NCBI GenBank assembly: GCA_010692425.1
Contig: JAAHHJ010000034.1
Location: forward strand, 1-64,000
Origin: Symploca sp. SIO3C6
GTDB taxonomy: Bacteria > Cyanobacteriota > Cyanobacteriia > Cyanobacteriales > Coleofasciculaceae
Direction: 5' to 3'
Length of the DNA: 64,000 bases
This document shows, piece after piece, positions 1-64,000 of the stretch (position 1 is its first letter; each line of letters opens with the position of its first letter). The translations under genes and the position numbers were made by a program. Under the pieces are notes generated by a model. The model saw only the letters and a list, made by a program, of their open reading frames with translations. It was not told where the DNA came from and searched no databases.

Positions 1-172
1 ATGACTCAACTTTACAAGCTCTTGGGATTCTGAGGAGGTTAGATGGATTTGTAAACGGGCTGGCATTAGGCGATCGCACCTTTTTAACTATTTTTCTATT
101 TTACGCTTAATTAGACCCACCTACTTACTTATTATGTATGCTCTAGCTTGACACTCTCCAATATACTCACAT
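1..172. other. Intergenic edge of window
   Basis: No gene is recognisable. A GCGATCGC octamer (HIP1-like, frequent in cyanobacteria) lies at 70-77. The stretch lies 3' of the minus-strand gene that ends at 173. Confidence 0.5.
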
Positions 173-1531
173 CTATTTAAGAGAAAATTCCTTGAATTTA
201 GAAGCTGCTTCTTCAGGACTATTCTCATTAGGAAATACTAAAATACCCTTAATTTTATCGTTGGCAACTATTTCTGGTAAACGATGTAATTGTTGATCAG
301 AAATAGCAATTCCATCATATTGCTGTGCATAATCTACTTCTGCTGAAAAATTTTTATCATTATAAGCTTGAATAAAAACTCGATCTATATTCCATTTTGA
401 CCAGTCGGCAGCAAAATATCTTTTAGCCCAATAGGGATTATGATGACAAAGATCAAAACTAACTTTTGGATTAGCTTGTTTCATCGCACTGATCATTTCT
501 TGTGAAAAAATAGTTAGCTTATTAGTGCGATCTACTTTACCTGGCAACTCGGCATGATAACCTAGATAATCATCCCATTGAACTGCATCAATTTTGGGAT
601 ACTTCTGGACAAACTCTACTAAGATATCTCTAAAAAAATTAGCAACTTCAGGAATTTCTACATCAAGAATATAATGCTCTATTCCTGGATAGGTACGATC
701 AACTCCAGGCACAACCCATTTGCGTTCAATGGCTAAATCAAAAATAGGGCTATTTTCATCTATTTTGATACCTTTTTCAAAGTAAGCATGAACTTCCATG
801 TTATGTTTGTGTGCCTCATCAATTAACCAATCTAACCAGCGCTCAAGAAACAAATTTGGACAACTTTTATTGCCGAAAGTTTGTTGCATAACTTCACTGT
901 TGTACATGGTGCAAGCGTTGCCCCAAACACCATGGATAATCGTATTAATTCCTTGAGAATGGTAATAACGAACTTGTTCTCTAATCTTTTTTTCACTGGT
1001 ATTATTAGTAATTTGATAACGACTGACATAAATTCCTCTGATTATTTTTTCCTCCCGAGGAGCTTGAGGAGTTACTGTTGTTGTTGAATCTGGCTGTTTA
1101 TTGGATTCAGCCATTGGCGACTTTGATAAAGATGGTTTAGGGGTTACAGAAGGAGTTGTTGTTGTTGAGTTTTGCTGCTCATTAGGTTCAACAACTGGCG
1201 ACTTTGGTAAGGAGGGTGTGGAGGTTGTGGTAGGCTTGGCTGTTAGTGAAGTGGACTGGTTATTAGGTTCAACAACTGGTGACTTTGGTAAAGAGGGCGT
1301 GGGTTTTATGGTAGGCTCAGTTGGAGCAGAAGATTCTGGTTTAGTTGAAGTAGAATTTAAACCAGGAATAGCTATTGGTAGATTTTGAGGTAATAGTTTA
1401 CTAATAGCTATTCCTCCTTGATGGTTAAACCACCAATAACCACCTCCTAAAACCAGTAAGATTACAGAAATGGGAATATTTGAGCATCCACATCCCTTGG
1501 GTTCTTTATTTTGATGATTTTTGTTAGACAT
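173..1531 (-). CDS. Family-10-type glycoside hydrolase-like protein, membrane anchored
   Basis: Protein of about 452 residues. A short polar N-terminus is followed by one hydrophobic segment (about residues 20-40), then a Ser/Thr/Pro-rich linker (about 60-155) with three copies of a unit containing KPSLSKSP or TPSLPKSPVVEPN. The C-terminal part begins at RGIYVSRYQ and reads like the glycosyl-hydrolase-like TIM-barrel families, with HGVWGNACTMYNS, EVHAYFEKG and AVQWDDYLGYH. The D-D pair in QWDDY is a plausible catalytic acid region. It probably acts outside the cytoplasmic membrane on a polysaccharide; the substrate cannot be told. An in-frame TTG exists 12 bases upstream, but the ATG before SNKNHQ is preferred. 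No clear ribosome binding site is visible. Confidence 0.7.
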   Translation of the reverse strand: MSNKNHQNKEPKGCGCSNIPISVILLVLGGGYWWFNHQGGIAISKLLPQNLPIAIPGLNSTSTKPESSAPTEPTIKPTPSLPKSPVVEPNNQSTSLTAKPTTTSTPSLPKSPVVEPNEQQNSTTTTPSVTPKPSLSKSPMAESNKQPDSTTTVTPQAPREEKIIRGIYVSRYQITNNTSEKKIREQVRYYHSQGINTIIHGVWGNACTMYNSEVMQQTFGNKSCPNLFLERWLDWLIDEAHKHNMEVHAYFEKGIKIDENSPIFDLAIERKWVVPGVDRTYPGIEHYILDVEIPEVANFFRDILVEFVQKYPKIDAVQWDDYLGYHAELPGKVDRTNKLTIFSQEMISAMKQANPKVSFDLCHHNPYWAKRYFAADWSKWNIDRVFIQAYNDKNFSAEVDYAQQYDGIAISDQQLHRLPEIVANDKIKGILVFPNENSPEEAASKFKEFSLK

Positions 1532-2009
1532 CGTATGAAGCAAAAAGTCCAGGTATAGCTGGCTTTGCAGTCGTTTAGACTAACAGTCTGGCATAGTAAG
1601 TCCGGAAGAACCAGTTTTACATGCATTCGAAATGTGATAGAAGGGCGATAAATGACACAGAGTGATTGCAATCATCCCCAAAACGTGATTGGTGTGGCAG
1701 CGCCAGCACTAAAAACGATTGCTTAAATAGCGATTGCAGCACAATCCTTAAGTGCGAAAATGCAGGTCAACAGCTCATATGCAATCTTTAATTTTATTAA
1801 CATAGCTACTGAAATCATTCAAAATCGATAGCGCGCCTAGAAGCTCATGTCAGTTCAGCAACTAAGTTTTTGATTTTCAAAGGTTAATATGTAGCAATTT
1901 ACTGTATAATAGACATTTAGAAAACTACAGCCTCTATTTGGATAAATTCTGTAAGCAATTCCTTTTTTGAACACACAGAATAAATAACTTGTCATTTAAG
2001 GAGTCGAAT
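1532..2009. other. Gene-free stretch
   Basis: About 480 bases between divergently oriented genes. Apart from a possible promoter near 1905 and the ribosome binding site before 2010, I see no conserved reading frame, tRNA or repeat here. Confidence 0.5.
1882..1910 (+). promoter_or_regulatory. Possible promoter of the Nudix-like gene
   Basis: A perfect TATAAT lies at 1905-1910. The hexamer about 17 bases upstream (around 1882) matches the -35 consensus poorly. It would give a leader of about 95 bases before the ATG at 2010. Assigned from sequence only. Confidence 0.35.
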
Positions 2010-2537
2010 ATGACTATCAAACCATATGTAATTTTGTGTACCTCTGCACAGATGATTGTCCCTGTTAAGGCAGACCAAAATCCATATAATCCAGCTGCAC
2101 AGTGGCTTGCAGCTGGTTCGCCTCAGTTTTTTGGAGGTTCTCCTCAAGGCACTACACCCTTGGATACAATGATACAGGAAGTCCATGAAGAGAGCAGAAC
2201 TACTTTAGAGTTGCTTGATACCTCTGAAGAATCTTTTTTTTCTCCAAGTTTAGACGCCCAAACGAAACTCTACTTTTTTTATTCTCTTTCTCCACGTTGG
2301 AGAGAGACTGGTAAGCCTTGGAATCCAAATCCTCAGCAACCTCAGCAAAGAGAAATGAAAGCTTTAGTTACTGTAAACAAATCAGATTTCCAAGGATTGA
2401 ATTCTCAACAAGAAATTATTAACAAGCTTATTGCAGTAACTCAAACTACAGGTGCTAGTGGGATCAATGATTTTAGAAATTCCTATACTGCGACAGCCTT
2501 TTTCAAATTCATTAAAGAAATATGGCCTACAACTTAA
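2010..2537 (+). CDS. Nudix hydrolase-like protein
   Basis: Protein of 175 residues. A divergent Nudix box is visible: GTTPLDTMIQEVHEES fits the G-x5-E-x7-REUXEEXGU plan in its EVHEES core but lacks the first Glu and the Arg. Catalytic competence is therefore uncertain. Nudix enzymes hydrolyse nucleoside diphosphate derivatives; no substrate can be inferred. The ATG at 2010 follows TTAAGGAG at a good distance, which decides the start over an in-frame TTG at 1989. The gene stands alone, convergent with the membrane protein ending at 2603. Confidence 0.6.
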   Translation: MTIKPYVILCTSAQMIVPVKADQNPYNPAAQWLAAGSPQFFGGSPQGTTPLDTMIQEVHEESRTTLELLDTSEESFFSPSLDAQTKLYFFYSLSPRWRETGKPWNPNPQQPQQREMKALVTVNKSDFQGLNSQQEIINKLIAVTQTTGASGINDFRNSYTATAFFKFIKEIWPTT

Positions 2538-2602
2538 TTGACACACCAAGAATAGGTTCTGTTTTTGCTTAGAAGTTTGCCCCCTTGAAGGGGGCGAGAG
2601 CG

Positions 2603-3484
2603 TCATTTCTTATTCAATCTGGGCAAAAACTCTTTAGAATCTGGTAAATACTCCCAGGCAATACCATCCGGATCTTTACTTTGACTCCATTGTGAAAAAT
2701 CAGGGTCAGTTTTCCTTTTACCAACCGTACTCGAATGAACTTCTAAACGCTTGGCTAATTCCGCTTGAATAATCGGAGCATGAGCAATCTTATCTTCTTT
2801 TCCTTCTCTTTCTAGTGGATTACCTAACGAATCCTCTTTTGAGTGTGGCGATAAACTATTATCTTGCTTATCTTGCAATTTTAGATTTTGAACTGCTGGT
2901 ATTTTAATTTCTTTAGTATCGGTAAGTTTCTGTGGCAGACTAGGCTCTTGTGCTGCCAAATTTTCAGAATGTTTTAAGATTTCCTGAGTAGATGGTTGGC
3001 TATGGGATGGAATCGGTTCCTTTTCTTCAAGTACTTCAATCCGCTTTGGTGACTTGCTGATAAAAGATACACTCTCTAGTTCCACAGTTGGCTCACTGTT
3101 GTCAAAAATGCTACCTAGAGCGCTAGCCGTCAGAAAGTAATAGACAGGGCCCTTATCTTCGTAAACTCGACGCTGGGCACCAAACTCTTCAGCCCTCTTT
3201 TCTAGATAACGCTTTGCCGCCGCTCCAGATAAATTAGCTTTCACAGACAAATCCAGTGGTGTCAAGCAACCCTGGTTTTCTTTGATTAACTGATTGAAAA
3301 AGGGGTTAACTTTCTGGCTCCACTGCTTCCATTGATATTGTTGCCAAACAATCCAGCTAATACTGATAAGCAACAGCGCCAGTAGGAAAGGCCAAGCCTT
3401 TACTAGCACAACAATCAAAAACGCGATTGGGAGTATGAGTATGAGAATGCGATTGGCACTGCTATCGATTACTTTTCCGGTCAT
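2603..3484 (-). CDS. Conserved-looking membrane protein, function unknown
   Basis: Protein of 293 residues. Two adjacent hydrophobic helices occupy about residues 13-48. Next comes a winged-helix-like stretch (about 70-120, with LTPLDLSVKANLSGAAAKRYLEKRA), then a polar, probably disordered middle. The C-terminal segment (about 235-293, QAELAKRLEVHSSTVGKRK) also looks like a helix-turn-helix. The two HTH-like parts on a membrane anchor suggest a DNA-binding or scaffolding role, but I do not recognise the family. The ATG at 3484 has a GGG-rich Shine-Dalgarno. Confidence 0.6.
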   Translation of the reverse strand: MTGKVIDSSANRILILILPIAFLIVVLVKAWPFLLALLLISISWIVWQQYQWKQWSQKVNPFFNQLIKENQGCLTPLDLSVKANLSGAAAKRYLEKRAEEFGAQRRVYEDKGPVYYFLTASALGSIFDNSEPTVELESVSFISKSPKRIEVLEEKEPIPSHSQPSTQEILKHSENLAAQEPSLPQKLTDTKEIKIPAVQNLKLQDKQDNSLSPHSKEDSLGNPLEREGKEDKIAHAPIIQAELAKRLEVHSSTVGKRKTDPDFSQWSQSKDPDGIAWEYLPDSKEFLPRLNKK

Positions 3485-3937
3485 ATCCCTACTGGCGAAT
3501 TTACTTGAGTTTCAACTACTATCATCATCTCACCAAGCTTAGCCATGGTAGTGAAAATTAGTGGTAGATGAGATTTATCAGAGATAAAAGAGCCAACGGC
3601 TACACCTGCAAAAGGGTTAGTTTTGCTTTTAAGCCAAAGTTCGCAAGAATATGCCGATTAACTACAACCATTCAAATGCTGTTAGTAGCAGTTTTTAGTA
3701 GCAGTTTTTAATTTGGCTAGTCTTTCTCCCCTAGAAAACGCCTCCGAAAATGTTTCCCCCGTGGTGCGCAATCTGCCGCGCCTCAGGCACGTCTGCTCCG
3801 CTCAACAAGTTACGTATCTTATGTTAGAGAGGCAAGCAACATCTCGACTACATTCTACCGTACCAACTACACAATAAAGTCCCCTCTGACTAAGAAGCTT
3901 TAGCTTAGCGTGTCAAAGGCTAGACTAGGCTAGCTCC
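3485..3937. other. Gene-free stretch with a short tandem duplication
   Basis: No gene is seen. A short unit, GTAGCAGTTTTTA, is repeated in tandem around 3680-3710. A GC-rich patch lies at about 3760-3810. The gatD terminator hairpin follows at 3938. Confidence 0.4.
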
Positions 3938-3969
3938 TTTGCAGGAGATATTATTTTAACTCCTGCAAA
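3938..3969 (-). terminator. Hairpin downstream of gatD
   Basis: TTTGCAGGAG (3938-3947) pairs perfectly with CTCCTGCAAA (3960-3969) across a 12-base A/T loop. It lies 15 bases past the gatD stop. No long U-run follows, so it is a terminator-like or 3'-stabilising hairpin. Confidence 0.6.
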
Positions 3970-3983
3970 TTCTTTAAATCCTT

Positions 3984-4781
3984 TCAAACCAGTTGCAGAG
4001 CAAGGCGTTTAAACATAGATTTCCTTGCTTTGGTTGCCAAAGTATCATCTAGGGGCGATAAAGATACCTTAGTCTGATACTTTTGAGTTAAAGCCTTTTG
4101 GATCAGCCAATCAGCAAGAAAAGGATTTTTGGGCAGTAGTGGACCGTGGGAATAAGTAGCGATCGCATTGAGATAGAATGCTCCTTCTGTGCTATCAGAG
4201 CCGTTATTACCGTAGCCTTTGATAACGCGCCCGAGGGGTTGTACATTACCTAGATAAGTACGCCCGCCATGATTCTCAAAACCAATTACGGTGGGAACTT
4301 TTCCCAACATAGCTTGTAATTCTTGAGCTAAGGGTGATGCTGTCAATTCAAAGACAATATTGCCAATGCAGCGACGGGCATTGTCACCAGGATGCTTGCT
4401 GACTAAGTCAAATAAACCCAATCCCTCAATCCGTTGTCCTAAGGCTGGTTCATAATAGTGACCAAGTAGTTGAGGTGCGCCACAGGTAAAAACTCCTGGT
4501 GTACCATTCTCAATTTTTTCAGTGAGAATCTCTGCTTTCATGCCCTGCAAGTCACGCATGACAATTTCCTGCTGTCTGTCTTGAGCACCTCCACCCATAA
4601 AAATATCGACTTGCTGCAATTGAGTAGCGGGGGCTTGTTTGTCAAGGGGTATAATTTGCACACTAATGCCTCGCCACTGGGCACGCTGCTGTAGACAAAT
4701 GACATTACCTCGATCACCATAGGTACTCATTAGGGTAGGGTAAAGCCAGCCTATCTTTAGTTCTAGTTGTTGAGGATTCAT
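3984..4781 (-). CDS. gatD: GatD-type glutamine amidotransferase (lipid II isoglutaminyl synthase subunit)
   Basis: Protein of 265 residues with the type-1 glutaminase fold of the CobB/CobQ-like group. It shows YPTLMSTYGDRGNVICL at the N-terminus, the nucleophile region VFTCGAPQLLG (Cys near residue 98) and the ATYSHGPLLPKNP motif carrying the catalytic His. In the family, GatD supplies ammonia to MurT to amidate Glu of lipid II stem peptides. MurT normally sits next to gatD, but none is present on either side here. The ATG begins only 20 bases from the remains of a Uma2 gene, so the upstream region has been rearranged. Confidence 0.85.
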   Translation of the reverse strand: MNPQQLELKIGWLYPTLMSTYGDRGNVICLQQRAQWRGISVQIIPLDKQAPATQLQQVDIFMGGGAQDRQQEIVMRDLQGMKAEILTEKIENGTPGVFTCGAPQLLGHYYEPALGQRIEGLGLFDLVSKHPGDNARRCIGNIVFELTASPLAQELQAMLGKVPTVIGFENHGGRTYLGNVQPLGRVIKGYGNNGSDSTEGAFYLNAIATYSHGPLLPKNPFLADWLIQKALTQKYQTKVSLSPLDDTLATKARKSMFKRLALQLV

Positions 4782-4800
4782 AAATTGGGGAGTCTCTGAA

Positions 4801-5030
4801 TCAGGAATCAGTTGGTGATAGGAACTCTAAGACAAAATCAAGGGCAATGGGTGGAAATTATTTCTGTTGTTCGAGGGTAAGAGTATCCCATCTTTGTTGT
4901 TTAATCCAGGAGACGTCAGGGGAGCGGTTAGCACCATTGGGGAATTTACAACAGGTAGAAGAGTCAAAGCAAACACCGAGTTTTGTCTGTCGATTCCAAA
5001 TTACCAATTCAGCTCTCAAGATTTCAATTG
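4801..5030 (-). pseudogene. Decayed Uma2-family endonuclease gene
   Basis: Read on the minus strand from about 5030, the frame gives ELVIWNRQTKLGVCFDSSTC, then FPNGANRSPDVSWIKQQRW and TLEQQK. A TAA follows, and then, still in frame, FPPIALDFVLEFLSPTDS before a TGA at 4801-4803. These match the core of Uma2 proteins (PD-(D/E)XK fold) in order. The N-terminus and the C-terminal third are missing. It overlaps the last few codons of the NACHT gene and ends 20 bases before gatD. Confidence 0.75.
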
Positions 5031-7183
5031 CATGGAACCAGCAACATCCTCTCCTCAATCTCTTCCCAGGTTTTGGGTGATACATGCAGCGCCGTTTCTT
5101 TGCACTGGAGTATTAGCAAATTAGCATAAAAATAATTGTTGATTGCCTCAGTTTCTGCTTGAGATAAATTGATCAGTTCTGGTCTAAGTTTGAATGCATG
5201 AAGCCAGATTTGTAGAATGCGCTTAGCAAATTTTCTACGTATTTTCCCTACTTGTTGATAGTTTGGAAATATAGCTTTTAATTCTTTGAGTCTGGCAATC
5301 AACATAGCAAAGTTTACTTTTTTAAAAATTTTTAACTCTTCCAATTCGCGGGCGTTGGTGATGGCGTTGGTGATGGCGTTGGTGATTGTGCCGGTGTTGG
5401 GGTACTTAATGGCGTTAATGATCCCGTAGGTGCTGGCTTGGGCTATGGAGACAGCGTAGGGAAAGGTGTAGAACTTAGCTATAGTTTTGGTAATGTAGTA
5501 AGAATTTTTGATGTTGATATCGTAGTGGTTGGCGTAGGATCTGGATTTGATCATAGCGATGGCGTAGGCGTAGGCGTAGGCGATGGTATTGGCAATGGCA
5601 CGTTTAGCTGCAGGCTTCAAATCACTTTCTGAGCCAGCCGTTGCCTCTTGTGCCCAACAAAATAAAGCTTGCAACTTAGAGGTGTTGATGCACTGTTGTG
5701 CTTCCTTTTCCATTAACAACAACAACTCATCTACACCACTGCGCATTAACCCTGCCACCAACAAAAACACCTCTTTCCAGCGTTGATTTGTGAGATGTTC
5801 AGTTACTAACTGCTCAATTTGCCGATGGTTATCAATATACTGAGCGGTTAAATATTCCTGTAATGTGAGATGGGAAAATGAGAAGATATCCTCAGCTCTC
5901 TCTACTAGAATTCCCTGTTGCACAGCAATAGCGTGCAACACTGCCTTACCGTTTAAGTGCTGAGGCGCATTCAGATTCCCTGCTAAAAAGGTTTTGATGT
6001 GCTCAATAATCTCTCTTTGAACGAAAAATAGCCTATCTTTCTCAAAACCTTGATAGGCAATTTCCGATAGCAGTATTTCTTCTAACTCTGTATGTAATCC
6101 CTGATAAATTTGATCTCGCAAAATCCGCTTTTCCGAGGCCCATTCTTCCAGTAAGATTCGTAGCGCTTTACGATAGAGAAAACTACGATTATCTGGAAAG
6201 TTTTGTGACTTGTCATAAACCAGACATAAGAAAGTCAGTAATAAAGGAGTCTGGGCTAACTCCTTGACACCAGCATTTTCTGTTTTTTGCAGTAACTCCC
6301 AGCATTTTTGGGCAGTTCCTACCTTTTTATCTGTCTCTGATTGAAACCAATTACGGATAAACTGCTTAATCTGGGCATTATCAAAATCTGCGATCGCTAC
6401 ATCGGTAAACTGTCGAAAATTGCTCCGATAGGCAGCAGTACGACAGGAAGCAATAAAGCGATTTTGAGCATAGCGGTCAACAAAGTCATGAATTTGGATA
6501 ATCACCTGATACATATTCTTGGTTGGCACTTCATCCAACCCATCCAGCAAAATTAGTAACTTACCTTGTTCTAATGCCTTAATTGTAAATTTATCAGCCG
6601 AAGGAAAGCCACAAATAGCAAATTCTTCAGTAATATTTTCCTGAATTTTGACTTTACTGGAGGTAAATCTTTTTAACTCTATGAATACAGGAATACATTG
6701 ATGCTGATACTTACCCTTCTTGCCTTTAAGTGCTTCCAGTCCTATTTTGCGTAGAAAGGTTGACTTTCCAGCTCCAGGTCCACCGAGTAGCATCAGATAT
6801 TGTTTATTATTAGCCGCGTTAATACCTATTTGTTTGGTAATTTTCCTAGACTCATATCTGCGTTCTTCGCTTTGGCGGTAAATTTTTTCTAGCGCCTCAA
6901 TCGACTCAAATCGGATAATATCCTGTTCATGCAACAGTTGAACTGCCGTATAAACTGATTCCAAATTGACTGGCTCTCGCATCCCCAACACCTTGAGCTT
7001 ACCGTGACGTTGGGTGTATTTTTGTGCGTATCGCTTAGATGCACCAGAAATTAGCTTTATAGCCTCGTTTAAGTTTGTGCCAAGCATTCCCAGAGATTTC
7101 CCACCACTAGCCCAAAGCGTTTGGAAAATTGGCACAGCTATACCGCTGATTGCTTGCCCGATGAGAGCTTCAGTTCCTGTCAT
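5024..7183 (-). CDS. NACHT-family NTPase with low-complexity C-terminal region
   Basis: Protein of 719 residues. A helical N-terminal region (1-120) is followed by a NACHT NTPase: Walker A GGPGAGKST at 134-142, Walker B LLILLDGLDEV at 209-219, a sensor-like IASCRTAAYR, and FSFSHLTLQEYLTAQYI in the winged-helix region. Beyond residue 510 the chain becomes repetitive (AYAYAYAIA, then three AITN units), encoded by short DNA repeats at 5350-5590. Bacterial NACHT proteins include STAND-type antiphage proteins, so defence is plausible but not shown. A small HTH-like gene starts just upstream with 47 bases between them, suggesting an operon. The 3' end runs into a Uma2 remnant. Confidence 0.85.
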   Translation of the reverse strand: MTGTEALIGQAISGIAVPIFQTLWASGGKSLGMLGTNLNEAIKLISGASKRYAQKYTQRHGKLKVLGMREPVNLESVYTAVQLLHEQDIIRFESIEALEKIYRQSEERRYESRKITKQIGINAANNKQYLMLLGGPGAGKSTFLRKIGLEALKGKKGKYQHQCIPVFIELKRFTSSKVKIQENITEEFAICGFPSADKFTIKALEQGKLLILLDGLDEVPTKNMYQVIIQIHDFVDRYAQNRFIASCRTAAYRSNFRQFTDVAIADFDNAQIKQFIRNWFQSETDKKVGTAQKCWELLQKTENAGVKELAQTPLLLTFLCLVYDKSQNFPDNRSFLYRKALRILLEEWASEKRILRDQIYQGLHTELEEILLSEIAYQGFEKDRLFFVQREIIEHIKTFLAGNLNAPQHLNGKAVLHAIAVQQGILVERAEDIFSFSHLTLQEYLTAQYIDNHRQIEQLVTEHLTNQRWKEVFLLVAGLMRSGVDELLLLMEKEAQQCINTSKLQALFCWAQEATAGSESDLKPAAKRAIANTIAYAYAYAIAMIKSRSYANHYDINIKNSYYITKTIAKFYTFPYAVSIAQASTYGIINAIKYPNTGTITNAITNAITNARELEELKIFKKVNFAMLIARLKELKAIFPNYQQVGKIRRKFAKRILQIWLHAFKLRPELINLSQAETEAINNYFYANLLILQCKETALHVSPKTWEEIEERMLLVPCN

Positions 7184-7230
7184 GAGCGACCAGCTGAATT
7201 ATTGTTATGATTTTACAATACTATCTCAGC

Positions 7231-7584
7231 TTAGCTAAGTTGACGCTCCAACAAATATTTATATCTTTGCTGCCAAATAACTTCCAATCGGCTCAGAGAA
7301 TCTTCAGTATACCGTTGAGCTTCTCGCAGAATCATCGACCATACAGCATCAAGAACATCCAGATTCAGACAGAAACTAACCAAAGTACTGCAAGCAACAA
7401 TCCACTGTTCTAATTTACGATAACTTACAAAATAACCCCCCAATCCTTGGATATGAACCCAAAGGACATTGTGCCATTTTTCCCAGTCGAGAATACGCCG
7501 AGGGTCAATTTTCAGCAATTTAGCAATTTGCCGGAGAGTAATCACAAAAGTTTGGGGATTGATGCGGTGGCGTAACGGTTGCAT
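7231..7584 (-). CDS. Small HTH-like protein upstream of the NACHT gene
   Basis: Protein of 117 residues. The N-terminal half (TLRQIAKLLKIDPRRILDW, then a hydrophobic strand and YRKLEQWI) resembles a small helix-turn-helix or MerR-like recognition fold. The second half is helical and ends in WQQRYKYLLERQLS. It lies 47 bases upstream of the NACHT NTPase on the same strand and is probably cotranscribed. It might be a regulator or effector partner of that protein. I do not recognise a named family. Confidence 0.6.
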   Translation of the reverse strand: MQPLRHRINPQTFVITLRQIAKLLKIDPRRILDWEKWHNVLWVHIQGLGGYFVSYRKLEQWIVACSTLVSFCLNLDVLDAVWSMILREAQRYTEDSLSRLEVIWQQRYKYLLERQLS

Positions 7585-7662
7585 AGCTATTTCTTGATTT
7601 AAAATAAATTACTAATTAGCGATAAGCACAGACTGTATGATTCTGCTAACCGCCCATGTGCA

Positions 7663-7857
7663 TTAGTCAATTAGAATACGACGGCGTAGGATACTCATCA
7701 CTTCACCAGGATTATTGGTAGGTTGTGACTTAGTCCATTTGCTGAGTTGGGCATAGCCGAGACGATAGAAGGTGTGAATAGTGTTGTTAACGCCTTTGGG
7801 TGTGCTGATTACTAGGATTTTGACTGGGACTCGGTTGGGCTCTGATTGGGGTGTGGG
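7663..7857 (-). pseudogene. 5'-truncated small cyanobacterial gene
   Basis: The minus-strand frame reads SEPNRVPVKILVISTPKGV, then NNTIHTFYRLGYAQLSKW and GEVMSILRRRILID, ending at a TAA (7663-7665). It looks like a genuine conserved small protein, but no usable start codon precedes it: a TAG closes the frame at 7858-7860. The break coincides with the 5' end of the truncated Uma2 frame on the other strand at 7851. Two gene fragments have therefore been joined here. Confidence 0.55.
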
Positions 7858-8195
7858 CTACACCAGGATATTCAGAGTCATTAATAGATCAATTAGGCAA
7901 GACAGCTATTACTTTAGAAATGCTTCCACTTCTTTTAGTTGCTGAGGTAGTAAGTCCTTACAGAAACCACAACGATGAAAACTACCAACGCGACTACATT
8001 GAGAAGGGAAAACAGTATCAACAGCGAGGCATTTCTGAATACTGGATTATTGATCCTCAAGAGCAGAAAGTAACTGTCTTCTTACTAGTTGATGGTATTT
8101 ATCAAGCAACTGAGTTTAGGGGAAATCAGCAGATTGTGTCTGGGACTTTTCCTGAACTTAAAGTGACGGTGGCACGGGTTTTGTTGGCTAGTTGA
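7851..8195 (+). pseudogene. Uma2-family endonuclease, N-terminally truncated
   Basis: The frame encodes the C-terminal part of a Uma2 protein: KTAITLEMLPLLLVAEVVSP, then YIEKGKQYQQRGISEYWIIDP and FRGNQQIVSGTFPELKV. These correspond to the E-x-V, K and YWIVD landmarks of the PD-(D/E)XK fold. The normal N-terminal ~90 residues, including the first catalytic Asp, are missing. The only upstream start is a GTG with no ribosome binding site, so it is probably a fragment rather than a working gene. Confidence 0.7.
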
Positions 8196-8652
8196 AATCT
8201 GAGAGTTCATAGTTCATTGCTGATTGTTCATTGGAAAAATATTTCACAACTGCCGAATACCAGTCTAATGTTTGCGCAGCATGCGCCGAGCGCGTACCAT
8301 GAACCATGAACCAGCCCTAAAATATTCCACTAGAGAATAAAAGATTTGATGAAGCTTTGGAAAAAGTAGCTTACATCAAATCATAAATATGTCAATAATG
8401 GATAAAGTTCTTTTTCTACTACAGAAGCTTAGCCTACTATTATATCAAAAATTGCATAATTATTGTCAAATCTTGAACTTAAATCTTGCCTTAATATCAA
8501 CTGAGCAGTTAAAACCCATTCTAAATACCAAGAGTTCCTACCTACTGCCTCACGTATTCTCAAATTTCTATAAACTATAAACTTAAAGCCAATAAAATCA
8601 GAAACCTTAGGCAAAAGAGTATTAACACCAGTTGTCTGAAATTAATTGCACT
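8196..8652. other. Gene-free leader region of metH
   Basis: About 450 bases. Short ATGAACC and GTTCATT repeats occur at about 8205-8315. I looked for a cobalamin or SAM riboswitch core upstream of metH and recognised none. Confidence 0.4.
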
Positions 8653-11600
8653 ATGACTAGCCCCTTCCTCAATCGCCTCCATAGCCCAGAGCGCCCTGTT
8701 ATCGTCTTTGATGGTGCCATGGGGACCTCTCTCCAAACGCAAAACTTGACAGCAGCCGACTTTGGTGGAGCAGAATACGAGGGATGTAATGAATATCTCG
8801 TACACACCAAACCAGAAGCTGTTGAGAAAGTACATCGCGCCTTCTTTGAGGCGGGTGCAGATGTGGTGGAAACTGATACCTTTGGCGGTACTTCTGTGGT
8901 GCTGGCAGAGTATGACTTAGCAGATAAGGCTTACTATCTCAATAAAACCGCAGCCGAATTAGCTAAGCGAGTAGCAACAGAGTGCTCTACCACAGAAAAG
9001 CCCCGCTTTGTTGCTGGTTCCATGGGCCCTGGTACCAAGTTACCAACTCTCGGACATATTGATTTTGATACTCTCAAAACAGCTTATATCGAGCAAGCCG
9101 AAGGACTTTATGACGGTGGCGCTGATTTACTGTTGGTGGAAACTTGCCAGGATGTGCTGCAAATCAAAGCTGCCCTCAATGCCATAGAAGAGGTATTTCA
9201 GCGCCGAGGAGCAAGACTGCCACTGATGGTTTCCGTCACCATGGAAGCGATGGGCACCATGCTAGTTGGTTCTGAAATTAATGCCGCTTTGGCGATTTTG
9301 GAGCCTTACCCGATTGATATTCTCGGTCTCAATTGTGCCACAGGGCCAGACTTGATGAAGGAGCATATCAAATATCTGTCTGAGCATTCCCCCTTTATAA
9401 TTTCCTGTATACCCAATGCCGGATTGCCAGAAAACGTCGGTGGACAAGCTCACTATAGGCTAACACCGATGGAACTGCGGATGTCACTGATGCACTTTAT
9501 CGAAGATTTGGGAGTGCAGGTTATTGGTGGCTGTTGCGGTACGCGCCCTGACCATATTCAACAGCTAGCAGAAATTAGCAAAACTCTCAAGCCGAAACAG
9601 CGTCATCCCCAACAGGAGCCTTCGGCAGCTTCAATTTACAGTACTCAGCCCTATGAGCAGGATAACTCTTTCCTAATTGTTGGCGAACGCCTTAATGCCA
9701 GTGGTTCTAAAAAGTGTCGTACTCTATTAAATAATGAAGACTGGGATGGTTTGGTTTCCTTAGCAAAATCTCAGGTAAAGGAAGGGGCGCATGTTCTTGA
9801 TGTTAACGTCGATTATGTAGGGCGTGACGGCGTGCGGGATATGCACGAATTGGCATCGCGCTTAGTGACAAATGTGACACTACCCCTGATGCTAGACTCC
9901 ACCGAATGGGAAAAAATGGAGGCTGGGCTAAAGGTGGCTGGGGGCAAATGTTTACTTAATTCTACCAACTATGAAGATGGGGAACCGCGTTTCTTGAAAG
10001 TGCTGGAGTTAGCCAAGAAATATGGTGCTGGCATCGTCGTTGGTACCATTGATGAAGATGGAATGGCACGTACAGCGGATAAGAAATTTGAAATTGCTCA
10101 ACGGGCATACCGCCAAGCTGTAGAATATGGTATTCCACCCCAGGAGATATTTTTTGATACCCTAGCACTGCCGATTTCTACAGGTATTGAAGAAGACAGG
10201 GAAAATGGAAAAGCGACGGTTGAATCCATTCGCCATATTAGAGAGCAATTACCTGGATGTCATGTTATTTTAGGCGTCTCTAATATTTCTTTTGGACTTA
10301 ACCCAGCAGCACGGATAGTTCTTAATTCGATGTTCCTGCACGAAGCAATGCAAGCGGGAATGGATGCGGCAATTGTCAGTGCTAGTAAGATTTTACCTTT
10401 GGCAAAGATTGAGCCAGAACATCAGGAAGTTTGTCGTAAATTGATTTATGACCAGCGTCAGTTTGAAGGGGATGCTTGTACCTATGACCCCTTAGCAGAG
10501 CTTACCACGCTATTTGAAGGCAAAACTACCAAACGTGACCGCTCCCAGGATGAAAATTTGCCTGTGGAAGAACGCCTCCAGCGCCATATTATTGATGGTG
10601 AAAGAATTGGTTTGGAAGAGCAATTAGCTAAAGCTTTAGAAAAACATCCGCCTCTAGATATCATTAATACTTTTCTCCTCGACGGTATGAAAGTAGTGGG
10701 AGAATTATTTGGTTCTGGGCAAATGCAGCTACCTTTTGTATTGCAATCTGCTCAAACGATGAAGGCGGCAGTGGCTTACCTAGAGCCATTCATGGAAAAA
10801 AAGGAGGGGGATAATAATGCTAAGGGTACATTTGTTATTGCCACAGTTAAAGGGGATGTTCACGATATCGGTAAAAATTTAGTCGATATCATCCTTTCTA
10901 ATAATGGTTACAAGGTAATTAATCTGGGTATTAAGCAGCCGGTAGATAACATTATTAATGCCTATAGAGAACACAATGCTGATTGCATTGCCATGAGTGG
11001 GTTACTGGTAAAATCTACTGCTTTCATGAAAGACAACCTTGAAACCTTCAATCAACAGGGTATTACAGTGCCAGTAATTCTGGGAGGTGCAGCACTGACA
11101 CCTAAATTTGTGCATCAGGATTGTCAAAATACTTATAACGGTAAGGTGGTTTATGGCAAAGATGCTTTCTCTGACTTACATTTTATGGATAAGTTGATGC
11201 CTGCCAAAGCTGCTAGTAACTGGGATGACTTGCAGGGATTTTTGGATGAAGTAGATGAAACTACTGAAGCTGCAAGTAATGGCAATAAACAGGAGAAAGC
11301 AGCAGCAGTTGAAACCAAGACAGCAGCATCTAAGTTAACTGAACCCAAAGTTATCGATACGAACCGTTCCGATGATATCAGCTTAGAGATTGAGCGTCCA
11401 ACTCCTCCTTTCTGGGGCACTCAAATACTACAACCAGAAGATATTCCCCTAGAAGAAGTATTTTGGTATTTGGATTTGCAGGCAACAATTGCCGGGCAAT
11501 GGCAGTTTCGTAAACCCCAGGGGCAGCCGCGTCAGGAATACGACGAGTTTCTCCAGGAAAAAGTTTATCCGATTCTTGAAAAATGGAAAGGAAAGATTGT

Positions 11601-12219
11601 TGAGGAAAAGTTATTGTATCCTCAGGTAGTTTATGGATATTTCCCCTGTCAGGCAGAGGGTAATTCCTTATTTGTATATAATCCCGAGGGAATTAAACAC
11701 ACAGAGGCAAAAAGTTTACAGGAAGCAGCCAAGTTTGATTTCCCTCGACAAAAATCTGGGCGGCGTTTGTGCATAGCTGATTTCTATGCCACTAAGGAAT
11801 CACAGATTGTGGATGTGTTTCCCATGCAAGCAGTTACAGTGGGAGACATTGCCACTGAATACGCTAAGAAATTGTTTGATTCTGACCAATATACAGATTA
11901 TCTGTATTTCCACGGCTTGGCAGTGCAGATGGCAGAAGCCTTGGCAGAATGGACACACGCCCGCATTCGTCGGGAGTTGGGCTTTACTAGCGAAGAACCA
12001 GATAACATCAGGGATGTGCTAGCGCAGCGTTATCGTGGTTCGAGATATAGCTTCGGTTATCCAGCTTGTCCGAATATGCAAGACCAATATCAGCAGTTGG
12101 ATTTATTAGGATGCGATCGCATTAATCTCTATATGGATGAGAGTGAGCAATTGTATCCTGAACAGTCTACCACTGCGATCATAGCTTATCATCCAGTGGC
12201 TAGATATTTCAGTGCTTAG
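8653..12219 (+). CDS. metH: Cobalamin-dependent methionine synthase
   Basis: Protein of 1188 residues that transfers a methyl group from 5-methyltetrahydrofolate to homocysteine through cobalamin. All modules are present in order: homocysteine domain with zinc ligands Cys228 (LNCATGP) and Cys294-Cys295 ([10 protein letters not shown]); pterin-binding barrel ([14 protein letters not shown]); B12 cap and B12-binding domain with DVHDIG (lower-ligand His737); an Ala/Glu/Lys linker; and the C-terminal SAM-binding reactivation domain ([11 protein letters not shown]). Length is normal for the family. The ATG at 8653 is preferred to an in-frame TTG 21 bases upstream. It is monocistronic and followed by a GTAATAA heptamer array. 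Confidence 0.97.
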
Positions 12220-12230
12220 TTAGGGGGCAA

Positions 12231-12265
12231 GTAATAAGTAATAAGTAATAAGTAATAAGTAATAA
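12231..12265. repeat. GTAATAA heptamer array, five units
   Basis: Five perfect tandem GTAATAA units begin 12 bases after metH. TTACCTATTACTT follows at about 12285, so the transcript could fold back on itself. Related arrays are at 24565, 26025 and 47106. Confidence 0.9.
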
Positions 12266-12388
12266 GTTTGAGTTTATTGCTTGTTACCTATTACTTAGTC
12301 ATTTGAGACTACGATTACGCTTTAAAGATTTTTATCCCTATTTCCCTATCTCTCCTGCTCGATTGGATATGTTTTTATTTGGAGTCCC

Positions 12389-13114
12389 TTACAACTGCTC
12401 TGGATTAATTCCTTGTTCTCGCAGGAGTGTCTCTAGGGCTTGATAGCGCTGTCTTTCTTGCTCCAATTGGGTAAGTGCTGCGTCTGCCCGTTGACGCTCC
12501 TCATCTGCTCGTTGACGCTCCTCATCTGCTCGTTGACGCTCCTCCTCCAAAAGTTGACCAAGTTCAACATAGGTTAAAAATCGCTTGCCTTGAGGGGAAA
12601 AAATCTCTAGATTTTCAGATGTTACTTGAAACTTTATCTTCAAACGGGGACTAACCCAACCATTCATTTCCTCTATGACTTCCAATCCCTGTTGAGAACG
12701 TAACCAACCAATTAATTCGATATGATCTGGGTCATAAACATAATATTCCTCTACACCATAGTTTTCATAAAACTTAAATTTGTGTGCCATGGCTTTGAGG
12801 CGGTTGCCGGGGGAGAGAATTTCAAACACTACCTGTGGAGGAATATTTTCTTCTTCCCATTGCCGATAGGAGCCTCTGTCACCTTTGGCTCTGCCAAAGA
12901 CAACCATCACATCTGGCGCTTGGCGGAGTTTGTTATTCCCTTCAACGGGATACCAGAGTAAGTCGCCGGCAATAAACACATCAGGATTAGTAGCGAAGAG
13001 TAATTCTAGATTTTCCTTGATTACTACAATCCAGCGAAACTGTTTGGTATTGTCTGCCATTGGTTGGCCATCACTGTCGGGGTAAATGAGGGTTGGCAGT
13101 TGCTGTTGTACCAT
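12389..13114 (-). CDS. Uma2-family endonuclease with repeat coiled-coil tail
   Basis: Protein of 241 residues. The PD-(D/E)XK landmarks are present: RQAPDVMVVF, VVFEILSPGNRLKAMAHK, and YYVYDPDHIEL. The C-terminal 50 residues form a charged coiled coil with three ADEERQR heptad-like units, encoded by near-identical 21-bp DNA repeats at about 12485-12545. Uma2 (DUF820) proteins are abundant in cyanobacteria, and their physiological substrate is not established. The start is an ATG at 13114. Confidence 0.9.
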   Translation of the reverse strand: MVQQQLPTLIYPDSDGQPMADNTKQFRWIVVIKENLELLFATNPDVFIAGDLLWYPVEGNNKLRQAPDVMVVFGRAKGDRGSYRQWEEENIPPQVVFEILSPGNRLKAMAHKFKFYENYGVEEYYVYDPDHIELIGWLRSQQGLEVIEEMNGWVSPRLKIKFQVTSENLEIFSPQGKRFLTYVELGQLLEEERQRADEERQRADEERQRADAALTQLEQERQRYQALETLLREQGINPEQL

Positions 13115-13404
13115 GCCTTTACCTTCACTAATTGGTAATTATCTTATTTTAACGATCGCACCTAATAGTAAATTGTTTAGGTAATCAAATCTGTCATCAA
13201 CTTGTGATTTTTATCTGCTAGGTTACATCTAGTAAGTGTGATTGCATTAATCTCTGTGTTGAGGGGAGTCAGTAGTAGCATCTTGGACAAAACAGCTATT
13301 TGATCTTTGTTTATTTTTGATTAGCAAGATATTCCCAGAAGTTACTGTGTTGGAGATTATTCCCCAATACAGCTAAAGCATCCAAGCTTAGGCAGATTTT
13401 TCTA
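13115..13404. other. Spacer with a possible gene fragment
   Basis: On the minus strand, a frame ending at a TAA at 13311-13313 reads LSLDALAVLGNNLQHSNFW then EYLANQK. It has no start codon of its own. It looks like the C-terminus of a lost gene, but I cannot name the family. The rest is A/T-rich with no recognisable feature. Confidence 0.25.
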
Positions 13405-14601
13405 CTAACTAAGCTTCAATTGCATAGGAATGAGAAGAAGATTAGACCATGTTGAAGTTGAACGACCAAAGAAAACTGGATTACTTCGCCCTTCATTTTT
13501 ATAAGCAGTTAACAAGCTATTAACAAGGTTGCTCCCCATCTCATTCCATAGCTGTTCGACAGGTTTTTCCCAATTTCCATCTGTTATGAAAACACGAAAG
13601 GCTGCCAGAATAGGAAATACAAAAGTAATAGGGATCTTATTCTCAAATTGCCTACCCGTAATAAACTTATAAGAATTCTTTTCGACCCCGTTGAATTTGC
13701 TAATTCTTTTTGTTTGATCATATTCACTGCGAATACATTCCTCAATGTAAAGAATGTCTTTAAGTAAAGGCACAATCTCTTCAAAATCGTCTTTTTTCCA
13801 ATTTTTGACCAGACGACCGTAGGATGTACAGGTTGCGCTGGGATTCTTTTGTGAACCGTCTCCTGAACGCCAAGGGTAAACCTTATTGTTGATACAAGCA
13901 AGACGACGAATTAAATCAGTCACGTCATATGGCTTATTTTCTCCGTCCCGAAAAGCAACATTAGACTCGTACTCTAAAGGAAGATATTTCTTAATAATAT
14001 CCCACTCTCCAGCCAGATTTTTGAGACTAAACTCCTCAACTTTTTCACTGGTATTGCGGTATCGGCTGATGTTTGCAATGTCCTCTTGATTGACGTTAAC
14101 CAGGACAAATATTTGTACACTAGCCTTTTCCAATTCTGAGTAATTAGCCTTAGCAGTTTCTGACTTAGTTTTCGTTTTATATGGTTGGGATTGAAGTTTT
14201 TCGTAAGCTTCGAGAGCTTTCATAATAGCTGTGTAGGTATGCCCACCATTAACGATACCATTGCCTATGAACTTGTCTTCTTGCTGCTCATCAGGACTCA
14301 CCAGCTTAAGCTCTACATTAAACCCACCACTGGAACCAGAGCCGTTGATTTTAATAGAGTCTGCAACAATTAAAATGCCATTGTTGTAGAAAATAAATTC
14401 TTCTGGATCTTTTGCCAGAGTATCTAACATACTTTTTACAGTACTTCGCTTTTCATTAGCTAACCTGGCATTCGGGTCTAGTGGTAAGCCTTTTGGTACT
14501 TGAGATACGGGAACAGTGAGATTCCATAAAACTCTACCGTCTTCATTCTTACCTTTGCTTTCTTGAAACGATTTGCAAGCTGCCGTAGCAAAAAACGGCA
14601 T
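13405..14601 (-). CDS. AIPR-type abortive phage infection protein
   Basis: Protein of about 398 residues. The AIPR core is recognisable: ARLANEKRSTVKSMLDTL, EFIFYNNGILIVADSI, and GIVNGGHTYTAIMKALE. These match the FxNNGITIxAD and IVNGGQT signatures of the family (PF10592). Named members are linked to phage abortive infection, and many cyanobacterial members are uncharacterised. A GTG lies 18 bases upstream of the chosen ATG, and neither has a clear ribosome binding site. The gene lies 144 bases downstream of a Uma2 gene on the same strand, so the two may be cotranscribed. Confidence 0.75.
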   Translation of the reverse strand: MPFFATAACKSFQESKGKNEDGRVLWNLTVPVSQVPKGLPLDPNARLANEKRSTVKSMLDTLAKDPEEFIFYNNGILIVADSIKINGSGSSGGFNVELKLVSPDEQQEDKFIGNGIVNGGHTYTAIMKALEAYEKLQSQPYKTKTKSETAKANYSELEKASVQIFVLVNVNQEDIANISRYRNTSEKVEEFSLKNLAGEWDIIKKYLPLEYESNVAFRDGENKPYDVTDLIRRLACINNKVYPWRSGDGSQKNPSATCTSYGRLVKNWKKDDFEEIVPLLKDILYIEECIRSEYDQTKRISKFNGVEKNSYKFITGRQFENKIPITFVFPILAAFRVFITDGNWEKPVEQLWNEMGSNLVNSLLTAYKNEGRSNPVFFGRSTSTWSNLLLIPMQLKLS

Positions 14602-14745
14602 GGTTCTATTTATTGTCACTTGATTTTTATGCGCTCTACAGAACGCCCAAGATATTTACATGCCCAACAGAACACAATAACTATGATACATTGCTGAAAA
14701 CTGAAATGCCAACATTGATGAATGCAATTACCAAAATCCTTCAAA

Positions 14746-15522
14746 TCACTCATCATCATCCAAATCAGGTTCAACACCAAGCGCTCTTAATTGTTCTGCT
14801 AATCTCTGAACCCGTCTTTTTTCTCGTTCAATTAATTTACTTTTTTGCTGAGCCTTTTGCCTTTCTCGCTCTTCAGGAATAAGAACCCAATTACCCGCAG
14901 CATCATACCAACGCAACCACTTCCTCTCAATACCTTGATAAATACCTTGCCACAATCCCAAACCTAACTGAATATCATTGATCCAAACTCGCGTTTCCTT
15001 TAGTTCTAATTCTGAGTAACTACTACCAACTAACTGAAATGCTCTCAAATAATCAGTGTAGCGGTCAAAGACGATATAGTAGGGAACCCTTAAAATTCTT
15101 TCATATACTTCCCACTTCGTTGGCGGTTGATTGACTTGGCGTAAAGTCTGCCCCAAGTCTTCTTTTTCCGTACCAGGCGAAAGTAATTCTACCACTACAA
15201 AAGGATTGACACCTTCTTGCCAAACCACATAACTCATTCTTAAATCGCGTTGTTCGTAGAGTCGGTCAACCCCCACCACAGCAAACCAATCCGGACGTTT
15301 ATACCAATTGGTATAGCGTGGATCATAGTAAAGATTTAAATCACTGGCAACAAAGATTTGCTCTGTTGGATAATTAACAGGACAGAAAGTGTATCCTAGC
15401 AATTGTGGTTGCAAGAGGTGATATTCGTCAGGCAATCCTGGTTCCTCGAGCTCTTCACTAGGTAGATCATACATTGTCGGCAAGACTTCCTTGGGAGAGC
15501 TAGGCGGATTAGTTTGATACAT
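14746..15522 (-). CDS. Uma2-family endonuclease
   Basis: Protein of 258 residues. Uma2 landmarks: WYKRPDWFAVVG, PFVVVELLSPGTEKEDLG, WEVYERILRVPYYIVFDR, and a basic helical tail rich in Glu, Arg and Lys (EERERQKAQQKSKLIERE). It differs from the other Uma2 gene at 12389 and is of the longer WYKRPDW subtype. The AIPR-type gene follows on the same strand. The ATG is at 15522. Confidence 0.88.
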   Translation of the reverse strand: MYQTNPPSSPKEVLPTMYDLPSEELEEPGLPDEYHLLQPQLLGYTFCPVNYPTEQIFVASDLNLYYDPRYTNWYKRPDWFAVVGVDRLYEQRDLRMSYVVWQEGVNPFVVVELLSPGTEKEDLGQTLRQVNQPPTKWEVYERILRVPYYIVFDRYTDYLRAFQLVGSSYSELELKETRVWINDIQLGLGLWQGIYQGIERKWLRWYDAAGNWVLIPEERERQKAQQKSKLIEREKRRVQRLAEQLRALGVEPDLDDDE

Positions 15523-15545
15523 AAAATCGTTTTATTATAGGTAAT

Positions 15546-15590
15546 TATAGGGATTTGCTCTCCAGCTTAATTAGACTATTTTCAATAATT
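15546..15590 (+). repeat. 45-bp upstream segment shared with the hoxH flank
   Basis: This segment in the 5' region of the HlyD-type gene is reproduced, inverted and identical, at 22245-22289. There it is joined directly to a copy of an internal part of the same gene. It probably contains the gene's promoter or leader. Confidence 0.85.
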
Positions 15591-15637
15591 ATGGAATTGG
15601 CAAAGCCCTAATTGTTGAAAATTGTTGCCTTCCTGGA

Positions 15638-16969
15638 ATGGTGATGAAATATTTACCTCGGCACCTGAGTTACTTCATGGCTGGGCTAGGCGCGATCGCC
15701 TTAATAATTTTAGCCTTTCGTCCTTCCCCAATCCAGGTGGACTTGGGAGAGGCTAAGCGCGGTACTTTGCTTGTTACCGTTGATGAAGAAGGCAAAACCC
15801 GCATCCGCTCCCGCTTTGTAGTTTCAACACCTGTGGCTGGTAGGTTGAACAGAATTGAACTGGATGAAGGTGATAGAGTCAAGCAGAGTTCTGTTATTGC
15901 TCGTATTGATCCTCTGCCCCTCAACTCCCAAGTTAGGGAAGTTCAAGCTAAACTAAGGGAGTGGCAAGCTGAAAGAGCAGGAGTCGTAACCCAGCGCCCA
16001 AAACAAGAAGCTTTATTGCAAGCTCAAGCGCGGATTAGGGCAGCGCAGGCACAGCAGCGCGAAGCCCAAGCAAAGGTTGAGCAAGTTCAAGCTTCCCTTG
16101 CACAGGCAAAGCGTGATCATATACGTGCTCAAAGGTTAGCGGCAGATGGCGCTATTTCCCGTCAAGAATTGGAAAGTGCACAATTGTTAGAAATTACCCG
16201 CACTAGAGAGTTAGAGGTGGAGCAACGGGAGGCTGAAAGTGCGGCAGCGGAAGTGGTAGCTGCCAGGGAGGAATTATCTATCCTTCGCGCTGAGCAACGG
16301 GATCCTGACTACATGCTCGATGTCTACGATGCACGTATTGCCAGTGCTGAAGCAGAACTTGCTAGACTGGCTGATGATGCTGCTCGTACTGAGATCAAAT
16401 CCCCTGTGGATGGAGAGGTGCTGCGAGTATTACAGGAAAGCGCTCGACATGTGGAGGCAGGCACTCCTCTATTAGAGTTAGGCAACCCAGAACAAATCGA
16501 GGTAGTGGTTGACCTGCTCTCGACAGATGCGGTAAAAGTAAAATCAGGGACAAAGGTGCTGATCGAACATTGGGGTGGTGAGCAAACCCTAGAGGCGAAG
16601 GTGAACTATATAGAACCTTCTGCTTTTACTGAGATTTCTGCCCTTGGTGTAGAAGAGCAGCGCGTTAATGTAATTGCTGAGTTTATTAATTCATCAGTTC
16701 CTCTAGGGGATGGCTACCGTGTTGAAGCGAGGATTGTGATTTGGGAAGGGCATGATATGCTGATCGTGCCTCTAAGCTCACTCTTCCGCTGTGAACAAGC
16801 TTGGTGTGTGTTTGTGGTGGAGGATGGCAGAGCCAAAAAACGCCAGGTTGAGATTAGTAAGCGCAGTGATTTTGAAGCGGTAATTCAGCAAGGACTTGAA
16901 TTAGGTGAAGTGGTAATACTCCATCCGACAGAAGAGATTGAGGATAATAAGCGGGTTGCACCGAGGTAA
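15638..16969 (+). CDS. HlyD/RND-type efflux adaptor (membrane fusion protein)
   Basis: Protein of 443 residues. One N-terminal transmembrane helix (about 10-26, YFMAGLGAIALIILAF) is followed by a split lipoyl/barrel-sandwich domain (VSTPVAGRLNRIELDEGDRV and IKSPVDGEVLRVLQESARHV) around a long Ala/Glu/Gln-rich coiled-coil hairpin (about 95-235). A beta-barrel and membrane-proximal domain complete it. Such adaptors bridge an inner-membrane pump and an outer-membrane channel, but no pump or TolC gene is adjacent. Start: ATG-GTG-ATG, first codon taken. A collapsed partial copy lies at 22174-22289. Confidence 0.88.
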   Translation: MVMKYLPRHLSYFMAGLGAIALIILAFRPSPIQVDLGEAKRGTLLVTVDEEGKTRIRSRFVVSTPVAGRLNRIELDEGDRVKQSSVIARIDPLPLNSQVREVQAKLREWQAERAGVVTQRPKQEALLQAQARIRAAQAQQREAQAKVEQVQASLAQAKRDHIRAQRLAADGAISRQELESAQLLEITRTRELEVEQREAESAAAEVVAAREELSILRAEQRDPDYMLDVYDARIASAEAELARLADDAARTEIKSPVDGEVLRVLQESARHVEAGTPLLELGNPEQIEVVVDLLSTDAVKVKSGTKVLIEHWGGEQTLEAKVNYIEPSAFTEISALGVEEQRVNVIAEFINSSVPLGDGYRVEARIVIWEGHDMLIVPLSSLFRCEQAWCVFVVEDGRAKKRQVEISKRSDFEAVIQQGLELGEVVILHPTEEIEDNKRVAPR

Positions 16970-17077
16970 TATCGATTACCGATCGATTAATTGCATAATC
17001 TTTTAAATGAAGCTAATTTTCGGGAAAAATAAAGTCTTTATGTCTGGAAAATTTTCCTGTTTTGGGGGTATTGAGCC

Positions 17078-17182
17078 TTACTTTTTGAAGAAAATCTCTC
17101 CTACGATGAAGGCACTGCTCGGCTCTATCAGCTATTCAAAGGAGAATTAATTGAAGCGCTGCCCGAATCAGGGCTCAATTAG
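17078..17182 (+). pseudogene. N-terminal Uma2 fragment
   Basis: A frame opening after a TGA reads LLFEENLSYDEGTARLYQLF then KGELIEALPESGLN before a TAG. This matches the YxDGTDxRYELVDGELVEMPPES start of Uma2 proteins. Nothing homologous follows, so it is an isolated remnant. The rest of 16970-17318 shows nothing recognisable. Confidence 0.65.
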
Positions 17183-17318
17183 GGTGTAAAAAAATATCAA
17201 TTTACTAAACTTAATAAATTAAGTGCTTTTTATGATTGATTACTTCTACACCCCTATGACTTTCTTTGGAAACAGGACATTTCCTACTGAAAAAAACGCT
17301 ATCAGTATTAAGTATTAA

Positions 17319-17519
17319 TTAATGTTTGACGCAATGCCTCAATTCACGTGACTCTTGTATGACTGCACCAGTCATGGCTGATTGCTGTAACTGCATGAAC
17401 GCCTTTAAATCCTCTAATTGGTACTTTGTCGTCTGCAAGAGGAGTCGCAATTGATTTTCGGATTCAATGCTCAGATAACCAGTTTTGAGAGTCTGTTGGA
17501 CGATTTCACAAATTCTCAT
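17319..17519 (-). CDS. Small conserved-type cyanobacterial protein
   Basis: Protein of 66 residues, MRICEIVQQTLKTGYLS at the start, then a helical stretch with LRLLLQTTKYQLEDLKAFM and LQQSAMTGAVIQESRE. Short proteins of this type recur in cyanobacterial genomes as far as I recall; no function is known to me. The ATG at 17519 follows GGGGTAATT. An in-frame TTG lies six codons upstream. Confidence 0.65.
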   Translation of the reverse strand: MRICEIVQQTLKTGYLSIESENQLRLLLQTTKYQLEDLKAFMQLQQSAMTGAVIQESRELRHCVKH

Positions 17520-17752
17520 AATTACCCCGATCTTCAATACTAAAGTTTTAGCAAATTTTATTGTTTGCTAAGCAACTGTGTCAGTTATGATTTCTTATTT
17601 GAGCTTGAGAGCGAACAGTCAACTAACAAACATCTGATACTACATAAGTATAGATAAGAAGACTCAATTGCAGTATCCTAGGTTCCAGGCATATGGCGAT
17701 GAACAATGAGCAATGAACAGCTAATCACAGTCCTTGGAGTAGGCTAAATCCT

Positions 17753-18328
17753 TCAATGACGGCGTGAATCAATTTCATCACCCTCTGTAAAACGTATAGA
17801 TCTAGAACCCAGATAAATACCATGAGATTTCTCGCCAGCAGGGAAAGCCGTCACGCCAAAGATATAGGCACCACTAGTTATGGGATTGCGGATTGGACGT
17901 AGCCCAACTGTAACTGTTGTCCCTGGATCTACGGCTTGACCAAATGTTACCGCAATTGCCCCTGTCTGGGCATCCTGGGTAGTCTCCTCAATAGTCAAAC
18001 TCTCACCTCTTTCCCCATCTGTTTCTACAAATGCCCTAGTATCCTCTAGCTTAAATCGGATATCTTCAAATCCTTGACGCTGGTTAATTACAACTTTGCC
18101 AAGTTGTTCACCTACATCTTGAGGCAGTTCGAGGGTAAAGTAGTAGGTTGAACCTCTAAGATAGATTTGACTGTAAGTAGTGGTAATTTTAAGCAAGCGA
18201 GGAGATTTTTCAAACCATACTGTGCCGTCAGATAGTTCAATTGCCATCACCCCGGGTGCAGCAACTCCCCAAATGCTTGCTGATAAAATCACAATAGCCC
18301 TTTTGATTTGGAAAAATGATTGATTCAT
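17753..18328 (-). CDS. DUF2808 secreted protein
   Basis: Protein of 191 residues with a signal peptide (about 1-29, ending GVMAIE). The body matches the DUF2808 family of cyanobacteria: ELSDGTVWFEKSPRLL, YYFTLELPQDVGEQLGKVVI, and a C-terminal GAYIFGVTAFPAGEKSHGIY. It is probably periplasmic or outer-membrane-associated, with unknown function. It is divergent from pbpC, with 102 bases between the start codons. Confidence 0.85.
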   Translation of the reverse strand: MNQSFFQIKRAIVILSASIWGVAAPGVMAIELSDGTVWFEKSPRLLKITTTYSQIYLRGSTYYFTLELPQDVGEQLGKVVINQRQGFEDIRFKLEDTRAFVETDGERGESLTIEETTQDAQTGAIAVTFGQAVDPGTTVTVGLRPIRNPITSGAYIFGVTAFPAGEKSHGIYLGSRSIRFTEGDEIDSRRH

Positions 18329-18430
18329 AAATCTAAGTGGCGTCAGCGCACCGACCGACTCAACACAAAAACCTGTTAATGTGCCAGCCTCATAACTAAA
18401 TAATAAACTACATACAGCCGTGGCTGATTA

Positions 18431-20863
18431 ATGATGATCAATAAGATTGGACATAAGGTTTGGCGAAGGCTAAGTCGCAAAAGTCGGCGTTTCTCGACAG
18501 TAGTCCTAGTCTTACTGCTGTCTGTCCTAACTGTGCGATCGCTACCTTATCTAGCTCCCATTAAAGCCAGTGAACTCATTCAAGATCAACAGGCAATCGA
18601 ATTTAGCGATCGCTTTGGCTTACCTCTGGGAACATTACTTACCCGTGATCAAGACCATACTGCAGTTGTTCGGCTCAAGCAAATCTCTCCCCACTTTATC
18701 GATGCCATTCTTGCTGCTGAGGATGGTCAATTTTACCATCACGGCCCCTTAGAAATGCGTGCCATTGCGAGATCACTTCTACAAGCAATAAAAGCTAGAA
18801 GAATTGTCAGTGGTGCTTCTACAATTACTATGCAGCTGGCGCGGATGTTAGAACCTGCCCCCCGCACTCTACCAGCCAAGATACGCGAAATTTGGCTATC
18901 GTGGCGTTTAGCCGCTGGCATGAGCAAAGATGAAATTCTGCAAGCTTATATTAATAGACTGCCCATGGGCGGGAATATTTACGGCGTTGAAGCAGCTGCC
19001 CGCATCTATTTTGGCATGCCTGCTGCCGAACTTAATATTGCCCAGGCTAGTTTGTTGGCTGGTTTGCCTAACAATCCTAACTATCTCAATCCCTACGACT
19101 ACTGGGAAGCTTCAAAGCGGCGTCAGCAATATGTCCTCAATCGTATGGTTGAAGACGAGTATATAACCTCTACTCAAGCAGAGCGAGCTTATGCTGAAGA
19201 AATTTTACTAAAGTCCCGCAGGCAAGGTATTATTGCTGCACCACATTTCTTATTCTGGTTAGCTAATCAACTGCCACTAGGTCATTCTCCCCAGATTAAA
19301 ACCACTATAGATCGTTCTCTACAACAATTCGTGGAAGCGCAGGTTCAGCAAGTGGTTCTTAGCCTTGAAAACCACAATGTACACCACGCTGCTGCCCTAG
19401 TTATCGACAACCACTCTGGTGAAGTTTTAGCCTATGTAGGCTCTCCCGACTACTTTTTAGAAGCACAACTTGGGCGCAACGATGGAGTTCAAGCCTTACG
19501 CCAACCTGGTTCAACTCTCAAGCCTTTTGTTTATGAATTAGCTCTAGAAAAGAGCATTATTCATCCCCACACTATTTTAGCAGATGTACCCACCCATTAC
19601 CCAATTCCTGGGGCGCGGCTCTATTCTCCTGTAGATTATACCGAAACCTTTACTGGACCAGTACGTGTCCGTGTGGCCTTGGCTAATTCTCTCAATGTTC
19701 CAGCTGTGCGAGTATTAGAGAAGGTAGGAGTGCCAACTTTTCTTGAACGTTTGCATCAATTAGGCTTCCAACATTTACAGGAGTCTGCTGAATATTACGG
19801 CTTGGGGCTAGTTTTAGGTAGTGGCGAAGTCAGTCTTTGGGAGTTAGCTCGTGCTTACTTTATCCTTGCCAATCAAGGAAAAGTCCAACCTTTGATTACT
19901 AACTTATCCAATTCCCAATTATCACTTGACCATTCCCAATTATCAAATCCCACAACTTGGGCATTAATTACGAATATGTTAAGCGATCGCCATGCCCGCG
20001 CTCAAGGTTTTGGTGTGGATTCGGTGCTCAATTTGCCGTTTCCTACAGCTGTCAAAACTGGTACTTCTTCAAATTTCCGTGATACCTGGACTGTTGGCTT
20101 CACTACTGATTATACAGTTGCTACCTGGGTAGGCAATTTTGATGGTGAACCGATGCGACAGGTTCCTGGAGTTATGGGTGCAGCCCCATTGTGGCATCGC
20201 ATTATCTTACATCTGCATCAGGAACAAGAACCAGCTAAGTTTACGCCTCCAGTTAGTATGGTGCAGCGTCCGGTGTGTACTCTTTCAGGATTACGACCAA
20301 CTCCTGAGTGTCCTTCGACAGTACTCGAATATTTCTACCCAGAAGAACTCAGCGAATATAATCGCCATAGGGACAGTTTAGATCAAAACCAATCTCCTGC
20401 AAAGCCTGCTGAGCAATTATTAACAAACAAGGATAAAAGTGATTCTACTACTGCCTATTTTTCAACCGGAGATAGACAATTATCACACTACAGCCTCAAT
20501 TTACCTGAAGAGTACGATAACTGGTTAGCAATGCAGCCGCAACCATATTTAGCACCGACTAAACTTAAAATTTTGTCTCCTAGCAATGGTGATTTATTTA
20601 TGATTGAGCCTAGCGTTGAGACTGAAGGTAATATTCAAAGGTTAGAATTTAAAATTGCTAGGGTAGATAACCAACCTGTGGAGTGGTGGCTAAATGGTCG
20701 CAAGCTAGAAACGGATACAGGTAATTCGGTTTTCTGGCAGTTGCATCCTGGAGAATGGAACTTGCAGGTAAAAAGTGGTGAAATGAGTGATCAAGTGAGT
20801 TTTGAGGTGCAATTAACTGAAAATAGACTTACCCGTAGGGGTTTTTCCATTGCTAAACCTTAA
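18431..20863 (+). CDS. pbpC: Penicillin-binding protein 1C (bifunctional transglycosylase/transpeptidase)
   Basis: Protein of 810 residues. An N-terminal membrane anchor (about 20-38) is followed by a GT51 glycosyltransferase domain with the catalytic Glu97 in ILAAEDGQFYHHG. The transpeptidase domain has Ser361-x-x-Lys364 (PGSTLKPF), the SLN motif (ANSLNVPAVR) and the KTG triad beginning at Lys542. The C-terminal region fits the PBP1C-specific beta domain. It polymerises and cross-links peptidoglycan in the periplasm. HIP1-like octamers occur within the coding sequence. Confidence 0.93.
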   Translation: MMINKIGHKVWRRLSRKSRRFSTVVLVLLLSVLTVRSLPYLAPIKASELIQDQQAIEFSDRFGLPLGTLLTRDQDHTAVVRLKQISPHFIDAILAAEDGQFYHHGPLEMRAIARSLLQAIKARRIVSGASTITMQLARMLEPAPRTLPAKIREIWLSWRLAAGMSKDEILQAYINRLPMGGNIYGVEAAARIYFGMPAAELNIAQASLLAGLPNNPNYLNPYDYWEASKRRQQYVLNRMVEDEYITSTQAERAYAEEILLKSRRQGIIAAPHFLFWLANQLPLGHSPQIKTTIDRSLQQFVEAQVQQVVLSLENHNVHHAAALVIDNHSGEVLAYVGSPDYFLEAQLGRNDGVQALRQPGSTLKPFVYELALEKSIIHPHTILADVPTHYPIPGARLYSPVDYTETFTGPVRVRVALANSLNVPAVRVLEKVGVPTFLERLHQLGFQHLQESAEYYGLGLVLGSGEVSLWELARAYFILANQGKVQPLITNLSNSQLSLDHSQLSNPTTWALITNMLSDRHARAQGFGVDSVLNLPFPTAVKTGTSSNFRDTWTVGFTTDYTVATWVGNFDGEPMRQVPGVMGAAPLWHRIILHLHQEQEPAKFTPPVSMVQRPVCTLSGLRPTPECPSTVLEYFYPEELSEYNRHRDSLDQNQSPAKPAEQLLTNKDKSDSTTAYFSTGDRQLSHYSLNLPEEYDNWLAMQPQPYLAPTKLKILSPSNGDLFMIEPSVETEGNIQRLEFKIARVDNQPVEWWLNGRKLETDTGNSVFWQLHPGEWNLQVKSGEMSDQVSFEVQLTENRLTRRGFSIAKP

Positions 20864-20941
20864 AATTATTCTTCTCCCTAACCCCTTTTTTCGGTTTCCC
20901 GGTACTCAGAAACATTTCAGCATTTACACCTTACAGGTTTT

Positions 20942-21826
20942 CTAATTTCTTTTTACTTCTATAAATTGTCCATGTACCCAACTACCAGTTCTTTTCCGGT
21001 TGTAATTTGATGTGTTGTAATTTGATGTTTTTACTTCTATAAATTGTCCATGTACCCAACTACCAGTTTTTCTCTGCCCTGAAATTCCTAGTTTTCTTCC
21101 AGGATAAAGAGGATAAGTGTGTTTGTCTAACTCCAAGAGCATCTCATCAAGCCAATCTAAAGTTCTATCTAGCTGTCTTTCAATACTTATCAACTCACCT
21201 AAATCAATAGAGTCAAGATTTAGCTCATCTACCATATCTTCTAAATCAGTAGTATCAAAAACATCTCCGATTTCATCAAGTAAATCACAAAAATTAATGT
21301 GATCAGGCAGAAAATTACTAATATCCGGAATCTCTAAGAAGTCTTCAATTGAAAGACTACTAATGTCGGGAAAGTCAATATCCGGCAAATCAATATCTGG
21401 TAAATCAATATCTGGTAAATCAATATCCGGTAAAAACGAGGCTAATGGAACAAGCTCACTAAAAATAAACTTCGCAACTTGGATTCCTCCTTTTTGTAAG
21501 GCTCTGTTTTTACGTTGTTGTTCCAGTTCTCTATTCCGTTGTTCTATGAGTCTATTTCTTTCTTGTCTGCGCCTTTCTCTTTCAGCACGTAATTGATTGG
21601 ATTTAGCTTTGAGTTGGTTTGATTTTTTAATAACATCGTCCTGTTTACCTACACATATTTTTAGTTTCTCAAGTGCTTTTACTTTTTCTTCTCTTTGAGC
21701 CTTACCTTCAGGATCAATAAGATCACTTAAATTTCTTAGTGACTTTCTAACTAATTTGGCTAAACGATTTTTTCTTTTCCCTTTTTTATTTTGATTATTA
21801 TTTTGTTGTGGAGGGCTTAGTGTCAC
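20942..21826 (-). CDS. Unknown protein with DLPDI and TGSWVHGQF repeats
   Basis: Protein of 294 residues, starting at a GTG preceded by AGGTGAG. A basic N-terminus (about 1-40) leads to a long Arg/Glu/Gln coiled coil (about 50-110), then five tandem PDIDL-type pentapeptides, an acidic helical segment and, at the C-terminus, two copies of TGSWVHGQFIEVK. The C-terminal copies come from identical 41-bp DNA repeats at 20950-20990 and 21028-21068. No family is recognised and no signal peptide is present. The composition suggests a structural or scaffold protein. Confidence 0.65.
   Translation of the reverse strand: MTLSPPQQNNNQNKKGKRKNRLAKLVRKSLRNLSDLIDPEGKAQREEKVKALEKLKICVGKQDDVIKKSNQLKAKSNQLRAERERRRQERNRLIEQRNRELEQQRKNRALQKGGIQVAKFIFSELVPLASFLPDIDLPDIDLPDIDLPDIDFPDISSLSIEDFLEIPDISNFLPDHINFCDLLDEIGDVFDTTDLEDMVDELNLDSIDLGELISIERQLDRTLDWLDEMLLELDKHTYPLYPGRKLGISGQRKTGSWVHGQFIEVKTSNYNTSNYNRKRTGSWVHGQFIEVKRN
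20950..21068 (-). repeat. Two identical 41-bp direct repeats inside a coding sequence
   Basis: Copies at 20950-20990 and 21028-21068 are identical and 78 bases apart, in frame. The spacer itself contains a doubled TAATTTGATG unit that encodes the tandem TSNYN. Confidence 0.9.
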
Positions 21827-21892
21827 TTTTTCTTCTCACCTGTTGAACTATTCCTTCAGCAAAGCCTTTATTTCTTTTACTTCAATTCCTGA

Positions 21893-22036
21893 CTATGCAA
21901 CCCTCTGACTCAATGGCACATCAAACTCACAGCCTAAATACTGTTTCAAAGCACCCACCACAACTTCAGTCTTAGACGTGCCAGTCTGCTTTAGGTAAGG
22001 GCGTTGTCAATAGCTCTGTTGAGGAACTTCAGTCAT
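21893..22036 (-). pseudogene. Fragment of a ribbon-helix-helix-like small protein
   Basis: The minus-strand frame reads YLKQTGTSKTEVVVGALKQY then LGCEFDVPLSQRVA before a TAG at 21893-21895. This resembles the helical part of RHH-type DNA-binding or antitoxin proteins common in cyanobacteria. A TGA interrupts the frame before any start (MTEVPQQSY then stop), so it appears dead. The rest of 21827-22173 shows nothing recognisable. Confidence 0.45.
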
Positions 22037-22173
22037 GACAATGCCTAAAAGATAAACACATACTAACCTTTGCATGTCAAGGCATGGCAAGATGTAACAT
22101 AAGAAAAGTAGATAATCTTAACATTTCAATGATGATTTGCTTGATTGCGATTACCGAGATGAGATAATCCATT

Positions 22174-22289
22174 ACCTCGATTTGTTCTGGGTTGCCCAAC
22201 TCTAATAGAGGAGTGCCTGCCTCCACATGTCGAGCGCTTTCCTGAATTATTGAAAATAGTCTAATTAAGCTGGAGAGCAAATCCCTATA
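22174..22289 (-). pseudogene. Collapsed partial copy of the HlyD-type adaptor gene
   Basis: On the minus strand, 22289-22245 equals 15546-15590 (upstream of the adaptor gene). It is joined without a gap to 22244-about 22173, which equals 16433-16504 (inside that gene, encoding QESARHVEAGTPLLELGNPE). About 840 bases between those parts are missing. Past this point the similarity fades. It begins only nine bases beyond the hoxH stop codon. Confidence 0.85.
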
Positions 22290-22298
22290 CTTCCCATG

Positions 22299-23723
22299 CT
22301 AATCCCGCCAAACTTCATCTAACAAGGCACCATTAGCCCCCAGAAGTTGAATATGCAAAGGCATCTGCCCCATCGCATGAGTTGAACAACTCAAACAGGG
22401 GTCAAAAGCACGAATTCCTGCCTCTACTCGGTTTAACATTCCTTCAGGAATTTCACTGCCGTGGATATAATGCTTAGCAATCTGAGCTACAGTTTTATTC
22501 ATAGCTAGATTATTCTGACCAGTGGCGATAATCATATTAACTTTTTCAATTAACCCATTTTCATTTACCTGATAGTGGTGGAAGAGAGTGCCCCTCGGTG
22601 CCTCGCTAACACCAATGCCCTCTAACTGGTTAATTCCAGCACTGGCGCGGGTACGTTGAGAAACAATGTCTGGGTCATCGATCAATTGTTCAATCTTCTC
22701 CACCGCCGCCATAATTTCAACTAGGCGTGCATAATGATAAAAGAAGGAAGAAGTAGCAATAGTATCGCCGCGTTCACGAAACTCCTGCAACTCATTGTCA
22801 GCTGCTGGTGTGCCAATGTGGGAGCAAATATTTAACCGCGCTAATGGTCCGACACGATAGATACCTTCAGGATAACCAAGAGGCTTATAGTAAGGAAACT
22901 TGAGATAAGACCAAGGTTCGACAGCCTCACCCAAAAAGTCCTGATAATCATCTTCACTAAGACCATCAGCAACAATATTACCCTCACTATCGACAAAACG
23001 AATCTGACCGTCGTAGTATTCCCATTCTCCATCCTTGCCCACCAATCCCATAAACAAGGAAGGAAAATTACCAAAGGTTTGTACTTCAGTGGTAAACTGA
23101 TCGAGTAAGCGCTTAAATAAAGATAGGGCATTTTGGGCGATCGCGCGGGACTCAGGAAGGCGATCAATTATCCAATTGCGTCCCTGCTCAGATAGTGGAG
23201 ATCTTACCCCTCCAGGTACAGCCCAAGCTGGATGAATCTTCTTTGCCCCTAGCAGTTCAATTATCTGCTGACCAAACTGCCGTAGGCGAATGCCACCCCT
23301 AGCCAAATCTGGATCAGCGGCAATTAGTCCAAACACATTGCGAGTAGCTGGATTACAGTCCCAACCCAATAACAAATCTGGGCTGCTAAGGTGGAAGAAA
23401 CTGAGGGCATGGGACTGAATAATCTGCCCTAAATTCATCAGCCGCCGCAGTTTATCTCCAGCTGGAGGAATCTTCACTGCCTGAATTTTGTCTCCTGTCT
23501 TCGCCGATGCTAACAAGTGGCTAACCGGACAAATCCCACAGATACGGGCAGTAATTCCAGCCATTTCCCACATTGGACGACCTTCACAGAATTTCTCAAA
23601 TCCGCGAAATTCCCCAACATGGAAGTGAGCATCTGTGACTTCACCAGCATCATCTAAATAGATCGATATTTTAGCATGACCCTCAATACGCGTTACCGGG
23701 TCTATAATCACTGTTTTAGACAT
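22299..23723 (-). CDS. hoxH: Bidirectional NiFe hydrogenase large subunit HoxH
   Basis: Protein of 474 residues carrying the NiFe active site. The N-terminal motif [10 protein letters not shown] supplies Cys62 and Cys65, and the C-terminal DPCLSCSTH supplies Cys443 and Cys446. Another signature is [11 protein letters not shown]. The last 25 residues after His449 are the peptide normally removed by the protease HoxW; no hoxW is in the window. Last gene of the hox operon. The chosen ATG begins MSKTVIIDP, the conserved start, not the in-frame codon 30 bases upstream. It is separated from the CBS-CP12 gene by a CTCCCCAT repeat array. Confidence 0.96.
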
Positions 23724-23784
23724 TGGGACACTCCCCCAAGCTGAAAATATCAATAATCTTTACCGTTTAGAACCTTAAAAGATA

Positions 23785-23822
23785 TCTCCCCATCTCCCCA
23801 TCTCCCCATCTTCCCCTCTCCC
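23785..23822. repeat. CTCCCCAT octamer array in the hox operon
   Basis: Roughly four and a half tandem units of CTCCCCAT type lie between the CBS-CP12 gene and hoxH. The reverse complement of the same unit recurs at 51350-51395, and a looser version lies at about 51553-51593. Confidence 0.8.
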
Positions 23823-23823
23823 T

Positions 23824-24447
23824 CTAACCACTACACCAGTTATCATACTGCTGTGCTGAAAGCACCTCTGAATTCTCCTCACTGTATTCCTCAAAAGCAG
23901 TCTTGGGGAGTTTCTGGGCTAGCTGATGGGCTGCCTCAGCTTGGAGTTCTTCAACAACATTCCAAGCTACACTACATTCTTGGGAAGTCGAACCTTTTTG
24001 CTCACAGATGGCACGGGCATTTTCAGTACCTTCTCGGATTTTCTGTGCCAGCATCAGAGCTTGGGGTTTCTCTAAAAAGTCACTCTTGGTTAAAATATCG
24101 GCAATTGAAATAACACCTAGTAATCCGCCCTGAATAATCGGTGCTTGACAGATGCCAGTATTGACGAATAGCCGCGCTACATACTCAACTCCCAAGTCAG
24201 GGTTGGCAACAATGCAAGGCTTAGTCATAATCTCATAGACTCGCACTTGCTGGGGATCTTTGCCAAAAGCTACTACCTTGCGGATAACATCTGTTGCCGT
24301 CACAATACCATAGGCATCTTGATCATGAGTGCGATCTACAATCAAGGCATTTAAGCCCTTCTCCTTCATTAACCCTACTGCCTGGGCAACAGTCGCGGCA
24401 CCACGAATGGTAGCTACGTCTTTATTCATAATCTCTGCTGCTTTCAC
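23824..24447 (-). CDS. CBS-domain protein fused to a CP12-like domain
   Basis: Protein of about 207 residues. A CBS pair occupies about 1-125 (AAEIMNKDVATIRG and VYEIMTKPCIV, with LLGVISIADILTK). A CP12-like tail follows at about 135-207: Cys148-x9-Cys158, then the CP12 hallmark AWNVVEELQAEAAHQ, ending YDNWCSG. Canonical CP12 binds GAPDH and phosphoribulokinase and has two Cys pairs; here the second pair is reduced to a single Cys205. CBS pairs sense adenylates. It lies within the hox operon between hoxY and hoxH, so it could couple energy state or redox to hydrogenase or carbon metabolism. I chose the GTG (GTGAAAGCAGCAGAG) preceded by GGGGATAG; a TTG ten codons upstream and an ATG at MNKD are alternatives. 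Confidence 0.85.
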   Translation of the reverse strand: MKAAEIMNKDVATIRGAATVAQAVGLMKEKGLNALIVDRTHDQDAYGIVTATDVIRKVVAFGKDPQQVRVYEIMTKPCIVANPDLGVEYVARLFVNTGICQAPIIQGGLLGVISIADILTKSDFLEKPQALMLAQKIREGTENARAICEQKGSTSQECSVAWNVVEELQAEAAHQLAQKLPKTAFEEYSEENSEVLSAQQYDNWCSG

Positions 24448-24546
24448 TATATTTCTATCCCCAAGGGTGACTCGCAATTTTTTCCAACACTTATCCTCAG
24501 CACAACGTTTTTATCTGAGGATTTTATACCGATTACTTCAATGTTT

Positions 24547-24644
24547 ACTACAAATACTTTTGAAGTAATAAGTAATAGGTAATAAGTAATAAGCAAGAGG
24601 TGTTGTCGTGTTCATTTTTTACTTCAATTCAGAATATTTGTAGT
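24547..24644. mobile_element. MITE-like element with GTAATAA core, copy 1
   Basis: About 98 bases, bounded by ACTACAAATA (24547-24556) and its inverse TATTTGTAGT (24635-24644). The homology of the ends extends inward (TGAAGTAA against TTACTTCA). The core has four GTAATAA-type units at 24565-24592. It fills the spacer between hoxY and the CBS-CP12 gene. It has no coding capacity. A second copy lies at 25971-26067. Confidence 0.75.
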
Positions 24645-24663
24645 ATTTTTCTGCTATCTAAGC

Positions 24664-25209
24664 TTACCCAAATTTAATCATTTCTCGACCTTCAATTTTA
24701 GGTTTTTCCCCTCTTAATAAAGGTGCAATTGCTGCACGAATTCGTGCTGCTGATGGCGGACATCCAGGCAAATAAATATCAACTGGCACCACTTCATGCA
24801 CTGGCAATACTTGTTTGAGTAAAGGGGGTACAATACCTTCTGCTTGAGGCAGCTGGGCATTAATATCTGCCAATTCTAGATAACACCGGTTTAAAACTGG
24901 CTCAACCCCTCCTAGCATATTGCGCATTGATGGTACATTCGCAGTCACCGCACAATCCCCAAAGGAAACTAGGTATTTGCTACGCTCTCTAACCTTGTGG
25001 ATTATTTCCCAGTTATCTTGATTAGCAACACCCCCTTCCACTAGAACTAAATCTACTCCTTGAGGATACTCTTTGATATCTATTAGCGGGCTGTAAACCA
25101 CTTCCACTTGCGCCGCCAAATCAAAGAGCCACTCATCTAAATCCAGAAAGGACATGTGACAACCAGAGCAACCACAGAGCCACACAGTTGCTAGTTTTAT
25201 CTTATCCAT
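24664..25209 (-). CDS. hoxY: NiFe hydrogenase small subunit HoxY
   Basis: Protein of 181 residues. It carries the proximal FeS cluster of the hydrogenase heterodimer with HoxH. The Cys ligand pattern is visible: WLCGCSGCHMSFLD at the N-terminus, SFGDCAVTANVPSMRN in the middle and YLPGCPPSAARIR near the C-terminus. No twin-Arg signal is present, as expected for the cytoplasmic soluble enzyme. Its first codons overlap the end of hoxU by 13 bases, indicating translational coupling. Confidence 0.95.
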   Translation of the reverse strand: MDKIKLATVWLCGCSGCHMSFLDLDEWLFDLAAQVEVVYSPLIDIKEYPQGVDLVLVEGGVANQDNWEIIHKVRERSKYLVSFGDCAVTANVPSMRNMLGGVEPVLNRCYLELADINAQLPQAEGIVPPLLKQVLPVHEVVPVDIYLPGCPPSAARIRAAIAPLLRGEKPKIEGREMIKFG

Positions 25210-25913
25210 TGTTGTTTCTCCCGCGCTGTCACCAGAAATTCCAGTTTTCCTCTATCTTTTTCCATTTCTGCCACGGTTGAGCCTTGGCGGAAAATTGCGC
25301 CTGTGGGGCAAGCATCGACGCATTTGCCACAGGATGTACAAGCCTCCACGTCACCCCAAGGCTGATTCAAACCCGAAATTATTTTGGAGCCAGCACCGCG
25401 CCCAGCGACATCCCAGACGTGAGCCCCTTCAATTTCGTCGCAAACTCTCACACAACGGGTACAGAGAATGCACCGGTTATGATCAATGCCAAACTGAGAA
25501 TGAGAGACATCTATTTCCCTTTGGGGAAAGCGGTAGGGGAAACGGGTATGATCCATGCCCACTTCTATTGCCATATCTTGAAGCTCGCAATTCCCATTTG
25601 CCACACACACCGCACAGACGTGATTGCCTTCAGAAAACAGCATCTCCACAACCATGCGCCGATACTCTTGCAATTGTGGGCTATGAGTTCGCACTTCCAT
25701 ACCCTCTGCCACCTCAGTGACACAGGCAGGCATTAGCTTATTAATACCAGCAATTTCCACTAGGCACAAGCGGCAAGCGCTGACATTGGAAACTCCTTCC
25801 AAGTAACATAAAGTAGGGATGCGGATGCCTGCTTCCTGCGCTGCCTTTAAGATACTTGCGCCCTCTTCAATTGCTATGGGAGCGCCGTCAATCGTCAAAG
25901 TCCTGACTGACAT
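25197..25913 (-). CDS. hoxU: Diaphorase FeS subunit HoxU
   Basis: Protein of 238 residues. The N-terminal [2Fe-2S] ferredoxin-like domain has CYLEGVSNVSACRLC and ACVTEV. Next comes a His-Cys segment (SEGNHVCAVCVANGNC) and two [4Fe-4S] motifs (CILCTRCVRVCDE and CTSCGKCVDACPTGAIF). It relays electrons between the HoxEF diaphorase and HoxYH. It is followed directly by hoxY with overlap. The 185-base spacer towards the upstream gene hcp contains a MITE-like element. Confidence 0.96.
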   Translation of the reverse strand: MSVRTLTIDGAPIAIEEGASILKAAQEAGIRIPTLCYLEGVSNVSACRLCLVEIAGINKLMPACVTEVAEGMEVRTHSPQLQEYRRMVVEMLFSEGNHVCAVCVANGNCELQDMAIEVGMDHTRFPYRFPQREIDVSHSQFGIDHNRCILCTRCVRVCDEIEGAHVWDVAGRGAGSKIISGLNQPWGDVEACTSCGKCVDACPTGAIFRQGSTVAEMEKDRGKLEFLVTAREKQQWIR

Positions 25914-25970
25914 AATTTACTCCTGTTTTTTTACTAAGCTAATATCAATTACCTAATTACCTAAACGCTT

Positions 25971-26067
25971 ACTACAAATAATTCTAAGTATTAAACATAC
26001 AGTAATAAATATCCTAGTAGTCACTTATTACTTATTACTTATTACTTAAAATCAGACTATTTGTAGC
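25971..26067. mobile_element. MITE-like element with GTAATAA core, copy 2
   Basis: About 96 bases bounded by CTACAAATA (25972-25980) and TATTTGTAG (26058-26066). The inner core on the minus strand has three GTAATAA units (seen as TTATTAC at 26025-26045). Relative to copy 1 the core is inverted. It occupies the spacer between hcp and hoxU. Confidence 0.72.
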
Positions 26068-26098
26068 ATCTTTAAACCCTATCTAGATTAAATATGGT

Positions 26099-27748
26099 TT
26101 AGCTTAGACAAATTGCCAAATCCTGCTCCGGTGTGGTGATGGGTTTGAGGTTGTATTTCTCTGAGAGCAATTTGAATACATTGGGCGAGATAAAAGCTGG
26201 CAGCGTCGGACCTAAACGAATGTCTTTAATCCCAAGATAAAGCAGTGTTAGGAGAACAGCGACTGCCTTTTGTTCGTACCAGGATAGAATCATCGACAAG
26301 GGCAATTGATTGACATCTATCTCGAAGGCCTGTGCTAATCCCAGAGCAATTTGAATAGCTGAATAGGCATCATTGCACTGACCTACATCCATTAGTCGGG
26401 GAATGCTGCCAATTTCTCCTAGTTGTTTGTCAAAAAAGCGGAATTTGCCGCAAGCAAGGGTCAGCACTACACAATCTTCGGGAACCTTTTCCACAAATTC
26501 GGTGTAGTAGTTGCGGTCAGGTTTCGCACCGTCGCAGCCTCCCACTAGGAAAAAGTGCCGGATTTTCCCTTGTTTGACAGCTTCAATTACTTGGTCAGCA
26601 ACATTTAGTACTGCCTTGCGAGCAAACCCGGTTTTTACTTGGCGCGGTGGTTGATCAATAGTAAATCCTGGTAACTCCAAAGCTTTTGCGATTACAGAGG
26701 TGAATTCAAAAGTACCGCCTTCAGTATAGGGAACAGAATTAATGCCTGGATATCCCACAGGGCCAAGGCTGAAGAGTTTGTCTTCGTAAGTCTCGTGGGG
26801 CGGCATGAGGCAGTTAGTGGTAATTACGATTGCCCCTGGGAATTTAGAAAAATCCTTGGTTTGATTCTGCCAAGCGGTGCCGTAGTGACCGTATAAATGG
26901 GGGTATTTTTGTTTTAAGAGGGGATAACCGTGGGCAGGTAAAAGTTCTCCGTGAGTATAAACGGTAATGCCTTGATTAGCAGTTTGTTTGAGTAACTCCT
27001 CTAGTTGTTTAATATCATGTCCTGAGACTAAAATAGCTTTCCCTTTCTTCGCATTGAGGGGAACAGTTGTGGGGATAGGATGACCATAAATGCTAGTGTG
27101 TCCAGCATCAAGCAATTCCATTGCCCGTAGGTTCATTTCTCCCACCTTCAGCGCCAGATTAACCCAGTTATCTAAGCTGAAATTTTGGCTATCAAGGGCA
27201 GTTAAAGCCTCGTGGATAAAGCCATAGACTCGGTCATCTCCCTGTCCTAATTCTTGGGCGTGGAAGGTATAGGAGGCAGTCCCTTTAATTCCGTAAAGAA
27301 CGGTAAGTTTGAGGGAGAAAATGTCAACGTTGTTGCTCGCTTGGCTGATAAACTTAAGAGAGATATTTTCACCTTGTTCGACTAAGCTTTGATTGAAATC
27401 AGGTTCAAAGCTCGACAAATTAGACCATTCGATGGGGAGATCACTGGCTTGCTGAACTTGGGATTTTAAATTTTCCCGCAAAGCTATCGCACGGCGAATG
27501 TACTCTGAAAAGCGCTTTTTGTGAAAGTTGACATTCGTCATCGTGGCAAAGAGCGCCTCACAGGTGAAAACATCCACTTCACGGGTAGAAATACCAAGCT
27601 CACGTGCTTGGAGGGCAACAGGAGCTAAACCCCGCAGACAATAAACTAATAAGTCTTGTACGGCGTTGACTTCCGGACTTTTCCCACAAGCTCCCCATTG
27701 ATGGCATCCTTGCCCACTGGCAGTTTGTTCGCATTGTTCGCAAAACAT
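26099..27748 (-). CDS. hcp: Hybrid cluster protein (hydroxylamine reductase / prismane)
   Basis: Protein of 549 residues. The N-terminal cysteines Cys3, Cys6, Cys15 and Cys21 (C-x2-C-x8-C-x5-C) match the class that binds a [4Fe-4S] cluster rather than the enterobacterial spacing. Hybrid-cluster ligand regions are present (YGHYGTAWQNQTKDF, VITTNCLMPP, LVGGCDGAKPDRNYY, VLTLACGKFRF). The family reduces hydroxylamine or NO and is typical of anaerobic or nitrosative stress. It lies between hoxF and hoxU on the same strand, 54 bases after hoxF, and is almost certainly cotranscribed with the hydrogenase. Confidence 0.95.
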   Translation of the reverse strand: MFCEQCEQTASGQGCHQWGACGKSPEVNAVQDLLVYCLRGLAPVALQARELGISTREVDVFTCEALFATMTNVNFHKKRFSEYIRRAIALRENLKSQVQQASDLPIEWSNLSSFEPDFNQSLVEQGENISLKFISQASNNVDIFSLKLTVLYGIKGTASYTFHAQELGQGDDRVYGFIHEALTALDSQNFSLDNWVNLALKVGEMNLRAMELLDAGHTSIYGHPIPTTVPLNAKKGKAILVSGHDIKQLEELLKQTANQGITVYTHGELLPAHGYPLLKQKYPHLYGHYGTAWQNQTKDFSKFPGAIVITTNCLMPPHETYEDKLFSLGPVGYPGINSVPYTEGGTFEFTSVIAKALELPGFTIDQPPRQVKTGFARKAVLNVADQVIEAVKQGKIRHFFLVGGCDGAKPDRNYYTEFVEKVPEDCVVLTLACGKFRFFDKQLGEIGSIPRLMDVGQCNDAYSAIQIALGLAQAFEIDVNQLPLSMILSWYEQKAVAVLLTLLYLGIKDIRLGPTLPAFISPNVFKLLSEKYNLKPITTPEQDLAICLS

Positions 27749-27802
27749 AACTCACAACTCCTTTTTGATCTTTTCGGGGTGCTGATACCCCATCGGAGGT
27801 TT

Positions 27803-29425
27803 TTAGATTTGCATTATTTGAACCTTCGGGCTATCTTGAATTAGTGCCAAATACTCATCCCGGAAATAGCGCAGAGTACTCAGCACTGGATTAGGTGCCG
27901 ATTGACCCAAACCACACAAACTGGTGGCTTTTACCATATCGCAGAGTGCTTCCAATTTTTCTAGGTCAGCCATAACTGCCTCTCCCTTCAGAATATTGGT
28001 TAATAACTCATACATCTGCACCGTTCCAGCTCGACAGGGGACACACTTACCACAGGACTCATCTCGGCAAAACTCCATATAGAATTGAGCTACATCCACC
28101 ATATTGGTGTTGGAGTCCATGACAATCATGCCGCCAGAACCCATCATTGTGCCTAACTTAATTAGGGATTCATAGCTTACTGGCGTATCCAACATCGCAG
28201 CAGGAATACAGCCACCGGAGGGCCCCCCAGTTTGCACCGCCTTTACCTCGCCATCGGGCACACCGCCGCCCATCTCTTCGACAATCTCCCGCAGACTTAT
28301 GCCCATCGGCACTTCAATCAATCCAGTGTTGCAGATTTTTCCAGTAAGGGCGAAAACTTTGGTGCCTTTGCTCTTTTCAGTGCCAATATTGGCGTACCAT
28401 TCAGCTCCCTGGCGAATAATGGCAGCGATATTGGCAAAGGTTTCGACATTGTTAATTAGGGTGGGACATGTCCACAAGCCTGATTCTGCAGGGTAGGGAG
28501 GGCGAGGGCGGGGAGTGCCTCGTTTACCTTCAACTGAAGCAATCAGGGCAGTTTCTTCGCCGCAAACAAAGGCTCCAGCCCCAACGCGGATATCAATTTT
28601 AAAGTCAAAGGGGGAATCAAAGATTTGACTGCCGAGGATACCGAGTTTCTTAGCTTGCTTGATTGCTGTTTTTAAGCGTTCGATCGCCAGGGGATATTCA
28701 GCCCTGATGTAGATATAACCATGGTTAGCACCGATTGCATAGCCAGCAATCGCCATGCCCTCGAGGACACGATGAGGGTCACTTTCCAAGACAGAGCGGT
28801 CCATAAAGGCACCAGGATCGCCCTCGTCGGCGTTACAGATTACGTATTTCTGCTCACCGGGCATCTTGGCTACTGTATTCCATTTTAAACCAGTGGGATA
28901 ACCACCACCGCCTCGTCCCCGTAAACCACTGCGCGTAATTTCCTCTACCACTTCCGTAGGACTCATCTCATGTAAAATGCGATCAAGCGGTTGATAACCT
29001 CCTACCGCGATATATTCCTCAATGCGCTCTGGATTAATCTTGCCACTATTTTCTAGTACGATTGGCACCTGGCGCTTAAAGAAGGGATGGTCAGGATTTC
29101 CCAGTTTAGCCTGATTAGCCTTAGCTGTTCCATCAGTTAACGCTGCAATAATCCCAGGAGCTTGCTCAGGTGTAACTTGTTCGTAGAGAGTGCCAGTGGG
29201 CTCAACCTGCACCAGTGGACCGGAGCCACAAAATTTCAGGCAACCGACGCTACAGACTTCCACCTGATGCTGTTGCCCTGCATCTTGAATCGCAGACTCT
29301 AGAGCCTGTTTCACAGCCTGTGAGTTTGATGATACACAACCAGCAGCCGTGCAGCAACGAATACGGATACTCTTTTGACGATCGCGTTCTCTCTGTGCAA
29401 TTTCGAGCAATTCATTCAAATCCAT
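27803..29425 (-). CDS. hoxF: Diaphorase NAD/FMN subunit HoxF
   Basis: Protein of 540 residues. The N-terminal thioredoxin-like [2Fe-2S] domain has [10 protein letters not shown] and [11 protein letters not shown]. The central NuoF-like part has the FMN/NAD motifs [16 protein letters not shown] and [14 protein letters not shown]. The C-terminal [4Fe-4S] motif is [12 protein letters not shown]. It oxidises or reduces NAD(P)H for the hydrogenase. The ATG at 29425 overlaps the hoxE stop (TAATG) and follows GAGGAGG located inside hoxE, so the upstream in-frame ATG at 29449 is not preferred. Confidence 0.96.
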
Positions 29426-29973
29426 TAGCTTGCCTCCTCTGGGAGCCATGCTTGCACTCTCTCAATTACAGACTCTGGTGTCTGTTTACCAGCCACTGAG
29501 CCATCGAAAACTACTGCTGGTGCTAACCCACAGGCACCAATACAGCGAGCACTCATCAATGAGATTTGACCATCTGCTGTAGTTTCTCCCACAGAGATTT
29601 GGGTTTGCTTAGTCATCGATTCCAGCACTGCGGCAGCACCTTTGACATAACAAGCAGTACCTAGGCAGACTACACAGGTATGAACACCGCTCGGTTTGAG
29701 CGAGAACAAATGATAGAAGGTGGCAACGCCATAGACACGGCTCAGTGGAAGTTTTAGCCCCCGCGCAATGAAAAGCAATACATCTTCTTCTAGGTAGCCG
29801 AAAGTTTCTTGTGCTTTGTGGAGAACCTCAATTAGGGCATCGGGACGATACTGGTTGCGCTTCATGGTCATCTCCAGTGCTTTGAAGCGCTTATCACCAC
29901 TTGGGTGTCCCTGTTTGGCTATGTGTGGTTTAGGTTTTTGAGGTAGTTTGGTCTCAGCAGTAGATGATGTCAT
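29425..29973 (-). CDS. hoxE: Diaphorase subunit HoxE
   Basis: Protein of 182 residues, NuoE-like. It binds a [2Fe-2S] cluster through [12 protein letters not shown] and [13 protein letters not shown]. The N-terminal 35 residues are a polar extension before [27 protein letters not shown]. First gene of the operon. The ATG at 29973 (MTSSTAETK) is chosen over a TTG 21 bases upstream. hoxF follows with a one-base overlap. Confidence 0.95.
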
Positions 29974-30241
29974 AATTGAATTCTCAATGGTCAAACAAAA
30001 CTAATCTTAGAGACCGATTTCATTTAGAAATTTTATGACTGCTGAAGTTTCATTTAATTAAAATTAAGAGTTTTACTTCCCTATCGTTCTCTAACATTAT
30101 TGATCTTATCAGTAGTTGGCAAAGCTTCAGGTTTTTTATAACCAAATTGTTACTTAATACTTAATAAACAAGTAAACTATTGTTTAACTCCACCAACTTA
30201 GTTTACTCTACTCGTCAAAAATTAGTCAGGATTATAAGACT
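29974..30241. promoter_or_regulatory. hoxE upstream region
   Basis: This divergent spacer should hold the hox promoter, on the minus strand, and that of the small exported protein at 30242. An imperfect dyad, AGTAAAC-TATT-GTTTAACT, lies at about 30170-30188. No textbook -10/-35 pair stands out. Known cyanobacterial hox regulators (LexA, AbrB-like) bind such regions, but I could not identify a site. Confidence 0.4.
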
Positions 30242-30646
30242 ATGAAAATTTCTATTCTTAAGAAAACCATGCCTTGTGCCATCTTTGCCTCAGTGCTGGT
30301 AATGCTGGCACAGGAACGGGTAACAGCTCAACTTCTACCCCAACCTTGGGTTTCAGTTGGTGGGCGCGAAGGGGAAACCACTTTTTCAGCGGGAGTAAGA
30401 GCCTTCAATTTGGGAGTAGAATTTGGGTGGGGGACAGATGATTCTACTGGAATTGATGGCTTAGTATTTTTTAACCTGCCATTTCTCAATCAAATTTCAC
30501 CATATCTGGGATTGGGCTTTTATTCTGAGGATGAGGGGGTTGCTGTCTCAGGAGGTGTGCAGCTTAACCCAGGCAACAACCTGGTCATCGGCGTCGGCTA
30601 TCACTCAATTAGGGGATTAAATGGACAGGTGGGATTCAGGTTTTAG
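30242..30646 (+). CDS. Small exported beta-rich protein, unknown
   Basis: Protein of 134 residues with an apparent signal peptide (about 1-29, ending VTAQ). The mature part is Gly-rich with alternating hydrophobic strands (WVSVGGREGETTFSAGVRA, ISPYLGLGFYSED) and ends in a Phe after QVGFRF, the pattern of outer-membrane beta-strands. It is probably periplasmic or outer-membrane. No family is recognised. Its stop overlaps the ppk1 stop by four bases, convergently. Confidence 0.6.
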   Translation: MKISILKKTMPCAIFASVLVMLAQERVTAQLLPQPWVSVGGREGETTFSAGVRAFNLGVEFGWGTDDSTGIDGLVFFNLPFLNQISPYLGLGFYSEDEGVAVSGGVQLNPGNNLVIGVGYHSIRGLNGQVGFRF

Positions 30647-32787
30647 AAGCAGCAGACCTGGGCTGGAGAGAAGCTCATTTGGGTTAATATAGTCTGGGAA
30701 CATTGCTCTTTACCATTTTCAGTTGGTTGGCGTTGAATATACTGACCATCTACTTGTAAATCCCATGCCTGACGATTATCTGCCAGCATGATTCCCAGAA
30801 TTTCTTGTATGTCTTTAGTAATTTCTGGATCTTCTACAAGCACTACTGCCTCTACTCGTCGATCCAAATTGCGGGGCATCCAGTCAGCACTGCCAATGTA
30901 GACCTCTTCTTGACCTCCATTGTAGAAGTAAAATATTCGCGAGTGTTCTAAATAACGACCGACAATGCTAATTACACGAACATTATCACTGATGCCTTTT
31001 AAACCAGGGCGCAGACAGCAAATTCCCCTGACAATTAAGTCGATTTGAACCCCTGCTTGCGATGCTTCATAGAGTGTAGCAATAATCTGGGGATCGACTA
31101 AGGAATTCATTTTGGCAACAATGCGACCTGTCCCCTCATTAAGGCAATGTTCACGTTCGCGTTGTATCATTGAAATGATGCGATCGCGTAAATTAAAAGG
31201 CGCTACTAATAACTTGCGATAATTGGGTTGTCGAGAGTAACCAGTCAAAAAATTAAACAAATCTGTTAAATCTGCGCCCAAATCTTCGCGGCAACTCAAA
31301 ATACCTAAGTCCGTATAAAGTTTTGCCGTTTTAGGATTATAATTACCGGTACCAATATGGACATAGCGGCGAATTTGATCTTCTTCCCGACGCACCACCA
31401 GCACGACTTTAGTATGAGTTTTCAATCCAGCCAAGCCGTAGACGACATGTACCCCAGCACTTTCTAATTTGCGTGCCCAGATAATATTGTTTTGTTCATC
31501 AAAACGGGCTTTTAGTTCCACCAAGACTGCCACCTGCTTGCCATTTTCTGCCGCTGAAATCAGAGCATTGACAATTGGTGAGTCACCAGATGTCCGGTAT
31601 AAGGTCATTTTAATTGCCAGGACATTGGGATCACTCGCCGCCTGGGTAATAAAACGCTGCACCGTTGCTACAAAAGATTGGTAGGGATGGTGTACCAACA
31701 AATCCGAGCTGCGAATCACTGCAAAGAAATCTTCTACTTCTTCTTCTACAGAGTATGAGCGCAGGCTGGGGGGCATTGTCGGCATCCACACGGGATCTTT
31801 TAGTTCCGGCAGTGGTAATTGCATAAAAGACATCACATCCACCAGTCCCAACAAACCTTCTACTTCGTAGACATCGCAGTCAGTAAGTACCAACTCCTGC
31901 ATCAGAGTCCGTCTTACTGACTCCGGCATTGTAACTTGAATTTCCATCCGCACTGCCGAACCACCCATGCGTCGTTTGCGTAGTTCCTGCTCAATTGCCA
32001 AAAGCAGATCATCAGCTTCATCTTCCTCCACTGCCAAATCAGCATTGCGAGTAATCCTAAAAGGATAATACTCCTGAATATTCATGCCTGGAAACAGAGT
32101 CTGTAAATTATGACCAATCACCTGCTCTAGGGGGACACCAGTCCACATGGCTCGTTTACCATTGTGCTGCTGCCGTAACTCTTCTGGCAGAGGAGCAAAC
32201 CTAGGAAAAACCCTTGGTACTTTTACCCGAGCAAATTCTTCTTGGCAAGTTTCAGGATTTCTCACCACTACGGCAAGATTAAGACTAAGGTTAGAAATGT
32301 AGGGAAAGGGATGGCTTTTGTCAAAAGCTAAGGGAGTCAGGACAGGAAAAATTTGCTTTTCAAAGTAGTTTTGCAGATAAGCTCGCTGTTCCTGGTTTAA
32401 ATCCACGTAGTCGAGAATATAGATGCCCTTTTGTACTAGTTGAGGTCGTAAGATTTTTTCAAAATGTTGAGCCTGTTGGCTGGTCATTGGCAACAAGCGC
32501 TGCCTAATTGCTTCCAATTGTTCACTAGGTCTGCGCCCATCTGCTGTCAGTTTACTAACCCCCGCCTCTACCTGCTGTTTCAAACCAGCAACCCTTACCA
32601 TGAAGAATTCATCTAGGTTTGAGCTGAAGATTGCCATGAACTTGAGGCGCTCTAGTAAAGGTGTCCGAGAGTCAGTAGCTTCATGCAATACCCGGCGGTT
32701 AAACTCCAACCAACTGAGTTCCCGGTTAATGTAGTACTGTGGGTCGCTCAAATTAATTTCGGCAGTGTTTTTCTTAGACTTTGGCAT
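30643..32787 (-). CDS. ppk1: Polyphosphate kinase 1
   Basis: Protein of 714 residues, typical length. It polymerises ATP gamma-phosphate into polyphosphate. The N-terminus has YINRELSWLEFNRRVLHEA and SSNLDEFFMVRV. The catalytic half contains GLKTHTKV (autophosphorylated His by family knowledge), YVHIGTGNYNPKTAKLY, the RYLEHSRIFYF second His, and SADWMPRNLDRRVE. The start ATG gives MPKSKKNTAE. ppx lies about 4.5 kb downstream in the window. Confidence 0.96.
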   Translation of the reverse strand: MPKSKKNTAEINLSDPQYYINRELSWLEFNRRVLHEATDSRTPLLERLKFMAIFSSNLDEFFMVRVAGLKQQVEAGVSKLTADGRRPSEQLEAIRQRLLPMTSQQAQHFEKILRPQLVQKGIYILDYVDLNQEQRAYLQNYFEKQIFPVLTPLAFDKSHPFPYISNLSLNLAVVVRNPETCQEEFARVKVPRVFPRFAPLPEELRQQHNGKRAMWTGVPLEQVIGHNLQTLFPGMNIQEYYPFRITRNADLAVEEDEADDLLLAIEQELRKRRMGGSAVRMEIQVTMPESVRRTLMQELVLTDCDVYEVEGLLGLVDVMSFMQLPLPELKDPVWMPTMPPSLRSYSVEEEVEDFFAVIRSSDLLVHHPYQSFVATVQRFITQAASDPNVLAIKMTLYRTSGDSPIVNALISAAENGKQVAVLVELKARFDEQNNIIWARKLESAGVHVVYGLAGLKTHTKVVLVVRREEDQIRRYVHIGTGNYNPKTAKLYTDLGILSCREDLGADLTDLFNFLTGYSRQPNYRKLLVAPFNLRDRIISMIQREREHCLNEGTGRIVAKMNSLVDPQIIATLYEASQAGVQIDLIVRGICCLRPGLKGISDNVRVISIVGRYLEHSRIFYFYNGGQEEVYIGSADWMPRNLDRRVEAVVLVEDPEITKDIQEILGIMLADNRQAWDLQVDGQYIQRQPTENGKEQCSQTILTQMSFSPAQVCCF

Positions 32788-32875
32788 AATCTTTATGGAA
32801 ACCCCGCACTCTTAGCACTCTTGCTCAGCTCTGAGAGCATCTTAGTTCAAATCCTATCGTTAAACGGACTTTGGA

Positions 32876-33082
32876 TTAAAAAACCTCTTTCTCTCTTCCC
32901 TCCCACCATTTGCCCAAATTCATCAAATCTATATGTAGTTCCTCTATTTCTCTAGCGTATTCTTCCGGTGAGATCGTTGATCGGCGCTCTTTGAGTTTCT
33001 GTAAGCGCAGTTGTACTAACAACCAGGGCTTAGCAAAACCATCTGTTGCTTCAATGTATTGTGCGATATCTTTGCTATCCAT
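32876..33082 (-). CDS. Small conserved-type cyanobacterial protein
   Basis: Protein of 68 residues: IAQYIEATDGFAKPWLLVQL, then a charged helix and IDLMNLGKWWEGREKEVF. It is helical and acidic, with a conserved-looking Trp pair. I believe near-identical short proteins occur widely in cyanobacteria, but no function is known to me. It lies upstream of ppk1 on the same strand (88-base spacer). Confidence 0.7.
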   Translation of the reverse strand: MDSKDIAQYIEATDGFAKPWLLVQLRLQKLKERRSTISPEEYAREIEELHIDLMNLGKWWEGREKEVF

Positions 33083-33123
33083 ATTTTTTATTGGGGCATC
33101 TTGGCACCGAGTTTCTCTATTCT

Positions 33124-33214
33124 AGGACTTACGCAAAACCATCTTTAAACCTTGATTTTTGGTAGTGGTAATTCATGAATTACCACTACCTCCAACTTTG
33201 TTTGCCTAAGTCCT
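33124..33214. mobile_element. 91-bp MITE-like element with a perfect 30-bp central palindrome
   Basis: The ends AGGACTTACGCAAA (33124-33137) and TTTGCCTAAGTCCT (33201-33214) are imperfect inverted repeats. They resemble the ACTTACGCA-type ends of cyanobacterial insertion sequences. The centre, 33161-33190, is a perfect 30-base palindrome around ATTCATGAAT. There is no coding capacity. TATTCT occurs close to both outer ends and may be a remnant of a target duplication. Confidence 0.75.
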
Positions 33215-33357
33215 GTATTCTTGTCATCAGGATAGCGCGAGAAGTCTGTACTTACTAAAAATTAAGTATTTTCCTAGTCTCAGGGGCTTTAACTTGCACC
33301 TTAACCCGAATCATCCTAAGTTAGATGGGGGGTGGGGGGATAAGCTTGACCTATAGA

Positions 33358-33375
33358 TAGTAAAAATTCTTACTA
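33358..33375. promoter_or_regulatory. Dyad upstream of sodN
   Basis: TAGTAA-AAATTC-TTACTA forms a symmetric 18-base dyad 88 bases before the sodN ATG, with TTGACC just upstream at 33346. It could be an operator or part of the promoter. Assigned from sequence alone. Confidence 0.35.
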
Positions 33376-33463
33376 CCTACTGTCTGTGGTCTATCTCTTT
33401 AGCATTTCCCTCTCCTCCCATCTACTCCATACCCTCTACAAATCAGCTAACTTGACAAAGACT

Positions 33464-33937
33464 ATGCTCAAAAATGCTATTGCCAAGATCAAAAAATGGT
33501 TCCCTGCACCAGAAGTGCATGCCCACTGCGACGGTCCTTGCGGTGTCTATGACCCAGCAGCAGCTCGTATCACTGCTGAGGCAGTACTCTCCATGACCAA
33601 GAAAATTCTTGATTTGGAAGTGCCTGCCTCTAGTGATGCCAAGGCAATGGTAGCGTACTACAACACTCTATCCCGATATATCCAGATTAAGGAAGAGCAG
33701 GCGCAAAAAACCAAGGAAGATCTTCTCATTCTCTGGACTGACTATTTTAAGCCTGTTCACTTGGAACAGTACCCAGATTTACACGATACCTTCTGGAAAG
33801 CTGCTAAACTCTGCTCTGCCTGTAAGGTGGAAGTTAGCTTGGAACACGCTAATGAGCTAATGGCGGCAGTTGAAAACATCCACCAGATGTTTTGGGCAAC
33901 TAAGAATCGTGATATCGTTTGGTATAAAGCTAGCTAA
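33464..33937 (+). CDS. sodN: Nickel superoxide dismutase
   Basis: Protein of 157 residues. The nickel hook HCDGPCGVYDP begins at His21; Cys22 and Cys26 with the new N-terminal His form the Ni site after removal of a 20-residue leader (MLKNAIAKIKKWFPAPEVHA). The rest is the four-helix bundle of NiSOD. It dismutates superoxide in the cytoplasm. sodX follows 68 bases later and presumably performs the cleavage. The ATG at 33464 is chosen because it gives a leader of normal family length; longer in-frame starts exist. Confidence 0.96.
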   Translation: MLKNAIAKIKKWFPAPEVHAHCDGPCGVYDPAAARITAEAVLSMTKKILDLEVPASSDAKAMVAYYNTLSRYIQIKEEQAQKTKEDLLILWTDYFKPVHLEQYPDLHDTFWKAAKLCSACKVEVSLEHANELMAAVENIHQMFWATKNRDIVWYKAS

Positions 33938-34005
33938 TCTTTGGGAAAAAGTTCTGCGATAGGATCAATGACTCTGCTGAGCTTGCAAGCTGCTGTGTTG
34001 GATAA

Positions 34006-34365
34006 ATGTCAGTGCTTGAGGAACTAAAAGACAGCAGTTACTGGGAATTACTCCTGTGGCTTTTAGGAAGGCGATGGCGCTTTCGCGTCAAGGGAGTATC
34101 GATGAGCCCCTTGCTAAAACCAGGAGATGAAATCTTGGTTAATCCAGGGGCTTATCGCAACCGTCTACCCTATCCTGGAGAAATAGTTGTAGCCAAACAC
34201 CCCTACCAGACACAGTTGCGATTGGTGAAACGAGTAGTTTTGGTACTTGAAGAAGGATGCTGTTTCCTTAAAGGGGAGAACCTTTCAGAGAGTACAGACA
34301 GCCGCTCCTTTGGTTTAGTTTCTTCTGAACAAATCCTTGGGAAGGTTACTAGTCGCTTTCGGTGA
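34006..34365 (+). CDS. sodX: NiSOD maturation peptidase SodX
   Basis: Protein of 119 residues of the S24/S26 signal-peptidase fold: GVSMSPLLKPGDEILVNP carries the nucleophilic Ser, and QLRLVKRVV carries the general-base Lys. It lacks a transmembrane anchor, which fits a cytoplasmic peptidase. In known systems it removes the NiSOD leader. It forms a two-gene operon with sodN. Confidence 0.93.
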   Translation: MSVLEELKDSSYWELLLWLLGRRWRFRVKGVSMSPLLKPGDEILVNPGAYRNRLPYPGEIVVAKHPYQTQLRLVKRVVLVLEEGCCFLKGENLSESTDSRSFGLVSSEQILGKVTSRFR

Positions 34366-34449
34366 AATTTCCAGGTCTTAACTAGCGGAGCCTTGGGGGC
34401 TATAAATCCTACCCTGAAACTGTCGAAGCCTCTAGATAATTTGCTCCCA

Positions 34450-34487
34450 GGCTATTTCTAGAGGGTCTTAACCCCCTAGAAATAGCC
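34450..34487 (+). terminator. Strong hairpin downstream of sodX
   Basis: GGCTATTTCTAG (34450-34461) pairs perfectly with CTAGAAATAGCC (34476-34487). An inner AGGG/CCCC pairing extends the stem. It lies 85 bases after sodX. It lacks a T-tract, so it may be a terminator or a 3' stabiliser. Confidence 0.6.
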
Positions 34488-34617
34488 CTAAATTTAGGTT
34501 GTTTGCTTCTATCTTTTGACAGTGAAATCATTAGCATTAGCCTCACAATTAACTACTGAAGAACCTCTGTATAAGTGGGGAAATTAATCGACAGTAAGTT
34601 CTATGGAAACTCTAAGA

Positions 34618-34642
34618 ATCCCTTTTTTTCTAAAAGGGGGAT
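34618..34642 (-). terminator. Possible terminator of the TIGR00725-type gene
   Basis: On the minus strand, ATCCCCCTTTT is followed by a short loop and AAAAAAAGGGAT. It lies 15 bases beyond the stop of the gene at 34657. Confidence 0.45.
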
Positions 34643-34656
34643 CGTCAAAAACACCG

Positions 34657-35160
34657 TCACCTCGGAATGGGTCTATTGACAACTTCTTTAGTAAACTCAA
34701 TAGTAGTTTCTAGACTATTAGTCACAAGAATATTGTCTGGTGACAAACTTTTAAAAAAGATCTGAGTTGCTTGATTTTGAGTTAATAAAACCACCTTTTT
34801 CCCAGATTTCAAAGCCAGAGCAACCTCTGAGGCTGTTCCAGTAGCCATACCGCAGGCAATTACTAGATCACAAGAGAGGACATTGATATTGTTGCGTGCA
34901 TTTCCCATATCTGTGATGATTGCAATATCGACAGCCTCAGAAATACCCCTAGTATTATCCCTTGGTAAGATACCGATAGTTAAACCACCAGCTACTTTTG
35001 CTCCCTGACTAGCAGCGTCCATTACTCCAGATTTCCTACCACCTGTCAGCAGCACCCATCCTTGTCGAGCAATTCTTTGACCGAGCTCATAAGCGTATTT
35101 TAAGTCTGCTGCTGTGGCACTCTCCCCTGGCCCGATTACCCCAATAATAATTTTTCTCAT
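34657..35160 (-). CDS. TIGR00725/LOG-like Rossmann protein
   Basis: Protein of 167 residues. It has the MRKIIIGVIGPGESAT start, then WVLLTGGRKSGVMDAASQGA, GGLTIGILPRDNTRG and GNARNNINVLSCDLVIACG, ending in a GTASEVALALKSGKKVVLL motif. This is the SLOG-type nucleotide-binding fold of the TIGR00725 family, related to lysine decarboxylase-like proteins. No precise reaction is known. The ATG before RKIIIG is preferred; a 20-residue longer frame has no support. Confidence 0.8.
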   Translation of the reverse strand: MRKIIIGVIGPGESATAADLKYAYELGQRIARQGWVLLTGGRKSGVMDAASQGAKVAGGLTIGILPRDNTRGISEAVDIAIITDMGNARNNINVLSCDLVIACGMATGTASEVALALKSGKKVVLLTQNQATQIFFKSLSPDNILVTNSLETTIEFTKEVVNRPIPR

Positions 35161-35290
35161 TCGGTACCAATATCGAATCCCACTTAAAACTATACTTAGC
35201 AAGGCATAGCGTTGGTTCAATCAATTCTTAAGCAAACTGAAAATTTAGCTTTTTGTAAAATTTTTTTGGTTATGCCCCTGAAATCACGAT

Positions 35291-35306
35291 ACTAGGTTAA
35301 CCTAGT
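35291..35306. promoter_or_regulatory. Perfect 16-bp palindrome upstream of the RRM gene
   Basis: ACTAGGTTAACCTAGT is fully palindromic. It lies between the divergent TIGR00725-type gene (start 35160) and the RRM gene (start 35429). It is a candidate operator for a dimeric regulator; which one is unknown. Confidence 0.4.
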
Positions 35307-35428
35307 GGATGAGAAGAAATTCGGTTGCAACATTTGCTTCAAGTATTGATAGGTTTTCTCCCTGTAGTATTTATAGGCTGTTCTCCGAAATCTCACTCTC
35401 TACATTCCTCTGATCCTGGAGACAATCT

Positions 35429-35752
35429 ATGTCAATTTATGTAGGCAATCTATCCTATGAGGTTACTCAAGAAGACCTCAATGAGGTGTTTGCAGAATAT
35501 GGTTCGGTGAAGCGAGTGCAGTTACCGACTGACCGTGAAACTGGCCGCCCTCGCGGCTTTGGTTTTGTGGAAATGAGTACAGAAGAAGAAGAAATGGCTG
35601 CCATTGAGGCACTTGACGGTGCTGAATGGATGGGTCGCGAAATCAAAGTCAACAAGGCAAAACCTCGGGAAGACCGGCGCCCTTCTGGTGGTTACAATCG
35701 GAGAAACGGCAACTTCTCTTCTCGCGGTGGCGGCGGTAGAGGAGGTTACTAA
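35429..35752 (+). CDS. RNA-binding protein, single RRM with Gly-rich tail
   Basis: Protein of 107 residues. RNP2 is SIYVGNLSYEV and RNP1 is RGFGFVEM; one RRM fills about residues 2-80. A Gly/Arg tail (SSRGGGGRGGY) follows. This is the cyanobacterial Rbp family, whose Gly-tailed members are often cold-induced and bind RNA. The ATG follows a CTGGAGA ribosome binding site. The long untranslated leader (>100 bases before the start) fits post-transcriptional control. Confidence 0.93.
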   Translation: MSIYVGNLSYEVTQEDLNEVFAEYGSVKRVQLPTDRETGRPRGFGFVEMSTEEEEMAAIEALDGAEWMGREIKVNKAKPREDRRPSGGYNRRNGNFSSRGGGGRGGY

Positions 35753-35798
35753 GTTGTAAGGCGATCACCAATTTATGCGGTGGAAGCTGAGGCTATTG

Positions 35799-35824
35799 GG
35801 GCTTTAGCATTCTTCTCCAAGCCC
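35799..35824 (+). terminator. Possible terminator after the RRM gene
   Basis: GGGCTT (35799-35804) pairs with AAGCCC (35819-35824) over a 14-base loop, 46 bases after the stop. The stem is weak. Confidence 0.35.
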
Positions 35825-35886
35825 TAATTAATTGGCGATCGCGCCCATAGATAGCACTATATCCCACAGGATCTAGTGCTGGTAGC

Positions 35887-36771
35887 TCAAAACAAGCAAC
35901 CAGTAATCATCCCTGCCAGCAGGATAAAGCCAATCCAGACGTTTTGGCGGAAAATCTCGCCATATACAGGTTTGGGGATATCTTGCTGGCGTAAGCGGCT
36001 GTATTGCCAAGCCCAGCCTACGGTAGCAACAGCTAAGGCTATCCAAAAACTGAGTTGCAGCTGCATCACGATGCTCAACCGGGCTAGTAAGCCTACAGTA
36101 CCGATAAAGAAAATACCAACAGCTTCAGCAGCATAATCTCCAAAGAACAGGGCACTAGATTTAACCCCTATTCTTTGGTCATCCTCACGGTCTGACATCG
36201 CATAGACAGTATCAAATCCTAAAGTCCAAAGTACCACGCTTCCCCATAACAACCAGGTTGCTGTTTCCAGGTTGCCAGTGACGGCACTCCAACTGATCAA
36301 GACAGCAAAGCCCCAGGCAATTGATAACACCAACTGAGGTATGGGAAATGCTCGTTTGGCTGAGGGGTAGAAAACAATCACCGGCACTGCCGCCACACAA
36401 AGCCAGAAAGTGAAGGGCTTGAGATAGAGGGCAATTACTCCAGCACAGCCCATGGCAACTAAGGCAACCACAACTGCCACTTGGATGGAAAGGGCGCGGG
36501 AGGCAAGGGGGCGATTGCGTGTTCTTTCAACTTGTGGATCAATATCTTGATCCCATAAATCATTGAACACACAACCAGCTGCACTAGTTGCCATAGTTCC
36601 CAGAATAATTACCCCTACTAACGGTAAAGGTGGCATACCTTGGGCTGCTAAAAAAACTGCCCACAGGGCTGGAATCATTAAAATTAGCCTTCCTGCTGGT
36701 TTATCCCAGCGCAGGAGACGAATGATCGTCAACCATATAGGCTCATGGTTTGGTTGTTGCTCGGTAATCAT
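35887..36771 (-). CDS. ubiA: 4-hydroxybenzoate polyprenyltransferase (UbiA family)
   Basis: Protein of 294 residues with eight or nine predicted transmembrane helices. The prenyl-diphosphate/Mg motifs are NDLWDQDID and YAMSDREDD. The substrate-binding region RTRNRPLASRAL is also typical. In cyanobacteria this branch attaches a solanesyl chain to 4-hydroxybenzoate in plastoquinone synthesis. It sits alone on the minus strand between the RRM gene and ppx. Confidence 0.92.
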   Translation of the reverse strand: MITEQQPNHEPIWLTIIRLLRWDKPAGRLILMIPALWAVFLAAQGMPPLPLVGVIILGTMATSAAGCVFNDLWDQDIDPQVERTRNRPLASRALSIQVAVVVALVAMGCAGVIALYLKPFTFWLCVAAVPVIVFYPSAKRAFPIPQLVLSIAWGFAVLISWSAVTGNLETATWLLWGSVVLWTLGFDTVYAMSDREDDQRIGVKSSALFFGDYAAEAVGIFFIGTVGLLARLSIVMQLQLSFWIALAVATVGWAWQYSRLRQQDIPKPVYGEIFRQNVWIGFILLAGMITGCLF

Positions 36772-37280
36772 CTTAAAGAATTAGGAAACAATAGGAAATA
36801 TCACAGAAAAACGAGCAAAGCCCACCTCTTTCAAGTCCGCGTAATTTCTGTACTGACATCTTGCAGAAAATGATCTACAGTCCTAGTCATACAATTAGTA
36901 CAAGTCCAGCGACCTACTTGGAGTATGGGGTTCCACTCAGAAGTTGATTGGGTCAAACGCCAAACGCATCGCTAGGATTTAGTCTGTGGCAGTTTAACTG
37001 GAAAAAACTGAATCGCTAGGGTAAAATCCAGGATTTTTATAGTCTGACAGACCTAAAGAAAGAAAACCAGTTCTGGTAGTTTGGAGTAATCCAACTAGGT
37101 GGGGCTTCATCTAGAGGGAGAGTAGACGTAAGACGGGTAAAATTTGCAATCTACGCCAGTATCTCTGAATCCCACGTGCTTTGAACCGTGGGAATGGGTC
37201 AACTATTTTGATTTAGTCCTTTTTAAGGATATGGTGGTTCATAGACTCTGGACTAAAGTTATTACCCTGGATAGATAATA
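36772..37280. other. Gene-free stretch with IS200/IS605-like end hairpins
   Basis: No gene is seen in about 510 bases. AGCAAAGCCCACCTCTTTCA at about 36814 resembles the flank of the hairpin at 61210. The hairpin at 37169 (separate entry) resembles a right end. Together they suggest the remains of a small non-autonomous element about 390 bases long, without tnpA or tnpB. Confidence 0.35.
37169..37192. repeat. Subterminal hairpin of IS200/IS605 type
   Basis: TCCCACG, a ten-base loop and CGTGGGA form a stem followed by ATGGGTCAAC. This is the general form of the right end of cyanobacterial IS605-group elements (GAATCCC...GGGA...GTCAA). No transposase is nearby. Confidence 0.4.
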
Positions 37281-38927
37281 ATGGTCAATGCATATGCACA
37301 AAACAGTGCCGTGAGTATCCCCTCTACTGCTACCGGGACTGAGCGCATTCTTGCTGCTATTGACATTGGTACAAACTCCATTCATATGGTGGTGGTGCGG
37401 ATTGAAACAGCGCTACCATCGTTTACAATTATTGCTAAAGAGAAGGATACAGTAAGGCTGGGTGAGAGAGACCCCCATACTGGTAATTTGACTGTCGAGG
37501 CCATGGCTAGGTCATTGGCTACTCTGCAACGTTGTCGGGAACTAGCTAAAAGTTTCAATGCCGAACAAATTGTTACCGTGGCAACTAGCGCTGTGCGAGA
37601 GGCACGGAATGGGCGAGATTTTTTGCGGCAGGTAAACTCAGAAGTAGGCTTATTTGTCAACCTAATTTCTGGTCAAGAAGAGGCGCGGCGAATTTATCTG
37701 GGTGTGCTGTCGGGGATGGATTTTAACCGAGAGCCCCACATAATTATTGATATCGGCGGCGGCTCAACTGAATTAATTTTGGGGGATAGTCACGAGCCCC
37801 GTAGTCTTAGCAGTACAAAAGTAGGGGCAGTGCGTCTTACCTCTGAGTTTGTTTCAACTGATCCAATTAGTAACAGTGAATTTAAATACTTGCAAGCCTA
37901 TATTAGGGGAATGCTGGAGCGGCCAGTTGAAGAGTTGCAGGCTCACCTCAAAGCTGGGGAAAAGCAGCGCTTAGTGGGGACATCTGGCACGATTGAAACC
38001 CTGGCTACAATGCACGCTATCCAAAAACTGGGTATGCTGCCTAATCCTCTGACTGGTTATCAAATGAGTCGCCAAGACCTTAAAGAGATGCTTAATCATT
38101 TGGCTTCTCTTAATTGTACTCAAAGAAGCCAACTGCCGGGGATGTCAGAGCGGCGCTCAGAAATTATTGTGGCTGGGGCTTTAATTTTATTGGAAGCAAT
38201 GAATTTGCTTGGTGTAGAGTCGATAATTGTTGCTGAGAGAGCGCTGCGGGAAGGGATAATTGTTGATTGGATGCTCTCCCATGGCTTGATTTTAGACAGA
38301 CTGCGCTATCAAAGCCAAGTGCGTCAGCGCAGTGTGATTAAAGTTGCTAAAAAATATCAGGTAAATCTGGAGTATAGCAATCGCGTTGCTAATTTTGCCC
38401 TGATTTTATTTGACCACACTCAAGGGGTACTTCATAATTGGGGCGAAGAAGAGCGAGAGTTACTCTGGGCAGCAGCGATTTTACACAATTGTGGTGTTTA
38501 TATAAGTCATGCCTCTCACCACAAGCATTCTTATTACCTAATTCGCTATGGTGAACTATTGGGTTTTACGGAAGCAGAAACTGAAGTAATTGCTAATTTG
38601 GCCCGTTACCACCGCAAGAGTACTCCTAAGAAGAAGCACGATAATTATAACAATTTGCTTAGTAAAGAGCATCGGCAGATAGTTAATCAGCTTAGTGCTA
38701 TTTTACGTTTAGCAGTGGCCCTTGATCGAAGGCAGATTGGGGCAATTAAGCAGTTAGAGTCTGAGTACTCTCAGAAGACTCGACAACTTCATCTGAAGTT
38801 AACTCCTGCGAAAGCAGATGATGAGTGTGTTTTGGAGTTATGGAATTTGGATTATAAAAAAGGCGTTTTTGAAGAAGAGTATGGTGTTAAGGTAGTGGCG
38901 ACTTTGGAGGCTGCTACTTGTTGTTAA
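37281..38927 (+). CDS. ppx: Exopolyphosphatase Ppx/GppA
   Basis: Protein of 548 residues of the sugar kinase/actin-like fold: phosphate-binding AAIDIGTNSIHMVVVR near the N-terminus and IIDIGGGSTELIL around residue 155, with VGTSGTIETLA. The C-terminal half (from about 340) is an HD-domain-like helical region with LHNCG and ARYHRKS. It degrades polyphosphate processively or hydrolyses pppGpp. Paired functionally with ppk1 at 30.6-32.8 kb. The ATG gives MVNAYAQNSAV. Confidence 0.93.
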   Translation: MVNAYAQNSAVSIPSTATGTERILAAIDIGTNSIHMVVVRIETALPSFTIIAKEKDTVRLGERDPHTGNLTVEAMARSLATLQRCRELAKSFNAEQIVTVATSAVREARNGRDFLRQVNSEVGLFVNLISGQEEARRIYLGVLSGMDFNREPHIIIDIGGGSTELILGDSHEPRSLSSTKVGAVRLTSEFVSTDPISNSEFKYLQAYIRGMLERPVEELQAHLKAGEKQRLVGTSGTIETLATMHAIQKLGMLPNPLTGYQMSRQDLKEMLNHLASLNCTQRSQLPGMSERRSEIIVAGALILLEAMNLLGVESIIVAERALREGIIVDWMLSHGLILDRLRYQSQVRQRSVIKVAKKYQVNLEYSNRVANFALILFDHTQGVLHNWGEEERELLWAAAILHNCGVYISHASHHKHSYYLIRYGELLGFTEAETEVIANLARYHRKSTPKKKHDNYNNLLSKEHRQIVNQLSAILRLAVALDRRQIGAIKQLESEYSQKTRQLHLKLTPAKADDECVLELWNLDYKKGVFEEEYGVKVVATLEAATCC

Positions 38928-38953
38928 TTTAGTGTTTTTGTTTGATATATTCT

Positions 38954-38980
38954 TACACTCACCAACTAGTGGTGAGTGTA
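38954..38980. terminator. Bidirectional hairpin between ppx and the dynamin pair
   Basis: TACACTCACC (38954-38963) pairs with GGTGAGTGTA (38971-38980) across AACTAGT. It lies between convergent 3' ends, 26 bases after ppx and 55 bases before the dynamin stop. It may serve both transcripts. Confidence 0.65.
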
Positions 38981-39035
38981 GGTTGTTAGCGAAACTATCC
39001 TGTGGTGACATTCATCACCATCAGGGAATCTAGAA

Positions 39036-40988
39036 TCAAACCTGTTGTGTATTCAATTCTTCTTCTTCTAGCTTCTTGCGAAGTTTAGTTACCGTTGAGA
39101 TTGCCTCATCCAGTGCTTGAAGAGGTTTACTTAAACTATCACTTTTAGATTGAATCATTTGACTCAGGTTATTAATTGAGTCTTGAACAGTTTTACGAAG
39201 TTTATCAGCGACTTGTTCCCTTACATCAGCAGCCACATCATCAGTAATCCTGGCAATTGCGTCTTCAAGTTCCTGTTTAGCTTTTTTCTTTTCATTTTGT
39301 CCCTTCCATAAGCGACGTAAAGCAATAAAAACTGCACTTCCTATGGGTGTAAGCAATACACCTATTAGTGAGGCGATAATTGCGTCAAAGGTTACAAGAC
39401 CAATAATATCATCTATGATACTCATTTGAATCTGAGATGCTGCTTTTTCGACAGCTTGCTGTAAATTTTGACTCGATTGTAGGGAATCAATATTGCCATC
39501 ATAACTTTTGACCATATTTCCCTTAAGGATGACACTTTGTAGTTGTGCGTCGGCTAGTTGAGCTCTAAAGGTTGCTGCCAGAATCTCATTGATAGAATTC
39601 ATCTCATTCTGGATATCTCGTTTGAGATTATCAAACTTTAGATTGCTTTTTAATAAGTCTTCAAGTTCATTGCGCCAACGCTGCTTAAGTTCTTGTTGAA
39701 CTCCTTTTGCTCCAAAATTTTCTGATCCCCACCACTGTTTTGGATAGAGCATTTTCAAACGATCGCCAAGAGAAACATCAGGTTTCCAAGATTCAAAAAT
39801 ATATTTAACCTGGGAAAACAAATCCTGTTTTATTCTGTTTTCAAGACTACTCAAACGAGATTCTAATAAAGCCATAATTGTTGGCGAATTAATGGAAATA
39901 TTAGCTCCTAATTTTCTGAGTTGTTCAACTAATTCATCAACTGAACTCTTAACTCGTTCGTTTTTGAAGAGATCATAAGTATCTCTCAGAACATCTTTTA
40001 AAATCTCTTTAGGACGCTGTAATTTAAGAGCATACCCTTCTTGAGTCAGTATCTCCTTGAGAGCTTCTAAAATTTGATCAAGTTTAGGTTCTCCATAACA
40101 CTCATAAACTCCTGTTTCTTCATCTAAAAACCTCTGACTTGTATTAGCAGGAACAATCTTTAAAGTTCGTTTGAATAGTTTACTTATTCCAGGGAATTTA
40201 TCAGACTCTTTATCTCCATGTAAAATCCATTGTTCTTTCTTTTGCCATTGTTTTTGTTTTTGAATATCTGGCAAGCCATTATTTACAGTGTCCCACTTAT
40301 TAACAGCAATAATAGTCTTTTTATTCGAGGCTGTTTCTGGTGTTAAATCACCCTTATTTTTCAGTCCAACTACATGATTGAGAATAAAGCTATAATCATC
40401 ATTTGTAAGATCACCAGCAGCATTGGAAAGGAAAATCACACATTCTGCTTTGTTGATAAAAGGAATTAAAGTTGTATTGTCATGAACAACACCTCCTGTA
40501 CCGGGGACATCTACTAAGCGAAGATGACTAGATTCAATTAAGAATTCATAAACATTTGCAGTTGCTACCTCTCCTGCGATCATCACATCATCTTTTCCTG
40601 ATTTAAATTGAGTATTTGATTTCAGTAAATTATTAAGTTGGTCTGGATTAATTCTCAGTAAATCACAGATCATCGAAGTTTTACCTGCCGATACTGCCCC
40701 CATAAATACTAAAGTAAAATAGTCTTTATTTTCTTCACAATCTTTAAAATCTGAACTGAGTTGTTGAACTGATTGTTGTAGTTGAGAAGTTAGTTCATAA
40801 AACTGAGAAAACTCTTTTAAAGTATTACAATGCTCAGTCATTCGCTGACAGTAAGTTGTTTTTAAATCAAAGATAGGTTCAACTTTCTCAGCAATATCTT
40901 TAATGATAACTGGAACAAAATCATCAAGCAGAGTTGTTGTTTCAATTGGTTGACGAAATGTTTTATAGCTTTGTGAGATTTGAGTCAT
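39036..40988 (-). CDS. Dynamin-like GTPase, second of a tandem pair
   Basis: Protein of 650 residues. G1 P-loop GAVSAGKTS at 97-105, G3 DVPGTG and G4 NKWD. After a long helical stalk region, a hydrophobic hairpin (FDAIIASLIGVLLTPIGSAVFIAL, about 555-580) looks like a membrane-inserting paddle. The C-terminal 70 residues are coiled coil. This is the architecture of bacterial dynamin-like proteins, which remodel or tether membranes on GTP hydrolysis. Its start lies ten bases beyond the stop of the upstream GTPase, so the two are one operon and probably work together, as paired bacterial dynamins do. Confidence 0.85.
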   Translation of the reverse strand: MTQISQSYKTFRQPIETTTLLDDFVPVIIKDIAEKVEPIFDLKTTYCQRMTEHCNTLKEFSQFYELTSQLQQSVQQLSSDFKDCEENKDYFTLVFMGAVSAGKTSMICDLLRINPDQLNNLLKSNTQFKSGKDDVMIAGEVATANVYEFLIESSHLRLVDVPGTGGVVHDNTTLIPFINKAECVIFLSNAAGDLTNDDYSFILNHVVGLKNKGDLTPETASNKKTIIAVNKWDTVNNGLPDIQKQKQWQKKEQWILHGDKESDKFPGISKLFKRTLKIVPANTSQRFLDEETGVYECYGEPKLDQILEALKEILTQEGYALKLQRPKEILKDVLRDTYDLFKNERVKSSVDELVEQLRKLGANISINSPTIMALLESRLSSLENRIKQDLFSQVKYIFESWKPDVSLGDRLKMLYPKQWWGSENFGAKGVQQELKQRWRNELEDLLKSNLKFDNLKRDIQNEMNSINEILAATFRAQLADAQLQSVILKGNMVKSYDGNIDSLQSSQNLQQAVEKAASQIQMSIIDDIIGLVTFDAIIASLIGVLLTPIGSAVFIALRRLWKGQNEKKKAKQELEDAIARITDDVAADVREQVADKLRKTVQDSINNLSQMIQSKSDSLSKPLQALDEAISTVTKLRKKLEEEELNTQQV

Positions 40989-40998
40989 TGTTATTGTC

Positions 40999-42549
40999 TT
41001 AATGAGATGAATCAGAACGATCAGAAAGTATAGATTGAACTAGATCAATCGACATGAATTCTTCAAAGAACTGTTCTAGAGAATCAGCCTGCTCTTTGAA
41101 GAAAGCATATTTTTGAAATAAGGTAAGTTCTTGGCATTTGACCTCTAAGGTATTATTAAAATCCTGCACAAATTCAGAAATCCAGTTAGATATTTCATCA
41201 GAAACTTTATTCATTTCCTGATCAGACTGCTTTAAACTATAGTCAAAAGCATTTCGTTCTTTGTCGAGAAAGAAATAATCATCAAAAGCATCCCAAATTT
41301 CGTAAATTGATTTTTCCAAAGCTGATCTAATTGATTCTGAATCCGGAAGAGAAACAATAAAACTTCTTCCTAAAAAACTCTGAGCAATAAAAGAGATACT
41401 ACTCTGTAAGTTTCTAGTGAAGTTTATAAATTCATTAGAAATCTCTTTTTTATATCGATCTTTACAAGACGAAGATGAATTTTTTTTTCTTTGGAAATGT
41501 TCTCCTTGCCAAAACCGTTCAGCACTAGTAGTTGCATAGGTATTTAATTCATTGAAGCAGCGCTCACGAATTCGTCGAATACGAGAAGCTAAATTTTCAA
41601 CTTCTTGACCAACTAACCGTTGCATTCCTTCGTTCATTGAATTAAGAACTGTTTCTATCTCCTGGTATGAATAATTTTGCTTTTCTCTGAGGACAGCATA
41701 ATTAGTAGCTAAAGGACTATATTTACCGACTAACTGATACAGTTGATATCCAGCGCGATATAACATGTCATTAGAATTGGAACTCAAAGCTTTATTTATC
41801 TCTTGTCTTAGCTGCTTTTCTTGAGAATAATTATCTCTTTTTCTAGCCTGAAATACTGAAAAATTAACAACAGGAATTTCATAATCAAAAAGATTATCAA
41901 TTCCCGAAAAATTCATTAATTTGTTACCAAAATAAAGAAAGTCAATATATTTTTTAATCTGCTTTTGTTGTATGTGATCAGGCAAATCTGACAAGCAATC
42001 TATTTTATTAATGACAATAATGATTTTCTGAAGTGCCTCATTTTTAATAACTTGATCACTTTTAAGAAACTCATAAAGATGCTTGGGTATTGGGTAGTTA
42101 CAGTCAAGAACAATCAACAGAAGATTTGCTCTATTTAATATTCCTTTAACTACTTCATCATCTTCATCACTTAGAACAGAACCTAATCCTGGCAAATCAA
42201 AAATAACTGTGTTTTCATCTAATTTAGCCTCTTGTGCATCAGAAGTTTCCCGAATAGGTGCTTCTTGAAAAACCTCCGATTCCTCCCGTTGTAAAAGATA
42301 GTTTCCTAAAGCTGATTTTCCTGCATTAACCATTCCCACTAAAGCAATTACTTTGAGATGATAGTAATTTTCTAAAAACTCCCAGAAGTTATTTAATTCC
42401 TCAATGTCTTCCTCAACAGCTGGAATTAAATCAACTGATTCAAAAGAAGACTGATTTTCGTCTAGTAGTTGAACTGTCTTTGGTGGGATAGCTCTTAGGG
42501 CTTTGATTAGATTATTTTTAGTTTGAGAAAGGGTGATAAGACTATTCAT
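40999..42549 (-). CDS. Dynamin-like GTPase, first of a tandem pair
   Basis: Protein of 516 residues. G1 GMVNAGKSA at 72-80, G3 DLPGLG, G4 NKID. It has no obvious membrane paddle. Most of the remainder is alpha-helical and charged (EIETVLNSMNEGMQRL, RIRRIRERCFNEL). It is shorter than its neighbour and may form a heteromeric complex with it, with the other subunit carrying the membrane part. Function is not established; membrane repair or antiphage roles are known for some bacterial dynamins. Confidence 0.82.
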   Translation of the reverse strand: MNSLITLSQTKNNLIKALRAIPPKTVQLLDENQSSFESVDLIPAVEEDIEELNNFWEFLENYYHLKVIALVGMVNAGKSALGNYLLQREESEVFQEAPIRETSDAQEAKLDENTVIFDLPGLGSVLSDEDDEVVKGILNRANLLLIVLDCNYPIPKHLYEFLKSDQVIKNEALQKIIIVINKIDCLSDLPDHIQQKQIKKYIDFLYFGNKLMNFSGIDNLFDYEIPVVNFSVFQARKRDNYSQEKQLRQEINKALSSNSNDMLYRAGYQLYQLVGKYSPLATNYAVLREKQNYSYQEIETVLNSMNEGMQRLVGQEVENLASRIRRIRERCFNELNTYATTSAERFWQGEHFQRKKNSSSSCKDRYKKEISNEFINFTRNLQSSISFIAQSFLGRSFIVSLPDSESIRSALEKSIYEIWDAFDDYFFLDKERNAFDYSLKQSDQEMNKVSDEISNWISEFVQDFNNTLEVKCQELTLFQKYAFFKEQADSLEQFFEEFMSIDLVQSILSDRSDSSH

Positions 42550-43518
42550 ATAAGTAGGTAGTATTCTTGGTTAGGATGAACCTATCTCAGAGAAAATAGC
42601 AAGAATTGCTTACATCTCAACTCCTGTAGAGATGTACTACTGTATGTCCTTACTAATGCGAAATAAGCACCAGTTTAGATGTTAAGTGAGTAGCCCCAGC
42701 TGTTGAATCTTTAAAATGAAAGGATAATTGCTGTACGTACTCAGATTATTTGCTTAGTGTTATCCCAGTTACCGTAAACCCCACGATACTGTTTTATAGT
42801 TATGGTCACTTTACTTATGTTCGCACTTGACCATGGTAGATACATTTTTTACAAGCTTTTTACGCCCCATCACCAGCTCAACATAGACGGTTTTATACGT
42901 CTTTGTTTGATAGTTATGGACAGGCACTTTAACTGACTGGCACTCTAACTTGCTTAAGTGAGGTTTGGCTTTTTATAGATTACATTTTGACAAAGATTTT
43001 TTAGAGTGTCAAGGTTTAGAGTGTCAAAGTAAAGATATTGTACGGCACAGTAATAGTGTTTACGTTACATCTCACTTTGTAGCTTTTTTGTTACAAAAAT
43101 TCAACTTCTACTTCAACTCTTTAAGAGCTTCTTCCAGATTCAGCTGGCATGTTCATAACCTAAAAAAATATTAATTACCTAGTAAACCTCTTAGTTTTTT
43201 TTCAGATATCATAGAGTTGATCAAGGAAAAATACAGACTCCAAAAAACTGTTAACAACAGCCCAAATTCCACATACAAGCGTGGCTACACAATGTAATAT
43301 AGCTACATAAAAAACCTGCAAGTTGTTAAACTGTACAGTCTTAATATTGTAGGGAGAAATTAAGTTAAAGCGCTTCTCATCATACAAATCAAATCTGTGA
43401 GCAATTGTTAAGTATTAACGGTATTCCGTAAGGGAGAAAAGAGAATTTAGGAGAAAATAAAGCTCTAAATGATTGCCAGATAGAGGCATTACTCGAAAAA
43501 CACGACAAACTTAAGATT
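42550..43518. other. Long gene-free upstream region of nifJ
   Basis: About 970 A/T-rich bases with no credible gene. It contains an imperfect doubled TATAGTTATGG segment (about 42796 and 42910) and a set of TTAGAGTGTCAA motifs at 42938-43027 (separate entry). The nifJ promoter is presumably here. Only weak ribosome binding sequence precedes the nifJ ATG. Confidence 0.5.
42938..43027. promoter_or_regulatory. Repeated TTAGAGTGTCAA motifs upstream of nifJ
   Basis: Two direct copies of TTAGAGTGTCAA (43001-43012 and 43016-43027) are spaced 15 bases start to start. An inverted near-copy, TGGCACTCTAA, is at 42938-42948. They lie about 500-580 bases upstream of nifJ. They could be binding sites for a regulator or a recombinase. 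Confidence 0.4.
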
Positions 43519-46500
43519 ATGAATAAAAGAACTATTGCCACACTAGATGGTAATGAGGCAGTCGCCAGGGTTGCCTACCAACTTAATGAAGTAGTTGCCA
43601 TCTACCCCATCACCCCCTCTTCGCCAATGGGTGAGTGGGCTGATGCTTGGGCATCGGAAGGAAAACCCAATCTTTGGGGTACTATTCCTTCGGTAGTAGA
43701 AATGCAGAGTGAAGGCGGTGCTGCTGGTGCCGTGCATGGAGCCTTACAAGCTGGCTCGATGACTACAACTTTTACGGCATCTCAGGGTTTATTATTAATG
43801 CTCCCTAACCTGTATAAAATTGCAGGAGAATTGACTTCAGCGGTGCTACATGTGGCGGCACGCTCGCTGGCTGCCCAAGCCCTATCTATATTTGGTGATC
43901 ATCAAGATGTGATGGCCTGCCGTGCCACGGGCTTGGCAATGTTAGCCTCAGCCTCGGTACAGGAAACCCACGATTTTGCTCTGATTGCCCAAGCTGCTAC
44001 TCTAGATTCACGAGTACCTTTTATCCATTTCTTCGATGGTTTCCGTACTTCCCACGAAGTGCAAAAAATTGAATTGCTCGGCGATGATGACCTCAGGGCA
44101 ATGATCGATAATGAGCTGGTAAGGGCTCACCGCCAAAGGGCTTTATCCCCTGATCATCCAGTATTGAGGGGTACAGCGCAAAACCCTGATGTCTATTTCC
44201 AAGGGCGGGAAAGTGTTAATCCTTACTACAGCATCTGTCCTGATATTGTCCAGAAGTATATGGACAAGTTTGCGGAAATGACAGGGCGTAGTTATCAGTT
44301 ATTTGAATATCACGGTGCCCCTGATGCCGAGCGAGTAGTTGTGCTGATGGCTTCTGGTTGCGAGGCGGTACATGAAACTGTAGACTATCTTAGTAGTAGT
44401 GGTGAAAAAGTTGGCGTCTTGAAAGTCAGGCTCTATCGCCCTTTTGCTCAAGAATGCTTTATTGCTGCTTTGCCAGCTACTACAAAAGCGATCGCAGTTT
44501 TGGATCGCACCAAAGAACCTGGTGCCAGTGGCGAACCTTTATACTTAGATGTTGTTGCGGCGATTCATGAAGCCCAGTTTGGTTCGGATGCCCAGATCAA
44601 AGCTAAAGTCCAAAACCTAAAATCAGTGGTTGGTGGGCGCTACGGTTTATCATCCAAGGAATTAACTCCCGCGATGATTAAGGGCATATTTGATAACCTC
44701 GCTGCCGAGATACCGAAAAATCACTTCACCATCGGCATTAATGACGACCTCTCCCACACCAGTTTACCATACCAACCTAACTTTTCTACAGAATCTGACC
44801 AGGTCGTGCGGGCAATGTTTTATGGTTTAGGTTCAGATGGTACTGTCGGTGCCAATAAGAATTCGATCAAGATTATTGGTACAGAAACCGATAACTATGC
44901 CCAAGGTTACTTTGTTTACGACTCCAAGAAATCTGGTTCAGTTACTGTTTCTCACCTACGCTTTGGTCCTCAACCAATTCGTTCTACCTATTTAATCAGT
45001 AAAGCTAATTTTGTGGCTTGCCACCAGTGGGTATTCCTGGAACAATTAGATGTTCTTAGCGATGCTAACCAGGGCGCTACTTTATTACTCAATAGCCCCT
45101 ATAAGCCAGAAGAGGTTTGGAGTCGTCTTCCCCATCCTGTGCAGGAACAAATTATTAGCAAACAACTGAACTTGTATACCATTGACGCTACTAAAGTGGC
45201 GATTAGTAGTGGTATGGGTCGTCGCATCAATACTGTCATGCAGACCTGTTTCTTTGCCCTAGCTGAGATTTTACCCCGAGAAGAAGCGATCGCTAAAATT
45301 AAAAAGTCGATTGAAAAGACTTACGGCAAGAAAGGGGCAGAAATTGTCCGCATGAATATGCAAGCCGTGGATAATACCCTAGCAAATTTGCATCAAGTAG
45401 AGGTACCAGCCCAGGCAGATAGTAAGATTGAAAGAAGGCTGCCAGTTCCTGATACGGCTCCGGCATTTGTGCGGGAAGTATTGGGTAAAATGATTTCCCG
45501 TCAAGGGGATGAAATCCCAGTTAGTGCTTTACCAGCAGATGGCACCTATCCCACTGGTACAACTAAATGGGAAAAACGCAATGTGGGGATTGCAATTCCA
45601 GTATGGGATCCTGATGTTTGTGTTCAGTGTGGCAAGTGCGTGATGGTTTGCCCCCACAGTGTGATTCGAGCTAAGTCTTATCAGCAGCAGCATTTAGAGG
45701 CAGCACCAGCCACATTTAAGTATACCGATACTAAGGATAAGGAATTTGCTGGTGATAAATTCACGATTCAGGTAGCAGCAGAAGACTGCACTGGCTGCGG
45801 TATTTGTGTCGATATTTGTCCTGCTAAGAATAAGTCTCAGCCACGCCTGAAGGCAATTAATATGGAACCACAGTTGCCTTTAAGGGAGTCTGAGCGGGAA
45901 AATTGGGATTTCTTCCTTAAAATTCCCAATCCAGACCGCAGTAAACTACATTTAGACCGTATTCGACAGCAACAGTGGCAAGAGCCTTTATTTGAATTCT
46001 CTGGTGCCTGTGCTGGTTGTGGTGAGACTCCTTATATTAAGTTAGCAACTCAGTTATTTGGCGATCGCATGGTGGTGGCTAATGCTACTGGTTGCTCCTC
46101 GATTTACGGCGGCAACCTGCCAACAACCCCCTGGGCGCAAAACGCCGAAGGTAGGGGTCCAGCTTGGTCAAATAGTCTGTTTGAAGATAACGCCGAGTTT
46201 GGTCTTGGCTTCCGTGTCTCCATTGACAAGCATACCCAATTCGCTAATGAACTTGTCAAGAAGTTGGCTAGTGAAATTGGCGATAATCTCGCTAGTGCCA
46301 TACTTGATGCCGAACAAAAAACAGAAGCCGATATCTGGGAACAAAGGGAGCGGGTTGCCCAACTTAAGAATAAGCTAGAGCAGATTATTAATTCCGGCAA
46401 TTCTCCATCAGAAGATGCCAAGCAATTGCTAAGTCTTGCAGATTATCTGGTTAAAAAAAGTGTCTGGATTATCGGCGGTGATGGTTGGGCTTATGATATT

Positions 46501-47109
46501 GGCTATGGCGGTTTAGATCATGTCATCGCCAGTGGACGCAATGTTAATATTCTGATTCTCGATACAGAAGTATATTCCAATACTGGAGGGCAGGCGTCAA
46601 AAGCCACTCCCAAGGCAGCAGTAGCCAAGTTTGCAGCCGGAGGTAAACCTGCTGCTAAGAAAGATTTAGGCTTGATGGCGATGACATACGGTAATGTTTA
46701 TGTCGCTAGCGTCGCCATGGGGGCGCGAGACGAACATACCCTCAAGGCTTTTCTGGAGGCAGAGGCTTATCAAGGTCCTTCCCTAATTATGGCCTATTCT
46801 CACTGTATTGCTCACGGCATTAATATGACAACGGCGATGTCTCATCAAAAGGCATTAGTAGATTCAGGGCGCTGGTTACTTTATCGTTACAATCCGGATT
46901 TGGTGCAGGATGGTAAAAATCCTTTACAAATAGATATGCGCTCGCCGAAATTCCCTGTGGAAAAATCCATGTATGAGGAAAATCGTTTCAAGATGTTGAC
47001 TAAGAGTAAACCACAGGAGGCTAAGCAACTGCTGCAAGGATCACAGCAGGATGTGGATACTAGGTGGCAGATGTATCAGTATCTGGCAGCTCGTGAGCAG
47101 TTTAAGTAA
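43519..47109 (+). CDS. nifJ: Pyruvate:ferredoxin (flavodoxin) oxidoreductase
   Basis: Protein of 1196 residues, the single-chain enzyme that converts pyruvate and CoA to acetyl-CoA and CO2, reducing ferredoxin or flavodoxin. N-terminal TIATLDGNEAVARVAYQLNE and YPITPSSPMGEWAD; two [4Fe-4S] motifs from Cys701 (CVQCGKCVMVCP) and Cys757 (CTGCGICVDICP); the TPP domain GACAGCGETPYIKL with GGDGWAYDIGYGGLDH. The last Cys-containing region (SHCIAHGI) is normal. In cyanobacteria it serves fermentation and mixotrophy. Its stop codon lies inside a GTAATAA array. Confidence 0.96.
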   Translation: MNKRTIATLDGNEAVARVAYQLNEVVAIYPITPSSPMGEWADAWASEGKPNLWGTIPSVVEMQSEGGAAGAVHGALQAGSMTTTFTASQGLLLMLPNLYKIAGELTSAVLHVAARSLAAQALSIFGDHQDVMACRATGLAMLASASVQETHDFALIAQAATLDSRVPFIHFFDGFRTSHEVQKIELLGDDDLRAMIDNELVRAHRQRALSPDHPVLRGTAQNPDVYFQGRESVNPYYSICPDIVQKYMDKFAEMTGRSYQLFEYHGAPDAERVVVLMASGCEAVHETVDYLSSSGEKVGVLKVRLYRPFAQECFIAALPATTKAIAVLDRTKEPGASGEPLYLDVVAAIHEAQFGSDAQIKAKVQNLKSVVGGRYGLSSKELTPAMIKGIFDNLAAEIPKNHFTIGINDDLSHTSLPYQPNFSTESDQVVRAMFYGLGSDGTVGANKNSIKIIGTETDNYAQGYFVYDSKKSGSVTVSHLRFGPQPIRSTYLISKANFVACHQWVFLEQLDVLSDANQGATLLLNSPYKPEEVWSRLPHPVQEQIISKQLNLYTIDATKVAISSGMGRRINTVMQTCFFALAEILPREEAIAKIKKSIEKTYGKKGAEIVRMNMQAVDNTLANLHQVEVPAQADSKIERRLPVPDTAPAFVREVLGKMISRQGDEIPVSALPADGTYPTGTTKWEKRNVGIAIPVWDPDVCVQCGKCVMVCPHSVIRAKSYQQQHLEAAPATFKYTDTKDKEFAGDKFTIQVAAEDCTGCGICVDICPAKNKSQPRLKAINMEPQLPLRESERENWDFFLKIPNPDRSKLHLDRIRQQQWQEPLFEFSGACAGCGETPYIKLATQLFGDRMVVANATGCSSIYGGNLPTTPWAQNAEGRGPAWSNSLFEDNAEFGLGFRVSIDKHTQFANELVKKLASEIGDNLASAILDAEQKTEADIWEQRERVAQLKNKLEQIINSGNSPSEDAKQLLSLADYLVKKSVWIIGGDGWAYDIGYGGLDHVIASGRNVNILILDTEVYSNTGGQASKATPKAAVAKFAAGGKPAAKKDLGLMAMTYGNVYVASVAMGARDEHTLKAFLEAEAYQGPSLIMAYSHCIAHGINMTTAMSHQKALVDSGRWLLYRYNPDLVQDGKNPLQIDMRSPKFPVEKSMYEENRFKMLTKSKPQEAKQLLQGSQQDVDTRWQMYQYLAAREQFK

Positions 47110-47147
47110 TAAGTAATAAGTAATAAGTAATAAGTAATAAGTAATAA
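47106..47147. repeat. GTAATAA array overlapping the nifJ stop codon
   Basis: Six perfect GTAATAA units. The TAA stop of nifJ (47107-47109) is in the first unit. The right flank (TTACTTAAGG then CTATTTG, about 47190-47211) resembles the right end of the MITE-like element at 25971. It is probably a truncated copy of that element fused to the gene end. Confidence 0.75.
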
Positions 47148-47234
47148 GTAAGAAATGTTTTTGTTGTTATTGGTTGTTTTTTGCTTATTACTTAAGGTTA
47201 GGCTATTTGATCTAATTTGATTGGAGAAGGGGAA

Positions 47235-48248
47235 ATGGATCTAAGTACAAGTTATATGGGTTTAAAGTTGCGATCGCCTTTGGTAGTTGGCGCGGCTGCA
47301 CCTTTAACTGAAAATATTGATAATCTTAAGCGTATGGAGGATGCTGGTGCGGCGGCGGTGGTTTTGCATTCTTTATTTGAGGAGCAGTTAAGGCAGGAGC
47401 AGTTTGAGTTACATCATCATTTGGAGTATGGTACTGAAAGTTTTGCTGAGGCTTTAACTTATTTCCCAGAACCAGAAATTTTTCATGTGGAAACTGAGGA
47501 GTATCTTAATCACATCCGCAGGGCTAAGGAGATGGTTGATATTCCAATTATTGCTAGTCTTAATGGTTCCAGTTTGGGTGGATGGTGTGATTATGCCGCT
47601 GACATTGAGCAAGCAGGAGCTGATGCTTTGGAATTAAATATCTATTCAATTCCCACTAGCATAGATATAACTGGGGCGCAGTTAGAACAAAACTACATTG
47701 ATATTTTACAGGCAGTTAAGTCTCAGCTGAAAATTCCAGTCGCGATTAAAGTTAGTCCTTTCTTTAGTAATACAGCGAATATGGCTAAAAGATTGGTTGA
47801 GGCTGGTGCAGATGCGCTAGTTTTATTTAATCGTTTCTATCAACCGGATCTCGATTTAGAGGAGTTGGAAGTAACACCGAATATTTTACTCAGTACGCCG
47901 CAAGCGATGCGTCTGCCTTTGCGCTGGATTGCTATTCTTTATGGCCGTTTAGCAGTTGACTTTGCTGCGACTAGTGGTATTCACAAAGCGCAGGATGTGT
48001 TGAAAATGCTAATGGTTGGTGCTAATGTCACTCTACTAGTAAGTGTACTAATGCGCCACGGCATTGAACATATTGCAGAAATTGAGCAGGGAATGCGCAA
48101 GTGGATGGAAGCTAATGAGTATGAGTCGGTTAAGCAAATGCAGGGTAGTATGAGTCAGCTTAACTGCCCAGATGCTAGTGCTTTTGAACGAGTTCAGTAT
48201 ATGAAGGCAATTCAAAGTTACAAGCCGCAGTCATTAACAATAGGGTAA
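47235..48248 (+). CDS. Dihydroorotate dehydrogenase-like flavoprotein
   Basis: Protein of 337 residues with a TIM barrel of the DHOD type: MDLSTSYMGLKLRSPLVVGA, PIIASLNGSSLGGWCDYA, ADALELNIYS, PVAIKVSPF and FAATSGIHKAQDV. It lacks the FeS signatures of PyrK partners. It is the gene usually found next to nifJ in cyanobacteria, as I recall, and may act with it; its substrate is uncertain. The ATG at 47235 has GGAGAAGGGG before it, which favours it over the TTG upstream. Confidence 0.85.
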   Translation: MDLSTSYMGLKLRSPLVVGAAAPLTENIDNLKRMEDAGAAAVVLHSLFEEQLRQEQFELHHHLEYGTESFAEALTYFPEPEIFHVETEEYLNHIRRAKEMVDIPIIASLNGSSLGGWCDYAADIEQAGADALELNIYSIPTSIDITGAQLEQNYIDILQAVKSQLKIPVAIKVSPFFSNTANMAKRLVEAGADALVLFNRFYQPDLDLEELEVTPNILLSTPQAMRLPLRWIAILYGRLAVDFAATSGIHKAQDVLKMLMVGANVTLLVSVLMRHGIEHIAEIEQGMRKWMEANEYESVKQMQGSMSQLNCPDASAFERVQYMKAIQSYKPQSLTIG

Positions 48249-48287
48249 GAGCTAATTACTAGTAGCGAAAAACCTACCGCAAGGATG

Positions 48288-48737
48288 TCACTGGGGTAGG
48301 ATATCACTATCTGTCAATTCCGTTAACTTATAGGGGCACTGACTGGGGAAAGCTTCCAGGAGCAACCCAGTTTCAGCCCTTGCCCGTTTCCGGGCTTCGG
48401 TGTAGCTTTCGGCAAAGATACCCTCAAGATAGGGTTTGAGGCTGGGAGAATCTTTCAAAGCATCCCTGATGCGACTACGATGCTCAATGATGCTGCTTTC
48501 CCATCCTCCTTTCCTCTCTAGAGGTTGGAATTCCCACTTGAGTAGGTGGAGCAGCAACACAATCAGGTTGCTTTTGAGACTACGACGCTCACTTCGCCCC
48601 ATATCTTCGATTTCCTCAATCAGATTCTCCCAATCCACCTCCTTGTAGTTTTGGTTGCGCAGCTTTTGGGCGGTTGTTTCAAGCCAACGCAGGTAATCTG
48701 TTTCATATAGAGTTGTATGATTAATCTGAGTAGGCAT
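48288..48737 (-). CDS. DUF29 family protein
   Basis: Protein of 149 residues: YETDYLRWLETTAQKLRNQ, DWENLIEEIEDMGRSERRSL, LLLHLLKWEFQP and a C-terminal YTEARKRARAET. These are the family signatures of DUF29, very common in cyanobacteria, with unknown function and possibly related to toxin-antitoxin or nuclease systems. It is convergent with the DHOD-like gene and downstream of a hairpin-rich repeat array. Confidence 0.9.
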   Translation of the reverse strand: MPTQINHTTLYETDYLRWLETTAQKLRNQNYKEVDWENLIEEIEDMGRSERRSLKSNLIVLLLHLLKWEFQPLERKGGWESSIIEHRSRIRDALKDSPSLKPYLEGIFAESYTEARKRARAETGLLLEAFPSQCPYKLTELTDSDILPQ

Positions 48738-48776
48738 GGTTTCAGGTTTAATCCCTATGTTAGGATTCTAACTGTT

Positions 48777-48960
48777 GCGATCGCCTTTGGCGCTGCCCTC
48801 CGGGCAATCGCTGTGCGCTAGCCCAAAGGGCTAATCGCCTTTGGCGCTGAGCTTCGCTCAATCGCTGTGCGCTATCCCCTACAGCCCTCTGGGCATCCAA
48901 CGGCCGGGGTAATCGCTTTTAGCGCTGGCGCTACCACGCAAATCGCGCCATCTCAAAGAT
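48777..48960. repeat. HIP1-linked 54-bp repeat array with variable hairpins
   Basis: ATCGCCTTTGGCGCTG occurs at 48780-48795 and 48834-48849, and CAATCGCTGTGCGCTA at 48805-48820 and 48859-48874, giving a 54-base period. The segments between carry different hairpins: GCCCTCCGGGC (48795-48805), AGCCCAAAGGGCT (48820-48832) and GAGCTTCGCTC (48849-48859). A decayed third unit follows at about 48911-48950. It starts with GCGATCGC. Confidence 0.8.
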
Positions 48961-49081
48961 TTTGATCGAAATTGATAAATGAATCGACGCGTCTAGTCAA
49001 CTAGGGCTGTATTTCAAGCTACCGATATACCTGTAGGATTATCGGTGGCTTGTTGACTCTTGCCAAATCACTGACGGTACA

Positions 49082-49912
49082 CTAGCTCTTAGCATCCCAA
49101 ACGGGCTGTTCTATTTTCTCGTAAGCGTCAGCTTGTGGTGCACTGCCGTACCAAGGTTTGCCAGAGAAGTAAACTGCATCCTGAGGTAAAAACGTTCCTT
49201 TGCCAGGTAATGTCATCGGCTGGCGCATGTAGAAGAAGAAGTTTATGTTTGGGTCTTCTGCACCAATCTGTTGGGCAGCTTCCAAGGTGACACCAGAGAC
49301 TTTCTTAACAAGATTATTCCAATCTGCACCACCATATTGAGCTACACTTGGTTTCTTACTCCAATTAACAACACTTTTATAGTACCCGTCAGCTTGCGGT
49401 GCGCTACCCCACCAAGGCTTACCAGAGAAGAATACGGCGTCTCTTGGGTTGAAGGTGCCTTTGCTGGGCAATACCATTCCGTGTCGCATATAAAAGAAGA
49501 AGTTGATATTCGGATCGCCTTCGGCAATCTCTTTGGCTTGTTCTAGTGTAATATCAGATACTCGCCTTACCTCTGCGCCCCAATCGGCTTCACCATACTG
49601 GGCCACATTTTGCACTTTCGTCCATTCCAAATGGGCATTTATGTACCCGTCAGCTTGTGGTGCGCTACCCCACCAGGGATCACCAGAGAAAAAGACAGCA
49701 TCCTGTGGATTAAATTCGCCGCGCCCCGGAAGGATCATGTACTCTCGCATGTAAAAAAAGAAGCCAATATTGTCATCATCTATGGCAATTTTCTTGGCAT
49801 CTTCTAGCGAAATACCAGACTCATGTCGTACTTTTTGTTTCCACATTGAGTCCGGTGCACCACCGTATAGGGCGACATTAGGGACTTTGATTAGTCGTTC
49901 CCAAACTTCCAT
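49082..49912 (-). CDS. Protein of three ~87-residue repeats, family not recognised
   Basis: Protein of 276 residues, almost entirely three tandem repeats (about 1-96, 97-183, 184-270). Each repeat starts with a VAxYGxADW-like motif, then an acidic helix (LEDAKKIAxxDPNI), then the block FFFYMR-x3-M-x-LP-x-KGTF-x-P-x-DAVFFSGKPWWGSAPQAD-x-Y. The aromatic and Gly content suggests a beta-rich binding module. There is no signal peptide or membrane segment. I do not know the family and would not assign a function; a carbohydrate- or ligand-binding repeat protein is one possibility. Confidence 0.7.
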   Translation of the reverse strand: MEVWERLIKVPNVALYGGAPDSMWKQKVRHESGISLEDAKKIAIDDDNIGFFFYMREYMILPGRGEFNPQDAVFFSGDPWWGSAPQADGYINAHLEWTKVQNVAQYGEADWGAEVRRVSDITLEQAKEIAEGDPNINFFFYMRHGMVLPSKGTFNPRDAVFFSGKPWWGSAPQADGYYKSVVNWSKKPSVAQYGGADWNNLVKKVSGVTLEAAQQIGAEDPNINFFFYMRQPMTLPGKGTFLPQDAVYFSGKPWYGSAPQADAYEKIEQPVWDAKS

Positions 49913-50059
49913 TATTGAAACCTCTGATCGAAAGATTGAACTTTGGACAAAATTTGACTTTCTGTCTTCAGTCTGACATTCTTAAGACGATTCCAGAAAG
50001 TAAATTCTGAATTTTTCGAGTTAGAGGCTGTTTTTTCCCAACTTTTTGCCGCCCCTTTA

Positions 50060-50090
50060 CCTACTCCCTATTCCCTACTCCCCACTCCCA
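50060..50090. repeat. GGGGAGTA-type repeat supplying the epimerase stop codon
   Basis: On the minus strand this is GGGAGTGGGGAGTAGG and variants. It encodes the last residues GSGE and the TAG stop of the epimerase gene. A related sequence in the opposite orientation lies at 51903-51942. Confidence 0.65.
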
Positions 50091-51034
50091 TACAAAGATT
50101 TAATCCATTCCCATTCCTTACTCAAACCTTCAGCTAAAGTAACCTGCGGCTGATACCCAATCAATTTCTTCGCCTTAGAAACATCAGCAGCAGTATGACG
50201 GGCGTCTCCCATAGCCCTCTCAATGTGGTTTCTACGAATTTTGCGTCCGACAATTTGTTCCATGGTATCAAGCACATCGGCTAACACCACTCGGCTACCG
50301 CCTCCAATATTGAAAACTTGACCAACTGCTTCTGGTGCCTTAGCAGCAGCGAGATTAGCAGCAACGGCATCGCTAATAAAGGTAAAGTCTCGGGTTTGTT
50401 GCCCATCGCCGTAAATGGGAATTGCCTCATCAGCGATAACCGCCTTGAAGAATTTGTGGAAAGCCATATCTGGGCGCTGGCGAGGGCCATAAACGGTGAA
50501 GTAACGCAGTGCTGTAAAGGGAACGTTAAAGTTCTGGTAATATAGTTGACATAGCCTTTCAGCTGCTAACTTAGTTATCCCATAAGGAGAAACTGGCTGA
50601 GGGCAAATTGATTCTGAGGTAGGTAGGGTTTCAGCATTACCGTACACTGAAGAGGTAGAAGCAAACACTAAACGCTTGAGCTGTGGTGCATCCTTTGCCG
50701 ATTCTAGCAAGATTTGCGTGGCGTTGATATTGCGTTCAGTATAAGCCTGGAAGCCTTTACCCCAGCTAGCACGCACGCCAGCTTGAGCAGCCTGATGATA
50801 GATTACTTCTACATCCTTGAGCAGAGTTTGCCAATCGAGATCCTGAATATTGCCTTCTACTAACTCAAAAGCGGGATGAGCTTCAAAAAGGGCAACATTC
50901 TTGCGCTTGAGTCTGGGGTCATAATAATCATTAAATTGATCAACACCAATTACTCTCTCTCCTTGGCTCAAAAGTGTTTCTACTAGATGAGAACCAATAA
51001 AACCGGCAGCACCAGTAACGATATTAATAGCCAT
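50075..51034 (-). CDS. NAD-dependent nucleotide-sugar epimerase (UDP-glucuronate 4-epimerase-like)
   Basis: Protein of 319 residues, extended SDR: GAAGFIGSHLVETLL (NAD-binding Gly motif), VIYHQAAQAGVRASW, the catalytic Ser/Tyr-x3-Lys region (FASTSSVYGN and SPYGITKLAAERL), and RYFTVYGPRQRPDMAF, typical of UDP-glucuronate epimerases. It makes an activated sugar for surface polysaccharide. It is divergent from the glycan cluster beginning at 52019 across a 984-base spacer. A short repeat has replaced its 3' end, so the C-terminus may be shortened by a few residues. Confidence 0.88.
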   Translation of the reverse strand: MAINIVTGAAGFIGSHLVETLLSQGERVIGVDQFNDYYDPRLKRKNVALFEAHPAFELVEGNIQDLDWQTLLKDVEVIYHQAAQAGVRASWGKGFQAYTERNINATQILLESAKDAPQLKRLVFASTSSVYGNAETLPTSESICPQPVSPYGITKLAAERLCQLYYQNFNVPFTALRYFTVYGPRQRPDMAFHKFFKAVIADEAIPIYGDGQQTRDFTFISDAVAANLAAAKAPEAVGQVFNIGGGSRVVLADVLDTMEQIVGRKIRRNHIERAMGDARHTAADVSKAKKLIGYQPQVTLAEGLSKEWEWIKSLYGSGE

Positions 51035-52018
51035 AAACTAAAGTCTCAAATAAGTTTGTTGATTTTCTAGTGCCTGTCTCAATAGAAATTCCAGACTCAG
51101 ATTTGGTTAAGGAATCCTAATGTCAAGATTGAAGTTGACTAGATGACCCTATTGCTCAAACCCAATATGGCATATTTATAAAAATAGGCAATAATTTCCT
51201 TTCCTCGGGCAGGTAAGCTATGACACATCTATAGCAGTGCGCTCTGGTCTACTTACAGTACAAATGTTCTAAGCCTTTGCTCATCAAGGCTCGATTTGTG
51301 ATTTGTAAACACACCAACGCGCAGGGCTATAACTTACATCTTGAGATAGAGGGGATGGGGGGATGGGGAGATGGAGGGATGGGGAGATGGGGAGAGAATT
51401 TTAGGGTTTTCCTCAAAGGGTAGAAATGTTGATGCCAGAGGCACGATAGCTTAGTCTATATAGACACTCGATGGTGACTCTGCTAGATTGGGGCTGAGTC
51501 TTGTAAGCTAGTGTGCATTTAAAGCTTATATTTTCTGGTTGTATGAGAATTCTTCTAATCTTCTCCCCCTATCCCCCTCTCCTCATCTCCCCTTCTGATT
51601 GAATACACAAATTAAATGCGTGAGAAGCTTATCTTGCCAAGATGAGGAAAATTTGCTCTATGGTATCCTATTTTTCGCGATAGGATCCGGAAAGCTAGCA
51701 GCTGAGTGTGTAGATTCTTATATCTGTACACTAGCAAGCTTTGGTTAAAAACTACAATCTACTAAGGGCTTCATGGAGGTTTATTGTCACTAGTAGCTGT
51801 CAGTAACTTATCTCAGAATAAATAGCTAAGACTCTAAAATAGGCATTGAAAATAATAGCCTTTGATTGTATGGCGCTTCTCTATCTGGTGAAGTACTTTT
51901 GTCATGGGGAGTAGGGATTAGGGAGTGGTGAGTAGGGAAAAAAAGTTGAATCTGCCTCGTCAATTTGAGAAACGCTCGATCACACAATTAGCCAATCATC
52001 TTTAGCCAGAACTGGGTT
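51035..52018. other. Long gene-free spacer with G-rich repeat arrays
   Basis: No gene is seen. GGATGGGGAGAT-type arrays lie at 51350-51395. A complementary CTCCCC-rich stretch lies at about 51553-51593, so the two could pair. A hairpin ATCCTAT/ATAGGAT is at 51665-51686. GGGGAGTAGGG-type sequence is at 51903-51942. Promoters of the epimerase and the glycan cluster must be here, but none is obvious. Confidence 0.5.
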
Positions 52019-53221
52019 ATGAAAAAACACTTCGTCTATTTTACTAGAGACATTTTACCACGAGCAGAAGCTCATTTAGTTCATGACGTCAATATGGCTA
52101 ATGCTGCTGCTAATCTCGGTTATTCTTCGGTCTTAGTCTATTTAAGCAAAACAGAAGAATCTCGCAATCCAGTTGATTGGTTCTATCCTTTTCGACCTAA
52201 ACAGCCTCAGCCAGAACTGATCAATTTTTATAATATCCAGGATAAACTCAAGGTGAACTCACTGCCAATGCCTTGGCCCATTGGTAAGATCAATAGTAAG
52301 CTGACGACTCCCAGCACAATCATCTGCCGTTACTATTTTCCAGTTCATATTTTTCCTCATACTAAAATTTTACACACTTTAGACTGGAACTTAATCAAAA
52401 CTGCAGTTAAGCACCAGATTCCAGTTATTTATGAGCGGGAACATTTTCAAAAAACTCCCTATGAAAAAGAAATTGTAGAAAGCCCCTTTTTTCAGGTAGC
52501 TGTAACAGTAGCTGATAATGTTCGAGACGATATGATCAAACGGGGAATGCCGCCTGAAAAAATTGTTAAACTCCACAGTGGCTTTAATCAGTCCTTTGCA
52601 GTAAGACAACCGGAGAAAGCAGCGCAGTGGCGCGAGCAGCTGTTGTCAGCAGGACGTAAACAGTTAGTAGTATATTCAGGGGGGCTTTATAAATTTAAAG
52701 GGGTGGATTTGCTGATTGAGGTGGCTCGGGAATTGCCAGAAGTTCAATTTGTCTTTGCCGGAGGTAATGAATCTCAGGTAGAAGCTTACCGACAGCAGGC
52801 GCGACAACAGCAAGCCAACAACGTTACTTTCTTAGGCTACATTAAGCATGAGCAGTTACCAGCCCTATTGCAAGCAGCTGATATTTTAGCTCATCCTCAT
52901 TGTTCTGGGGAAGCGGCAAGTTTCACTTCTCCCTTGAAATTATTTGAGTACATGGCTTCTGGTACTCCAATTGTAGCTACAGAGATTCCCCCTTTAGCTG
53001 AATTTAGGTCTTCAGGAGCAATTGCGGGTTGGTGTGAACCTGATAACCCCACTCAGTTTACTCAATGCCTACAACAGGTATTGACAACTCATCCTCGGAA
53101 AGTAGAAGGATATACCGATAATCTTGAGTTTGCCAGTCAGTTTTCTTGGGAAAACCGGATGGCGAAAATTTTTAGCTGTGTAAAAGAAGAAATGCGTCCG
53201 CAACTGCTAGAGAGTAAGTAA
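52019..53221 (+). CDS. Glycosyltransferase, GT4-like
   Basis: Protein of 400 residues with a GT-B fold. It has an unusual N-terminus (KKHFVYFTRDILPRAEAHLV), then the C-terminal GT4 donor-binding signatures QLVVYSGGLYKFKGVDLLIE, VQFVFAGGNE, NVTFLGYIKHEQLPALLQAAD and EAASFTSPLKLFEYMASGTP (E-x7-E type region). It probably transfers a sugar from a nucleotide donor to a growing glycan. First gene of the 52-58.6 kb cluster. The next gene follows after eight bases. Confidence 0.88.
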   Translation: MKKHFVYFTRDILPRAEAHLVHDVNMANAAANLGYSSVLVYLSKTEESRNPVDWFYPFRPKQPQPELINFYNIQDKLKVNSLPMPWPIGKINSKLTTPSTIICRYYFPVHIFPHTKILHTLDWNLIKTAVKHQIPVIYEREHFQKTPYEKEIVESPFFQVAVTVADNVRDDMIKRGMPPEKIVKLHSGFNQSFAVRQPEKAAQWREQLLSAGRKQLVVYSGGLYKFKGVDLLIEVARELPEVQFVFAGGNESQVEAYRQQARQQQANNVTFLGYIKHEQLPALLQAADILAHPHCSGEAASFTSPLKLFEYMASGTPIVATEIPPLAEFRSSGAIAGWCEPDNPTQFTQCLQQVLTTHPRKVEGYTDNLEFASQFSWENRMAKIFSCVKEEMRPQLLESK

Positions 53222-53229
53222 ATAATACT

Positions 53230-54186
53230 ATGGACAAAAAAATTGTTGGGATGATTTCGGGGTATTCGGCTTTGACACAAAGCGATTGGCTATGGCAGCA
53301 AACGCCTACTCCTTTCGGTGTCTGGGGTAATATTCAAATGCTGGCGCAAGCAGCACAGCCGGATTTTCTACTCATGTACCAATTTAATTTTCCCAGACCA
53401 GCTCCCCAGTTGCCATGGTGGAAGAGTCTTCGCCAAAAGCCAAAACCGCCAGCGCCTGATGTAAATTCACTCCTACGAGGTGTTCCTAAAGAGCGGATTA
53501 TCTTTTTATTGAGGGAACCACCTTTAGATGAGGTGATTAAGAGAAATAAGTTTAATTATGAGGCGGCTAAGCAATATTGTGGTTACATTTCTGGGCCAGA
53601 TGACTTTGCTCCGACTCCTGATTATATGCCTGCTATCTGGTACCATGCCAACTCATTTCGCGAGTTGAATGAAATGGGAGTTCCTCCAAAGGAAAAGACT
53701 TGCAGTTGGATTACTTCTGGTATTAATCGTACTGCTAGCCATCGCCAACGGTTAGAATTTTTGCGACAGTTACAAGCAAGTGAGACCAGTTTAGATTTAT
53801 ATGGTCGCAATTTGCCAAGTTGGTCTAACTCTTCTGGGGAATTAAAAAATAAATGGTACGGAATGGCACCGTATTATTACAATTTGGCAGTTGAGAATTA
53901 TGCCTCAAATGATTGGTATGTGAGCGAAAAATTATGGGATTCACTACTGGCTTGGTGCTTGCCGATTTATTATGGGGGAGCAGCGGCAGATAAGTTGTTA
54001 CCACCCGGTAGCTTTCTCCGGTTGCCCAGCTTGGATGAAAAAGGAATTGCCTATATTAAAGAGGTGACAGCGACGCCAGATGCATGGCACCAAGCTAAGG
54101 AGGCAATCGCCGAAGCACGTCAGATTATCCTGCACAAACTTAACCTGCTCAACTGGTTGTCTGATTTTGTTGACCAATTCTCTTAA
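53230..54186 (+). CDS. GT10-type fucosyltransferase-like glycosyltransferase
   Basis: Protein of 318 residues. The C-terminal half carries the GT10 signature region: YYNLAVENYASNDWYVSEKLWDSLL and AWCLPIYYGG. It fits the alpha-1,3/4-fucosyltransferase fold, and the N-terminal half is variable as expected for an acceptor domain. The fucosyl donor and acceptor are unproven. It sits eight bases after the GT4-like gene and four bases before the next gene. Confidence 0.8.
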   Translation: MDKKIVGMISGYSALTQSDWLWQQTPTPFGVWGNIQMLAQAAQPDFLLMYQFNFPRPAPQLPWWKSLRQKPKPPAPDVNSLLRGVPKERIIFLLREPPLDEVIKRNKFNYEAAKQYCGYISGPDDFAPTPDYMPAIWYHANSFRELNEMGVPPKEKTCSWITSGINRTASHRQRLEFLRQLQASETSLDLYGRNLPSWSNSSGELKNKWYGMAPYYYNLAVENYASNDWYVSEKLWDSLLAWCLPIYYGGAAADKLLPPGSFLRLPSLDEKGIAYIKEVTATPDAWHQAKEAIAEARQIILHKLNLLNWLSDFVDQFS

Positions 54187-54190
54187 AGCT

Positions 54191-55186
54191 ATGGATGGTA
54201 TTTGTACCCTAGGCAATGATAAAGTTTACCAGCAAATAGTTGCTCTGCTCAATAGTATTGAGGCAATCATGGGGCCGGATATGCCTGTATGCATCTATCC
54301 CTATGATCACAACACAGAGCAGATTGCAGCTGAAGTGGCTCGACGTCCCAACGTTCAGTTATACGACGATAAGGCCTCAATCGAGCGATGGGATCTCTTT
54401 GCTCAAAGAGCCTGGGATACCCATCCTGCCGCTAAGCAGCGTTGGAGTCAAAGCGGGAGTTCCGGCTATTATCGATTTGGTACTCATCGGCGTTACTGTG
54501 CCTTTGATGGCCCTTTTGAGCGCTTTCTCTACATGGATGCTGATACTTTGCTGATGGCACCAGTGGATTTCGTATTTGCACAACTTGAAACAAGTGATTG
54601 TGTAGTTTATGATTTTCAGCGCCATGATCCAACTCATGTTTATGATCTGGCTTCAGCCAAGCTAGCAGAGTTATTTCCCACGGAAAGAATTAATCAGGAA
54701 ATATTTTGCTCAGGCTTTTATGCTTCTAAAAAAGATTTGTTTGATGAAGAAAGAAGAAATTGGCTAATCTCAAAACTCCAAACAGGAGATGCTGAAGTTC
54801 TTTATCCGATGGCACCAGACCAAACTTTAATCAACTACATGATGATGAGGTCTAATCTGGCTATCTATAACTTCGCCTTGAATTTACCAAAAGAGGAAAT
54901 TACTGGCTGTTGTGTTACTTCTAGCCATTTTCAGCAACAAAATAATCTGCTTTATGACCATGGCAAACGACTGACTTACATTCATTACATAGGCATAAAA
55001 TTAAATATTTTCAATAGGCTGTGTGCCGGAGAAAATATTGATTTTCCCTATCGTGACCTGTTTTTACACTATCGCTATCTACACGAACCAGAGCAGCGAC
55101 CAAAGTTTACTGGTAAGCCTGAACCCTACAAGACTACTCCTAGTCTGACGACAAAAGTATTGCGCAAACTCGGATTGAATAAATAA
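54191..55186 (+). CDS. GT-A-type glycosyltransferase of a cyanobacterial paralogous pair (1)
   Basis: Protein of 331 residues. GICTLGNDKVYQQIVALLNS and the likely nucleotide/metal motif FERFLYMDADTLLMAP (DAD) suggest a GT-A fold near GT8. It shares its plan with the next gene: IALLNSI, then PYD-x-N and an IDTD/MDADT acid triad. I recall such pairs annotated as Npun_R2821/Npun_R2822-type proteins. The start at 54191 (MDGICTLGND) is chosen because it lies just past the previous stop and matches the paralogue's N-terminus; an upstream in-frame ATG overlaps the previous gene. Confidence 0.72.
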   Translation: MDGICTLGNDKVYQQIVALLNSIEAIMGPDMPVCIYPYDHNTEQIAAEVARRPNVQLYDDKASIERWDLFAQRAWDTHPAAKQRWSQSGSSGYYRFGTHRRYCAFDGPFERFLYMDADTLLMAPVDFVFAQLETSDCVVYDFQRHDPTHVYDLASAKLAELFPTERINQEIFCSGFYASKKDLFDEERRNWLISKLQTGDAEVLYPMAPDQTLINYMMMRSNLAIYNFALNLPKEEITGCCVTSSHFQQQNNLLYDHGKRLTYIHYIGIKLNIFNRLCAGENIDFPYRDLFLHYRYLHEPEQRPKFTGKPEPYKTTPSLTTKVLRKLGLNK

Positions 55187-55196
55187 GGATGTTGCT

Positions 55197-56126
55197 ATGA
55201 GTCGTGGTATTTATATTACTGCTAATGACCGAGTAATTGACCAGACAATTGCTCTGCTCAATAGTATTCGTTTGTATGATCAGGATACTCCGATTGTCTT
55301 AATTCCCTATGATGACAATTATCTAGAAATTGCCAAACTCTTAAAGGAATCCTATAGTGTGCAGGTTTATGAGGATTTAGAATTCATAGACCGCCTTTCT
55401 AAGCAACTATACCAAATTTTTGGCGAAGGCTTTTTTGCCAGGCCTAATCAATTCCGTAAACAAGCCTGCTGGTTTGGTCCTTTTGATGAGTTTATCTACA
55501 TCGATACTGATATCGTTGTTTTTGATAAAATCGCTAAGACGATGGACTACTTCAAAGATAATGATTTTATCTGCTATGACTATCAACACAAGGGCGGCAT
55601 AACTAACGTTTTCTCTTCTCAAGTTATTGCAGAAAATGTCTTTAGCCAAGAAGAGCTACAGGATATGTTTAATGGTGGTTTCTGGGGTTCTAAGAAAGGG
55701 CTAATTTCTGAGGAGATTTTATACGATACTTTTGCTGAATGCGCTGCTCATCCTGAATACTTTGACTTTTCCCAGAAGACTTCAGATCAACCGATCATTA
55801 ATTATATGATTTTGAAGCGCATCCCCAATCGCTTTAACATTGTGCGCAGAGTAGGCGGAGCACCGGGAAGTTGGGCAGGCAGCAAGCATTTCCAACCCCA
55901 AGGTGAACAAATTATCGATCCCAACGTCAATCAACCCCTGGAATATTTACACTGGGCAGGTATTCGCATTCAGCCAGGGTGTGCTTATTGGGATATCTGG
56001 AAGCGCTACCGCTATCTTAATGAAACCATGCCAGATGACGAGTCTTTAAGTACTCCAACTCAGAAAAGTCAGATTCAGCAACTCAAAGAAAAAGTCAAGC
56101 GCTGGCGAATGAATGTATTATCCTGA
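55197..56126 (+). CDS. GT-A-type glycosyltransferase of a cyanobacterial paralogous pair (2)
   Basis: Protein of 309 residues. MSRGIYITANDRVIDQTIALLNS and FGPFDEFIYIDTDIVVFDK (acid DTD motif) match the preceding protein in order. QPIINYMILKR and LEYLHWAGIRI are also shared. Ten bases separate it from the previous gene. The 3' end overlaps the next gene by 14 bases, so translation is probably coupled. The sugar donor is unknown. Confidence 0.7.
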   Translation: MSRGIYITANDRVIDQTIALLNSIRLYDQDTPIVLIPYDDNYLEIAKLLKESYSVQVYEDLEFIDRLSKQLYQIFGEGFFARPNQFRKQACWFGPFDEFIYIDTDIVVFDKIAKTMDYFKDNDFICYDYQHKGGITNVFSSQVIAENVFSQEELQDMFNGGFWGSKKGLISEEILYDTFAECAAHPEYFDFSQKTSDQPIINYMILKRIPNRFNIVRRVGGAPGSWAGSKHFQPQGEQIIDPNVNQPLEYLHWAGIRIQPGCAYWDIWKRYRYLNETMPDDESLSTPTQKSQIQQLKEKVKRWRMNVLS

Positions 56127-56709
56127 GCATCAAGTTATTAGTGTTCATATACCAAAGACAGCAGGCAATAGTATTGCTAGAGGATTAGCCTCTAATGGTT
56201 TTGCTAAAACTGTACTCCTCAAAAAACATGCTAAGGCACAAGAGTATCGAGAGGTAGTGGGCAAGAGAGTTTGGGAAGAGTATTTCACTTTTGCTTTTGT
56301 GAGAAACCCTTGGGATCTAATGGTATCAAGCTATAACTGGTGGCTGCAGAAAGCCTCTAAGTATGAGCAGCTTCATCAAGAGATTGAAGCGATTCGTCAA
56401 TTGGGTAGTTTCCCAGCTTTCATCAATTCTATTTACGGCAGCATGATGGTTAACGAGTATTATGGCTCCATTGTTGACTGGATTTGCGACTGCCGCCAAA
56501 AAGTAATTGTCGAATTTGTTGGTAAGTTTGAAAGCCTTGATAATGATTGGTCTTACATTTGTAAGCGCTTGAGTTTGAAGGAAACGACTCTACCTCATAC
56601 CAATCAAACCTCACGTCGAACTTATCGAGACTACTATGATACCAAGTCAAAAAAAATCGTTGAACAAAGATTTGAATGGGCAATACAGCAATTTGAATAT
56701 AGTTTCTGA
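56113..56709 (+). CDS. Sulfotransferase family 2-like protein
   Basis: Protein of 198 residues. The PAPS-binding motifs are ISVHIPKTAGNSIARGL (5'-phosphosulfate loop) and FAFVRNPWDLMVSSYNWW (3'-phosphate motif). It transfers sulfate from PAPS to a hydroxyl group, probably on a glycan. It overlaps the upstream glycosyltransferase by 14 bases. The C-terminal NQTSRRTYRDYYD segment fits the family. Confidence 0.85.
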   Translation: MYYPEHQVISVHIPKTAGNSIARGLASNGFAKTVLLKKHAKAQEYREVVGKRVWEEYFTFAFVRNPWDLMVSSYNWWLQKASKYEQLHQEIEAIRQLGSFPAFINSIYGSMMVNEYYGSIVDWICDCRQKVIVEFVGKFESLDNDWSYICKRLSLKETTLPHTNQTSRRTYRDYYDTKSKKIVEQRFEWAIQQFEYSF

Positions 56710-56758
56710 TCAAGATTAATTTATGAGTACATTCCGACAGCAATAACCCAAAAGTCCT

Positions 56759-57745
56759 ATGAATGTTAAACCTATTCTATCTATCGTTACCCCAACTCTC
56801 GGAAAATTCTCTGATTATTGGCTTGAATGTCTTCTGCAAGTGGAAGGAGATGTTCAGTTTCTTTTCGTTTATCCTCCTCAGAGTCAACCCAGAGTAATCA
56901 ATGATCCCAGAGTGCAAGTTTTAACTAGCCCCTACAAAGGCGAAATGATGCAGCGATTTGTAGGTTTACTCAATGCAGCAGGAGAATACGTCTTAGCTTT
57001 AGATGACGATGACTTTGTACATCCCCAAGTATGTGAATTGACTAAGCAATATTTTAATAGATTCTCTAATAGTTGGGTTCTCAGATTACAAAAAGCAGTT
57101 ATCGATATTTCTGATCAAGAACGTATCAAGAAACCTTGGAATCCTATCCCTGATGTTGGACAACTAGAAATATGTAAAAAAACGCCTGAAAATCCCTATC
57201 CTTTTCAAAAAGGGAACTATAAAGGTTTATTAGAACTTCCCATTGCTCCTCTAGATAAAAGCTTTGATTATCGTTATCTGATCTGGCCTTTTATTCAAAG
57301 AAGAGATAATGAAGGCTATCATTTTGAAAATTTTAATAACATCGTCTGGAAGAATGAGCGCATTAAACAAGCTCTCCCTGAAATTGCCCAGGCAACCAAG
57401 GTAATGGGAGCAATTACCTGGATACCCTCCACAGGTTTTGATCGGCTATCTGGTTTATTTGTACAGGCTAAATCCTTTCAGAAAGATGCAATCATCGGTC
57501 ATTGGATGCCGAAACCAGAACAAGTTAGATATATCGATAAAGACCCAGCGCTAAAAGCTGCTAGATTTCACGTTATTTCAGATGTATTATTGGTGAAATT
57601 TTTCCCCCAATATGGCTATTTATGGAATCTTTTCTTCAGTAAATTATATGGTGTACCCAGAACAGTTGGAAAATTAGTCAAAATGAAGTTTTTAAAAAAG
57701 CAAACTCATTCTAAAATAAATAAAAAATTATCTGAAAAGACATGA
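56759..57745 (+). CDS. Glycosyltransferase family 2-like protein
   Basis: Protein of 328 residues. The N-terminal GT-A domain has LSIVTPTLGKFSDYWLECLL and the DxD motif YVLALDDDDFVHP. The C-terminal half is basic, and I could not assign it. The start ATG is 49 bases after the sulfotransferase. The following gene overlaps its stop by four bases (ATGA type), indicating translational coupling. Confidence 0.78.
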   Translation: MNVKPILSIVTPTLGKFSDYWLECLLQVEGDVQFLFVYPPQSQPRVINDPRVQVLTSPYKGEMMQRFVGLLNAAGEYVLALDDDDFVHPQVCELTKQYFNRFSNSWVLRLQKAVIDISDQERIKKPWNPIPDVGQLEICKKTPENPYPFQKGNYKGLLELPIAPLDKSFDYRYLIWPFIQRRDNEGYHFENFNNIVWKNERIKQALPEIAQATKVMGAITWIPSTGFDRLSGLFVQAKSFQKDAIIGHWMPKPEQVRYIDKDPALKAARFHVISDVLLVKFFPQYGYLWNLFFSKLYGVPRTVGKLVKMKFLKKQTHSKINKKLSEKT

Positions 57746-58605
57746 ATAATCTACCAGATTTCATCATTATTGGTGCAGGCAAATGCGGTACCACTTCCTT
57801 GCATGATTATCTAGATCAACATCCTCAAATTTATATTTGTCCTCAAAAAGAAACTAATTTCTTTATTGATGAAGCGACGAAAAACAAACTCAAGAGATGG
57901 AACCCAATTACTAGTATTGAAGACTACTCTGCTTTGTTTAAAAATGCTAGTCCAAATCAAGTAATTGGAGAAATTTCTACTAACTACTATGCCTTTCCAG
58001 AATCAGCACAACTAATTCACGATCTTCTCCCAGAGGTTAAAATAATTGCTATTTTGAGAGACCCTACCAATCGAGCCTTCTCAGAATATCAAATGTTTGT
58101 GCGGGCTGGTCATGAAAAAAGGGATTTTGCTGAAGCGATTTCTGACAGCCAGAGGAAAAGCTACGTAAAAAGGGGTTTATATTACTCAGAATTACTTCCT
58201 TTTTTTGATACCTTTGACAGGGATAAAATAAAAATTTGTTTGTATGAAGATTTTAACAAAGAACCTGAGAAATTTGTCCAGGATTTCTTTCAATTTATTG
58301 AAGTAGATGATAATTTCATGCCCGATATGACTCAAAGGGGTAGAACAGGTGGACTACCCAAAAATAAAGCTTTAAACGAATTTCTCAAGAAGCCCAATCC
58401 AGTTAGAGCAGCCGCAGCTTCTATACTGAAAACATTTATGCCTCTAGAATCTAGACAAAAACTAAAATCAAATATTATCCAAGCGAACTCAAAAAAGGCA
58501 ACACTATTTCCGGAAACTAGGAGCAAATTGATTGAATTTTATCGCGAAGATATTTTGAAGCTGCAAGACTTAATTGAACGAGATTTATCTGCCTGGTTGG
58601 AGTAA
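57742..58605 (+). CDS. Sulfotransferase domain protein
   Basis: Protein of 287 residues. The PAPS 5'-loop is FIIIGAGKCGTTSLHDYL; the 3'-phosphate motif is KIIAILRDPTNRAFSEYQMF; EISTNYYAFPES follows the family order. Its sequence differs from the smaller sulfotransferase at 56113. It is the last gene of the glycan cluster. Two sulfotransferases in one cluster point to a sulfated product. Confidence 0.87.
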   Translation: MNNLPDFIIIGAGKCGTTSLHDYLDQHPQIYICPQKETNFFIDEATKNKLKRWNPITSIEDYSALFKNASPNQVIGEISTNYYAFPESAQLIHDLLPEVKIIAILRDPTNRAFSEYQMFVRAGHEKRDFAEAISDSQRKSYVKRGLYYSELLPFFDTFDRDKIKICLYEDFNKEPEKFVQDFFQFIEVDDNFMPDMTQRGRTGGLPKNKALNEFLKKPNPVRAAAASILKTFMPLESRQKLKSNIIQANSKKATLFPETRSKLIEFYREDILKLQDLIERDLSAWLE

Positions 58606-58778
58606 ACTTTGTGTATTAAAAATACACAACAACAAGGCAGAAGACAGGAGACATAAGGCAGAATGAGCAAGAGTTTGGGTCATTAACTAGTATCAAATAA
58701 ATATATGATTTAAATGCGTAATAGCTTAATACCAATCTAGTTTAGCTAGTATATTTATTGAAACTAATGTTCAGAAAC

Positions 58779-59399
58779 TCAACTCTCCCAGGCTGCCTCA
58801 AAGAAGTCTAGCTCACACAACATTGCATAGCGATAAGTTGATTTTATAGATGCTGTGAGTTGAGGGCATCGGTTAGTTAAATTCTCTAGTCTCTGAGCTA
58901 ATTTCTCAAACTCCTGATTGCTATAGGTACGAATCCACTCAGTATACTGGTGATTACCAATTCCATCCTTTGCTAATTGTTGGCCTAAGAAAGTATATAA
59001 GCGCATGCAGGGTGTCATGGCTGTAGCAATTAAACTGATATCACTACCCCAGGCTGTCGCCATTAAAAAATCGGTGTAGCGACGGGTAGCTGTAGTTGGT
59101 TCCACCTGTTGCCAATCTACTCCCCATAAGTTAGCGTAACTTTTGTGAAGCTTTAGTTCTTCAATCACTCCCCCTGCCAGGGAATGAAATGTGTTAAATC
59201 CTTCCCAATCGTCAGACTTAGCAGCTGCCAGACTATAAGCACGAGCAAAAGCTTCTAGGAAAAAGAAATCTTGAGCAACGTAGTAGGCGAATTTACTGCT
59301 CTCAAGGTTGCCTGTAGCGATTCCTTGTATAAAGGGGTGTTTAAGACATTGTTGTGCTATGTCCTGATTAGACTGCCATAAATCCGCGCTGATAGCCAT
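58779..59399 (-). CDS. tenA: TenA/thiaminase II-like protein
   Basis: Protein of 206 residues in the TenA fold: HPFIQGIATGNLESSKFAYY, ARAYSLAAAKSDDWEGF, MTPCMRLYTFLGQQL (candidate nucleophile Cys) and the C-terminal CELDFFEAAWES (candidate catalytic Glu). TenA family members salvage or degrade thiamine breakdown products. The ATG at 59399 is used; a GTG lies two codons upstream. No thi genes are nearby. Confidence 0.88.
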   Translation of the reverse strand: MAISADLWQSNQDIAQQCLKHPFIQGIATGNLESSKFAYYVAQDFFFLEAFARAYSLAAAKSDDWEGFNTFHSLAGGVIEELKLHKSYANLWGVDWQQVEPTTATRRYTDFLMATAWGSDISLIATAMTPCMRLYTFLGQQLAKDGIGNHQYTEWIRTYSNQEFEKLAQRLENLTNRCPQLTASIKSTYRYAMLCELDFFEAAWES

Positions 59400-59544
59400 G
59401 ACCACTTTTTTGACCTATCCTGGCGTTAAAACAACACTGAATTTAACATCTGAGGAATATGAAGTTCCATATCAAGGAAGCTGGCAACAGAGGTGTAGGA
59501 ATCTTCTGTGATGATGACTACTTGACAAGAGCCGTAATTCTCAG

Positions 59545-59724
59545 TTAGAGTTTGTGAAATTTCCTAGCCTCTACAGTGGCTGAGTGCAAGTGTTCCAAGG
59601 TTTGAAACTCGATTGCTGGCAGCTGCTCTGCTGAAGATATAGTGGTTGTGGCGACTCCACTAACGTTCAGAGACAAGTAAGCAGAGAAGGTAACTGTGGC
59701 AGCTAGTATTAATTTTTCAAGCAT
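59545..59724 (-). CDS. Small exported protein, 59 residues
   Basis: The ATG follows a near-perfect Shine-Dalgarno (AGGAGGAAAGTGCG). The reading frame gives MLEKLILAATVTFSAYLSLN, a likely signal peptide, then a polar tail with SAEQLPAIEF and ARKFHKL, ending at a TAA. The excellent ribosome binding site and signal peptide make it a credible gene. Function is unknown. It lies between tenA and the glycosyltransferase at 59959. Confidence 0.6.
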   Translation of the reverse strand: MLEKLILAATVTFSAYLSLNVSGVATTTISSAEQLPAIEFQTLEHLHSATVEARKFHKL

Positions 59725-59958
59725 CGCACTTTCCTCCTATTGCAGCTGAGTTACTAGTTAGTAACCATATTCTTAATATCCCAGATTTTCATCGGGCTGT
59801 AGGTGATTGCATCTTAGGAGAGTTAGTGAGTATTCTCTTGGAGTTTTGTGATCTAAGCCCTTGACAAATCTATTTTTGCTGGTCTATGCATGGAAACTTA
59901 AAGATAACGTGAGTTTGATAGATTAGGAACCGCACCTCATTGCCACTGGGTTGACTTA

Positions 59959-61173
59959 ATGAAGATTTTATTTTTACATCCTAACTTCCCTGCTCAGTTT
60001 CGCCACCTAGCCGTCGCCTTAGCCAAGAATAATCATCATCAAGTTGTCTTTGGCACCAAACGCCGTGAAGGCGCACTTTCTGGGGTTAATAAAGTACTTT
60101 ACGCACCCTCCCGCCAAGCTCGCCCAGAAACTCATCACTATGTCCGCCCCCTAGAAAATGCAGTGCTTGAGGGACAAGCAGTCTATAGAATGGCAGAAAA
60201 ACTCAAGAGTCAAGGTTTTATTCCCGATATAGTCTATGGTCATTCCGGCTGGGGACCAACTTTATTTATCAAGGATGCTTTCCCCAAGGCAACTTTACTG
60301 TGCTATTTCGAGTGGTTCTACCATGCCCACGGTTCCGATGCCGACTTTGATCCCTCTGAAGAGCTTAACGCCGACGATGAAGCTCGGATTCGCACCAAAA
60401 ATGCCCCTATTTTGCTAGATTTGTACGGTTGCGATCGCGGTCTTTCTCCTACTTACTGGCAGCGACAGCAGTTTCCACCAGAATTTCACAGTAAACTTAA
60501 TGTCTGTCATGATGGCATTAATACTGAGTTTTTTCAACCTCAGCCGGGAGCAAAGTTGGTTTTGCCTCGAATCAATCTAGACCTTTCTCAAGTTGAAGAA
60601 CTAATTACCTATGTAGCGCGGGGTATGGAACCCTATCGTGGTTTTCCCCAATTTATCGAAACCATCGGTATCCTACAGCAGCGACGCCCCCATTGTCATG
60701 CCGTGATTGTTGGGGAAAACCGAGTTGCCTACGGCAAGAATCTACCAGATGGCAAAACTTACAAAGAGTTGATGCTGGAAAAAGTACCCCTTGACTTAGA
60801 AAGAGTTCACTTTACAGGTTTGCTTCCCTATTCTGAATACTTGCAAGTACTCCAAGCCTCCTCTGTACATGTCTATCTCACTCGTCCCTTTGTGCTATCT
60901 TGGTCAATGCTAGAATCTCTGGGCGCTGGTTGCTTGGTGGTGGCTTCCAATACTGCCCCAGTCACTGAGGTAATTCAAGATGGGATTAATGGTTTGCTTG
61001 TAGACTTTTTCTCACCTCAGGAAATTGCAGAGCGAGTGGAGGAAGCCCTAGATCATCCTAATCGCATGGAGCAAATACGAGCTAAAGCACGGGAGACTAT
61101 TCAGGAAAATTATAATTTAGCGCAGTTATTGCCACAGCACTTGCAGTGGGTAGAGCAGGCAGTTGAAAATTGA
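59959..61173 (+). CDS. Glycosyltransferase, GT4-like (family 1 type)
   Basis: Protein of 404 residues. GT-B fold: KILFLHPNFPAQFRHLAVAL at the N-terminus, ITYVARGMEPYRGFPQFIE, RVHFTGLLPYSEYLQVLQAS and LSWSMLESLGAGCLVVASN (EX7E-like Glu region). It resembles cyanobacterial sugar transferases of polysaccharide loci. It is separated from the main glycan cluster by tenA and lies in the same direction. The N-terminal starts at an ATG with weak ribosome binding signal. Confidence 0.88.
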   Translation: MKILFLHPNFPAQFRHLAVALAKNNHHQVVFGTKRREGALSGVNKVLYAPSRQARPETHHYVRPLENAVLEGQAVYRMAEKLKSQGFIPDIVYGHSGWGPTLFIKDAFPKATLLCYFEWFYHAHGSDADFDPSEELNADDEARIRTKNAPILLDLYGCDRGLSPTYWQRQQFPPEFHSKLNVCHDGINTEFFQPQPGAKLVLPRINLDLSQVEELITYVARGMEPYRGFPQFIETIGILQQRRPHCHAVIVGENRVAYGKNLPDGKTYKELMLEKVPLDLERVHFTGLLPYSEYLQVLQASSVHVYLTRPFVLSWSMLESLGAGCLVVASNTAPVTEVIQDGINGLLVDFFSPQEIAERVEEALDHPNRMEQIRAKARETIQENYNLAQLLPQHLQWVEQAVEN

Positions 61174-61209
61174 GCAGCTTTGAGAGATTTTACGGAGAAG
61201 TAAGCAAAG

Positions 61210-61230
61210 CCCACGTCTTTCAAGCGTGGG
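61210..61230. repeat. IS200/IS605-like hairpin
   Basis: CCCACG (61210-61215) pairs with CGTGGG (61225-61230) over TCTTTCAAG. It is preceded by AGCAAAG and followed by ATGTAGCG. AGCAAAGCCCAC also occurs at about 36814. It resembles the end structure of IS605-group elements; no transposase is near. Confidence 0.4.
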
Positions 61231-61243
61231 ATGTAGCGTTAAA

Positions 61244-61594
61244 TTAAATTCCAATTTCCCGATTAAATCTCAGCATTTCCAGACTGCGATCGCCATATAA
61301 TTCTGATATATGTTCGCGGCAGCATTCAATGGCAAAGTCATTTAATTCTGCTGGTTCGATACCGAACATCTCCCCAAAGACATCTGCTCTGACGCGGCAA
61401 AAACGGGGCCGATCCTGGTAAATGCGGCATTGGCGCGTAGCGTGATCAAAATGCATACACCATCCCCCTTCACCCACCATACTTAAATAAAGCTCTAGTT
61501 CCTGTGGCGAAAGATACTGTTCTAAATCTGGACGCTCTGCTGGCTCCAGATGACAGCAAGCACCACATTGCTTTACACAAAGCCAAGTTGCCAT
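61244..61594 (-). CDS. YkgJ-type cysteine cluster protein
   Basis: Protein of 116 residues. The Cys-rich signature is CVKQCGACCHLEPAERPDL, then GWCMHFDHATRQCRIYQDRP and FCRVRADVF, with a late ECCREH. The family is thought to bind zinc or an FeS cluster; the role is unknown. It is convergent with the GT4-like gene. The start is an ATG at 61594. Confidence 0.85.
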   Translation of the reverse strand: MATWLCVKQCGACCHLEPAERPDLEQYLSPQELELYLSMVGEGGWCMHFDHATRQCRIYQDRPRFCRVRADVFGEMFGIEPAELNDFAIECCREHISELYGDRSLEMLRFNREIGI

Positions 61595-61805
61595 ACCCTG
61601 TATGAAGCTTAAATTTCGGCGTTACATCTAGCATAAGCTAGTTTTCATCGCTGGTGGCTGCTGACTAGGTTTGTATAGATTTTTGTAGATTTTTGTAAAT
61701 TTAATTAAAAAATCGAGGCAATTAGCATGTAGAATCTAATCAAATAAATTTTTCAATTCGACGATCATATTAGTTTAAGGTCAACTTGGGAGGAGACAAG
61801 AAGAT

Positions 61806-61907
61806 ATGGATTTAGAAGTAATTGGTCAATTGACAGCTCTAGCTTTGATTGTAATTGCTGGTCCAGCAGTTATATTCGCCTTAGCTGCTCTTAAAGGGGA
61901 TCTTTAA
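61806..61907 (+). CDS. psb30: Photosystem II protein Psb30 (Ycf12)
   Basis: Protein of 33 residues: MDLEVIGQLTALALIVIAGP, then AVIFALAALKGDL. It is a single transmembrane helix with the ExIxQLT start and GP kink of Psb30, a small thylakoid subunit of photosystem II. A GGAGGAG Shine-Dalgarno lies about 12 bases upstream. Upstream, TAGATTTTTG-type units are repeated near 61675-61705. Confidence 0.92.
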   Translation: MDLEVIGQLTALALIVIAGPAVIFALAALKGDL

Positions 61908-61961
61908 AATAGTAGGGGGCAAGAGATCAGCAAAAACACGACAACTTAGCCCCTTTGCCGC

Positions 61962-63992
61962 TTAACTCAATCCCAAGGCACGGGTTGCCATTTTAATTAA
62001 CTGATAGTAGGGTGGTTGCGTAACATAAACCTCTATATCAGCTTTTTGATCAGCTGTCAAGATACCGGTACGTTTTCCCTTTTCAATAGTCAAGACTTTG
62101 CCTTCAGGATTGGTAATTGTTAATTCATTAGCAGAGACCGATAAACTACAAATGTAGCGGCGTTGATTATAATAAAATTCGACTTCTTGGGGGGTAGACT
62201 CAAAAGAAGTGGGTAAACGAATACCGACTAATTCCAACTCCACAGTTTGGTTTCCATTCCAAGTGTTTTCTCGAAGTTTGTAGGCAATATCTAGTCGCCG
62301 TGGTAGAGGGAAGTATTCACCCCAGCGCCAAGCAATTGCTTTAATGTTAACTGATTGGTTATCCTGAGCTAGGGTAATTTTAATATGCTCTTTACCGACA
62401 ATTCTTTGTTCAACCACTCGCACATTAGGCGTCCAAAAAATAGGATCCCGATTGCCAATACCGCAGGGATGGAGAGTGTCGAGTTCTTGATAAACTTGGT
62501 AAGTGATATCTCTCAAATCGAGGCTGGAGTCAATAATAATTAGTGGTTTGAGGTGTTCTGGTTGCAGGCACTCATGAGCAAAGCGGCTGAGAGATTCTCG
62601 AAATAATTCTAGGTTTTCGGCAGGTAGGGAAAACCCCCCAGCAGCTTGGTGTCCTCCAAATTTTCCTAGTAAGTCCTGGCAAAACTGCAAAGCATTAAAG
62701 ACATGAAATTCTGGAATACCGCGGGCTGAACCACGAATATGTTTTTGCTCTTCTCCTTCATAAGTACCGATGAACACAGGAACACCATAACGTTCCATTA
62801 ATCTAGAGGCGACAATCCCAATCACGCCATGGTGCCAATTAGGTTGTACGATCACTAATACTCGTTCTTGTTGCCAGTAGGGTAAATCTGGCGAGGCTGT
62901 TCTACCATTTTCAATCAGAGTAATCGCCTCTTGTTCAATTTGCGCGCACAGTTGCTGACGTTTTTGGTTAATTTGTTCGCACTGCATCGCCCTTTCTAGG
63001 GCTATTCCTTGTTCAGTTGTAGTCAGTAGTTCAATTACAATCTGAGGATCTCCAATACGGCCAATGGCGTTAATTCTGGGCCCTAGTTTAAAGCCAATGT
63101 CTTCTGGTTTAAGAGATTTTTGCTCATCTTTAATTCCAGTTATTTGAATTAGGGCTTGAACGCCTAATAATTGAGACTGAGGCAGCAGTCCTAAACCCCT
63201 TTTTAACCAGCGACGATTTACACCTGTTAAGGAAGCTAAATCAGCGATAGTTCCGAGAGTAAATAGTTCTAGTAGTGGCCTGGTTAAACCCTGAAGTTGA
63301 CCTAATTCTTGAGCTAGAGAAACTGCTAAAATATAAGCAACACCGACACCAGCTAGACTTCGGTAGGGGGAAGATTGGGGAAGCTGTTTGGGATTAAGAA
63401 TTGCATCCGCCTCCGGTAGTTTTGGTGGTAGGTCATGGTGATCGGTAATAATGACTGTTATACCTAACTCTACGGCTCTGGCGATCGCTTCATGGGCCGA
63501 AATACCATTATCTACGGTTAGAATCAGCCCAACGTTTTCATTAGCAAATTCTTCAACAATGCGCTTGTTGATACCGTAGCCGTCTTTCATGCGGCTGGGG
63601 ATAGCGTAATCTACATCTGCACCTAACCAATGTAATGCCCTTAGCAGTAGAGCTGTACTAGTCATACCATCGGCGTCGTAATCTCCACAAATGGCAATTT
63701 TTTCCTGGTTGGTAATTGCTTCGGTGAGCATCTCTATGCTAGTGGCTAAATCAGAAAATTCATCCCTTGGTGAGGGCATCTTCTGAGAAAGTGGATTTAG
63801 ATAAATCTTGGCTTGTGCTGAGGTTTCGATACCTCGGTTGAGTAGTATTTGAGCCAGTAGCTGTGAAATGCCTGTTGCTTGTGCTAGTTGGGAGGCTTTT
63901 TGGGTTTGTGCCGATGCTATCTGCCAACGCTGAGTGGGTAATTTCTGAGATGGTTTAAACGAGTTGGGTAATGGTTGATTTAGCATCGGCAT
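61962..63992 (-). CDS. recJ: Single-stranded-DNA exonuclease RecJ
   Basis: Protein of 676 residues, of the DHH superfamily. Metal motifs include GDYDADGMTSTALL, LTVDNGISAHEA and VIITDHHDLPPKLP; the DHHA1 domain has FGGHQAAGGFSLP. It degrades single-stranded DNA 5' to 3' in recombination and repair. The C-terminal OB-like region and a tail of about 90 residues extend it beyond the bacterial core. It appears complete, starting at ATG 63992, eight bases from the window edge. Confidence 0.95.
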   Translation of the reverse strand: MPMLNQPLPNSFKPSQKLPTQRWQIASAQTQKASQLAQATGISQLLAQILLNRGIETSAQAKIYLNPLSQKMPSPRDEFSDLATSIEMLTEAITNQEKIAICGDYDADGMTSTALLLRALHWLGADVDYAIPSRMKDGYGINKRIVEEFANENVGLILTVDNGISAHEAIARAVELGITVIITDHHDLPPKLPEADAILNPKQLPQSSPYRSLAGVGVAYILAVSLAQELGQLQGLTRPLLELFTLGTIADLASLTGVNRRWLKRGLGLLPQSQLLGVQALIQITGIKDEQKSLKPEDIGFKLGPRINAIGRIGDPQIVIELLTTTEQGIALERAMQCEQINQKRQQLCAQIEQEAITLIENGRTASPDLPYWQQERVLVIVQPNWHHGVIGIVASRLMERYGVPVFIGTYEGEEQKHIRGSARGIPEFHVFNALQFCQDLLGKFGGHQAAGGFSLPAENLELFRESLSRFAHECLQPEHLKPLIIIDSSLDLRDITYQVYQELDTLHPCGIGNRDPIFWTPNVRVVEQRIVGKEHIKITLAQDNQSVNIKAIAWRWGEYFPLPRRLDIAYKLRENTWNGNQTVELELVGIRLPTSFESTPQEVEFYYNQRRYICSLSVSANELTITNPEGKVLTIEKGKRTGILTADQKADIEVYVTQPPYYQLIKMATRALGLS

Positions 63993-64000
63993 CGCATTTC

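Follow-up and report, generated by a model that had tools for sequence, protein, structure and literature searches.

PAN/apple domains (Pfam families PF00024, PAN_1, and PF14295, PAN_4), among them the HGF N-domain, the plasminogen PAN domain, the apple domain of factor XI and the Sarcocystis lectin SML-2, are known sugar or protein binders and often occur in tandem. Each of these domains has two disulfides between its helix and the strand next to it (PMC9024836). The oomycete cellulose-binding lectin CBEL, a galactose/GalNAc lectin, contains two PAN/apple domains with the PAN disulfides, is secreted and also carries CBM1 modules (PMC3532174). MVL, the mannan-binding lectin of the cyanobacterium Microcystis viridis (PF12151), is a small, internally repeated protein with 54-residue repeats; the smallest structure that it targets is the Man-Man-GlcNAc-GlcNAc core of oligomannosides (PMC3407925). 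Non-catalytic accessory sugar-binding domains are also found on endo-beta-N-acetylglucosaminidases.

The protein described here is encoded in a 64,000-nucleotide stretch of the genome of the marine cyanobacterium Symploca sp. SIO3C6 (hereafter, the window). Its domains resemble the PAN/apple domains in predicted fold (Z up to 10.1 over 73-78 residues) and in their tandem arrangement; however, they lack the canonical disulfides and any Pfam PAN score, possess a signature of their own, SGxPW[WY]GSAPQ, and in part of the family contain an alternative cysteine pair. With CBEL the window protein shares repeated, non-catalytic domains of the PAN fold, predicted in our case; the lectin activity is that of CBEL and is likewise putative here. 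It is similar to MVL in being a small cyanobacterial protein built of repeats, but the sequences are unrelated and the repeats in the window protein are of 87 residues. As to the accessory domains of the endoglycosidases, the likeness is that relatives of the window protein carry a non-catalytic domain joined to an Endo H-like enzyme, whereas the sequence family is another one, and the window protein itself has a PAN-like predicted fold and no enzyme part.

The gene and its repeats

The gene occupies positions 49082-49912 of the window on the minus strand and comprises 276 codons, from an ATG start to a TAG stop, which encode three tandem domains, predicted to be PAN-like. The sequence AGAGG (49921-49925, minus strand), 8 nt 5' of the ATG, is a likely ribosome-binding site; promoter and terminator scans yielded numbers of sites not above those in shuffled sequences. 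The translated protein contains no cysteine residues, and no signal peptide is apparent from its sequence.

An earlier, sequence-only reading of the window had described three repeats of about 87 residues making up nearly the whole protein, and both observations were confirmed. Repeat 1 (49631-49903; HMM match with E 5e-49), repeat 2 (49373-49627; also an HMM match) and repeat 3 (49106-49366; E 5e-51), all on the minus strand, follow each other with a spacing of 87 residues and span almost the entire ORF. The conserved loop FSGxPW[WY]GSAP, which a motif scan located at 49659-49690 in repeat 1 and which is strongly conserved in the family alignment, has further copies at 49398-49429 and 49137-49168 on the same strand, so that its core recurs with an exact 261-bp periodicity, the chance expectation being 0 matches. 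Pairwise alignments of the repeats scored 222-279, and the best score among 200 shuffles of one repeat was -4. Between repeats 2 and 3, identity is 65% in protein and likewise 65% in DNA, which indicates an old duplication and not an artefact of recent origin at the DNA level. An intact gene 97% identical to that of the window is present in Symploca sp. SIO2E9, the sister genome (dN 0.011, dS 0.073, dN/dS about 0.15); these values, together with the intact frame, point to a protein-coding gene under purifying selection.

Comparison with databases and predicted fold

The window protein produced no match above the cut-off in Pfam, NCBIfam or PHROG, and specifically none to the MVL model PF12151 in Pfam; no significant match in a PDB sequence search; and no match to anti-phage families. 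The Pfam search with 28 family members revealed no significant matches either, and PAN_1 and PAN_4 were unlisted at E up to 10 both for the window protein and for these members. PAN_4 was found neither in the window's genome nor in 19 relatives, a search in which no control genome gave a match either. Two hits, Pfam CFAP68 (E 0.008) and a zinc metallohydrolase from the PDB (E 0.16), were rejected, being below the cut-off, partial and not common to the family. A literature search for the family motif returned no match. The domain thus belongs to a family covered by no curated model in the libraries searched, and the earlier remark that no family could be recognised holds for Pfam, NCBIfam, PHROGs and PDB sequences, as well as for Pfam with the 28 members; at the sequence level, no clear match to a known domain emerged.

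Structure prediction gave a different picture. An AlphaFold2 model of repeat 2, built with the 28-domain alignment, reached a pLDDT of 90.7 and a pTM of 0.81, and VIA-align placed the plasminogen PAN domain and HGF NK1 on top of its structural matches (Z 10.1, rmsd 2.0-2.2, 73-76 residues); the best 50 matches were almost all PAN/apple proteins, and the apple domains of factor XI and kallikrein were among the matches. The best rows of the Foldseek search against the PDB were mostly PAN/apple or PAN-containing proteins, with weak E-values (the best 0.06), and the matches in BFVD were mainly giant-virus proteins annotated as PAN/apple (best E 0.0014). The full-length AlphaFold2 model, for which only three sequences were available, had a pLDDT of 63 and exhibited the same helix-strand pattern three times. 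Based on these models, the repeat very probably adopts the PAN/apple fold, an antiparallel beta sheet packed on one helix. Hence, of the earlier proposal of an undescribed binding domain, the novelty does not extend to the predicted fold, which is a familiar one, but the absence of a curated family stands, and the partners and neighbours discussed below point to glycan binding.

Four cysteines are invariant in the 21 bacterial PAN_4 domains that we compared with the family. The hhalign comparison of the family with these domains came out in the expected register with a probability of 0.4% and E 0.13, which is not significant. In the register of this non-significant alignment, helix position n of the family is Ala in 28/28 domains, position n+4 is Cys in only 4 of the 28, and position n+10 is Ile, Val or a gap, never Cys. 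Judging from the sequences, the two canonical PAN disulfides are absent from the family, of which the cysteine-free window protein is one member. As these disulfides are missing and the hhalign match to PAN_4 is not significant, we do not file the domain in a PAN family of Pfam; according to the model, it has a PAN-like fold and may function like PAN.

Another pair of cysteines, one in FFFY-C and one in SAPQ-C, is present in 18 of the 28 domains and absent in the other ten, and neither residue ever occurs singly (Fisher p 8e-8, relatedness not corrected). From this strict co-occurrence, some members of the family may have an alternative disulfide. In several proteins with the pair the domain stands at the very start of the chain, and by eye these proteins have no signal peptide. 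The conservation peak of the family alignment is the Trp/Tyr-bearing loop with the signature SGxPW[WY]GSAPQ, and the invariant residues include Ala, Phe, Gly, and Pro.

Distribution of the family

A degenerate DNA pattern built from the conserved loop was scanned against about 85,000 species genomes, one per species, and found 62 loci: the sister and Spirulina genes (2), 23 further relatives recognised by HMM (E 4e-38 to 2e-9), and about 37 chance matches; the list of relatives is biased towards copies that fit the pattern. The relatives belong to Bacteroidota, Pseudomonadota, Acidobacteriota, Calditrichota, Myxococcota and Cyanobacteriota, i.e., to at least six bacterial phyla, and one to a Poseidoniales archaeon. 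Each of the 19 genomes checked has one domain locus. With the centre genome counted, the domain was found in 2/247 genomes of Bacteroidota, in 1/249 of Pseudomonadota and in 2/121 of one Flavobacterium genus set. In the order set, three of the 389 genomes carry it (Spirulina sp. SIO3F2 besides the window genome and its sister), and in two overlapping draws from the cyanobacterial phylum it is present in the window's own genome alone. The domain is therefore rare and very patchy in its distribution. A single-domain copy was retrieved by the pattern scan from a Synechococcus single-cell genome (L074). Three weak cyanobacterial matches (L004-L006, E about 0.007), partial and devoid of the family motif, were taken as chance. 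Searches of plasmid and phage collections with the window protein and with a Bacteroidetes copy gave no match, and no relative was found in viral contigs, where the sole pattern match (L017) showed no domain. In Fodinibius halophilus (L098; L078 718-1077), the domain match crosses in-frame stops, reflecting either a decayed gene or an assembly error.

The protein of Spirulina sp. SIO3F2 has an N-terminal DUF2853 followed by three repeats of its own. In the tree, the three repeats of the window protein form one group (95/91), apart from those of Spirulina, with the deeper branches weak, which suggests that the triplications occurred separately in the two lineages. In the third Spirulina repeat (L075 2607-2864), a decaying or re-purposed copy, the SGxPW motif has been lost, and no branch of the tree is longer than that of this repeat (2.57). 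In the region L015 9366-12926, the Spirulina three-repeat gene follows closely downstream of another gene, whose 746-aa product by eye looks like an N-terminal sugar-binding domain of the LamG type with a C-terminal clostripain-type peptidase; the C-terminal 282 aa of this product gave no match in Pfam.

Fusion partners and lectin neighbours

In other organisms unrelated enzymes are joined to the domain, on one side of the chain or the other. In nine relatives (L018, L020, L023, L024, L025, L044, L050, L059, and L069) it lies N-terminal to apparently the same Endo H-like enzyme; two of these fusions matched NCBIfam Endoglyc_H when scanned (E 1e-33 and 6e-30), and the other seven were assigned by reading the sequences. 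The enzyme part of L018 also matches solved Endo H (E 6e-25). Endo H cleaves between the two GlcNAc residues of the Man-Man-GlcNAc-GlcNAc core. One more fusion is with a tyrosinase (L033), and another with an AbfB sugar-binding domain (L079). In seven relatives (L027, L030, L032, L034, L037, L047, and L052), an unassigned domain precedes the present one, which is followed by a Cys-rich tail. The N-terminal part in L030 (6288-7001) and its equivalents in the other six contain a DxxDxDxE motif reminiscent of GH18; it has no match in Pfam, NCBIfam or PDB, and, since its sequence could be linked neither to GH18 nor to any solved structure, we do not call it GH18.

A gene for the MVL mannan-binding lectin is situated directly upstream of the fusion in four Flavobacterium loci with the Endo H-like architecture, L018 (MVL gene at 6299-6643), L020, L024 (6199-6543) and L050, and two such genes (5638-5985 and 6073-6420) precede the fusion in L027, a Bacteroidetes MAG with the other, Cys-rich-tailed architecture. 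None was found at the other 57 pattern loci, and in the five genomes concerned the MVL matches are confined to these loci. Since four of the five loci are from Flavobacterium, they represent two lineages at most and not five independent events. The window gene is neither adjacent to an MVL gene nor part of an enzyme fusion, and a search of the window's genome for MVL genes gave none.

Possible function

We suppose, with confidence slightly better than even, that the three tandem domains of the predicted PAN/apple fold, devoid of the canonical disulfides, constitute a trivalent lectin-like binder. Each domain would weakly bind a glycan, the conserved SG-x-P-W-[WY]-G-S-A-P-Q loop being the putative site, and the three copies would combine to provide avidity; elsewhere, a single copy probably places a catalytic domain, such as the Endo H-like enzyme or tyrosinase, on glycoprotein or polysaccharide substrates. 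The domain is probably an unrecognised sugar-binding one, because its predicted fold is PAN/apple-like and because in other organisms it is attached to enzymes cutting the sugar chains of glycoproteins; the fold, the fusions, the neighbours and the conservation peak in the Trp/Tyr loop all argue for sugar binding, and the loop as the site and the avidity are likewise putative. Several points weigh against the lectin reading: some PAN folds bind proteins only, the window gene has neither an MVL neighbour nor an enzyme partner, a single genus accounts for four of the five MVL neighbours, the best Foldseek value in the PDB is weak, and the match to the PAN_4 profile is not significant. Besides, given the lack of an apparent signal peptide, contact with an external glycan would need another export route or lysis. 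More tentative, and in our opinion rather doubtful, is a broader reading, in which a widespread PAN-fold family, absent from present domain libraries and lacking the canonical disulfides, serves as a carbohydrate-recognition domain for eukaryote-type N-glycans; it would direct the Endo H-like enzymes that stand beside MVL to their targets, and two cyanobacteria would each have triplicated it independently to give free-standing multivalent lectins.

The main rival to the lectin reading is a PAN-fold adaptor, whose three domains would hold a protein partner rather than sugars and which, in the fusions, would serve to tether the enzyme to a protein. The structural matches include apple domains of factor XI and kallikrein, which bind kininogen, an internal partner would suit a protein with no apparent signal peptide, and the Spirulina repeats follow DUF2853 and not a glycan enzyme; on the other hand, the enzyme partners and the MVL neighbours act on glycans, and we regard the adaptor as unlikely. 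The domain might also be a structural spacer or stabilising element without a ligand of its own, the loop being needed for folding and the tandem form being a by-product of duplication. The invariant Ala, Phe, Gly and Pro could indeed be purely structural, but a stand-alone protein of three copies is maintained by purifying selection, the Trp/Tyr residues of the loop are of the exposed type, and the domain moves between unrelated enzymes to either side of the chain, all of which makes such a role quite improbable. Finally, the great rarity of the domain, encountered in the cyanobacterial sets in only one Spirulina besides the window genome and its sister, would suit a chance or non-functional ORF; the selection signal, with the frame intact in the sister genome, disfavours this explanation, as does the conservation of the domain across phyla, and we consider it scarcely credible.

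If these readings are correct, an unnamed binding domain, recognisable by its signature loop, would enter the annotation of bacterial glycan-processing enzymes, including the Endo H-like ones, which are a tool of glycobiology. It would also mean that the PAN/apple fold functions without its hallmark disulfides, whose absence should facilitate production in the bacterial cytoplasm, and the family is a new candidate family of cyanobacterial lectins.

Genomic context of the window gene

A gene for an NAD-dependent nucleotide-sugar epimerase (50075-51034, minus strand; Pfam Epimerase, E 1e-55) is located 162 bp upstream of the repeat gene on the same strand and is considered here as context only; the order of the two genes is preserved in the sister genome. 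Further on, the region 52019-61173 on the plus strand contains glycosyltransferase genes, a gene of the GT10 fucosyltransferase family, a putative mannosyltransferase gene and two sulfotransferase genes, possibly for a sulfated, fucosylated surface polysaccharide. This run is collinear in the sister genome, the common order being known from these two close genomes only. The glycan genes of the window, from the epimerase and glycosyltransferases to the GT10 and sulfotransferase genes, are compatible with a glycan role of the repeat protein. The sister cyanobacterium (L139 202-1626) encodes a protein of 474 aa that has a likely signal peptide and a weak MVL score (E 6e-5), the match seeming to lie within its Cys-rich C-terminal tail.
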